DNA from: Candidatus Zixiibacteriota bacterium
GTDB taxonomy: Bacteria > Zixibacteria > MSB-5A5 > DG-27
Assembly: GCA_030605835.1 (NCBI GenBank)
Contig: JAUWHO010000018.1
Location: 1-39,707, forward strand
Length of the DNA stretch: 39,707 bases
Direction of reading: 5' to 3'
This document shows, one piece after another, positions 1 to 39,707 of this stretch. Under the pieces are notes generated by a model, which was not told the origin of the DNA, searched no databases, and saw only the letters and a program-made list of their open reading frames with translations. The position numbers and the translations under genes are program-made. The first letter of the stretch is position 1, and every line of letters begins with the position of its first letter.

Positions 1-2278
1 CGCCGGAGTCCAATTTCCGCTGCATCTCGTCCAAGTTGTCCTGGGGAACCATTCCGCTCTGCTGGCAACTGCTCTGGAAGGAGGCGAACTGCTTCTGTAA
101 GGTTTGGAAATCCTCTCCCTGTTGACCCTCTCTGCGAGCCAACTGTTTTTGCTCTTCCGATGTCTCCGCGGACTCTAAGCTCTGATTGATATCGTTCTGC
201 TCGTTGAGTAGCTTTTCCGCTAGTTGTGTCAAGGCATCCAGTTTTTGCTCCACCTGCAACTGTTTTAGGAGAGCCAGGGTTCTTTCCAGATTCTGAAGCA
301 GCTCCTCCTGGTTCATTTGAAACTTCTCCAGAGCCCTTCGGAGGTCTGCAGGTTTCATCCGCTCCAAAGCCTCCTGGAGGCGCCTCAAAGCCTGCTTCAA
401 TTCCGGGGTGGCGATCTCCTCTAAGAGCTGTCTCACCTCCATCATCTTGGAGAGCATCTCCAGGGTGTTCAACTGGTTCTCCTCCGCCTTTCTGATGTTC
501 TCTTCCATCTGATCCGCAACCTCCGCCAAGCGCTGGGAGAGCTCCGCCTGCTTCTGGACCGCTGACTCCAGCTCCTTTTTCTCCTGCCAGTCTTCAGGGA
601 GATTGCGGCGCAGCTCTCTTGAGAACTCTCTTAGTTTCTCCTGGAGCTGTCTCTCCTGCCTCAAAACCTCTTCTAAGTCTAATACCTCCCCCTCTCGCCT
701 GATATCGAGGTCGCTCAGAATCTCATCAAGAGATGGAAAGCGGGCGGTGAAGCTCTGGCTCCGCCCTGATTTTGGACCGGAGATTAGATCGTTGTCATGG
801 ACTTTCAGGTAATAGGTGACGACATCGCCCGGGATCATCCCCAGATTGGTAAGGTCCCAGTTGTAATCCGATAAAAGGTGAGTGCTTCCCTTCTCTCCCA
901 CTGGAATGTTCAGACTCCACTCCGGAGACTTCGTCCCTTCGCTCTCCAGGAAATAATGAAGCTCCAGGTCGGAAAAACCGTAATCGTCATAAGCCTCGAA
1001 ACTGAAAGGCAGAAGTCTGGTCTCGTTCAGATCGACGTTGGCGCCGGGAGAGGTAATCTCCACCGTGGGATAAGCATCCTGAAGCGGGGTGATTCTATAG
1101 GTGATCGGCTCCGGATTGACGTTCCCCGACCCGTCCGCCAGCTCGATGTGATAGGAATTCTCTTTGCTGACCTTGATCTCAGCTGCCGCCCGTTGACCCT
1201 TGACCTCCATCTGGTGAACTCCGCCCTTCTTGAAAATCAATTTGGCACCTTCGAGCTTCTTATTGGAGGAGGCCTGGATGGTGACTCTCGTTCCCACCAG
1301 GGCGACGATATTGCCATCGTTCTGGTCGACCACAACAGTGGGGATTCCGGAGTAGCGGGGATGACGGAAGGTCAGCTTCAGTCCTGTAATTCTCGGCGGA
1401 TCCAGAACGTTTACAGTATAAAGAGGAGACCTCTCCCCTCTGGCTTCCAGTCGATAGCTAAAGCTACGGCGAATTTCTTTGAATTCGTAAGAGAAGTCGT
1501 AGTCCGAAGAATCGCCCTGAGCCTTCATTTTCGGCTCCATCTTCTCTTTGAAGACTGTCTCCGAACCCTGGTTCTGCCAGCGAATCTCGACCTCCTCCGG
1601 TCTTTTCCCGACAGTTTTGGCACCTACCAGGAGAGGCTCGTATTTCAAGACCTCCACATCGCCGGGAGACACCTCGAAGATGAAGTCAGGCGGTCGCTCA
1701 ATCTCCGTCAAAGGATGTGAGAAAAGATAGAAGGAGCTCTTGAGATCTCCCGCGAAGAGAAACACTAAAAGCACAGAGAGACCCACCAGTCCGAGCGAGA
1801 TCTTTCCCCACTTAAAGACGGGACGCTTATCGACCGCCAGCCTGTGATCAATCCCTCCGACGAGCTCCGCAGCCTTCTTGATTATCGCTCGTATCAGATC
1901 GGTGGAGTAATTCTCGGGATTCTCAGTCAAGCGGGATTCCAACTCCACGGAGGCGATGAGATGGTCTTCAAGCTCCGGGAAGGCATCTTCAAGCCTTAAG
2001 GCCAACTGCTCCTGGCTCTCGCGCCCCAAAATCGGTCTTGCAAGGTGATAGGACAGGGCCGTGACCACCACCAGGCAACAGAGCCCCAGATAGATCAGTC
2101 GAGCTGTTGAGGAAAGGTAAAAAAGGCTTCCCGAGGTCAATCCTATGATCAGGCAAATGAGAAACAGGGACAGCAGAATCAGAGATCCATAGCTCAGTTT
2201 CAGCCAGAGATGGTATCTCCCGAATTCAGCTAAGAAGCTGTTCAGAGGTTGGGGTAAATTCTCTTTCCGGTCTTTCAA
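1..2278 (-). CDS. DUF4175-like membrane protein with long coiled coil (3' end outside window)
   Basis: An uninterrupted minus-strand frame of at least 759 codons runs off the left edge, so the C-terminus is missing. The start is TTG at 2278: an in-frame TGA lies three codons upstream and AAGGAGA sits about 10 nt before it. Three hydrophobic helices are visible (about residues 30-50, 62-80 and 154-172), followed by a long presumably periplasmic region with beta-rich Ig-like stretches. From about residue 518 onward it is a highly charged Glu/Gln/Leu/Arg coiled coil. Two or three N-terminal helices, an Ig-like middle and a coiled-coil end match the DUF4175-type proteins known beside DUF4159 and MoxR/DUF58 genes. 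It starts 33 nt after the DUF4159 gene, so the two are almost certainly cotranscribed. Molecular function is unknown; a role in envelope integrity is inference only. Confidence 0.75.
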   Translation of the reverse strand, partial: MKDRKENLPQPLNSFLAEFGRYHLWLKLSYGSLILLSLFLICLIIGLTSGSLFYLSSTARLIYLGLCCLVVVTALSYHLARPILGRESQEQLALRLEDAFPELEDHLIASVELESRLTENPENYSTDLIRAIIKKAAELVGGIDHRLAVDKRPVFKWGKISLGLVGLSVLLVFLFAGDLKSSFYLFSHPLTEIERPPDFIFEVSPGDVEVLKYEPLLVGAKTVGKRPEEVEIRWQNQGSETVFKEKMEPKMKAQGDSSDYDFSYEFKEIRRSFSYRLEARGERSPLYTVNVLDPPRITGLKLTFRHPRYSGIPTVVVDQNDGNIVALVGTRVTIQASSNKKLEGAKLIFKKGGVHQMEVKGQRAAAEIKVSKENSYHIELADGSGNVNPEPITYRITPLQDAYPTVEITSPGANVDLNETRLLPFSFEAYDDYGFSDLELHYFLESEGTKSPEWSLNIPVGEKGSTHLLSDYNWDLTNLGMIPGDVVTYYLKVHDNDLISGPKSGRSQSFTARFPSLDEILSDLDIRREGEVLDLEEVLRQERQLQEKLREFSRELRRNLPEDWQEKKELESAVQKQAELSQRLAEVADQMEENIRKAEENQLNTLEMLSKMMEVRQLLEEIATPELKQALRRLQEALERMKPADLRRALEKFQMNQEELLQNLERTLALLKQLQVEQKLDALTQLAEKLLNEQNDINQSLESAETSEEQKQLARREGQQGEDFQTLQKQFASFQSSCQQSGMVPQDNLDEMQRKLDSG

Positions 2279-2311
2279 CTTAGATCAGTCTCCTTCTGGC
2301 GACTCTGTCCC

Positions 2312-2980
2312 CTAATTCAGTAACGACCAGATGATAATGTTTGTGCCCATCTTCAAGGCCGCTTCTCTCTTTTCGGGAGGATCGTTATAGACCTGAGGGT
2401 CCTCCCAACCATCCCCGATGTCGGACTCATAAGCGAAAAAGATTACCAGTCTCTCCTCGTGGAAGATGCCAAATCCCTGTGGGTGCTTGCCGTCATGCTT
2501 GTGGATTTTGGGCAAGCCATTGGGGAATTTCCAATAGCAATTGTAAATCCCGTGAGTGAATGGAAGCTCTACCAACTCTTTGTCGGGAAAGACTCTCATC
2601 ATCTCCCTCTTGAAGTCATTGATTAGGCCGTAAGAATCGTTAGCCAAAAGAAATCCCCCGGAGGTGAGATGGGTTCGTAATCTCTCCACCTCCTCTTCCG
2701 TGAACCTCATATATCCATGTCCGGTCAAAAAGAGAAAGGGATAGGAGAAGAAATCCTCGTCAGTCGGAGATACGCTAACGATCTTCTCGTTGACTTCAGT
2801 GTTGGTGTTCTCCTTCAGGAACTTCAACATGTTTGGCACTGCTGAATATCCCCAATACCAGTTGCCACCACCGCCATATTTGAGCCTAGCGATGGTGAAA
2901 CCCGTATCCCCCCCCTGAACCAAACTCGCGCAGAAAAGACTTATGAGAAGAACAATAGGAAATGCCAGCTTTCTCTTCAT
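2312..2980 (-). CDS. DUF4159 domain-containing exported protein
   Basis: The 222-aa product has a signal peptide (basic MKRK, hydrophobic core, likely cleavage near residue 23). A DUF4159 domain fills the rest, with recognisable stretches FTIARLKYGGGGNWYWG, FLFLTGHGYMRF, GLPKIHKHDGKHPQGFG and SDIGDGWEDPQVYNDP. The domain has a GATase1-like Rossmann appearance, but no enzymatic reaction is established. A GGAGAA ribosome site lies upstream of ATG 2980. In other genomes DUF4159 genes often sit with MoxR ATPase, DUF58 and VWA (aerotolerance-type) genes; only the DUF4175-like partner is visible here, downstream. Family assignment is strong, biological role uncertain. Confidence 0.85.
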   Translation of the reverse strand: MKRKLAFPIVLLISLFCASLVQGGDTGFTIARLKYGGGGNWYWGYSAVPNMLKFLKENTNTEVNEKIVSVSPTDEDFFSYPFLFLTGHGYMRFTEEEVERLRTHLTSGGFLLANDSYGLINDFKREMMRVFPDKELVELPFTHGIYNCYWKFPNGLPKIHKHDGKHPQGFGIFHEERLVIFFAYESDIGDGWEDPQVYNDPPEKREAALKMGTNIIIWSLLN

Positions 2981-3026
2981 TGTAAAAGAGTTTCTCCAGT
3001 TCCCTATTTCACTGAACCCCAGAGGA

Positions 3027-3055
3027 ATTATACGCCCTCCGGCTCAGGAAGTTTA
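3027..3055 (-). promoter_or_regulatory. Promoter for the DUF4159 / DUF4175-like pair
   Basis: On the minus strand a perfect TATAAT (3027-3032) lies about 40 nt before the predicted start of the mRNA leader's coding region at 2980. The -35 at 17-bp spacing (TAAACT) is weak. The predicted transcript begins near 3020. Position between the secF terminator and the gene start supports the call. Confidence 0.45.
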
Positions 3056-3090
3056 TCACCGCAAACAGATGAGCTCGTAGCTGAAATGCA

Positions 3091-3117
3091 GAAACCAAAA
3101 AGCCTTCTTACGAAGGC
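3091..3117 (-). terminator. Rho-independent terminator after secF
   Basis: On the minus strand GCCTTC-GTAA-GAAGGC forms a perfect 6-bp stem with a 4-nt loop (3102-3117). It is followed at once by TTTTTGG. It lies about 195 nt downstream of the secF stop and upstream of the DUF4159 promoter. The remainder of the 331-nt gap 2981-3311 shows no gene. Confidence 0.7.
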
Positions 3118-3311
3118 GCAACAACTCGTCAAGCTAAACTTAAGAGTTTCAATCTCTTATCGGGACCTCTTAATGTTTTTGTTTCTCTCTGGCAACCTCT
3201 CCGGTCCCACCCCTCCGCCGTCGTCGAAACTGTCGTTGTTCAATCGAAAGAGAATCGGATAGCAATAATAGGAGGCCTCAAGAGCCCGTGACAGAACTCA
3301 GCCTAATTGAC

Positions 3312-4247
3312 TTACTTGAGCCTCTTTGGGGAACGCCTCTCCCATTCTACTATTATCGGGCTGGCAACGAAGACCGAGGAGTAGGTGCCAATGATGACGC
3401 CCATAATCAGTGCCAAAGCAAAATCGTGAAGCACCTCCCCGCCCAGAATGAGCAGGACCATCACCACTGAGAGGGTGGTCAAGCTGGTTATCAACGTCCG
3501 GGATAAAACGTCGTTTATGCTGGTGTTGATGGTGGAGGCAAAATCTCCTCCTTTCTTTCTAAACAATTTACGATTCTCACGGATGCGGTCGTAAAGCACC
3601 ACCGTGTCCGTGAGCGAATACCCCGCCAGAGTCAAGAGAGCCGAAATCACTAAAAGGGAGATCTCTTTATTCAGGATCAGGAATATGCCCAGCACCGTCA
3701 ACACATCGTGGAAGGTGGCCACGGTGGCGACAACTCCGAAACGGAACTCAAACCTTATCCAGATATATATCAGTATACCGAGCAGCGACAACAGTATCGC
3801 CCAACGTGCTTGCTTCTGAAGGGTCTCTCCAACCGCAGGACCAATATCGTCGATAGAATCCAATGTGAATTCGTTATCCGGCAAGCCCACTCTCATGGCA
3901 GAAAGCAACTTGTCCCCCAGAAGCTCGCCTTCAGCTACCTGCACCTTGGTCCGAATCAAAAAGGAGTTCGGGGGCGCGTCTGATCCTTTTAGTTCGATTA
4001 TGTACGCATCGGTAAAACCACCGGAGCTGATCTTGCCCCTCAGGTCCGAAACCGAGACCGGATTTTCAAAAGAACCCCTCACCATCACCCCCCCGGCAAA
4101 ATCGATCCCCAGATTCCCCTTTCCCAAAAGGAGAAGAACAAAGGCGAAGAGTCCCACTACCATCAGAACCCCCGAGAAAACAAAGGCAACCTTTCTCTTT
4201 CCGATGAAATCGATGTTGGTTTTGCCGATTATCCGAAGCATTCCCAC
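3312..4247 (-). CDS. secF: Protein translocase subunit SecF
   Basis: SecF (311 aa) is the inner-membrane partner of SecD in the accessory SecDF complex, which uses ion-motive force to pull preproteins through SecYEG. The sequence shows an N-terminal transmembrane helix, the signature GNLGIDFAGGVMVRG, a periplasmic segment, then five helices including the RND-type core with LAGYSLTDTVVLYDRIRENR. Length is normal for the family. ATG 4247 has AAGGAG 5 nt upstream, and secD ends 23 nt before it, so the two form an operon closed by a terminator at 3091-3117. With many T9SS cargos in the window, efficient Sec export is the first step of their secretion. Confidence 0.97.
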   Translation of the reverse strand: MGMLRIIGKTNIDFIGKRKVAFVFSGVLMVVGLFAFVLLLLGKGNLGIDFAGGVMVRGSFENPVSVSDLRGKISSGGFTDAYIIELKGSDAPPNSFLIRTKVQVAEGELLGDKLLSAMRVGLPDNEFTLDSIDDIGPAVGETLQKQARWAILLSLLGILIYIWIRFEFRFGVVATVATFHDVLTVLGIFLILNKEISLLVISALLTLAGYSLTDTVVLYDRIRENRKLFRKKGGDFASTINTSINDVLSRTLITSLTTLSVVMVLLILGGEVLHDFALALIMGVIIGTYSSVFVASPIIVEWERRSPKRLK

Positions 4248-4270
4248 TCCTTATTTAGGCGACTCCGTCG

Positions 4271-5917
4271 CTATATGCTCAAAGTTTTGTACCCTTTTCG
4301 GATGTCGAAAATAGTCTTGGTAATCACATAGGCCGTGAAAAGACTGATCGCAGTCCCTAAAGACAGCGAGACCGCAAATCCCTTGATCGGTCCGGTTCCA
4401 AAGATGAACAGGAAAAGTGCGGTAATCATGATGGTCACGTGCGAGTCAACGATGGTCAGAAGGGCGCGTTTATAGCCGGCCTCGATGGAGGCTCTCACGG
4501 TCTTCCCGGTGCGCAGTTCCTCCCGAATCCTCTCAAAGATGAGAACGTTGGCGTCGACCGAAATCCCCACGATCAGGATTATTCCAGCGATCCCGGGCAT
4601 GGTCAGGGTGGCGTTGAGCGCCGCCATGGAGGCCAGAAGGAAGAACAGATTCAGAAACAGTGCTAGATCGGCCACCAGACCGGACAGCCGGTAATAGATT
4701 AGCATAAAGAATATGACTAGAAGGGCTCCGACCATTACCGAGGTCCTTCCTTTGTTTATGGAGTCCTTGCCCAAAGTGGCACCGACTACGCTGTTCTGAA
4801 TTACCTTCACCGGGGCCGGCAGAGCGCCAGCCCGCAACACCACCGCCAGGTCCCTGGCGTTATCAAAGGTAGCACTTCCACCCATTGTGATCTGCCCCCG
4901 GTCCCGGATCTTCGACTGAATAGTGGGGGCGGATTCGACCCGGCTGTCCAGCACGATGGCCAGAGGCTTTTTGATGTTGGCACCGGTGAGAGCCGCAAAG
5001 ATCCTGCCTCCCTCCTTTGTGAGGGTGAAGTTCACCACCGGCTTCTGCCACTGGTCGAATCCGGGGCGAGCATCGGTGAGGTATTTGCCGGAAAGCTCCG
5101 TCCGTTTCCTGATGTGAAATAGATCTCTGAACTTGCGGTTGGCGATCTCGTAAGTACGGGTGGAGAAAGTGAACTCCGTCCCCGGCGGAATTATCTCTTT
5201 GACCTCCGCCAGAGAAAGATATCTGCTTATCAGAGGGACATCCTCAACGAGCACCGCATAGGAGGTCTGCCTCGGGTCCAGAAGCATCGTGAAAGGCCGG
5301 GAGGTCTCTTCCTCGTCCAGGGGAAAACCTAAGTCGTCCTCCTCGGCGAAAAGTTTTACCGCCGGAATTAAGGTGTCGGAGGGTGCAACTTCCTCCTCCA
5401 TGGTTAGCTTCAGGCCTTTTCCCCTCTCAATTTGTGCTAAAACAGAGTCTATTACCAGCACCGTCCTGTGGGTCACCTCCGGGTCCGGCAGGAGACGGAA
5501 CTCCAAGAGCGCCGTCGAACCGATAAGCTCCCGAGCCCTCTCCGGGTCCTCCAAGCCGGGAAGCTCCACAACAATGCGATCCTCCCCCTGCTTCTGGATC
5601 AGCGGTTCAGTGACTCCCCACTGGTCGATGCGGTTGCGGATTATCTCTAAAGCCCGTTCCGGGGCATCCCTGGCCTCATCAGCGGTGAGATTGGATTTGT
5701 CCACTTCCAGGACGATATGCATCCCCCCCTGCAGATCCAGACCCAATTTCAGAGCCTTCTTCTCCAGGGGGATGTAACTGCTGGGATCATCTGCTTGCAG
5801 AGCCTGCCGTTCCTCTATATCCATACTGTAAAACTTAAAGGTGGGATAAAGGATATAAAGAGATATCAGACAGAGTGAGAGTATTAGGATTATGCGCCAG
5901 GCGTCGGATTTTCTCAT
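4271..5917 (-). CDS. secD: Protein translocase subunit SecD
   Basis: SecD (548 aa) forms the larger half of the SecDF motor, with a big periplasmic P1 domain that grips emerging preproteins. Visible features are an N-terminal membrane helix, the hallmark GLDLQGGMHIVLEVD near residue 59, the P1 region (IIRNRIDQWGVTEPLI, ELPGLEDPERA), and a C-terminal RND-like block of five or so helices with GISVDANVLIFERIREELR. ATG 5917 has AGGAG about 10 nt upstream. It precedes secF with a 23-nt gap. No yajC is visible upstream. A good promoter is seen at 6026-6053. Confidence 0.97.
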   Translation of the reverse strand: MRKSDAWRIILILSLCLISLYILYPTFKFYSMDIEERQALQADDPSSYIPLEKKALKLGLDLQGGMHIVLEVDKSNLTADEARDAPERALEIIRNRIDQWGVTEPLIQKQGEDRIVVELPGLEDPERARELIGSTALLEFRLLPDPEVTHRTVLVIDSVLAQIERGKGLKLTMEEEVAPSDTLIPAVKLFAEEDDLGFPLDEEETSRPFTMLLDPRQTSYAVLVEDVPLISRYLSLAEVKEIIPPGTEFTFSTRTYEIANRKFRDLFHIRKRTELSGKYLTDARPGFDQWQKPVVNFTLTKEGGRIFAALTGANIKKPLAIVLDSRVESAPTIQSKIRDRGQITMGGSATFDNARDLAVVLRAGALPAPVKVIQNSVVGATLGKDSINKGRTSVMVGALLVIFFMLIYYRLSGLVADLALFLNLFFLLASMAALNATLTMPGIAGIILIVGISVDANVLIFERIREELRTGKTVRASIEAGYKRALLTIVDSHVTIMITALFLFIFGTGPIKGFAVSLSLGTAISLFTAYVITKTIFDIRKGYKTLSI

Positions 5918-6025
5918 CTATTGCTTGCTCCTGTGAATAAAAGAACTATTCCACCCACAACCTATCAGTGCAAATCTATCTTCAGACAGTATCGAAACCA
6001 GACCAATCAAATTCAACGATTTGCA

Positions 6026-6053
6026 AATATATGGAAATAACATCCAATGTCAA
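6026..6053 (-). promoter_or_regulatory. Promoter for secDF
   Basis: Minus-strand TTGACA (6048-6053), 16-bp spacer, TATATT (6026-6031). This gives a predicted leader of about 100 nt before the secD ATG at 5917. It is one of the best sigma-70-like matches in the window. Confidence 0.6.
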
Positions 6054-6186
6054 CAGTAAAAAGAGGAGTAAATTCCCTCTGTTGCCTGAATCGTTTCGTC
6101 AGATTTCTGATGCTGATTTAGGAACGGTCTCATGCGATGGCTGACTGTAATTCTCGGGCTTCCCGGTCAAACGTCGAGACACCACT

Positions 6187-6256
6187 CACTATTCACTATT
6201 CACTATTCACCATTAACCATTAACCATTTGCCAGTGGCCGGTGGCCATTGGCAAAT
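6187..6256. repeat. Degenerate heptamer tandem array
   Basis: Ten consecutive 7-nt words can be read: CACTATT three times, CACCATT, AACCATT twice, TGCCAGT, GGCCGGT, GGCCATT, GGCAAAT. It lies in the 412-nt gap 5918-6329 between secD and the MATE gene. Apart from this array and the secD promoter that gap shows nothing gene-like. Similar 7-nt periodicity recurs in other gaps of this window. Confidence 0.75.
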
Positions 6257-6329
6257 TTGTGCTTGATTTCCTGAGAGAAAACCTTAAAGTCTCCTAACCT
6301 AATATCGGGTGAGGAGAACAGAGAGAGTC

Positions 6330-7685
6330 GTGAAAGGCATCGGTAGAGACCTAACCGCTGGAAGTATCCCCAAGCACATCCTCGCTTTGGCGTGGCCAGC
6401 GATAACCTCCCTCTTTTCGGTGACGGCCCTGAACATCACCGATGCCTTCTGGGTGGGGAAACTGGGAGCCGCAGCACTCGCCGCCGTAATCACTGCCGGA
6501 TACGTGTATTGGATAATCAGGTGTCTGGGTGCGGTGGTCGCCGATGGGGCCTTGGCAGTGGTCTCCAGATACATCGGTGCTGGCGAGAATGAGAAAGCCT
6601 CTACCGTGTCCGGACAGGCGATAGTTTTCTCCCTTTCAGCTTCGATAGTGATAGCGCTTTTGGGCCTTTATCTCTCCCCAAAGGTATTCCAGCTTCTGGG
6701 AACTGAGGCGGAGGTGAGCAAGCTGGGAACAATCTACCTACGGATCATCTTCTGCGCGACACCTTTCATCTTCTTCTGGGAAGTCCTATTCTCAGTCTTC
6801 AAGGCCTCCGGCGACACCAAGACCCCCATGCTTGTGACTCTAATTGCGGTCGGGGGGAACATTCTCCTTGACCCCCTATTGATTTTCGGGATTGGACCTT
6901 TCCCCGCAATGGGAACCGCCGGAGCAGCAACAGCGACTCTTCTCTCCTATGTATTCGGTTGTCTACTCATACTCTACTTCTTAAAGAAGAGAGAATCCAT
7001 CTTACCGCTGAAGTTCTCCAGAGAGTTCTTTCCCAGAGCTGAGGTCATAACTCAAGTCGTGAAAATCGGTCTGCCGGTATCGCTTTCCGGGATTCTGTTC
7101 TCGGTGGTCTATCTCTTCATCGCGAGGATTACGGCGACCTTCGGAACCGAGGCGGTGGCCGCCTTGGGCGTGGGGCAGCGCGCGGAATCATTTTCGTACA
7201 TGACCTGTTTCGGATTCGCAATCGCAGTCTCCGCCATTGTGGGACAGAACCTGGGCGCGAAAGAAACGGGCCGGGCTGAAAAAGGCGCCTGGACAACGGT
7301 AGGAATGACCTCCCTTTTCACTTTTGCAGTTTCCATCATCTTCTTTTTCCTGCCGAAGCACATAACTTCATTCTTCATTGCCGACCCCGAGGTGACAAAA
7401 ATCGCCAGCCAGTACCTGATGATCTTAGCTCTCTCTCAAATCTTCATGGGGTTCGAGGTCGTCTTAGAGGGAGCTTTCATTGGTGCCGGCGATACCATAC
7501 CTCCAATGGCGATTTCGGTGCCGGGGTCAATTCTGCGTATTCCTCTTGCCTACTATTTAGGCGTCCACCTGCAGATGGGAGTAGTTGGCATCTGGTGGGC
7601 AATCACACTGACCTCGATCGTCAAGGGGGTGCTGATTGTCTTCTGGTTCAAAAGGGGTGGTTGGAAGAAGAAAAAGATAAGTTAA
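6330..7685 (+). CDS. MATE family efflux transporter
   Basis: A polytopic inner-membrane protein (451 aa) with about twelve hydrophobic helices and MATE features: an N-terminal segment PKHILALAWPAITSLF, ASGDTKTPM in the first half, and the matching GAGDTIPPMAIS in the second half, reflecting the internal two-fold repeat. MATE proteins expel drugs or metabolites in exchange for sodium or protons; the substrate here cannot be read. I chose GTG 6330 because GAGGAGA lies 12 nt upstream. An in-frame GTG at 6309 has no ribosome site, and the GAGGAG would fall inside that longer reading. The gene stands alone, divergent from secDF and convergent with the tRNA cluster. Confidence 0.93.
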   Translation: MKGIGRDLTAGSIPKHILALAWPAITSLFSVTALNITDAFWVGKLGAAALAAVITAGYVYWIIRCLGAVVADGALAVVSRYIGAGENEKASTVSGQAIVFSLSASIVIALLGLYLSPKVFQLLGTEAEVSKLGTIYLRIIFCATPFIFFWEVLFSVFKASGDTKTPMLVTLIAVGGNILLDPLLIFGIGPFPAMGTAGAATATLLSYVFGCLLILYFLKKRESILPLKFSREFFPRAEVITQVVKIGLPVSLSGILFSVVYLFIARITATFGTEAVAALGVGQRAESFSYMTCFGFAIAVSAIVGQNLGAKETGRAEKGAWTTVGMTSLFTFAVSIIFFFLPKHITSFFIADPEVTKIASQYLMILALSQIFMGFEVVLEGAFIGAGDTIPPMAISVPGSILRIPLAYYLGVHLQMGVVGIWWAITLTSIVKGVLIVFWFKRGGWKKKKIS

Positions 7686-7867
7686 CTCCCACCCCAAGCA
7701 ATCTGGCGGAGGCGCCAACTACGCCGACTTGGCTCTTGTCTCTATTAGTCTTGTGAGGGGACTGCGCAAAGAGGCTGGATCGTCAGGAGGCAGAAACGAA
7801 AGTGACCGTCAGAACCTCGGCTCCAGTCTAAGATCGATGCTAGAGCACGTGTTGAGCATTACGCTAT

Positions 7868-7902
7868 TCCCTATCGCCTAACTCCTATTTCCTGCTCTCT
7901 AC
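7868..7902. repeat. Short heptamer-periodic array beside tRNA-Gly
   Basis: Five 7-nt words (TCCCTAT, CGCCTAA, CTCCTAT, TTCCTGC, TCTCTAC) precede the 3' end of tRNA-Gly. The rest of the gap 7686-7867 holds nothing I can recognise. Confidence 0.5.
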
Positions 7903-7903
7903 A

Positions 7904-7977
7904 AGCGGGAGACGGGATTCGAACCCGCGACCAGCAGCTTGGAAGGCTGCTACTCTAGCCAGCTGAGTTACTCCCGC
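7904..7977 (-). tRNA. tRNA-Gly (anticodon TCC)
   Basis: Complete cloverleaf: acceptor GCGGGAG pairing with CTCCCGC, D-arm, anticodon stem GCAGC/GCTGC with loop CTTCCAA, T-arm GCGGG-TTCGAAT-CCCGT (ends in a G·T). Discriminator T; CCA is not encoded. Last gene of the Thr-Tyr-Gly cluster. Confidence 0.97.
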
Positions 7978-8016
7978 AGATACTTTCTGGATAGCTTTCC
8001 TCTGTTGACTCAAAAA

Positions 8017-8098
8017 TGGAGGGGGGAGGATTCGAACCTCCGAAGGCTTCGCCGGCAGATTTACAGTCTGCTCCCTTTAACCACTCGGGAACCCCTCC
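8017..8098 (-). tRNA. tRNA-Tyr (anticodon GTA)
   Basis: Class II tRNA with a long variable arm (CCGGCGAAGCCTTCGG). Acceptor GGAGGGG/CCCCTCC, anticodon loop CTGTAAA, T-arm GGAGG-TTCGAAT-CCTCC, discriminator A. CCA not encoded. Confidence 0.97.
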
Positions 8099-8100
8099 CT

Positions 8101-8137
8101 AATCAGGAAATAGGGGACAGGAAACAGGGGTTAGGGG
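8101..8137. repeat. Heptamer-periodic array between tRNA-Tyr and tRNA-Thr
   Basis: Consecutive words AATCAGG, AAATAGG, GGACAGG, AAACAGG, GGTTAGG share the 3' end of a 7-nt unit. They are complementary in style to the CCTGT(C/T)-type array at 8478-8526. A further trace (CTCAATC, CGCAATC, CCCATCT) follows near 8157-8178. Confidence 0.6.
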
Positions 8138-8179
8138 CCCACCGCAACTCTCCTCCCCTCAATCCGCAATCCCCATCTC

Positions 8180-8252
8180 AGCCGGAGAAGGGACTCGAAC
8201 CCCCGACCAGAGGTTTACAAAACCTCCGCTCTACCAACTGAGCTACTCCGGC
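8180..8252 (-). tRNA. tRNA-Thr (anticodon TGT)
   Basis: Acceptor GCCGGAG/CTCCGGC, anticodon stem GAGGT/ACCTC with loop TTTGTAA, T-arm with GTTCGAGTC, discriminator T, no encoded CCA. First gene of the tRNA cluster; a promoter sits immediately upstream. Confidence 0.97.
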
Positions 8253-8263
8253 AACTTTCCTTA

Positions 8264-8292
8264 AAAATATTTTACCTCGCTATGAAAGTCAA
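8264..8292 (-). promoter_or_regulatory. Promoter of the tRNA cluster
   Basis: Minus-strand TTGACT (8287-8292), 17-bp spacer, TATTTT (8264-8269). The predicted transcript starts about 5 nt before mature tRNA-Thr, as expected for a tRNA promoter. Confidence 0.6.
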
Positions 8293-8477
8293 GTGCTTAG
8301 TAGAATAATCGGCGACTTCACCGAGAGTATTGAAAAAATGACTTAACTTCAGCGAGTTTGCACTACTTAACGACGGTAAATGCCATGGACTGAAAGCCCA
8401 TTCTGACGGTAAATACACCTAACACTACAATTTCCCAGCATCAGGGCACCAGGTAACTTCGATGGTCCTCTTCTATT

Positions 8478-8526
8478 CCCTGTCTCCTGTCTCCTGTCTC
8501 CGGTCTCCGGTCCCCTGTCCCCAGTC
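8478..8526. repeat. Perfect-phase heptamer tandem array (7 x 7 nt)
   Basis: Seven contiguous 7-nt words: CCCTGTC, TCCTGTC twice, TCCGGTC twice, CCCTGTC, CCCAGTC. It lies just downstream of the stop of the beta-helix gene at 8538. Divergence is confined to particular positions of the unit. No other feature is seen between it and the tRNA promoter. Confidence 0.85.
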
Positions 8527-8537
8527 CTCTACTTACC

Positions 8538-10601
8538 TCACTTCACCAACATCATCTTCTTGGTCGCAGTGAAGCTGCCGGCGGTCAGCTTGTAGAAATA
8601 GATCCCGGAAGAGACACCGGAAGTTCGCCAGCCAGTCGACCAGTGCCCGACTCCCTGCTCCGTATCTACTAAGGTGGCTACCTTCTGCCCCAGCAAATCA
8701 AACACCTCCAACCTGACGTGCGCAGAGACCGGCAACTGATAGCCTATCGTCGTTTGACAGTTGAAAGGATTCGGGTGGTTTTGCTCCAAGGCGAAATTGA
8801 GAGGAAGATCGCCCCCCGTCAGGTCTCCCACAAGCCACGATGCGCAGAAAGGCCAGACGCCCGCAACTGAAGCAATCGCGCCAACCTTCGTGAAGCTGAA
8901 ATAGGAAGAATCGGTGATGGAGTTGGGGTATTGCCCAACATAGACTACGTAAGTGTAGCTGCCTGCAGGGGCACTCCCGGGAAGATGTTCAGTGAGATCG
9001 TTGGCTCCCAGGCTGTCGTCAGGCTCGATAGGGACATTCTCATAGCTGTGGAGGGGGCCATATCGACCAAAACCGGGAACGAAAAGGTAGGCCCAGATAT
9101 CAACACGACGGAGGCGCTGCGAGAAACTGAATCCCCACAGATCGAACGCTACCTCGCCACCTTCCGGCGGAACAACCATGGGCGAGTCGTGAGGGTAAAG
9201 CTCCACCAGTCCTGGGACATCCTGATCGAAAAACAGCGCTCCCATGTCGGCACGGCTGCCATCCGGGTCGTTGTAACCGCCGTCCGGATCTCCCCTGTCG
9301 ATACAAGGGGAACGCCATCTGAGATTGAAATCAGCACTCCACATATCCACAAACAGAGGATCGATTTCCAGATTTCCCTCTTCCCAAAAAAGCTGACTTC
9401 CCGGTTCAACGTGGATATTGCCCTCCCCACCATCTATATCGCTATAGCTGACCGTCAACGTGCAAGGGGCAAAGGAGGAGGATAAATAAACCTCCGACCC
9501 AACACCGCCGTCGGCAGAATCTGCCCAAAGGATCGTGTTTATCATCGTCACCTTGGATTCACGATGGCAATATATGCCGCCTCCGTTATATCCCATATTG
9601 CGACCGATAGTGTTGTTGATCAGAGTTATCTTAGAACGAAGTGAGCAATAAATGGCGCCTCCGTTGTTGACGGCAACATTCCCCACGATCTGGTTGTGAC
9701 GTAGGACTGGACGAGCGAAGAAACAGTGGATACCACCCCCATCGCGGGAACTGAAGTTCTCACTGACAATGTTGTTGTCTATTGCTGCATCTGTATTATA
9801 GCAATAAATCCCGCCACCGTAACCACTGTTCTCAGTAATGACGTTATTGATGATGATTGGAGAACAAGTCTCACAGTATATCCCTCCGCCTCGAGAAAGA
9901 CACGTATTCCCGCTGATAATGTTGCCTTCTATGATTGGGATAGACTCGGAAAAGCAATAGATGCCTCCACCGTCTCCTGCCGAATTGTCAGTGATACGGT
10001 TATGTTTTATGAGCAGGTCTGAACGAAGGCAATAGATACCGCCTCCGTGCGGGGACGTGCTGCCCGTCGCGTTATTATCAGATATCCTATTCCTCATTAT
10101 GACTGCCGCGGAGCGCTCGCAATTTATTCCACCACCATGGATCGCGGAATTGCAGCGAATGGTGCAGTCAGTTATTCTCGGACTGGAATAGTAACAGAGT
10201 ATGCCTCCACCACGATTGTCAGGGTAAGTCCCGGTCGCCTTGCCATATTCTATGCGGCAGTATTTCAACTTCGAGCGGTCATTTCCATAGATGAAACGGA
10301 GACCATGCCACCCGAGGGTAGTATCATCGGCGGTGAAGTAGATCGAGTCAGTCTCCACCCCCACTGCGTACAGACGCGCCGAACCACGTACGACGAACTT
10401 ATAGTGCCCCTGAAAGTTCACCACCACTCCGGGCTCAATCGTCAAAGTAGAGTCGAACGGTATCCGAATCTCTCCAACCACATAGTACGGACTGTTATCT
10501 TTTGTCCACACTCCCCAAACATCACCGGAGACCTCAACTGCCCAGGCAGTGTTACATACAATCAATAGGGAGAATATGAGGATAACCCCAACGCTTCTCA
10601 T
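8538..10601 (-). CDS. Secreted right-handed beta-helix protein with T9SS sorting domain
   Basis: The 687-aa product starts best at ATG 10601 (GAGG just upstream and an immediate signal peptide, MRSVGVILIF...TAWA). From about residue 130 to 360 it carries roughly ten beta-helix rungs with the repeating pattern N-x-I-x-x-N followed by GGGIYC. About residues 400-455 (SPCIDRGDPDGGYNDPDGS) match the choice-of-anchor Q type module. The last 85 or so residues are a T9SS type A sorting domain (NHPNPFN, SSGIYFYKL, ending KKMMLVK). Such parallel beta-helix proteins are often polysaccharide-binding, lyase-like or adhesive; no catalytic site is evident. It is the last of three genes probably transcribed together from near 14.3 kb, with a 169-nt gap before it. 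Confidence 0.88.
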   Translation of the reverse strand: MRSVGVILIFSLLIVCNTAWAVEVSGDVWGVWTKDNSPYYVVGEIRIPFDSTLTIEPGVVVNFQGHYKFVVRGSARLYAVGVETDSIYFTADDTTLGWHGLRFIYGNDRSKLKYCRIEYGKATGTYPDNRGGGILCYYSSPRITDCTIRCNSAIHGGGINCERSAAVIMRNRISDNNATGSTSPHGGGIYCLRSDLLIKHNRITDNSAGDGGGIYCFSESIPIIEGNIISGNTCLSRGGGIYCETCSPIIINNVITENSGYGGGIYCYNTDAAIDNNIVSENFSSRDGGGIHCFFARPVLRHNQIVGNVAVNNGGAIYCSLRSKITLINNTIGRNMGYNGGGIYCHRESKVTMINTILWADSADGGVGSEVYLSSSFAPCTLTVSYSDIDGGEGNIHVEPGSQLFWEEGNLEIDPLFVDMWSADFNLRWRSPCIDRGDPDGGYNDPDGSRADMGALFFDQDVPGLVELYPHDSPMVVPPEGGEVAFDLWGFSFSQRLRRVDIWAYLFVPGFGRYGPLHSYENVPIEPDDSLGANDLTEHLPGSAPAGSYTYVVYVGQYPNSITDSSYFSFTKVGAIASVAGVWPFCASWLVGDLTGGDLPLNFALEQNHPNPFNCQTTIGYQLPVSAHVRLEVFDLLGQKVATLVDTEQGVGHWSTGWRTSGVSSGIYFYKLTAGSFTATKKMMLVK

Positions 10602-10770
10602 CGCGACCTCAAAGCTCAAAATCTGAGCACTTGGCAATTAAGACAGACAGAGCCCTTCAAATGATGATAATATCAAATTCGTATCTGTCAAGAGAAAACG
10701 CTCAAAGACCCCAGCCTCAGACAACCCCAGCCCGCATAAGTCAAATTGCCGTATGGGAAACTTCTCAGCT

Positions 10771-12750
10771 TTACCCCTGGGCAGCAATAATTTTGAAGAA
10801 CTTTCCCTGCCCCGGGGCCAAATAGGTGCTGAATGGTATCTTCCCGTTCAGCTTGCCACTGTATGTGGTGTCTGTGAAGGAGGCGGAATCCCCACGTTCA
10901 AAGTACTCCAGGCCGATGATGTAATACTGATTACCAGCCAAGTTCAGCTCGACGCGGACGCCCTGCGCCTCCGTGGAGAGACAACGCCGGTTGAGGAGAA
11001 GGAAGTAATCAACCTTCTCATGCTCGAAAGTAGCGATTTCCACATAGGCTGAGTCTGCTGTATATTTGTCGCTCTCAAAGGAGCTGAAATACCGCTGCAA
11101 GTTGCCACACGTGAATACCGTATCCCAGGCCGTGGAATCGCTCAAGATGCTGTCCAGAGCACTGAGCTGCCGATTCACTCTCTGTACGGCATACCAGCTC
11201 GGCTCTACGCGACGATAGCGGGAGGAATCGGGATCGTAATAAGACAGCCCGCGTATACAGGCTATCCAATGCGTGTTATCAATCCAATAGTGAAAGCGAT
11301 CATCATCAACAGGCGGGTTCGCCTTAAAGAAGTCCTCCGTGACGTACCAGGAGGAATAGGTGAAATATTCTACTCCATCGACACCGTGGGCCATACCCAT
11401 CCAGATTAAAGCCTCCTGCTCGGCAGCAGTTGGGTACCGAATGCCCACTTGCCCGCTGTCGTTGTATTCCTGGAAAGTTTGGGCGATGTAAACGAGCTCG
11501 ACATCACGCCCAAGGGAGCCACGGCATACCGCCCTGGAGCGGTCTAACTTGTAGGCCAGGGAATCAAAGGCCTCTTGTACTCCTGGGCTGCTTTCGGGGA
11601 TAGAGCTGTTAAAAGGATAGATAAAGAGCGGCAATTGGTCTAGCTGCACAGCACTCAGATATTCCTTTAAAGTGTCCTGGAAATTATAAGGAAACGCTTT
11701 TGCCATTGCTGGATAATCCTGATAGGCTGGTTTCGCATTGACGGAATCCAGATACTGTCTCCAGTATTCCGAAATCGGCCACTCCTTCGGCCAGGGCTCG
11801 CCCACCAAAGACCAGCGATAAACCTTACTGTCATAGTTAGCCAACCGGGTATCAACGGTCTCATCGTTAGCACGCCTGTAAATGCTCTTATAAGCCAAAG
11901 GATCGTGAACTGTAACGCGGTCAATCCAAACCTTGCCAACCCCGTTCCACCTTATGTTGTAGCTCTTGTACCCGCAAGCGGTGCGGAAGGTCCTTTTATC
12001 CGTATGAAAAGACAGAATGATATCCTTGTATATGTTCGCGGGCGCCAGCTCTGAACGGTCCACTACTAACGAATCATAGCAAAGAGTATCGTTCTGACCT
12101 GGTGTCTCTCTGACAGCATAGAAAGTCAAGAAACCTGAACAAGGAGTGATGTCATCGGTCTTCACCCGAAAAATAGCATAGAAGTAAAGGCAAGTGTCTA
12201 TTTCCTCCCGACCGTTCAAACCCAGCTCGTTAGCCCATGGTTGTTTCAGGCGCCGGACAACATATCCGGCTGTATCAAGACTGCTGTCAGCTTTCCAAGC
12301 ATAGCCGTTGATAGCACGTTGCTCAGGCCCTCCAGTCACATCGCGCACCTCACGTCCGACACGATGAGTGCCACCATAGCAGTAATAACCAGTGAAATTC
12401 GGAGGTACCCTGCCATCTATCCATTTTAGGTCTGCCTCATAAATGCCAGTCTGTCCTTCAATCACCCACCAGTCTGATAAGTGCTGGATTACCTTAAAGG
12501 AGTGGGCCTCGACAGAATCCCAATCCTCCTCCCACACTGCGGCCGCCAGAAATCCGTCCAGGCCGCAACTGTCCATCTGACCAAACGAGGGCCAAAACCT
12601 ATTGTTGTAAGGAGGATTAGTCCATTCGCCGTTGGCAGGAGGACCGTATGTCAGAATAGGGTAGTTGTCACTTGCCTGACTACTGAAGTGGTCAACCAGG
12701 ATCACGGACAGCCCTATTAAAACCACCATTAATACTTCGATCCTTCTCAT
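10771..12750 (-). CDS. Exported protein of unknown function, possibly glycoside-hydrolase-like (TIM barrel)
   Basis: The 659-aa product begins MRRIEVLMVVLIGLSVILV, a signal peptide or membrane anchor. The N-terminal third looks like a beta-sandwich or carbohydrate-binding region. The middle (about residues 300-560) has alternating hydrophobic strands and helices with aromatic-rich loops (YRWSLVGEPWPKEWP, GMAHGVDGVEYFTYSSWY, DNTHWIACIRGLSYYDP), which suggests a TIM barrel as in glycoside hydrolases. I cannot assign a family or point to the acid/base residues. The end is a small beta domain, with no T9SS sorting tail, unlike the genes on both sides. It starts only 18 nt after the upstream FG-GAP gene, so they share an mRNA. 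Confidence 0.7.
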   Translation of the reverse strand: MRRIEVLMVVLIGLSVILVDHFSSQASDNYPILTYGPPANGEWTNPPYNNRFWPSFGQMDSCGLDGFLAAAVWEEDWDSVEAHSFKVIQHLSDWWVIEGQTGIYEADLKWIDGRVPPNFTGYYCYGGTHRVGREVRDVTGGPEQRAINGYAWKADSSLDTAGYVVRRLKQPWANELGLNGREEIDTCLYFYAIFRVKTDDITPCSGFLTFYAVRETPGQNDTLCYDSLVVDRSELAPANIYKDIILSFHTDKRTFRTACGYKSYNIRWNGVGKVWIDRVTVHDPLAYKSIYRRANDETVDTRLANYDSKVYRWSLVGEPWPKEWPISEYWRQYLDSVNAKPAYQDYPAMAKAFPYNFQDTLKEYLSAVQLDQLPLFIYPFNSSIPESSPGVQEAFDSLAYKLDRSRAVCRGSLGRDVELVYIAQTFQEYNDSGQVGIRYPTAAEQEALIWMGMAHGVDGVEYFTYSSWYVTEDFFKANPPVDDDRFHYWIDNTHWIACIRGLSYYDPDSSRYRRVEPSWYAVQRVNRQLSALDSILSDSTAWDTVFTCGNLQRYFSSFESDKYTADSAYVEIATFEHEKVDYFLLLNRRCLSTEAQGVRVELNLAGNQYYIIGLEYFERGDSASFTDTTYSGKLNGKIPFSTYLAPGQGKFFKIIAAQG

Positions 12751-12768
12751 GTCTCTTATCTCCCTGAG

Positions 12769-14271
12769 TCATTTGAGCAGTAAAGCCTTCCTAAATTGGC
12801 TCTGTTGCCCTATCTTCAACACGTAAAAGTAGATCCCCGACGAAACCTCCTCCCCCACATCATTCCTTCCATCCCAGACGTAATGGTACCTCCCAGATAT
12901 TAATGGCATCTCAAGGAGCGTCTTTACAAGCTCCCCTCTTGAATTATATATCCTCAGACTTGAAGGTGCTGGGGCACCGCCAGTGATGTAGAACTCGATA
13001 ACCGTCCTGCTGTTGAAGGGATTAGGATAATTCTGTTCTAAAATTAACTCAGTTGGCAAACCACCCACAATATCGTCAACCACAAACGTTGTGGTCGTAT
13101 CACCACTATATACATATGCGGCGCCACGCCGGCTGTCGTTCAGATAATAGGGATCTCCTAATATGAACTCATCCACTCCATCATTGTTCATATCCACTGT
13201 CGCTATGCTATAGCCTAAATTGTCAGAGGTTGTAAAGGAAGACCAATCATGGACATTGTCCGGCTCAGATCCACCGAGGTACATGTGAGCCTGTGTCCAG
13301 AAGCCTGAAGGATCGCTATTTCTAGCTATTATGTCACCGTAACGGTCTTTGTTCACTTTTCCGACTCTCCCGCTAGTCTTCGCCTTGGGCAGAGCCAGGT
13401 AATTGCTGGTATCTATTACCTCACCACCAAAATAAAGCCGGTACCAAGCTACGATATCCGCATAACCATCGCCATTTACGTCTCCAACTCCGCCTCTGGA
13501 GAAAATCCTGTCAATAACAAGGTCAGGGGTAGAGTAAAGGGAGTCCCGCCCGAAGTATAGCAAGGTCTCCCAGCCGTAAGGTTCCTTCGTTCCGTATGCA
13601 ACAATGTCATCATAGCCATCTCCGTTGACATCCCCTATGGCTATGCCATCCATTCCCACCTGGTTTCCAGTCAACACAAAATCCGCAACCGTGTCCATCT
13701 CCTCACTCCCAAGATAGACAAACATGCTGTCATCACCACCCGAGGCTGCTACCAGGTCCGGGAAACCATCATTGTTCACATCCCCAGACTCAATCCCAGC
13801 GCCAAAATAATGAATGTTTGGACGGTGAAAAACCATGTCGGGTTCATCATCCAGTTGCTCTCCTCCGTAATAAAGATAGACAAAGCCTTCATCTCCCATA
13901 TACTCGATAGTATGCACAAGAAATTCGCCAACACCGTCATGGTTTATATCCTCGATCCTTGCCAGTTGCGCACCAAAGAACTCAACACCTGATGGACGAT
14001 CCAAAATCATGTCCACCTCTAAATCAATCGGCTCACCCCCAAAACAAATGTAGACTCGACCTTCCCACCCCCCACCTGGATAATGGCTTGCTCCTACCCC
14101 AAAAACCACCAACCCGTCGCCGTTGATATCTCCCAGATTAGTCACGCAGCGCCCAAAGAGATCTCCGTCATACTCCCCCTCCAATATCCCCAACAGCTCA
14201 ATGTTCAATTCAGAGTGGGCAAAACTGCTGAGAACAAGAAGAAGGAAAACCGAGAATGATGCCTTTTTCAT
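12769..14271 (-). CDS. Secreted FG-GAP (integrin-like propeller) protein with T9SS sorting domain
   Basis: 500 aa with a clear signal peptide (MKKASFSVFLLLVLSSFAHS). Five or more FG-GAP/VCBS-type calcium loops recur: GDINGDG, GDVNNDGFPD, GDVNGDGYDD, GDVNGDGYAD, VDMNNDGVDE. They are spaced as in a beta-propeller. The last 95 or so residues form a T9SS type A domain (LEQNYPNPFNSRT, VSSGIYFYVLK, KALLLK). Such propellers usually bind ligands or partners at the cell surface; no enzyme signature is present. It is the first gene of the minus-strand group 14271-8538. A TTGACA at 14359-14364 could be its -35 element, but no good -10 follows. Confidence 0.88.
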   Translation of the reverse strand: MKKASFSVFLLLVLSSFAHSELNIELLGILEGEYDGDLFGRCVTNLGDINGDGLVVFGVGASHYPGGGWEGRVYICFGGEPIDLEVDMILDRPSGVEFFGAQLARIEDINHDGVGEFLVHTIEYMGDEGFVYLYYGGEQLDDEPDMVFHRPNIHYFGAGIESGDVNNDGFPDLVAASGGDDSMFVYLGSEEMDTVADFVLTGNQVGMDGIAIGDVNGDGYDDIVAYGTKEPYGWETLLYFGRDSLYSTPDLVIDRIFSRGGVGDVNGDGYADIVAWYRLYFGGEVIDTSNYLALPKAKTSGRVGKVNKDRYGDIIARNSDPSGFWTQAHMYLGGSEPDNVHDWSSFTTSDNLGYSIATVDMNNDGVDEFILGDPYYLNDSRRGAAYVYSGDTTTTFVVDDIVGGLPTELILEQNYPNPFNSRTVIEFYITGGAPAPSSLRIYNSRGELVKTLLEMPLISGRYHYVWDGRNDVGEEVSSGIYFYVLKIGQQSQFRKALLLK

Positions 14272-14385
14272 TTCAAGCTACCCCATTTCCTTACAGCGCA
14301 CGAAGTCCACGCAAGGAACTCAAATCCCCCTATCTCAAGTTAATGCACTTTTGGGAATTGTCAACGATTTATGGAGGTCTGCAGG

Positions 14386-14815
14386 CTACTTGATGAGGAC
14401 TATTTTCTTGGTTTTCATAAACTTATCGCCATCTATCCCCTGGGCACTGAGTCGGCAAGAATAGACGCCGGAGGCGATGTCATCCGCCCCCCCTCAAATG
14501 TCTTGTATCCCGCGCTCTGAAATTCCCTGTCAAGGACGAATACCCTCTGTCCTAAGAGGTAGACGTTATTCTCAAAAACGTTATTCCTCAACTCCGTTTT
14601 CCCCAAATCTCCCGTCAGGATAACGCCCACCTCGTTCATGGAGATGGTGTTGGAGTCAATCTCGGCTGCGGAGCTGTATATTCCCGCCCTGAGCTGCCCC
14701 CCCTTTGGGCCTGTGGGCTCGTGAAAAAAAGAGCTGGAAGAGTCCAGGTAGTGCGATTTTCTCCAAAAGATTGAGCGATTTCCCCTCCGAAAAAATGTTC
14801 CTTTTCTGAGGGATA
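14386..14815 (-). pseudogene. Decayed beta-helix / T9SS cargo gene, frameshifted at a G7 run
   Basis: On the minus strand the end reads DDIASGVYSCRL...KTKKIVLIK then TAG (14386-14388), which is the last third of a T9SS sorting domain. Another frame just upstream reads IYSSAAEIDSNTISMNE, ELRNNVFENN and REFQSAGYKTFEGG. These are beta-helix rungs and the preceding part of the sorting domain. The two frames meet exactly at a run of seven Gs (14487-14493 on the plus strand as C7). A second G7 run lies at 14697-14703. No signal peptide or plausible start is found upstream. It is either a true remnant, a phase-variable gene, or a sequencing error. Confidence 0.7.
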
Positions 14816-14959
14816 AACGTTAAATCTAATGGTTCGGATTCGACAGGATTCGATGGCCTCGGTTTATAAGGGGATTTCACCTCACAATCGGTTCAGGACT
14901 TACTTGTCCCTTCCGAACTATTAACTGTTAGAATTCGTAAGAGGGTGATGAAAAAATAC

Positions 14960-14988
14960 TTGACTTTCGATTTTCAAACTTACATAGT
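14960..14988 (+). promoter_or_regulatory. Promoter of the four-gene envelope operon
   Basis: TTGACT (14960-14965), 17-bp spacer, CATAGT (14983-14988), giving a leader of about 80 nt before ATG 15076. Together with the pseudogene at 14386-14815 this accounts for the long gap 14272-15075. Nothing else is recognised there. Confidence 0.5.
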
Positions 14989-15075
14989 TGAGCTTGATGG
15001 TGAATAACGGGTCCTTCGACATAAATTCTTTAGTGGGAATGTGAACTTTCGATTCAAATCTCTGGAGGTTTGACC

Positions 15076-18000
15076 ATGAAACTATTTACCAACTTTCACA
15101 AGAAATCGATCCCTCCCCTGGCAGTTTTGCTAGTCCTGGTGTGGTGTCTGGGGCTTTTCGCCGGCACCACGGGAAAGATCAGCGGCCGGGTGACAGACGC
15201 CCAGACCAGAGAGGGTCTGCCGGGGGTGGCGGTGATGATCGAGGGCACCAAGATTGGTGCCGCCACCGACTTCGACGGCAACTACGTCATTCTGAACGTC
15301 GCTCCCGGAGTCTACAGGCTTTCTGCCAGCACCGTGGGCTACACCAAGATGGTCATGACCAATGTCGAGGTCAACATCGACAAGACCACCACCATCAATT
15401 TCAGGCTCTCCTCCGAAGCGATCGAGATGGAGACAGTGGAGGTGATCGCCGAAAAGCCGGTAATCGAGGCCAGGGTAACCCAGAACGACCGCAGCATAGG
15501 TGCCTCCGCCATTGAGAAACTCCCGGTTATAGACGTTCAGGACATTTTGGCCACCGAGGTCGGTTTCGTCAGCAGAGGGGATCAGCTGCACGTTCGTGGG
15601 GGTCGAGCCGGGGAGGTCAAATTTCAGATCGACGGCGTGGACGTCAACGACCCTCTGGGAGTGAACGCCCCCAGAACCCAGGATCCCCGTATTGAGGACT
15701 CCTCCGGGCAGCGCCAGCAATTGCAGCAGCCACCCCACATATCCATGAATGTGGCCTCCTCCAACATCGAGGAGATCAACATCATCAAATCCGGGTTCAG
15801 CGCCGAGTATGGAAACGTCTCGTCGGCGGTGGTGAATTTGGTCACCAAGGAGGGCTCCAATCAGCGCACCAGCGGGCGCATCGAATACTATACTGACGAT
15901 CTGGGCTTCCCCTCCTTGAACAAGTATTCTTTCAACAGCGACCGGCTTGACTGGAATCTCTCTGGACCGGTCCCGCTTATCTCTGATGTTTTGCTGCCAA
16001 CAATGGGGTTAGAGTGGCCGGGAGAGAGGATGGCTTATTACCTCTCCTTCACCGTTGACAAGACAGACACTTACAAGCCTTATAATGAATATGACACTCC
16101 CTCGACCAGGAAGAGTTTCGGGTACAACCAGCAGATGTGGGACTGGTTCGGAATCAAAGTCCCCAACAGGCAGAACAACTACTACAACGCTCTCGCGAAG
16201 GTGACTTACGGTTTCCGGCCCAACATGAAGTTCGACTTCAAGTATTCTAAGGAGTGGCAGGAGAACACCGTCTGGGACTGGGACTTCAGATATACTCCCT
16301 CCACCGCCCCTCATTACACCCAGAACGGGGAGGTCCATCAGCTCACCTTCAAACACACTCCGGGCTGGCTCAAGAACAGCTTCTACCAGGTTCTGATTTC
16401 GAGGTATGTTATCGAGTCGGAGCACAAGCCCGGAGGTCTTGTTCCGGGCGACTTCCTCTTCTGGGATGAATGGGAATCTTACACCGACGCGAACAACAAC
16501 GGTGAGTGGGATCCGGCGGAGTCGTATGTGGACGCCAACGGGAACGGACAGTACGATTTCGGCGAACCATACTCTGACAAAAACGGCAACGGTTACTGGG
16601 ACGAGGCCGAGCTTCTGAATGATACCAACGGCAATGGGCTTTTCGACCCCGAGCGGGAAAGCGTCTATGAGCCGGACGACCCTGAGCCATATCTCGACGG
16701 CGACCGTTCCGCCGGGGAACCTTTCGAGGACGTCAATCGCAACGGCGTCTACGACGAGGGAGTGGACATCTTCACCTTCGCGGACGACTTGAACGGGAAC
16801 GGCCGCTACGATGGGCCAAACGACCCTTGGAGTCCCGGCATCCCTTTCGAGGATTTGAATGGCAATGGTGTTTACGATCCTCCCAACTTACAGTATGACC
16901 TCGGAGAGCCTTACGTCGATCTGAACGGAAACGGCCGCTGGGATCCCCGGGATCTCTTCTTCGACTTCGGTTTCGACCGCCGCATGACTTACACTCATAA
17001 GAGGAGCACCATCTGGACCTTGAAGTTCGACATCACCAGCCAGCTCACCCCGGAAAACGAGATCAAGAGCGGGTTCGAATATAAGTGGAACAACGTCCGC
17101 ATGGAGGATCTAAGGTACCCGTTCAGCTACTACGGTGGCGTTCCCGACACCACCGAGCTTTGGTCTGATAAGGGCACCTTCAGGGATTTCTTCACCCGCA
17201 CCCCCGAACAGGGGGCGGTCTATATCCAGGACAATATCGTCTACGGAGCCATGGTTGCCAACGTCGGCCTGCGCTACGATTTCTTCAAGCAGGCTCCGGA
17301 GGTTTGGGACATCCCAGAAGAGGAAGCCCAGTATCAATTCGGTTCCCACGATTCCGTCAGCAACCAACAGAACAAGTTCTCACCTCGACTGGGGATCTCT
17401 TATCCGATTACTGACCGAGCCAAGATTTACTTCAACTACGGGCATTTCTATCAACTTCCAGCGTTTTCTCAATTTTACGCCCGGGCCACTCAGACCTTTG
17501 GGCGAGCACTGCCGATAGTGGGGAACGTCAACCTCGACTACACCAAGACCATCGCTTATGAAATCGGGGTCGCCTATCAGGTCGGCAACAACTACAAACT
17601 GGACATCTCTGGATTCTACAAGGATTACTACGGACTGATCAATGCGATCGAGGGTTTCGGGACCACGGTCTTCCAGCCGAGTATGTACGCCAACAACGAT
17701 TATGCTCGCACCCGAGGTTTCGAGGTGGAGTTGACCAAAAGCTACGGTCAGTACTTAACCGGCAGCCTCGATTACGAATACTCCTGGGCTTTCGGTAAAA
17801 GCTCCACCGACATTGCTGACTATTACCTGCGGGCCAACAACCAGGAGATCCCCATTCAGGAGTTCCCCCTGGATTGGGACATCCGCCATCAGTTGACCAT
17901 AAACACCGATTTCCGGGTGCGTAGGGGTGACAGTCCCAGATTAGGCCCCCTGAAAATCCCGGACAATTGGGGATTAAACCTTCTGTGGCAGTTGAAGTCC

Positions 18001-18339
18001 GGCTTCCCTTACACTCCTGGGGAACGTCATCCCGAGGTCGTTTTGGTGGGCAGACAAGCTCCTATCCCCAATTCCATGAGGATGCCCGGCAGCTCGAACA
18101 TGGATCTCCGCTTCAACAAGGATTTCGGGGCCTTAGGCTTTAACTACTCCTTCATAGTCTGGGTGACCAACGTTTTCGACACTAAAAACGTCTTTACGGT
18201 TCACACCGATACTGGTCGGCCCGATACCAGGTTCTTGAGCAGCGACGGTTTGATTATAACCGGAATGGAGCACGACGCCAATCCAACTCACTGGGGACCG
18301 GGCAGAAACATCAAGGTGGGATTGAGCATGTCGTTCTAG
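15076..18339 (+). CDS. TonB-dependent-receptor-like outer-membrane protein with EF-hand-like insert
   Basis: 1087 aa from ATG 15076 (GGAGG 7 nt upstream; the TTG at 15070 lacks support). A signal peptide leads into a carboxypeptidase-regulatory-like domain (GKISGRVTDAQTREGLPGV, ATDFDGNYVILNVAPG). A plug domain follows (IGASAIEKLPVIDVQDILAT, VRGGRAGEVKFQIDGVDVND) and then a long beta-barrel rich in aromatic girdle residues, ending in a short strand with terminal Phe. Roughly residues 468-625 interrupt the barrel with eight D-x-N-x-N-G-x-(Y/W/F)-D calcium-loop motifs. Such SusC-like or T9SS-associated plug-barrels move large ligands or assist surface assembly; the substrate here is unknown. A GC-rich hairpin and the next gene follow at once. 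Confidence 0.9.
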   Translation: MKLFTNFHKKSIPPLAVLLVLVWCLGLFAGTTGKISGRVTDAQTREGLPGVAVMIEGTKIGAATDFDGNYVILNVAPGVYRLSASTVGYTKMVMTNVEVNIDKTTTINFRLSSEAIEMETVEVIAEKPVIEARVTQNDRSIGASAIEKLPVIDVQDILATEVGFVSRGDQLHVRGGRAGEVKFQIDGVDVNDPLGVNAPRTQDPRIEDSSGQRQQLQQPPHISMNVASSNIEEINIIKSGFSAEYGNVSSAVVNLVTKEGSNQRTSGRIEYYTDDLGFPSLNKYSFNSDRLDWNLSGPVPLISDVLLPTMGLEWPGERMAYYLSFTVDKTDTYKPYNEYDTPSTRKSFGYNQQMWDWFGIKVPNRQNNYYNALAKVTYGFRPNMKFDFKYSKEWQENTVWDWDFRYTPSTAPHYTQNGEVHQLTFKHTPGWLKNSFYQVLISRYVIESEHKPGGLVPGDFLFWDEWESYTDANNNGEWDPAESYVDANGNGQYDFGEPYSDKNGNGYWDEAELLNDTNGNGLFDPERESVYEPDDPEPYLDGDRSAGEPFEDVNRNGVYDEGVDIFTFADDLNGNGRYDGPNDPWSPGIPFEDLNGNGVYDPPNLQYDLGEPYVDLNGNGRWDPRDLFFDFGFDRRMTYTHKRSTIWTLKFDITSQLTPENEIKSGFEYKWNNVRMEDLRYPFSYYGGVPDTTELWSDKGTFRDFFTRTPEQGAVYIQDNIVYGAMVANVGLRYDFFKQAPEVWDIPEEEAQYQFGSHDSVSNQQNKFSPRLGISYPITDRAKIYFNYGHFYQLPAFSQFYARATQTFGRALPIVGNVNLDYTKTIAYEIGVAYQVGNNYKLDISGFYKDYYGLINAIEGFGTTVFQPSMYANNDYARTRGFEVELTKSYGQYLTGSLDYEYSWAFGKSSTDIADYYLRANNQEIPIQEFPLDWDIRHQLTINTDFRVRRGDSPRLGPLKIPDNWGLNLLWQLKSGFPYTPGERHPEVVLVGRQAPIPNSMRMPGSSNMDLRFNKDFGALGFNYSFIVWVTNVFDTKNVFTVHTDTGRPDTRFLSSDGLIITGMEHDANPTHWGPGRNIKVGLSMSF
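16473..16965 (+). repeat. Eight EF-hand/dockerin-like repeats inside the barrel gene
   Basis: The encoded motifs in order are DANNNGEWD, DANGNGQYD, DKNGNGYWD, DTNGNGLFD, DVNRNGVYD, DLNGNGRYD, DLNGNGVYD and DLNGNGRWD. Most are preceded by a Glu-Pro-(Y/F) or similar linker. The spacing is that of calcium-binding loops. They are expected to lie in one extracellular loop. Confidence 0.85.
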
Positions 18340-18354
18340 TTTGGAAGTCATGAA

Positions 18355-18389
18355 GCCGGGGCGGGGAGGGAGAAACCAACCGCCCCGGC
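18355..18389 (+). other. Intercistronic GC-rich hairpin
   Basis: GCCGGGGCGG (18355-18364) pairs perfectly with CCGCCCCGGC (18380-18389) across a 15-nt loop, 15 nt after the receptor stop. No T-run follows. It is more likely an mRNA 3'-end stabiliser or partial attenuator than a full terminator. Confidence 0.6.
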
Positions 18390-18430
18390 CATTGAGCATA
18401 TCCGCTGAACGAAATATCTGGAGTTAGTAG

Positions 18431-20986
18431 ATGGAGAAAACTAAATTGAAAATCGGAAGTTTGTTGCTGGCAGCGGCAGCTTTCCTTCTGGTCTGGGGAC
18501 AGTTTTCAGTTCTGCCCGCCCGCACCAACGACCAGAAAGAGCGCCCCTTCCGTCTGGAAAAAGTGACCGGCACCCCCAACCTGCTCAATTACACCCACCG
18601 CATCTCCAATCTCTGGTTTACAATCCAGAACAATGGGCTTTTGGGCAGTTTCATGGGGGAGAACATCGACCCCGAGACCCTGGAAGCCGCCCCTTCGTGT
18701 GAATTCCCGGCGGGATCAAACATCGAGTATCTCTTCGAATGCGCCCTTTGGATCGGGGCCATCGTCGATGGCGACACCCTGATCTCCTGCGGCACCGATG
18801 GCTGGTGGGACATCCGGGAGATGTATCCAGACGAGGCCGGCAAGATCACCGGCGAGATCTGGTTGCGCTCCACCAGGCCACCGAGCGCCTATCCTCGTAA
18901 TCGCACCGACATCTATCCAAATCAGATCGACAGCAGCTCCGCGGGAACCCCACAGGGGGACAAGTTCGGGATTGAGGCCATCTCCGAGGAGGATTTCATC
19001 GCCACTTACACTGATACCAACACCGCCTCCTTCGTGGAGGTCGATCCCATCGATCAGCGCATCCACAAACCCCTGTGGGTGGAGATCGTCCAGAAGAGCT
19101 ACAGCTGGAGTTACGAGTATGCCGAGGATTTCTTGCTCTTAGACTACGAGGTCACCAACATCGGAAACCAGGAGCTGGAGAATCTCTGGCTTGCCTTCCA
19201 CGTCGATGCCGATGTTGCCCACAGTGGCGCCGGTTCTCCGGGTGCCCAGGACGATATGACCGGCTTTCTGGAGAAGTACCCGACCATCGAGGGCATTGAC
19301 TCCCTCGAGATCTTCACCGGCTATATCGCCGATGTTGACGGCGACCCCACCGGTGGAGTCTGGGATTACAGGAGCTGTCGTGGAGTCTCTGGGGTGAGGG
19401 TAGTACGTTCCCCCTCAGAAACCATCGGCTTCAACTGGTGGATTTCCAATACCAACGCCGCTTTTGACTGGGGACCACAGCGTGCCGACAATTATCGGAT
19501 ATACCAGGATGGGAACATGGGGACTCCCACCGGAGACCCCGGCAGATACTACGCCATCTCCAACGGCGAGTTCGACTACGACCAGATAACCTGTGCTTTG
19601 AATCACCAGGGCGAAGGCTGGTTGCCACCCTTATCACCTTCGGGCAATGCCAAAGACTTGGCCAACGGCTACGACACTCGTTATACATACTCCTTCGGAC
19701 CCTTTGAAAAGATTTCCCCGGGTGACACCCTCATCGTAACCGTGGCCTACATCTGTGGCGCCGACTTTCACGTCCGCCCGGATGACGCCGACGCCTTCAT
19801 AGACAGTCCCGACGACGAGGCTCTGGTGAACGAGTATTACTCCCGCCTAGACTTCGCCGATTTCGCCATCAACGCCACCTGGGCGGGGTGGGTTTACGAC
19901 AACCCCGGGGTGGACACCGACGGTGATGGCACTCGCGGCGAATTCGTTTTAAACGCCGAAGGTGATACCGTTTGGATCAAGGGCGACGGGGTTCCAGATT
20001 TCGCGGGACCGCCGCCACCACCCTCACCGGCGTTAACCTTCAAAGTCTCGCCCGGAGTAGTCACCATAATCTGGAACAGTCTGGAGTCAGAGAACCAGAA
20101 TGACACTTTCAGCGGACTCAACGATTTCGAGGGCTACAAAGTTTACTGGTCAAAGACGGGACGGCTGGACGATTACGACCTTCTGGCGGCATACGACTAC
20201 ATCGATTATGACTCGATTTTTCATGAATCCGGCAGACTCAAGAAGTGGAAGAAGCCCCCGATTCGCTATGAGGCTTTGAAGGAGAAACATCCGAACATTG
20301 ACTTTTACAAATACCCGCCCTATGCCCCCTTGCCTCAGGGGGGATATGACACCTTGTATACGCCTCACAGTTTTAACATAGGTTTTGGAGACAGCATCGA
20401 TCTGGAGCTTGATCCTGACCTGGAGGATGTGATACTGGATTCCACCACCATCTATGTTGACGAGATCACCGGCGACACCACCAACGTGAGGTGGTATTCT
20501 AAGAAGTTCAAGGACCTTTTAGAGAGCCAGGCGTTGTATTTCGCGGTGACCTCTTTTGACTACGGGAACCCGGTTACCAAGCTATCCCCGATAGAATCGT
20601 CCAAGGCCATAAACGCTACCCTGTTGTATCCGACCGCGACCGGTGAGGACATCACCGGGGAGGTATTTGTGTTTCCCAATCCTTACCGAATAGATGGCGG
20701 ATATACCGATGCCGGTTTCGAGGATCCCGACCATTCGGGTTGGACTCCCTGGGATCGGCGAATCCATTTCGGCAACCTGCCGGAGAAGTGCACCATCAGG
20801 ATATTCACATTGGATGGGGATTTGGTGGACACCATCGAGTATGATCGCAGCCTCCCCGGGACCCTGGAGTTTGCTGAGTGGAACCTGATCTCCCGCAACA
20901 CCCAAGCGGTGGTCTCGGGGCTGTACATCTTCGCGGTGGAGTCCGAAAGCGGAAACTACCTGGGCAAATTCGTTATCATCAAATAG
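18431..20986 (+). CDS. Large exported protein with T9SS-like C-terminal domain, partner of the receptor
   Basis: 851 aa starting ATG 18431 with a hydrophobic export signal. The body is beta-rich and includes NLWFTIQNNGLLGS near the N-terminus and a central region in which DYEVTNIGNQELENLW suggests an immunoglobulin-like fold. A fibronectin-III-like stretch (VTIIWNSLESE...GYKVYWSKTG) lies near residue 540. The last 115 or so residues (VFPNPYRIDGGY, SGLYIFAVES, KFVIIK) resemble a sorting/anchoring domain related to, but distinct from, the NYPNPFN type. No catalytic motif is visible. It begins 91 nt after the receptor gene and 45 nt before the PorV-like gene. I infer a surface component of the same complex, perhaps analogous to SusD-like or PorU-dependent cargo, without homology evidence. 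Confidence 0.8.
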   Translation: MEKTKLKIGSLLLAAAAFLLVWGQFSVLPARTNDQKERPFRLEKVTGTPNLLNYTHRISNLWFTIQNNGLLGSFMGENIDPETLEAAPSCEFPAGSNIEYLFECALWIGAIVDGDTLISCGTDGWWDIREMYPDEAGKITGEIWLRSTRPPSAYPRNRTDIYPNQIDSSSAGTPQGDKFGIEAISEEDFIATYTDTNTASFVEVDPIDQRIHKPLWVEIVQKSYSWSYEYAEDFLLLDYEVTNIGNQELENLWLAFHVDADVAHSGAGSPGAQDDMTGFLEKYPTIEGIDSLEIFTGYIADVDGDPTGGVWDYRSCRGVSGVRVVRSPSETIGFNWWISNTNAAFDWGPQRADNYRIYQDGNMGTPTGDPGRYYAISNGEFDYDQITCALNHQGEGWLPPLSPSGNAKDLANGYDTRYTYSFGPFEKISPGDTLIVTVAYICGADFHVRPDDADAFIDSPDDEALVNEYYSRLDFADFAINATWAGWVYDNPGVDTDGDGTRGEFVLNAEGDTVWIKGDGVPDFAGPPPPPSPALTFKVSPGVVTIIWNSLESENQNDTFSGLNDFEGYKVYWSKTGRLDDYDLLAAYDYIDYDSIFHESGRLKKWKKPPIRYEALKEKHPNIDFYKYPPYAPLPQGGYDTLYTPHSFNIGFGDSIDLELDPDLEDVILDSTTIYVDEITGDTTNVRWYSKKFKDLLESQALYFAVTSFDYGNPVTKLSPIESSKAINATLLYPTATGEDITGEVFVFPNPYRIDGGYTDAGFEDPDHSGWTPWDRRIHFGNLPEKCTIRIFTLDGDLVDTIEYDRSLPGTLEFAEWNLISRNTQAVVSGLYIFAVESESGNYLGKFVIIK

Positions 20987-21031
20987 AATCGGTGTGGAAA
21001 AGAAGTGATTTGAGACAGTTAGGAGAATAAT

Positions 21032-21967
21032 ATGAAGAAGATCACAGTCGTCGGCCTGGCGATTCTTCTGACGTTGTCGGTCTCGGAGCTGGCTTTCGCG
21101 CAAGCCAAAGTCGGCACCGCCGGAGGACAGTTTCTGGAGATCGGGGTGTCGGCGCGAGCGGTGGGGATGGGGGAGGCGTTCATCGCAAACTGCGACGATG
21201 CCTCCGCGGTCTATTACAATCCGGCCCTGATCGCAACCCTCCCCCAGGCTCAGGTGATGCTCACTCACATTGACTACCCTGCAGATATCAACTATGAATT
21301 TGCGGCTCTGACCCTGCCGGTGCCACAGCTCCTGGGGGCCTTGGGTTTCGGCTTTTACTACCTGTCGACCGGTGATATGCCGTTGACCGATTATACTTAC
21401 CCACGAGGCAACGGTCAGACCTTCACTGCCCGAGACATTGCCGCCAGCGTCTCTTACGCCGCCAGCCTTACCAACCGTTTCTCGGTCGGCATCACCGTGA
21501 AATACATCGGGGAGTTCCTGGAGGAAGAGAAGGCCGTCGGCTGGGGTGCAGATGTCGGCACTCTCTATGAAACCGGCTTCAGGAATTTCAAGATCTGCAT
21601 GGTGATAGCGAATTTCGGCTCGGATAAGAAATTCATCGAGGAAAGCTACCCCCTCCCGATGGACTTCAAATTCGGAATGGCCATTGACGCTGTCAGTAAC
21701 AGCTCTCACCGGGTGGTGCTTGCGGTCCAAGGTTCCCATCCCAACGACAACCTGGAGAAATACAACACCGGGATGGAATACTGGTACAACGATATGGTCG
21801 CCTTGAGGATCGGCAACAGATTCGAAGATGATGCCGGAGGCGGTTTCACCGCCGGAGCCGGAGCGAAAATCCCGCTCTCGGGAGTAACTCTGCAAGCCGA
21901 TTACGGATATCACGACTTCGGCTGGCTTAAGGAGGTGCACCGCTTCTCCTTAGGTTTCTCATTCTAA
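21032..21967 (+). CDS. PorV/PorQ family outer-membrane protein
   Basis: 311 aa with a signal peptide ending near LAFA. The mature start carries the family hallmark GGQFLEIGVSARAVGMGEAF, then DDASAVYYNPALIA. A series of amphipathic strands forms a FadL-like 14-stranded barrel, closing with FSLGFSF. In Bacteroidetes, PorV shuttles T9SS cargo from the SprA translocon to the PorU sortase. PorQ-type relatives are also T9SS-linked. The family match is firm, but whether this copy is the general shuttle or one dedicated to this operon is unknown. AGGAG lies 6 nt before ATG 21032. Spacings of 45 and 37 nt to its neighbours indicate one transcript. Confidence 0.88.
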   Translation: MKKITVVGLAILLTLSVSELAFAQAKVGTAGGQFLEIGVSARAVGMGEAFIANCDDASAVYYNPALIATLPQAQVMLTHIDYPADINYEFAALTLPVPQLLGALGFGFYYLSTGDMPLTDYTYPRGNGQTFTARDIAASVSYAASLTNRFSVGITVKYIGEFLEEEKAVGWGADVGTLYETGFRNFKICMVIANFGSDKKFIEESYPLPMDFKFGMAIDAVSNSSHRVVLAVQGSHPNDNLEKYNTGMEYWYNDMVALRIGNRFEDDAGGGFTAGAGAKIPLSGVTLQADYGYHDFGWLKEVHRFSLGFSF

Positions 21968-22004
21968 GGTTTTGAGCAATAGCGGTTGCAGGAGGACACT
22001 TTAG

Positions 22005-23882
22005 ATGTTAACCAGGAATAGCTTATATCTCAAGCTGGGGGTAGTTTTCGCGATCACCATCGCTCTGGCATTACTGATCGGTTGCTCTTTGAAGAAGAAA
22101 GGGACTGCCTATGTAAATATTCCCCCGGTGGTTTTCTTCGCCAACGTCCCCAACGATTCCTCTTCTCTAGGTTATAATCCGGTTGTGGCCTGGTACGGAA
22201 CCGACATCGACGGTTACATAATCGAGTTCCAATACGTTGTTGTGAGGGACGCCGACCTCGGCGGAGTCTCACCAGCCGATTTCGCACAGGACTTCCCCGA
22301 CACCATCACCGATTGGATAGCGGTGGAGGGCACCCAGGACACCGTCCAGTTATACGCCTCGACTGACCCCAATGTATATATCAAGCAATACATATTCCTC
22401 CGCGCCTTAGATGACGACCAGGCAGTCTCCAGCATCAAATTCCGGACTCTCTCGAGGAATAACCACGCGCCGGCCACCGAAGGATGGTATCTTCTACCTT
22501 ACAGCCGCTTCGAGCATTGTGACGGTGATTCGTTTCCAATCTTCTATTGCTTGCCAGAGTTGAGCGACGAATTTGGAGGAATAGCCTTCCAGTGGTCTGG
22601 TTCAGATACCATCGATTACCCCGGAGACCAACCCCCCTTCGAATACCACTGGGCACTTTACGGTCCGCACGATACCTGTTACATCGACACCGCCCAGGTG
22701 GGGATATACGTTAACAATGGGGTGAGGTATGAGTCCTACGATTCCACCGCCAGTGATGTATGGGTCACAGACCAGTCTGTGGCCATGGCGGGTCTTCGCA
22801 GTGGCTATTATCTGTTTATGGTCAGAGCTCGCGATGACGCCTTCGTTCCCGACCCCACCGCGGCTATCGGCCTCATGCACGTAGTCGAACCGCTTTTCAT
22901 AAGCGACCCGGATTTGGCCACGGACATCGCCTTTGTTGACCTCTCTCGCTACGACCAGCACGCCATCTACAGGAAGGGTCAGGAGACTGTTCCCGATTCC
23001 CTGAGGGGGTTTTTCTATCGCGCCTTCGAGTCTGCGGGGATCGACTCTGCAACTCAAGTCGCCTTCTTCAGTGAGCCCAGTGGGGCCAATCAAGATCCAA
23101 TCCCGTTTTCGGAGGTGTTCAACTATAAACTCTTGCTGGTAGTCAACGAGGGGTACCGTTTCGCCATCCAACAGGATAAGCCCTGTGAAGAGCTTCGCTG
23201 GTATTTGCAGGCGGGTGGGATGGTGTGGATTGTCGGGAGACAGTGCTTTAAGTATCATAATACAGACACGCTCTGGTATTTCGAGGAAACTTTCGAAAGT
23301 GACCTATTGGCGGCTGATTACCTCGATCTCGAGACCAGTTGGTTCATAAGGTGGATACCCAGTCCGTTATTCCAGACCCAGGAGTTCATAGGAGCCTCTG
23401 CTTCCGCCAGCGATTTCCCCGATTTGTCGATAGACTCAACCCAGGTGGCTAGGATCTTCTACGGCGAGGCTTGGGATACCACCAAACTCCCCGGTGTGGA
23501 ACGGTTCTCCAGGGGCAGCAATTCCGAAACCCTGTATAAATTCATCTCTGGCGAACCAGAAGGCTCCAGCTTTCACGGCTGGCCGGTAGCTACGCGCCGA
23601 CAGGGTCCCAATTACAGATGTTCCTACTTCGCCTTCCCCCTCCACTACATTAAGCAAGAGCAGGCTAACCAGGTGATGTCCCTGATGCTCGGATGGTTTT
23701 TCTCACAACCGCCGTCGATTTACAGACAACCAATGCCTAGCTACATCAAGCAGAAGCAGATTAGTGAGATGATGCCCACCACCGTCAGATTGCATTTCTC
23801 GGAAACGCCATCAATTTACAGTAACGGGGGATCGACACCTCAACTCTCCTCTGGTCGTTCCAAAGTCACTCGCAATCCCTGA
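22005..23882 (+). CDS. Lipoprotein with Ig-like and GATase1-like regions, duplicated C-terminal segment
   Basis: 625 aa. The N-terminus has a lipobox (LALLIGC near residue 27), so it is probably a lipoprotein of the periplasm or cell surface. Residues about 38-150 (PPVVFFANVPNDS, VVAWYGTDIDGYI) look like an Ig/Fn3 module. From about residue 300 the pattern IAFVDLSRY...YKLLLVVNEG...LRWYLQAGGMVWIVGR resembles the Rossmann-type GATase1-like fold of the DUF4159/ThuA kind, without a visible catalytic triad. The last two segments are an imperfect 28-residue repeat, YIKQEQANQVM...PPSIYR and YIKQKQISEMM...TPSIYS. It is the final gene of the operon, and a strong terminator follows 25 nt after the stop. 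Role unknown. Confidence 0.8.
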   Translation: MLTRNSLYLKLGVVFAITIALALLIGCSLKKKGTAYVNIPPVVFFANVPNDSSSLGYNPVVAWYGTDIDGYIIEFQYVVVRDADLGGVSPADFAQDFPDTITDWIAVEGTQDTVQLYASTDPNVYIKQYIFLRALDDDQAVSSIKFRTLSRNNHAPATEGWYLLPYSRFEHCDGDSFPIFYCLPELSDEFGGIAFQWSGSDTIDYPGDQPPFEYHWALYGPHDTCYIDTAQVGIYVNNGVRYESYDSTASDVWVTDQSVAMAGLRSGYYLFMVRARDDAFVPDPTAAIGLMHVVEPLFISDPDLATDIAFVDLSRYDQHAIYRKGQETVPDSLRGFFYRAFESAGIDSATQVAFFSEPSGANQDPIPFSEVFNYKLLLVVNEGYRFAIQQDKPCEELRWYLQAGGMVWIVGRQCFKYHNTDTLWYFEETFESDLLAADYLDLETSWFIRWIPSPLFQTQEFIGASASASDFPDLSIDSTQVARIFYGEAWDTTKLPGVERFSRGSNSETLYKFISGEPEGSSFHGWPVATRRQGPNYRCSYFAFPLHYIKQEQANQVMSLMLGWFFSQPPSIYRQPMPSYIKQKQISEMMPTTVRLHFSETPSIYSNGGSTPQLSSGRSKVTRNP

Positions 23883-23907
23883 ACAACTTTCGCGCAAACT
23901 GAGATAC

Positions 23908-23939
23908 AAGAAAGAGGCCGGCTAACCGGCCTCTTTCTT
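23908..23939 (+). terminator. Strong, probably bidirectional terminator
   Basis: AAGAAAGAGGCCGG-CTAA-CCGGCCTCTTTCTT: a 14-bp perfect stem with a 4-nt loop and T-rich flank on the plus strand. It also serves as A-rich/T-rich on the minus strand. It separates the envelope operon from the convergent DUF4416 gene. Confidence 0.9.
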
Positions 23940-24020
23940 TCTATCCGCTTACTGATCGCAACCACATCCCGGGTTGAGTCCACAGTCCATAGCTTGCGGT
24001 TCAGGGACAGATTCAGGCCC

Positions 24021-24062
24021 CGGTCTGCTGTCTACTGTTTGCTGCTTGCTGGCTACCGCTGA
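24021..24062. repeat. Heptamer-periodic array between convergent genes
   Basis: Six 7-nt words in phase: CGGTCTG, CTGTCTA, CTGTTTG, CTGCTTG, CTGGCTA, CCGCTGA. They stop just before the DUF4416 stop codon at 24070. A shorter trace (GAGTCCA, CAGTCCA) lies near 23976. Confidence 0.6.
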
Positions 24063-24069
24063 TGGGGTC

Positions 24070-24603
24070 TCACCTCAACTGCGACAAATATCGTTCCCTG
24101 ACTCTCAGCAAGAAATCCTTCACCCTCTTTGTTCGATAATCGGGATATGTCCATTCCAACTCCTCGAACCGACCCTGTCTGAAGATCAGACTCACCTCGG
24201 CGAATATCCCCCCCTTTAGATATATGCGATGGGAGAAGTTCTTAGTACTGGCCAAAACTAACTTGCTGGCTTCCAGATAGCCGGGGTCGATATTCACTCT
24301 CCGTTTCAATTGACCGGGGACTACCTCGCCGAACCGTGCCTCCATACGATTTGTGAGAATCTTTATCTCCGCCAGATCTCCGGGATCGATCAGGTTCGCA
24401 AAGCTCAAGATGGCTCTTTTCAGACTCTCACCCATCTCTGTGCAGTAATACCGAGTGAAATCGAACGGGAACGGTTCGGTCTCCAGATCGATCTGGCCGA
24501 ACGGAGCCGCCAAAGTTGCCTTCACCTCCTCGTAGGATATGTTCTCGGAGAGAATCAAACCACAAAGAAGCTTGACCTTCTCAGGCTTCCCTATCTCGCC
24601 CAC
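24070..24603 (-). CDS. DUF4416 family protein
   Basis: 177 aa from GTG 24603, chosen because GGGGAG lies just upstream and homologous sequence begins there (GKPEKVKLLCGLILSE). An upstream in-frame extension only reads through the neighbouring gene out of its frame. Conserved stretches typical of DUF4416 are FDFTRYYCTEMG, RRVNIDPGYLEASKLVLAS, KNFSHRIYLKGGIFAEV and LEWTYPDYRT. Function of the family is unknown. Its start overlaps the end of the Fe-S protein gene by 23 nt, so the two are translationally coupled. The family length is usually about 180 residues, so this copy is full length. Confidence 0.88.
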   Translation of the reverse strand: MGEIGKPEKVKLLCGLILSENISYEEVKATLAAPFGQIDLETEPFPFDFTRYYCTEMGESLKRAILSFANLIDPGDLAEIKILTNRMEARFGEVVPGQLKRRVNIDPGYLEASKLVLASTKNFSHRIYLKGGIFAEVSLIFRQGRFEELEWTYPDYRTKRVKDFLLRVRERYLSQLR

Positions 24604-25282
24604 TGTCTCCCCTGCAGACTTTGACACAGAGTCCGCAAATGTACTGCCCGAAGTTCGCCTCTCTGGAGAACTTGCGAAGCTGCTCAAAGCACACCAGATG
24701 GTCAAACTCCTCCGGTCTTTCTTTGATGGCTCCAACTGGACAGACCTCCAGACAGAGTTTGCACTCACCGCAATCCCCACTCATCGGCTGATCTGGATTC
24801 AAGGGGATATTGGTTAACACCGTGACCAACCTTATCGCCGATCCGAAGCGAGGATTGACCAAGAGATTGTTTCTCCCTAACCACCCCAATCCCGCCAGTT
24901 GAGCAATCCGTTTGTGGGAGAGGTGAGAGGTCTGCTTTTTCCAATCAACGATGTAAGAGGCTGCAATTGGCAGAGCATCAAAGCCGAACGTGGTGATTCT
25001 GGATGAAATTCTGGTGGCGAGGTTATCCAAAAACATGTTGGTGTGGCGATAATGGGTCTTGTAGACGTGGGTCGGTCTGTCGATTATAGTCTCAAGCACT
25101 GGTGCAGACAAGACCGCCGCCATTGAGATGCCATACCTGAGCTCCCTTGCCGCCTCTCTGATCTCCTCGTGGAAACTCTCTGTCTCCAAGTTGATCTCCG
25201 CCACGCCAAAGAGCGCGGCTCCCGAAGAGAGAGCCTCACCCCTCAAAAGCTCAGTATAATCTCCCTCTCTTCCTTGTGACAT
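24581..25282 (-). CDS. QueG-related double [4Fe-4S] protein
   Basis: 233 aa. The N-terminal half resembles the cobalamin-binding half of epoxyqueuosine reductase (SSGAALFGVAEI, AASYIVDW, AQLAGLGWLGRNNLLVNP, GSAIRLVTVLTN). The C-terminal half has two four-Cys sets: C171-x2-C174-x2-C177-x3-C181-P and C198, C216, C219, C223. True QueG proteins are longer, with C-terminal HEAT-like repeats, and act on tRNA. This short form lacks them, so I call it a paralog of unknown substrate. ATG 25282 has no ribosome site. The promoter at 25291-25320 places the transcript start about 2 nt before it, suggesting a leaderless mRNA. DUF4416 follows in overlap. Confidence 0.85.
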   Translation of the reverse strand: MSQGREGDYTELLRGEALSSGAALFGVAEINLETESFHEEIREAARELRYGISMAAVLSAPVLETIIDRPTHVYKTHYRHTNMFLDNLATRISSRITTFGFDALPIAASYIVDWKKQTSHLSHKRIAQLAGLGWLGRNNLLVNPRFGSAIRLVTVLTNIPLNPDQPMSGDCGECKLCLEVCPVGAIKERPEEFDHLVCFEQLRKFSREANFGQYICGLCVKVCRGDSGRDREA

Positions 25283-25290
25283 AACAGCTC

Positions 25291-25320
25291 ATAATAAAAC
25301 CACGGCGAATCAAAAGTCAA
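25291..25320 (-). promoter_or_regulatory. Promoter of the Fe-S/DUF4416 pair (leaderless)
   Basis: Minus-strand TTGACT (25315-25320), 18-bp spacer, TATTAT (25291-25296). A start seven bases past the -10 would be at about 25284, almost on the ATG at 25282. Confidence 0.5.
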
Positions 25321-25363
25321 TCTCCTGGCAAGCTCTGAACAGCTGACGGAGGGGCAATTTATG

Positions 25364-25392
25364 TTGACTTTAGATGATACCAGAGTTACTTT
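25364..25392 (+). promoter_or_regulatory. Possible hutU promoter
   Basis: TTGACT (25364-25369), 17-bp spacer, TACTTT (25387-25392, only three consensus positions). It would give a leader of about 38 nt containing the GAGGA ribosome site. Confidence 0.35.
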
Positions 25393-25436
25393 TTTGGGAA
25401 GAGAGCAGTCTGGAACTTCGTGAAAGAGGAATCCCA

Positions 25437-27116
25437 ATGGCAGTTGAAACCAGAGCAAAACCTTTCACCTACACTCCCGTGAGGGCACCTCGGGGGAAAA
25501 GCAGAAGCTGCAAGGGCTGGCAACAGGAAGCGGCGTTGAGGATGTTTCTGAACAACTTGGACGAAGAGGTGGGGGAGAACCCCAGGGAGCTGGTTGTTTA
25601 CGGAGGTACCGGGAAGGCCGCCAGAAACTGGAGGTGTGCCCTCGCCATAATGAGATGTTTGAGGGAACTGGGAAATGACGAGACCCTGCTGGTGCAATCC
25701 GGCAAGCCGGTCGGAGTCTTCACTACCCACCCCTGGGCTCCGAGGGTCCTAATTGCCAACTCCAATTTGGTTCCCAACTGGGCCAGCTGGGAGCAGTTCC
25801 GGGAGCTCGACAGACTGGGACTGATGATGTATGGACAGATGACTGCCGGCAGTTGGATTTATATCGGCACTCAGGGGATCCTTCAGGGGACCTACGAGAC
25901 TCTGGCAGCAGTAGCGAAGAAACATTTCGGAGACGACCTCTCCGGCAGGTTTGTCTTGACCGGCGGCATGGGCGGCATGGGCGGAGCACAACCACTTGCG
26001 GCCACTATGAACGGCGCCGCCATCCTCTGTGTGGAGGTGGACAAGTCCAGAATCGAGAAGAGACTCAACACCGGTTACTGCGATAAAATGGCAACCGAGC
26101 TGGATGAAGCTCTCAGGTTAGTCCTCGAAGCTAAGGAGCAGAAAAAATCCCTCTCCATCGGGCTGGTGGGAAACTGCGCCGACACCCACCCGGAGATCGT
26201 CAAGCGAGGCGTCACTCCAGATGTGGTGACAGATCAGACCTCCGCCCACGATGAGTTGAACGGATACGTTCCCGGCGGGATGAGCCTGGAGGAGGCGTTG
26301 GGCCTCAGAAAGAAAAATCCCACAGAATACGCAAAGAGATCCTATGAGTCGATGGCCAGACACCTTCGGGCGATGCTCGATTTCCAGAAAGCCGGCAGCG
26401 TGGTCTTCGATTACGGCAACAATATCCGCGGTCAGGCTCAAAAGGCGGGAGTGGAGAACGCCTTCGATTTCCCCGGTTTCGTCCCCGCATACATTCGACC
26501 CCTCTTCTGTGAGGGCAAAGGTCCCTTTCGCTGGGTCGCTCTTTCCGGAGACCCCGACGATATAGCTAAGACCGACGAGATTGCCTTAAGACTTTTCCCG
26601 GAGGATAGAGCTTTATCCCGCTGGATAGAGATGGCGCAGGAGAAGGTCAAATTCCAGGGGCTGCCTGCTCGGATCTGCTGGCTCGGTTACGGGGATAGAG
26701 CTAAGTTCGGCAAGGCCCTAAATGACGCCGTCGCAAAGGGGGAAATCTCCGCTCCCATCGTCATTGGTCGAGATCACCTCGATTGCGGCTCTGTCGCCTC
26801 CCCCTACCGTGAGACCGAAGGGATGAAGGATGGCTCCGACGCCATAGCGGACTGGCCTCTTCTGAACGCGTTGTTGAACACCGCCTCGGGAGCCTCCTGG
26901 GTCTCAATTCACCACGGAGGCGGGGTTGGGATGGGGCTGTCAATCCACGCCGGGCAGGTGATCGTCGCCGACGGGACTAAGGAGACGGAGGAACGTTTGA
27001 AGCGGGTGCTCACCAACGACCCCGGAATCGGAGTTGCCCGCCACGTTGATGCCGGTTATAAAGAGGCCATCGAAGTCGCCAAGAAGAAGAACATAGAGAT
27101 ACCGATGCTGGAGTAG
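25437..27116 (+). CDS. hutU: Urocanate hydratase
   Basis: HutU converts urocanate to imidazolonepropionate, the second step of histidine degradation, using tightly bound NAD+ as an electrophile. The 559-aa protein from ATG 25437 (GAGGA 6 nt upstream) has the usual length. The NAD-binding stretch is [20 protein letters not shown] (about 175-194), [12 protein letters not shown] lies near 362-373, and the conserved cysteine is in [14 protein letters not shown] (C414, matching C410 of the Pseudomonas enzyme). The C-terminal [16 protein letters not shown] is also present. Family members are cytosolic homodimers. No hutH, hutI or hutG is seen nearby, so the rest of the pathway must lie elsewhere. 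Divergent from the Fe-S protein gene. Confidence 0.97.
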
Positions 27117-27168
27117 TCTCCTCGACTAGGTAAAGCGACCCACTTGCAGCGAGAGGTCTTTTCCCATT

Positions 27169-27228
27169 CCGTAATCTCATGACCCAAACCGTAATCTCAT
27201 CACCCAAACCGTGATCCCGTAACCCAGC
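27169..27228. repeat. 20-nt tandem repeat, about three copies
   Basis: CCGTAATCTCATGACCCAAA (27169-27188), CCGTAATCTCATCACCCAAA (27189-27208), then a diverged third copy to 27228. It follows hutU and leads into the hairpin island. Confidence 0.8.
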
Positions 27229-27244
27229 TTGTCCCCATAACCGC

Positions 27245-27519
27245 TGTAGCCCAGCTTGTCCTACGTAGCCCAGCTTGTCCCAAGCTGGGCTTCTCCTCCA
27301 GAATACAACTCAAATCGTAGTGCGGGGAATTCATCCCCGCATAACCATAGGTGGGATAAATTCCCACCCCTACGAGTTTCTTAGAATAAATAGGTCGGGC
27401 ATTTCCTACGGATCCGTGTGGACCTGCCCGGCAGCCCTGCACGAGGATCATCCATCACAAAAAGACCCCGTAGCCCAGGTTGTCCCCGGTAGCCCAGCCC
27501 AGCTTGTCTCAAGCTGGGT
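27245..27519. repeat. Island of short perfect hairpins, hutU downstream region
   Basis: Distinct perfect inverted repeats occur side by side: GCCCAGCTTG-TCC-CAAGCTGGGC (27268-27290), TGCGGGG-AATTCAT-CCCCGCA (27321-27341), GGTGGGA-TAAAT-TCCCACC (27350-27368), and a second copy of the first type (27498-27518). None has a T-run. Together with the tandem repeat and the terminator these fill the 473-nt gap 27117-27589; no gene is seen. Confidence 0.75.
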
Positions 27520-27530
27520 TTCTCCTTCAA

Positions 27531-27567
27531 AAACAGAAAACCCCTCCCCCAAACAAGGGAGGGGTTT
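27531..27567 (-). terminator. Terminator after the tandem 640-aa cargo genes
   Basis: Arms AAACCCCTCCC (27538-27548) and GGGAGGGGTTT (27557-27567), 8-nt loop. On the minus strand it is followed by TTTTCTGTTTTT. It begins 23 nt beyond the stop at 27590. Confidence 0.85.
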
Positions 27568-27589
27568 CTGATTGTCCTTGAAAGACAGT

Positions 27590-29512
27590 TTACTTCAGCA
27601 GTGCCATCCTCTTCATGGAGGTATGATCTCCAGCGGTGAGCTTATAGAAGTAAATCCCGGAAGATGCGCCAGAGGCATTCCAGATGACCGAATAGCGACC
27701 CGCAGTCTGGATGCCGTTCACCAAAGTGGCAACCTTCTGACCACTGAGATTGTAAACATCCAAGTTCACATCCGAGGCCTTCGGCACCTGATAGGTGATC
27801 GAAGTCTTGGCGTTGAAAGGATTGGGGTAGTTCTGCGCCAGGATATACTTATCCGGCAACCTCGATCCAGCGTAGTCTTCATCCTCCACGCCGACGAACT
27901 CCGTCCACTCCACCAGCAGCCTTATTGCCTCGTCGGAGGTCTCACGATGACGATCAGGGGCTAACATTCCAGTGTACTCGAAACCGCGATTACTGCGCGG
28001 GGAGGCGTAGGTACCATCAGCGCAGAAAGCGAAGGTACTCTGGCTTTCATGAATCCCGAGCGCCCATATTCTAGTGTTGGGGTTCACAATGATGTTCTCG
28101 TCCGTGAAATCTACGATTTTCCACTGGAAGAACTCACTCCATGGGATATAGACAATCCTCTCCGCGATGAGGTTGCCGGGATTGCCGAACTCATCCTGCT
28201 CCACTATGTGGACTACCAGGTTGCCACCGGAACCACCAGCCACGCCCTGGATTGGCACGCGCACCTCCTTTATCAGGAAGGCATAGGGACCACGAACCTC
28301 GAACTCATTCGCGTAGCCACTGTAATCACCGTTCCAGGAACGGCACTCTTCGAGGATAGTATCATCCCACAAGAACACAGCTTCGGTTCCGAGCCCGTTG
28401 AACTCCAAAACCCGCAGCTCGAAAGTCTTGCGGTTGTTATTCAGCACCTCGTCCATCACGTAAAGCCGGAACTCTACCGCATACTCCCCGGTTATGGTGG
28501 TGGTCAACTTCCGCGAATACTCCACCCACTTCGATTCCTGAGCATCGAGAGAAGCGATGATGACAGTATCTCTCATCAGCTCTGTTCCCTCAGGATCACG
28601 CACTATCACCCGAGTCTCGATATCAGTCTGGGGGTGGGTACCGTTGTTCTTGTACTCCGCCTTCAGGGTGACCTCATCTCCAGAGTAGTAAACCTCTGCC
28701 CGGGAGCCTACCGACATAGCATTTAAAACCCCCAGATCGTAGAACTCAAAGAGGGTATCCGGCTCCGCGTGAAAGCGGATCGCCAGGCTGTCGTGGAACA
28801 CGTTTCCTAAAGGCATGCCGCCAAAGCAGTACTCCAACCCCACGGTGCCGCTGACGTCCTCTATGCCGATAACGTAAGTCACTCCAGAAGAATTGTAGCT
28901 GCCGTGCTGTTCACCGTACATAAAATAGATGGTGCTGTCGGGCCTGGTGAGAATCAGCTGAAAGGTGTGAGTACTGTCAACGGTGTTCGGGTCGGCGAAG
29001 AACTCCGGGACGTTTATCCACGAGACCACGAAGCTGTCCTGACCGTCAGACCAGTACCACAGTTCCCCGTCACCACGGCTGTAGTCGATGTCGCCGGCAA
29101 TAGGACACAACAGGTTATTGGGCCTCGACTCGCTCGGAAGAGGGCTGAAGGGATGGGAATAGTTGTCGTTGTCGGTGAAGGAGATATAGCCATTGGAGCC
29201 GATGTAGCAGTGGTCCACAGTGTACCAGTAGTAGTCGAAGTCGAAACCGACATCGAAGGGACCAACGACGTTATCGTCCCCCATCATGCTGGTGATCTCA
29301 ACCGCTCCCGGCTTGGCGGTAATGTCGACCCACTGGTAGTCGGGACCACCGGCGGAGTCGTTGTCAATCCAGGTGTAACCGTAAGCGTCGGGGCCTCCCC
29401 CTCCGGTGACGAGCGGGGGATCGCTTTTCACGCCGACATTGCTGGCCGCAAATAGGCTACCCGCCCAGAGGATAAAGGTAGCGGCTAAAACGGCCATCAG
29501 TATTCTTTTCAT
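27590..29512 (-). CDS. T9SS-secreted surface protein, tandem paralog 2
   Basis: 640 aa with a signal peptide (MKRILMAVLAATFILWAGSLFA). Residues about 27-250 form a beta-rich domain with many aromatic and Asp residues (YGYTWIDNDSAGGPDYQW, GFDFDYYWYTVDHCYIGSNG). Residues about 256-385 form a CARDB-like/Ig module (VTLKAEYKNNGTH, ETRVIVRDPEGTELMRD). A third beta domain follows, and the last 90 or so residues are a T9SS type A domain (LAQNYPNPFNAKTSI, SSGIYFYKLTAGDH, ALLK). No enzyme motif is visible. It is a close paralog of the gene 36 nt upstream, and the pair share one terminator. AGGAG precedes the ATG by about 10 nt. A structural or adhesive surface role is an inference. Confidence 0.85.
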   Translation of the reverse strand: MKRILMAVLAATFILWAGSLFAASNVGVKSDPPLVTGGGGPDAYGYTWIDNDSAGGPDYQWVDITAKPGAVEITSMMGDDNVVGPFDVGFDFDYYWYTVDHCYIGSNGYISFTDNDNYSHPFSPLPSESRPNNLLCPIAGDIDYSRGDGELWYWSDGQDSFVVSWINVPEFFADPNTVDSTHTFQLILTRPDSTIYFMYGEQHGSYNSSGVTYVIGIEDVSGTVGLEYCFGGMPLGNVFHDSLAIRFHAEPDTLFEFYDLGVLNAMSVGSRAEVYYSGDEVTLKAEYKNNGTHPQTDIETRVIVRDPEGTELMRDTVIIASLDAQESKWVEYSRKLTTTITGEYAVEFRLYVMDEVLNNNRKTFELRVLEFNGLGTEAVFLWDDTILEECRSWNGDYSGYANEFEVRGPYAFLIKEVRVPIQGVAGGSGGNLVVHIVEQDEFGNPGNLIAERIVYIPWSEFFQWKIVDFTDENIIVNPNTRIWALGIHESQSTFAFCADGTYASPRSNRGFEYTGMLAPDRHRETSDEAIRLLVEWTEFVGVEDEDYAGSRLPDKYILAQNYPNPFNAKTSITYQVPKASDVNLDVYNLSGQKVATLVNGIQTAGRYSVIWNASGASSGIYFYKLTAGDHTSMKRMALLK

Positions 29513-29548
29513 CGTTAAATCACTCCTGAAAAGATTGTTTAAAGTCGT

Positions 29549-31471
29549 TTACCTCAATAATGTCATCCTCTTCAAGGAGGTATGATCTCCGGCGGAGAGC
29601 TTATAGAAGTAAATCCCGGAGGCTGCCTCGGAGGCATCCCAGGTGACCACGTGCTGACCAGCAGTTTGAATACCGTTCACCAGAGTGGCAACCTTCTGAC
29701 CAGCGAGATTGTAAACCTCCAACTTCACATCCGAGGCCTTCGGCACCTGATAGGTGATCGATGTCTTGGCGTTGAATGGATTCGGGTAGTTCTGAGCTAA
29801 CAGGTAAGTGTCCGGCAACCTGCCTCCAGCGTAATCCTCATCCTCCACCCCGACAATGTCTGTCCACTCCACCAGAAGCCTTATAGCGACATCCTGGGTC
29901 TCCCGGTTGCGGTCCGGAGCTACCATCCCGGTGAACTCGAAGCCGCGGTTGCTGCGCGGCGAGGTGTAGGTGGCATCGTGGCAGAATGTAAAGGTGGTTT
30001 CTGTCGCGTGGATTCCGACCGCCCAGATCTTCTCGTTGGGGTTGACGACTATGTCATCGCTGGTCAAGTCAATGTACGTCCACTGGAAATACTGATTCCA
30101 CGGGATATAGAGAATCCTCTCCGCGACGATGTTGCCGGGGTTGCCGAACTCGTCCTCCTCGTATATGCGGACTATCAGGTCGCCGCTGGAACCGCCACTG
30201 GCGCCCTGGATCGGTATGTGAGCCTCCTTTATCAGGAAGGCATAATCGCCGCGAACCTCGAACTCGTTCGCATAACCGCCCGAATCGCCCTGCCAGGAGC
30301 TGCAGCTTTCGAGGGTGGTGTCATCCCACAAGAACACAGCTTCGGTTCCGAGCCCGTTGAACTCTAAGACCCGCAGCTCGAAAGTCTTGCGGTTGTTGTT
30401 CAGCACCTCGTCCATCACATAGAGCCGGAACTCTATTGCATACTCCCCGGTTATGGTGGTGGTCAACTTCCGCGAATACTCCACCCACTTCGATTCCTGA
30501 GCATCGAGAGAAGCGATGATGATGGTATCTCTCATCAGCTCTGTTCCCTCGGGATCACGCACTATCACCCGAGTCTCGATATCGGTCTGGGTGTGGGTAC
30601 CGTTGTTCTTGTACTCCGCCTTCAGGGTCACCTCATCTCCGGAGTAGTAAACCTCCGCCAGGGAACCCACCGACATGGCGTTCAAAACACCCAGATCGTA
30701 GAACTCAAAGGTCGGATCCGGGTCGGCGTGGAAGCGGATGGCCAAGTCCTCGTGGAATACGTTTTCGAAAGGCATGCCCGTTTTACAATACTGCAACCCC
30801 ACGGTGCCGCTGACATCCTCGATGCCGATGACATATTCACCGCTGCCACCCTCGAAGTGACCCTTCTGCTCTCCATACATAAAATAGACGCTGCTGTCAG
30901 CCTGGGTGAGGATCAACTGGAAGGTGTGAATGCTGTCGTCAGCGTTGGGGTCCGGGTAAAACTCCGGAACCTCTATCCAGGAGACCACGAAGCTGTCCTG
31001 ACCGTTGGACCAATACCAGCACTCCGGATCCCCGCGAGTGAAGTCGATATCTCCGGTCAGGGGGCACAACAGGTTGTTGGGCCTCGACTCGCTGGGAAGG
31101 AAAGAGAATGGGTGGGCGTAATTGTCGTTGTCGCTAAAGGAGACGTATCCGTTGGAACCGATGATAACCTCGTCCACCGTATACCAGTAGTAGTTGAAGT
31201 CGAACCCGATAGCGAAGGGACCACAGTTGTTGTCGTCCCCCAGAAACCGGGTCACCTCCACCGCTCCCGGTTTGGTGGTAATATCAATCCAGTTAAATGT
31301 CGGGCCACCGGCAGAGTCGTTGTCAATCCAGGTGTAACCGTAAGCGTCGGGACCTCCCATACCGGTGACGAGCGGGGGATCGCTTTTCACGCCGACATTG
31401 CTGGCCGCAAACAAATTGCCGGCCCAAAGGGCAAATGCCACAGCCAGAAAACACACTAATAGCCTTTTCAT
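29549..31471 (-). CDS. T9SS-secreted surface protein, tandem paralog 1
   Basis: 640 aa, the same length and domain order as its downstream neighbour: signal peptide (MKRLLVCFLAVAFALWAGNLFA), aromatic beta domain (GYTWIDNDSAGGPTFNW), central CARDB/Ig-like module, a further beta domain and the T9SS tail (LAQNYPNPFNAKTSI, SGIYFYKLSAGDH). The central module differs from the paralog at only about four positions, while the regions on both sides differ much more. This points to gene conversion or strong local constraint. AGGAG lies 7 nt before ATG 31471. The 213-nt gap upstream (31472-31684) has an isolated SD-like AAAGGAGGTG without a usable start codon and the protease-gene terminator. Confidence 0.85.
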   Translation of the reverse strand: MKRLLVCFLAVAFALWAGNLFAASNVGVKSDPPLVTGMGGPDAYGYTWIDNDSAGGPTFNWIDITTKPGAVEVTRFLGDDNNCGPFAIGFDFNYYWYTVDEVIIGSNGYVSFSDNDNYAHPFSFLPSESRPNNLLCPLTGDIDFTRGDPECWYWSNGQDSFVVSWIEVPEFYPDPNADDSIHTFQLILTQADSSVYFMYGEQKGHFEGGSGEYVIGIEDVSGTVGLQYCKTGMPFENVFHEDLAIRFHADPDPTFEFYDLGVLNAMSVGSLAEVYYSGDEVTLKAEYKNNGTHTQTDIETRVIVRDPEGTELMRDTIIIASLDAQESKWVEYSRKLTTTITGEYAIEFRLYVMDEVLNNNRKTFELRVLEFNGLGTEAVFLWDDTTLESCSSWQGDSGGYANEFEVRGDYAFLIKEAHIPIQGASGGSSGDLIVRIYEEDEFGNPGNIVAERILYIPWNQYFQWTYIDLTSDDIVVNPNEKIWAVGIHATETTFTFCHDATYTSPRSNRGFEFTGMVAPDRNRETQDVAIRLLVEWTDIVGVEDEDYAGGRLPDTYLLAQNYPNPFNAKTSITYQVPKASDVKLEVYNLAGQKVATLVNGIQTAGQHVVTWDASEAASGIYFYKLSAGDHTSLKRMTLLR

Positions 31472-31645
31472 TGTCTTGCTCCTGAAACGTTAATTGGTTA
31501 TTGGTTCGGACTATCGAACAGAAACTGAATTTGCTTTGCTTCACCTCCTTTGGAAAGACTCATATACCTGAGCCCTTTTGAATTTTATTCTGAATTGCTA
31601 CGAATTACCATCAGCTGAGCTTTCAACACCCTTTCGTTACAAACC

Positions 31646-31674
31646 GGGGAAGCGGATAATCAATCCGCCTCCCC
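31646..31674 (-). terminator. Hairpin terminator after the subtilisin gene
   Basis: Arms GGGGAAGCGGAT (31646-31657) and ATCCGCCTCCCC (31663-31674): 12 bp with one mismatch and a 5-nt loop, 10 nt past the stop at 31685. The minus-strand T-run is weak (GGTTTGT), so termination may be partial. Confidence 0.6.
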
Positions 31675-31684
31675 ATTTTCGACT

Positions 31685-34600
31685 TTATCTTAAAAGCAAC
31701 ATTCCTCGGGTCTGAGTGAAATCAGAAGCTTCCAGGCGATAGAAATAAATCCCACTCGAAACCGAAGCCCCAGAGCCGTTCTCACCTTTCCAGTCAACCT
31801 GATGATAACCGGCCGACAGTCTCTCATCCACCAAGGTCACCACCTCCCGACCGAGGAGGTTGAAGACCTTCAACCTAACCTGGCTCTGAACCGGGAGCGC
31901 AAAGTGAATTATGGTCGTGGGGTTGAACGGGTTGGGGTAGTTTTGAGACAGACTGAACCCCGAGGGAAGCTCCGGTGTGGTCCCCTCCCAGGCGGAGGTG
32001 GGCGGATAGTCGTACTCGATTTCGTAGTTGTGGGTGCGAGCCTCTTCGTGACCAAAGCAGATCCACTCGAACAGATCCTTGCTGGCGGTATATTTGTAGT
32101 CGATCACCGCCAGGTTATTTTCGATGTCCTTCAGCCCTACGACTATCTCCAGATCGCCGTCCCTTTCCAAGTGGAAGACAGCGGGACTGCCGTTGAGGCT
32201 CACCGACCCGACGTCAATGGGGCAATTGGGCAGAAGCTCGCCATCCTCACCCCAGGCATAGATCTTGGCCTTGCCATCTATCACAATGATGTCTTTCCGG
32301 GAATCGCCATCCAGGTCGCAGACTATGGGGTTGCAGGTCATGTATGCATCGGCTGCCTGAGGCCAGCCCGGGTGCCTGTCTCCGGTGTAGTCCAAAACGT
32401 GGACGGAGTCGTCGTAAGAAGCAATGATAATCTCCAGCTCAGGGCCATCGTCGATGTTGGCGACCGTCAGAGCCGACCTGATCTGGCCCGACCCGGCGTA
32501 GACATTGTCCCATCCGCTCATTATGGTGCCGTCCCCCTCGAAGACCACCACTCTGCCACTGTTGTCTGCAATCACCACCTCCAGATCACCGTCGGCGTCG
32601 ATATCACCTATGGCCGGGGTGGCGTATATCTTGTCCTCGAATTTGTACGACCAACCGTCGGGACCACCGTCGGCCTCAAAGACATAGAAGTTCGAGTCCA
32701 AGGAGGCACAGGCGATCTCGTTAACCTCATCGCCGTCTAAATCCCCGATCGCCGCCGAACCCCAGAACGAGCCCACGGTTGTATCCATGAGCACCGCCCC
32801 AGCCCCGTCCACGATGTAAAGGTGACCGGTGTACGAACCCTCGTAGGTAGTGACAACAATCTCCAATATGCCGTCGCCGTTGAAATCACCCAGCGACGGA
32901 GAGGAGAAAACCATCCCGCTCAACGCCACCGGAAAACTGCTCAGAGGTTGGCCATCATAGCTGAAGGCATAAAGACCGCCACTCTTGTCCACCGCGACCA
33001 CCTCCAGCACCGAGGGATTTCCGTCTAAGTCTCCAACTGCGGGGGCTCCGAGAATATCACCGCCCATGCGAACCGGCCATCCGTCGAAGCGGCTGGCATC
33101 GGGGTTGAAGACGTAGAGGGAGTCATTATAACATCCGACGATGATCTCGTAGTAATTATCCTGGTCGATGTCTGCAATCGCCGGGGAGCTCTCGATATAA
33201 CCCGAGAGGGTGACCGGCCAGTTTTTCTGGTAGAGGGAAACTAAAACATCAAAATAGCGGTCCACCGCTCCATCCGGATCGAAGCTGAGGTGCAGCGTCA
33301 TCGGCACCTCTCCCATCAAGGCCTCCTCATCGACTGTGACCCGGAAGGGATCGGAGGCGTTGCTGGCCCCTCCCCCGGAGGGAACGAGGCCGAACTCCGT
33401 GACCGAATCTGTTACCACCAGATTCCCACTCGTGCGCAGAGTACCAACCACATTGATGCCATCCGCACCGGAGTTGAAGAGGGTGACAATTATCTCCCCG
33501 GACTCGCCGGGATTCAAGACCCCGTCGCCGTCTCCGGAGACCTCGTTGGTCTCCACCTCGGTGATCACGAAGTAGGGGAAGTCATCGCCACCGATGGCCC
33601 TGTAAGCGTTGATTCGCCCGGTACCCAGCTGGCCACGATAACTGGGGTTCAAGTGGTCAATGCTGTCGGTGGTGGCCTTGATGATCTGGGTGAGCTCATC
33701 CGGTCCCCTGGTGCTGTCCTGAGCTACAAGCAACGCCAGAGTTCCGGAGGTGATCGGTGCGGCCATGGAGGTACCGCTCATGCGAGCATATCCACTCTCG
33801 GCCCAAGTCGAGTAGATGTTTACCCCCGGCGCGCTGACGTCCACCGAGTCTCCCCAGCTGGAGAAACCGGCCTTGCGATCGTTCTGATCCGTCGCCGCGA
33901 CCGAGATGACGTGCTCGTAGGAGGCGGGATAACGCAAGAAGCTGTTGGCCTCGTTGCCGGCGGAGGCCACCACCTGGGTGCCGTTGTCGTAAGCCCTGTT
34001 GATAATCTGCTGGTAAGTGTACTGGTAGCTGCCACTGCCCCAGCTGCAGTTGACGATGTCGGCGCCCTGGTCGGAGCAGTATGTGATGGCGGCATAGACC
34101 GCGACCAGCTGGCCGGAGGAATTGGCGCCCTTGCCAGCGATGATCCTGGCGGAGAAACCGATTCCCGCACCTCCAACCATGTTGTCGGTCACCTCAGCGG
34201 CATCTCCGGCAACCCCGGTCCCATGCTGGGGGTATTCCTCCGCAGGATCGGGGTCGTTATAGGCACAGTCCCAGCCGAGGACATCGTCCTCAAAGCCATT
34301 GCCGTCATCATCCTCCCAATTCAGGTCACCGCCGCTGGATTCGGGGAAGTTATCGAAACGGCCATTATGGTTGATATCCTCCAGCTCGTTTATCCACATA
34401 TTGTCTTCCAGGTCGGGATGATACCAGTAAACCCCGGTGTCGGAAATCCCAATGATTGCGGTTTTGGTCTTATCCCCGCGGACATAGTCCCAGGCCTCGT
34501 AAGCCTGGATCTTCTCCAAGAACCACTGGTCATCTATGGAAGGATCGTTGGGGACGTAATCCGGCTCCGGAACGATGTAAGGGTCGACCCACTCCAGGCA

Positions 34601-34975
34601 GTCATTCTGGAGATAATCGGCGATTACGTCGAATATATCATCTCCGGAGGAGACCGTGAAGATGTAAAGCCTATCCATGAACTCCTTGAGGATGGGCGAC
34701 TTCAGCTTCCCCGGATAAAACGGTTCGATCCTGGTGACAAGATGTTTAAAGCTGAGCTCATCCAGGCTCGCCACTCCGGAGAGCGCAATCCCGGAGGAAA
34801 AGTTCTCAGTGGATAAAAGCGGCTCTCCGGGCTTGATGGTCACCAGCATCTTGTCCAAAATGTACTTGGAGCCGTCCGGAGTCTCTCCGATAAGCTCCCT
34901 GGCGAAAGTATTGCCTCCCATGAGAAACACTGAAACTAAGACTATCGAAAACAGCAACTTGACGTGACTTCGCAT
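31685..34975 (-). CDS. Subtilisin-like (S8) serine protease with propeller and T9SS sorting domain
   Basis: 1096 aa. A signal peptide (to about residue 25) and a propeptide (about 30-130) precede the S8 catalytic domain. Catalytic residues are Asp179 (GISDTGVYW), His251 (YPQHGTGVAG) and Ser403 (MSGTSMAAP), with the oxyanion Asn341 (ASAGNEAN). Between Asp and His are two calcium-loop-like stretches (DINHNGRFD, DDDGNGFEDD). An Ig-like domain follows near 465-590, then a VCBS/FG-GAP-type propeller (about 595-950; AIADIDQDNYYEI, GDFNGDGILEI, GDIDADGDLEV). The tail is a T9SS type A domain (LSQNYPNPFNPTTI, SSGIYFYRLEA). GGAGG precedes ATG 34975. All active-site residues are present, so an exported, self-activating protease acting on extracellular protein is expected. 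Confidence 0.95.
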   Translation of the reverse strand: MRSHVKLLFSIVLVSVFLMGGNTFARELIGETPDGSKYILDKMLVTIKPGEPLLSTENFSSGIALSGVASLDELSFKHLVTRIEPFYPGKLKSPILKEFMDRLYIFTVSSGDDIFDVIADYLQNDCLEWVDPYIVPEPDYVPNDPSIDDQWFLEKIQAYEAWDYVRGDKTKTAIIGISDTGVYWYHPDLEDNMWINELEDINHNGRFDNFPESSGGDLNWEDDDGNGFEDDVLGWDCAYNDPDPAEEYPQHGTGVAGDAAEVTDNMVGGAGIGFSARIIAGKGANSSGQLVAVYAAITYCSDQGADIVNCSWGSGSYQYTYQQIINRAYDNGTQVVASAGNEANSFLRYPASYEHVISVAATDQNDRKAGFSSWGDSVDVSAPGVNIYSTWAESGYARMSGTSMAAPITSGTLALLVAQDSTRGPDELTQIIKATTDSIDHLNPSYRGQLGTGRINAYRAIGGDDFPYFVITEVETNEVSGDGDGVLNPGESGEIIVTLFNSGADGINVVGTLRTSGNLVVTDSVTEFGLVPSGGGASNASDPFRVTVDEEALMGEVPMTLHLSFDPDGAVDRYFDVLVSLYQKNWPVTLSGYIESSPAIADIDQDNYYEIIVGCYNDSLYVFNPDASRFDGWPVRMGGDILGAPAVGDLDGNPSVLEVVAVDKSGGLYAFSYDGQPLSSFPVALSGMVFSSPSLGDFNGDGILEIVVTTYEGSYTGHLYIVDGAGAVLMDTTVGSFWGSAAIGDLDGDEVNEIACASLDSNFYVFEADGGPDGWSYKFEDKIYATPAIGDIDADGDLEVVIADNSGRVVVFEGDGTIMSGWDNVYAGSGQIRSALTVANIDDGPELEIIIASYDDSVHVLDYTGDRHPGWPQAADAYMTCNPIVCDLDGDSRKDIIVIDGKAKIYAWGEDGELLPNCPIDVGSVSLNGSPAVFHLERDGDLEIVVGLKDIENNLAVIDYKYTASKDLFEWICFGHEEARTHNYEIEYDYPPTSAWEGTTPELPSGFSLSQNYPNPFNPTTIIHFALPVQSQVRLKVFNLLGREVVTLVDERLSAGYHQVDWKGENGSGASVSSGIYFYRLEASDFTQTRGMLLLR

Positions 34976-35055
34976 TGCTTTCCTCCAAGTGGTTTAGCTG
35001 ATGATTGAAAACCAGAATTCAAATCTTAACTAACTTGAGAAACTCCTTCAGACGA

Positions 35056-35120
35056 TGATACCTCCTCCTTACGGCTCGCGAATTGCCTGAGTATCAAGAG
35101 GTGAGCCGGGTGTGACCTCT
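35056..35120 (-). ncRNA. Candidate kissing-hairpin leader of the subtilisin mRNA
   Basis: On the minus strand hairpin A pairs AGAGGT (35115-35120) with ACCTCT (35097-35102) over a 12-nt loop. Hairpin C pairs TGATAC (35091-35096) with GTATCA (35056-35061) over a 29-nt loop. The loop of A holds CGGCTC (35103-35108), and the loop of C holds its exact complement GAGCCG (35072-35077). An SD-like AAGGAGGAGG with no start codon is embedded in the C loop. It does not match a riboswitch class I know. Existence as a functional RNA is inferred from pairing only. Confidence 0.35.
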
Positions 35121-35159
35121 CTAATCTCGCTTACCTAACTTTCTTTCCACCATCGTTTT

Positions 35160-35187
35160 AAGATAAGTCATAATCCTTATAAGTCAA
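35160..35187 (-). promoter_or_regulatory. Promoter of the subtilisin gene with 8-bp direct repeats
   Basis: Minus-strand TTGACT (35182-35187), 16-bp spacer, TATCTT (35160-35165). Two copies of TGACTTAT (35163-35170 and 35179-35186) sit 16 bp apart over the -10 and -35. They could be an operator. The leader would be about 180 nt. With the candidate RNA this covers the left part of gap 34976-35453; 35190-35417 shows nothing recognisable. Confidence 0.45.
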
Positions 35188-35417
35188 GACCTTTTTCCCC
35201 TCAGACAAGCCCGCTGCAGGCTCCTTATTGGGGCAAATTATGTGCCGCAGGACAAGTCAGCCTCACTCCCTCGGGGCGTCGTCAAATGACGTTGGAATCC
35301 AACAGTTAACTCCCCTCCCACGACGTTGTCCCACCTTATCTTCTATCTATCACCCCCTTTTGAGATTGTCTTGTGCAACTTCATTCAAATCCTCTGCAGC
35401 CATTTTCAACCGTCTAA

Positions 35418-35446
35418 TTGACTAAATATCAGTCAGCAGCTATATT
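35418..35446 (+). promoter_or_regulatory. Promoter of the GT39/TPR gene (leaderless)
   Basis: TTGACT (35418-35423), 17-bp spacer, TATATT (35441-35446). A start seven to eight bases past the -10 falls on the ATG at 35454. Confidence 0.6.
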
Positions 35447-35453
35447 TTTTCGA

Positions 35454-37778
35454 ATGTCAGAAAAGCTCCGGAAGATCTGCTTGCTTTTGAGCATCATTCT
35501 GTTGGCTGCCTCAATTCGGGGAGTCTATCTTTATCAGAGCTGCGCCAACAATCCCGGCTTCGACACCCCCTCCATCGATTCTCTCTATCACGACCGCTGG
35601 GCACAGGAGATCACGTCCGGGGACTTCTGGGGAGAAGGGACCTTTTTCCGTGCTCCCCTTTACCCCTACTTTCTGGCTGGGATTTACGCTCTTTTCGGTC
35701 ACAACTACTTGGTGCCTCGACTCTTTCAGCACCTCTTGGGCTTGGTGGCGTTACTCCTCATCTATTTCGTAGGCAGAAAGGTCTTCGACCGGAGAACCGC
35801 CCTTCTATCCGCCTTCGTTGGTGCCTCATACTGGGTCTTCATCTACTTCGAGGGCGAGCTTCTCTTAGACTCTCTGGCGATGCTTCTGAATCTTATCCTG
35901 ATCTATTACCTCCTCTTTTGTAGTCTGGACTCCTCCAGGTGGAGATGGCTGGGGGCCGGGGCGCTATTGGGTCTTTCTGCCATCACCCGCCCCAACATCT
36001 TGATCTTCATTCCGGCGGTCTGGCTCTGGATCTACCTCCTCTCCCGTGAGAAAAACGAATTGAGAAGGGCTCTTTCTGCTGCGCTTTTCTTCCTGTTGGG
36101 CGCACTTTTGCTGATCTTTCCGGTGACTCTGAGAAACTTCCTGGTTGGTGAGGATTTCGTCCTCATCGCCTCTCAGGGAGGCATCAATTTCTACATTGGA
36201 AACAATCCTCATTCCGACGGGGGCACCGCCAATCTCCCGGAGTTCGGCAATACCTGGGAGTATAGTGATGCTCGATTTCTGGCCGAGCAAGAAACCGGAA
36301 AGCTGCTCAAGCCCTCCGGTGTCTCTCGCTTCTACTACCGACGGGGCTTAGATTTTGTCTTTGAGGAACCGACTAAGTTCTTAAAGCTCCTCTCAAGAAA
36401 GCTCTACCTCTTCACAAACAGCTTCGAGATCTCCAACAATCAGGACCTCTACTTCGCGAAACGTTACTCTTCTATAACTAATTATCTCCCCCTTGGGTTT
36501 CAGCTCATCGGTCCTTTTGCGCTTTTAGGCCTTCTCCTCCTCGCTATTAACAGAATCAAACGGACAAGAAAGGTAAACATAACAATCTTTTTCGTCCTTT
36601 TTTATTCCCTCTCGGTGATCGCTTTTTTCGTCACCGCCCGGTTTCGCCTGCCGATTCTGCCCTTCATGATACTCCTTGCCGGCAGAGCGTTTTTCTGGTT
36701 GTGGGAGACTTTGAGGGAGAAAAAAGTCCGGGAATTCAGCTGTGCTCTAACTGTTCTGTTGATTCTGGGGACAGTGGTAAACACTAACTGGGCTGGGATG
36801 AGCACTACGAATTACTCTCAAGCCTATTTCAATCTAGGCAATACCTATCTACGTCAGGGGAACCTCCAGAAAGCCCTGGAGAGTTACCAAAAGGCCTCGG
36901 ACGAGAATCCGGCTCAGCCCTTAGTGCACTTAAACGCCGGCACCATCTATTTCGCCCAGAGGGAATATCAAAGGGCCGAAGAGGAATTCAAAAGGGAGAT
37001 AGAGGTCGATCCCGGCGAGGCCAAAACTTATAATAATCTCTCGGTGCTGTCGAGGCTCAGAGGTGACTACGCCGCCGCGGAATCATATGCCAGCAACGCC
37101 ATCAGCTTGAAGGAGAATTACGAGGCCGCATATTACAATTTGGCTTCGGCGCAGAGGCAGGCGGGAAGAGCCGATGAGGCGGTTAAGACTCTGACATCCA
37201 CTTTGGACAAGTTTCCCGATTTCGGCAACATCTTGTTGCTTCTGGGACAGATATATCAGGAGCAAGAGGATTTGGAAGAGTCCAAAGAGGCGTATTTGAG
37301 ACTGGTATCGTTCTCTCCCAGAGGGACTTTCTCCGGCTACGACTTATCGACAATCTATAGCGAAGACTTGCCTTACTCCACGGAGATGACTGAGCTTCAG
37401 GCCAAGGCTCACTTCAATCTGGGCATAATCGAGTTGACCGCAGGCAATCTCCAGGGTGCGATAGATGACTTCAGCGAGTCAACCAAGCTGAAACCTGAGT
37501 TCGCAGAGGCCTGGGAGAACCTCGGCCTCTGTTATGACCTCCGCGGAGACCACGAGACCGCTCTCTCTCTAATGCAGAGGGCGATCGAAAACGACCCCGG
37601 GAATCCGGTCTATTATTTTAACATCGCTTTGACCTGGGCCAAGTCCGGGGATTTGGAGAAGGCACGAGAGAATCTGCAAAAGGCCCTGAGGTTGAATCCC
37701 GATTTCTCGCAGGCAAAAGAGAAAATCAACCTCGTAGAGAGACTTCTCCGCTCCCAGAAAGCAAACAGGCAACAGTAA
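35454..37778 (+). CDS. GT39-like membrane glycosyltransferase fused to TPR repeats
   Basis: 774 aa from ATG 35454; the in-frame TTG at 35418 lies within the promoter and is rejected. The first 430 or so residues are a polytopic membrane region of the ArnT/PMT type (GT39): HDRWAQEI followed by FFRAPLYPYFLAGIYALFG in the first periplasmic loop, then about ten helices with AITRPNILIFIPAVWLW. Such enzymes transfer sugars from polyprenyl-phosphate donors. The acidic residue expected in the first loop is probably in YHDRWAQE. From about residue 455 to 765 come roughly eight tetratricopeptide repeats (AYFNLGNTYLRQGNLQKALE, AEAWENLGLCYDLRGDHETA). Acceptor unknown. No ribosome site is seen, consistent with a leaderless transcript. 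Confidence 0.87.
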   Translation: MSEKLRKICLLLSIILLAASIRGVYLYQSCANNPGFDTPSIDSLYHDRWAQEITSGDFWGEGTFFRAPLYPYFLAGIYALFGHNYLVPRLFQHLLGLVALLLIYFVGRKVFDRRTALLSAFVGASYWVFIYFEGELLLDSLAMLLNLILIYYLLFCSLDSSRWRWLGAGALLGLSAITRPNILIFIPAVWLWIYLLSREKNELRRALSAALFFLLGALLLIFPVTLRNFLVGEDFVLIASQGGINFYIGNNPHSDGGTANLPEFGNTWEYSDARFLAEQETGKLLKPSGVSRFYYRRGLDFVFEEPTKFLKLLSRKLYLFTNSFEISNNQDLYFAKRYSSITNYLPLGFQLIGPFALLGLLLLAINRIKRTRKVNITIFFVLFYSLSVIAFFVTARFRLPILPFMILLAGRAFFWLWETLREKKVREFSCALTVLLILGTVVNTNWAGMSTTNYSQAYFNLGNTYLRQGNLQKALESYQKASDENPAQPLVHLNAGTIYFAQREYQRAEEEFKREIEVDPGEAKTYNNLSVLSRLRGDYAAAESYASNAISLKENYEAAYYNLASAQRQAGRADEAVKTLTSTLDKFPDFGNILLLLGQIYQEQEDLEESKEAYLRLVSFSPRGTFSGYDLSTIYSEDLPYSTEMTELQAKAHFNLGIIELTAGNLQGAIDDFSESTKLKPEFAEAWENLGLCYDLRGDHETALSLMQRAIENDPGNPVYYFNIALTWAKSGDLEKARENLQKALRLNPDFSQAKEKINLVERLLRSQKANRQQ

Positions 37779-37794
37779 AAAGGGAACATATTCC

Positions 37795-38181
37795 AGCTGG
37801 GGCAGGGTTCAACTCCTGTCCCTTAGGGGTGGGGGTTCAACCCCCACCCCAGCTGCGTGCGGCCAGGTAATTACACATACGGTAAGCTGGCAAACCCATC
37901 ACCGCCAATCGTCCGTAGTGTCGAATACCCACATTCGACATCCAGCAGTCTATGTAGCGAAAACTCATACGAGCCGTATGGCTTTCAGGTTTCCAGCCCG
38001 TGCCGTCAGGTGTTTCCACCTGACGGGCGCGATGCCGAGGGATTTCCAACAGCACTGTCAATGAAACAAGCCCCATCCGCTTAATCTGTTTAATCTGCTT
38101 GCCCGCCTCTGGCGTGGCTGTGAATCGCCTTCCTGCTGTGAATCCCCCTCCTGTTGGTATAGGACGCCCTCGTCCTATACC
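37795..38181. repeat. Second island of short perfect hairpins
   Basis: Listed perfect stems: outer AGCTGGGG (37795-37802)/CCCCAGCT (37847-37854) enclosing GGGGTGGGGG-TTCAA-CCCCCACCCC (37826-37850); GTCGAAT/ATTCGAC near 37920-37940; CATACG/CGTATG near 37967; CCGTCAGGTG-TTTC-CACCTGACGG (38003-38026); GGTATAGGACG-CCCT-CGTCCTATACC (38156-38181). A 7-nt-periodic ACTCACC trace follows at about 38224-38245. This fills the 464-nt gap 37779-38242. I see no gene in it. Confidence 0.75.
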
Positions 38182-38242
38182 TGGCAAGAACGTTAGATAC
38201 CTGAGAAGAAAAGGGTCACCGCATTACTCACCACTCACCAAC

Positions 38243-38773
38243 TCACTCACTTTCATAGACTGCCATGGTGAATAGATCATAACCCTTCAATTTATCACGC
38301 CCATGTAAATAGGAAAGCTCTATTAGAACCGCCGCTTCCACAACCTCCCCTCCCAGCATTTCCACCAGCTTACAGGTGGCCGCCAGCGTCCCCCCGGTCG
38401 CCAACAGGTCGTCCACCACCAACACCTTCTGACCCTTTTGGACCGCATCAGTGTGGATTTCCAGGGTGTCGGTCCCGTATTCAAGCTCATATTCCATCTT
38501 GTGGGTCTCATACGGAAGCTTACCGACTTTCCTGACCGGAACGAAACCTGCCTCCAGCATCTGCGCCAAAGCGCCGCCAATCACAAACCCTCTCGCCTCG
38601 ATAGCCACCACCACCTCAATCCCCTTGCCTTTGTATCGGTCATACAGAACCTGCAGGGTTTCCCTGAAGGCCTTGGGATTCTGAAGTAGAGTGGTTATGT
38701 CCTTGAAAACGATCCCGGGTTTGGGAAAATCGGGGACATCACGAATGTGGCTTTTTAATTTCTCGTTCTGCAT
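38243..38773 (-). CDS. apt: Adenine phosphoribosyltransferase
   Basis: Apt joins adenine and PRPP to make AMP and pyrophosphate in purine salvage; cytosolic. The 176-aa protein has normal length, the N-terminal IRDVPDFPKPGIVFKDI typical of bacterial Apt, the EARGFVIGGALA loop, and the PRPP-binding motif VLVVDDLLATGGTLAA (about 117-132, with Asp121-Asp122). ATG 38773 lies 3 nt after the acylphosphatase stop, so the three genes LOG-acyP-apt form one unit. No terminator with a T-run is evident downstream; the hairpin island comes next. Confidence 0.97.
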   Translation of the reverse strand: MQNEKLKSHIRDVPDFPKPGIVFKDITTLLQNPKAFRETLQVLYDRYKGKGIEVVVAIEARGFVIGGALAQMLEAGFVPVRKVGKLPYETHKMEYELEYGTDTLEIHTDAVQKGQKVLVVDDLLATGGTLAATCKLVEMLGGEVVEAAVLIELSYLHGRDKLKGYDLFTMAVYESE

Positions 38774-38776
38774 GGT

Positions 38777-39058
38777 CTAAAATCTCACTCTGAAGTCTAC
38801 GTAGTTTCCAGTGTATTCGCCCCATTCCACCGCAACGTTGGTAATGTGGGCATAAGAGAGACTCACTCTCAACTCTTTCACGAAATCGGTAATCAACCCC
38901 TTCTCCCCCTCCACCACCACTTCGACATCTCCGGAATGCAAATTCCTGACGAAACCATTGAGCCCGTACTGGGTGGCCTTTCTAATTGCGGTGTAGCGAA
39001 AGCCGACACCCTGGACTACTCCGGAGAAAGTTATGTGAGCGGAGGCCAGCTCAGACAT
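38777..39058 (-). CDS. acyP: Acylphosphatase
   Basis: A small cytosolic enzyme hydrolysing acyl phosphates. The 93-aa protein matches the family closely: the substrate loop GVVQGVGFRYTAI contains catalytic Arg21, and GFVRNLHSGDVEVVVEG contains Asn39. It ends with DFRVRF, the usual beta-strand end. ATG 39058 overlaps the stop region of the upstream LOG gene by 8 nt (39051-39058), and apt follows after 3 nt, so translation is probably coupled. Confidence 0.96.
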   Translation of the reverse strand: MSELASAHITFSGVVQGVGFRYTAIRKATQYGLNGFVRNLHSGDVEVVVEGEKGLITDFVKELRVSLSYAHITNVAVEWGEYTGNYVDFRVRF

Positions 39059-39527
39059 ACTCCAGCTTCTTGAGCTGCGTCAAAGCCAGATTTACAGCCT
39101 GTTTGGGGGTTTCTGCTTTGAGGATTTCATCGGAGACATCCCAGCTTCCTAAGCTGACCAGAGGCTTCCCCAACCTCAGGGCAAATCCCACCTCCGAGAG
39201 AGTGCCGTAGCCTCCGGAGATGGCGATCAAAACGTCGGCGCTGCGGACGATCAAGACATTTCTCCCTTCCCCCAAACCGGTCGGCACCGGGAAGTCAACG
39301 TAGGGGTTGGCTTCGTGCTTATTCACCCCCGGCAGGATTCCGATGGTGATGCCTCCTTGCTCCTTGGCTCCTTTGCAGACTGCCTCCATAACTCCACCCA
39401 ATCCTCCGCAGATCAATGTCGCCTCTGCTCTGGCAATCTCAGACCCGACTTCCTCGGCAAGCTTGTAGATCTCCGGAGGACAACTGGAGGCCCCAATCAC
39501 GCCTATGTATTTTTTTGTGCTATCCAT
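39051..39527 (-). CDS. TIGR00725 / LOG-like Rossmann protein
   Basis: 158 aa from ATG 39527; a GTG at 39539 in the same frame is an alternative start, neither having a good ribosome site. Visible features are IGVIGASS at the N-terminus, LICGGLGGVMEAVCKGA (about 38-54), GILPGVNKHEANPYVDFPV, GRNVLIVRSADVLIAI (about 88-103) and SGGYGTLSE (about 104-112). The last two correspond to the nucleotide-binding signature of the lysine-decarboxylase-like/LOG superfamily. LOG enzymes cleave nucleoside monophosphates to base plus ribose 5-phosphate, but the TIGR00725 branch is not biochemically settled. Pairing with apt is at least compatible with purine nucleotide turnover. First gene of the three-gene unit. 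Confidence 0.9.
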   Translation of the reverse strand: MDSTKKYIGVIGASSCPPEIYKLAEEVGSEIARAEATLICGGLGGVMEAVCKGAKEQGGITIGILPGVNKHEANPYVDFPVPTGLGEGRNVLIVRSADVLIAISGGYGTLSEVGFALRLGKPLVSLGSWDVSDEILKAETPKQAVNLALTQLKKLEYV

Positions 39528-39632
39528 AACCGTAAGCACTCATTCCAGTGCTGTCGGGAGTTTCCGTCCCGACAGTTTTCCGTCAGGTGGAAACACCTGA
39601 CGGCACGTGGACATACTCTTTTGTGCTATCCA
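39513..39632. repeat. Hairpin pair bounded by 14-bp direct repeats
   Basis: TTTTGTGCTATCCA occurs at 39513-39526 and again at 39619-39632. Between them lie CTGTCGGGA-GTTTCCG-TCCCGACAG (39551-39575) and CCGTCAGGTG-GAAA-CACCTGACGG (39580-39603). The latter is the exact reverse complement of the hairpin at 38003-38026. The left direct repeat is the first codons of the LOG gene. Confidence 0.75.
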
Positions 39633-39678
39633 AAGCCGGTGATACTTGCTGCAATATTGGGCTTCGTCCCAAATAAAA

Positions 39679-39707
39679 TCGGGGCGAGAGGATTTGAACC
39701 TCCGACT
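39679..39707 (-). tRNA. 3' end of a tRNA, probably tRNA-Pro (cut by window edge)
   Basis: The minus strand reads a T-arm GGAGG-TTCAAAT-CCTCT followed by acceptor strand CGCCCCG and discriminator A; CCA is not encoded. An acceptor 5' strand CGGGGCG is implied. C1-G72 with A73 is typical of bacterial tRNA-Pro. The anticodon is outside the window. Confidence 0.7.

Follow-up and report, generated by a model that had tools for sequence, protein, structure and literature searches.

An ancient outer-membrane operon of Zixibacteria and other phyla encodes a TonB-dependent receptor, a protein with a PorZ-like tail, a PorV/PorQ-family barrel and a lipoprotein

Four consecutive genes at positions 15076-23882 of the window (the whole stretch of 39,707 nucleotides that was analysed) raise the question of whether the receptor, exported protein, barrel and lipoprotein that they encode form one outer-membrane unit, and by what mechanism such a unit might be held together. 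The first-pass annotation had proposed a surface complex linked to the type IX secretion system (T9SS) that was neither a classical SusCD system nor the core T9SS. The open reading frames were found in the order A-B-C-D with gaps of 91, 45 and 37 nt, as had been described, and the features of the locus were as follows.

14960-14988, plus strand: weak sigma-70-like promoter match, TTGACT-17-CATAGT, 9/12 positions, not above chance
15076-18339, plus strand: gene A, TonB-dependent receptor with CarboxypepD_reg, plug and barrel domains (Pfam PF13715, PF07715, PF00593)
16486-16953, plus strand: eight DxNxNGxxD calcium-loop repeats of A in a single block (aa 473-628, numbered from TTG 15070)
18431-20986, plus strand: gene B, 851-aa exported protein with an N-terminal beta-supersandwich, an FnIII-like middle and an Ig-like, T9SS-type C-terminal domain
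20657-20983, plus strand: variant, PorZ-like C-terminal sorting or anchoring domain of B, about aa 743-851
21032-21967, plus strand: gene C, dedicated PorV/PorQ-family outer-membrane barrel, assigned by family model, nearest structure and tree
22005-23882, plus strand: gene D, lipoprotein with two FnIII/Ig-like domains followed by a glutamine-amidotransferase-like domain
22083-22085, plus strand: lipobox cysteine of D, Cys27, invariant in 12/12
23908-23942, plus strand: intrinsic terminator of the operon, 14-bp stem and 4-nt loop

The most likely start codon of gene A is ATG 15076, with GGAGG about 7 nt upstream, rather than the alternative TTG 15070. Of the transcription signals claimed earlier, one promoter and one strong terminator, only the second stood. 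The hairpin at 23908-23939 has a perfect 14-bp stem (z = -4.2) and is a real and strong terminator, missing though it was from the output of the consensus scan of the region. The promoter match was one of 11 promoter-like sites found by that scan against 6.4 +/- 2.2 expected; being no better than chance, it is not evidence.

The distribution of the unit was followed with D as the bait, since it is the most specific part, and the neighbours of D were left unused in the search. The D profile matched in 56 of 58 Zixibacteria relatives (43/43 among the high-quality genomes). In a wider set, 88 of 97 class members had D at E <= 1e-20, as did six genomes from other phyla. These six led to two further phyla, here called X and Y, which were listed exhaustively and carried D in 38/39 and 17/17 genomes, respectively. 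Profiles of A-D were then used to annotate the DNA surrounding D, and for each position the loci whose contig reached far enough were counted. C was the gene immediately upstream of D in Zixibacteria (45/45 loci) and phylum Y (14/14), and it lay within three genes of D in 22 of the 23 phylum-X loci. A was present upstream in all 39 Zixibacteria loci and in 10/10 and 15/17 loci of the other two phyla. Median gaps were 13 to 58 nt except in phylum X, where a beta-helix lipoprotein stood between A and B and, often, a protein of 1300-1800 aa and a TPR lipoprotein stood between C and D. Outside these three phyla, one genome (G153) had the order A-x-B-C-D and another (G183) the order A-B-D-x-C, and A-B-C trios occurred in about ten more genomes. 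With X and Y exhaustively listed at 39 and 17 genomes, the operon was present in at least four phylum-level lineages. Chance adjacency was ruled out by the C-D counts, and confinement to one clade by the recurrence of the order in these lineages. The proposal that the four genes form a unit was supported, and the opposite pattern, families occurring mostly apart, was looked for across three phyla and did not occur.

One part of that earlier picture had to be given up, namely B as a fixed member of the unit. B lay between A and C in only 22 of the 40 testable Zixibacteria loci (13/13 and 17/20 in the other two phyla), and many Zixibacteria families had an A-C-D operon together with B elsewhere in the same genomes. 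Because B is inside the operon in both X and Y, the four-gene form was probably the ancestral one. When located elsewhere, B was often found as three tandem paralogues behind two M16 peptidases (L174-L177, families f7).

The flanks of the operon were kept as well. A lipoate-protein ligase before A and a PMT_2/TPR glycosyltransferase facing D were conserved in Zixibacteria, and part of phylum Y had conserved flanks too, which favours vertical descent. The gene unit is real, old and present as a single copy, and A-B-C-D is best explained as an ancient, vertically inherited outer-membrane operon. Literature searches, with few subscription papers and preprints in scope, found no account of this gene order or of a Zixibacteria T9SS, and in the literature covered the unit is apparently undescribed. 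An operon that is so highly conserved, is present in single copy and includes two gene families that Pfam lacks is likely to be important for the cell.

Gene A proved to be the plug-barrel receptor that had been described, with Pfam matches to CarboxypepD_reg (2e-20), plug (1e-6) and TonB barrel (8.5e-25), and TonB is encoded in the same genome. Across the three phyla, each of the 58 operonic A proteins contained 3-12 DxNxNGxxD motifs, compared with a background of 0.7% of other proteins of like size having three or more, and most of the sister receptors in the A-B-C trios had none. These repeats suggest that the surface loops of A bind calcium. The architecture of A, a carboxypeptidase-like domain, plug and barrel, is that of SusC, and together with TonB and with an N-terminal half of B resembling the beta-supersandwich of carbohydrate-active enzymes (GH116) it would agree with a nutrient importer of the SusCD kind, B or D replacing SusD as the surface lid of A and C only helping to deliver B. 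Such an importer is nevertheless rather unlikely, since A scored only 61 bits against the SusC/RagA model, whose cut-off is 368, neither B nor D matched SusD, and the unit is one conserved copy per genome across phyla, whereas substrate-specific Sus loci multiply and vary. A TonB-dependent receptor encoded with surface proteins is what the operon shares with SusCD; the constant presence of a PorV-family barrel and the deep conservation of a single copy set it apart. The near-universal single copy fits a housekeeping role better than the uptake of one nutrient.

C belonged to the PorV/PorQ family as first described, with 217.9 bits against NF033709 (curated cut-off 90), and its closest solved structure was PorV (6h3i_F, 6.9e-23). 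In Pfam it matched the PorV, FadL and UPF0164 models and not PorP. Against the equivalog models it reached only 80 of 250 bits for NF033710 (PorV) and 122.6 of 220 for NF033711 (PorQ), so that C fell outside both core proteins and the unit was distinct from the core T9SS as well as from SusCD, as had been claimed. In a tree of 66 PorV/PorQ proteins, a single clade of 60 rows (94/90; inner set of 58, 95/93) held the C proteins linked to A, B or D, and within it Zixibacteria, X and Y each formed a supported group. The clade left out the PorU-linked PorV of the genome that the window comes from, the PorQ of that genome and three other proteins; some of the outside branches are long and the exact root is unsure. 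The earlier idea of a dedicated PorV-like protein was in this way upheld.

The core T9SS of that genome is encoded outside the window. SprA (737 bits) and PorU (733 bits) both exceeded their curated cut-offs (contigs C46 and C42), a PorV-like protein (L028) directly followed PorU, a PorQ-like protein was found at L029 and a PorZ fragment at L026 (1.7e-36), from which we conclude that a T9SS is present with its own PorV and PorQ. Recent T9SS papers and reviews describe the system as exclusive to Bacteroidota, with one PorV serving all type A cargo. The full signature of SprA, PorU, PorZ and PorV in Zixibacteria departs from these Bacteroidota-only descriptions, and a PorV-family paralogue is kept across phyla alongside a single cargo, receptor and lipoprotein. 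In the same genome the PorV-like protein adjoining PorU (L028:4352-11164, C42) was 859 aa long, with an insertion of about 500 aa within the PorV domain, and a separate locus (L025:3770-8779, C42) encoded a lipoprotein, a T9SS-type cargo and two consecutive PorV-family genes.

Gene B matched no Pfam or NCBIfam family above cut-off. Searching solved structures with profiles of B and D brought up nothing useful, and neither did PHROGs. The predicted structure of B was of medium confidence (pLDDT 78) and resembled beta-supersandwich domains (GH116 and the periplasmic domain of YidC), FnIII domains, PorU (6za2) and PorZ (5m11). The first fold matches in the PDB had whole-chain TM-scores of only about 0.2, and B is for that reason described here at the level of domains only. 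The variant sorting-like tail noticed earlier was confirmed at the C-terminus (PNPY...SGLYIFAVE...GKFVIIK). At E 0.1, B matched neither TIGR04183 nor PF18962, by which type A cargo is recognized, in contrast to other proteins of the window. Broadly defined, B does qualify as a T9SS substrate, having a signal peptide and an Ig-like C-terminal domain and being encoded in a genome that also has SprA and PorU, and export through the T9SS is the best reading of these features.

A profile built from 113 B tails was run on all retrieved open reading frames. Its best match other than B was the PorZ of the same genome (42 bits), followed by a 92-aa fragment (36 bits) and the cargo beside the two PorV genes at L025 (26 bits), while the remaining cargo tails scored 9-23 bits; B-type tails grade into type A tails. 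The PorU tail model matched about 46 places in the genome, which represent the ordinary type A cargo; three lie in the window, and B was not among the matches. These profiles set the tail of B apart from ordinary type A sorting tails, and PorZ is its closest match outside the B family. B could all the same be an ordinary cargo that depends on the core PorV and PorU for sorting and shares its operon with A, C and D for joint expression only. This would account for two type A features that the tail of B retains, an Ig-like fold and the conserved lysine, and for the tandem arrays of B paralogues without C. We regard this as distinctly unlikely, because the type A models and the PorU tail model miss the tail and the top score lies with PorZ, and because C is always near D and adjoins B in most loci with B in the operon.

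PorZ of Porphyromonas is held at the cell surface by PorQ (PMC5562754), and it retains an uncleaved tail (PMC8545088). Barrels of the PorP/SprF type export or anchor their own cargo and are encoded directly downstream of the cargo gene, and PorP also partners the lipoprotein PorE in PG1035-PorP-PorE (PMC9143113, PMC12618676). Taken with the PorZ-like tail, these precedents make C a likely private anchor of B, the best-supported mechanism, to which we would give about an even chance. The likeness to PorQ-PorZ lies in a PorV/PorQ-family barrel and in a C-terminal domain that matches PorZ best. The differences are that the genome has its own PorQ and PorZ elsewhere, that B lacks the PorZ beta-propellers by profile, and that the operon of B and C also encodes a TonB receptor and a lipoprotein. 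With SprB-SprF and PG1035-PorP-PorE the unit shares a FadL-type barrel gene directly 3' of the cargo gene; unlike them, it has a barrel of the PorV/PorQ family, a cargo without a type B tail match, and a TonB receptor. A private pairing of C with B would represent a second route, beside PorP/SprF, by which a barrel becomes private to one cargo. Since roughly half of the Zixibacteria loci lack B in the operon, C may work with more than one B protein or have a different function.

Gene D carried the lipobox LIGC ending in the invariant Cys27, in agreement with its earlier description as a lipoprotein, and matched no Pfam or NCBIfam family above cut-off. Its predicted structure, of medium confidence (pLDDT 72), contained two FnIII/cadherin-like domains and a second half resembling domain B of GH42, a class-I glutamine-amidotransferase-like fold. 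DUF4159 was matched by the D protein of a second operon in the genome or by a relative. The view that this Rossmann-like half had no obvious counterpart was therefore not sustained. No cysteine nucleophile is conserved; Cys27, which bears the lipid, is the one invariant cysteine, and D is therefore unlikely to be an enzyme of the glutamine-amidotransferase class. A surface-export signal was sought in 72 D proteins, of which 24 had at least two acidic residues after the cysteine, and no clear signal emerged. A C-terminal extension of D (aa 570-625, 56 aa) was disordered and restricted to this genus.

A barrel of the FadL type encoded with a surface lipoprotein, single copy and core, also recalls BamG-BamH of the Bacteroidota BAM. 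C and D could then play the parts of BamG and BamH in a core envelope-building complex, with A as a further barrel and B as a later addition; the accessible text of PMC12611786 and PMC12578637 describes BamG as a FadL-type barrel that anchors a surface lipoprotein, and A-C-D without B is a stable core in several families, single copy and near-universal. We consider this reading very unlikely. PorV is the nearest solved structure to C, D matched no solved chain, and neither C nor D matched a BamG or BamH chain in a solved-structure profile search whose set may or may not contain those chains. A and B have no place in the BamG-BamH pair, and a TonB-dependent receptor is not reported as a BAM subunit in the same accessible text.

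With C as the candidate private anchor of B, the following mechanism can be proposed. B would be exported by its signal peptide and then use SprA, the T9SS translocon, to cross the outer membrane. C, reserved for B, would collect it through the PorZ-like C-terminal domain and keep it on the cell surface without cleavage, as PorQ does with PorZ. B, with its carbohydrate-type beta-supersandwich and FnIII domains, and the lipoprotein D would sit on or beside A, whose surface loop would be stiffened by calcium, and the four proteins would together constitute a TonB-linked surface complex serving uptake or another core task of the envelope. More tentatively, and with somewhat less than even confidence, A-(B)-C-D may be an undescribed core machine of the outer membrane in several FCB-related phyla, calcium-stiffened and TonB-linked, with a T9SS-exported subunit on its own PorV-type barrel. 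The parts are of known families and the combination is new. If the core-machine reading were true, the T9SS would build a housekeeping complex and not solely export enzymes and adhesins.

Several further observations were made around the locus. The genome contained a second, diverged A-B-C-D set (C51, L023) with one extra lipoprotein, whose D gave a match at 95% probability. In the nearest relative, Zixibacteria bacterium DG_27 (83% identity in B), gene B was frame-broken into 685 + 146 aa (L030, contig C119); the window copy was intact. A PMT_2 glycosyltransferase with TPR repeats at 35418-37778 had 29% identity (9e-83) to the homologue facing D in many Zixibacteria and, by this similarity, is a trace of the ancestral neighbourhood. 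Two overlapping open reading frames (233 + 236 aa) on the minus strand at 24070-25282 resembled one iron-sulphur protein gene split by a frameshift, perhaps that of epoxyqueuosine reductase.
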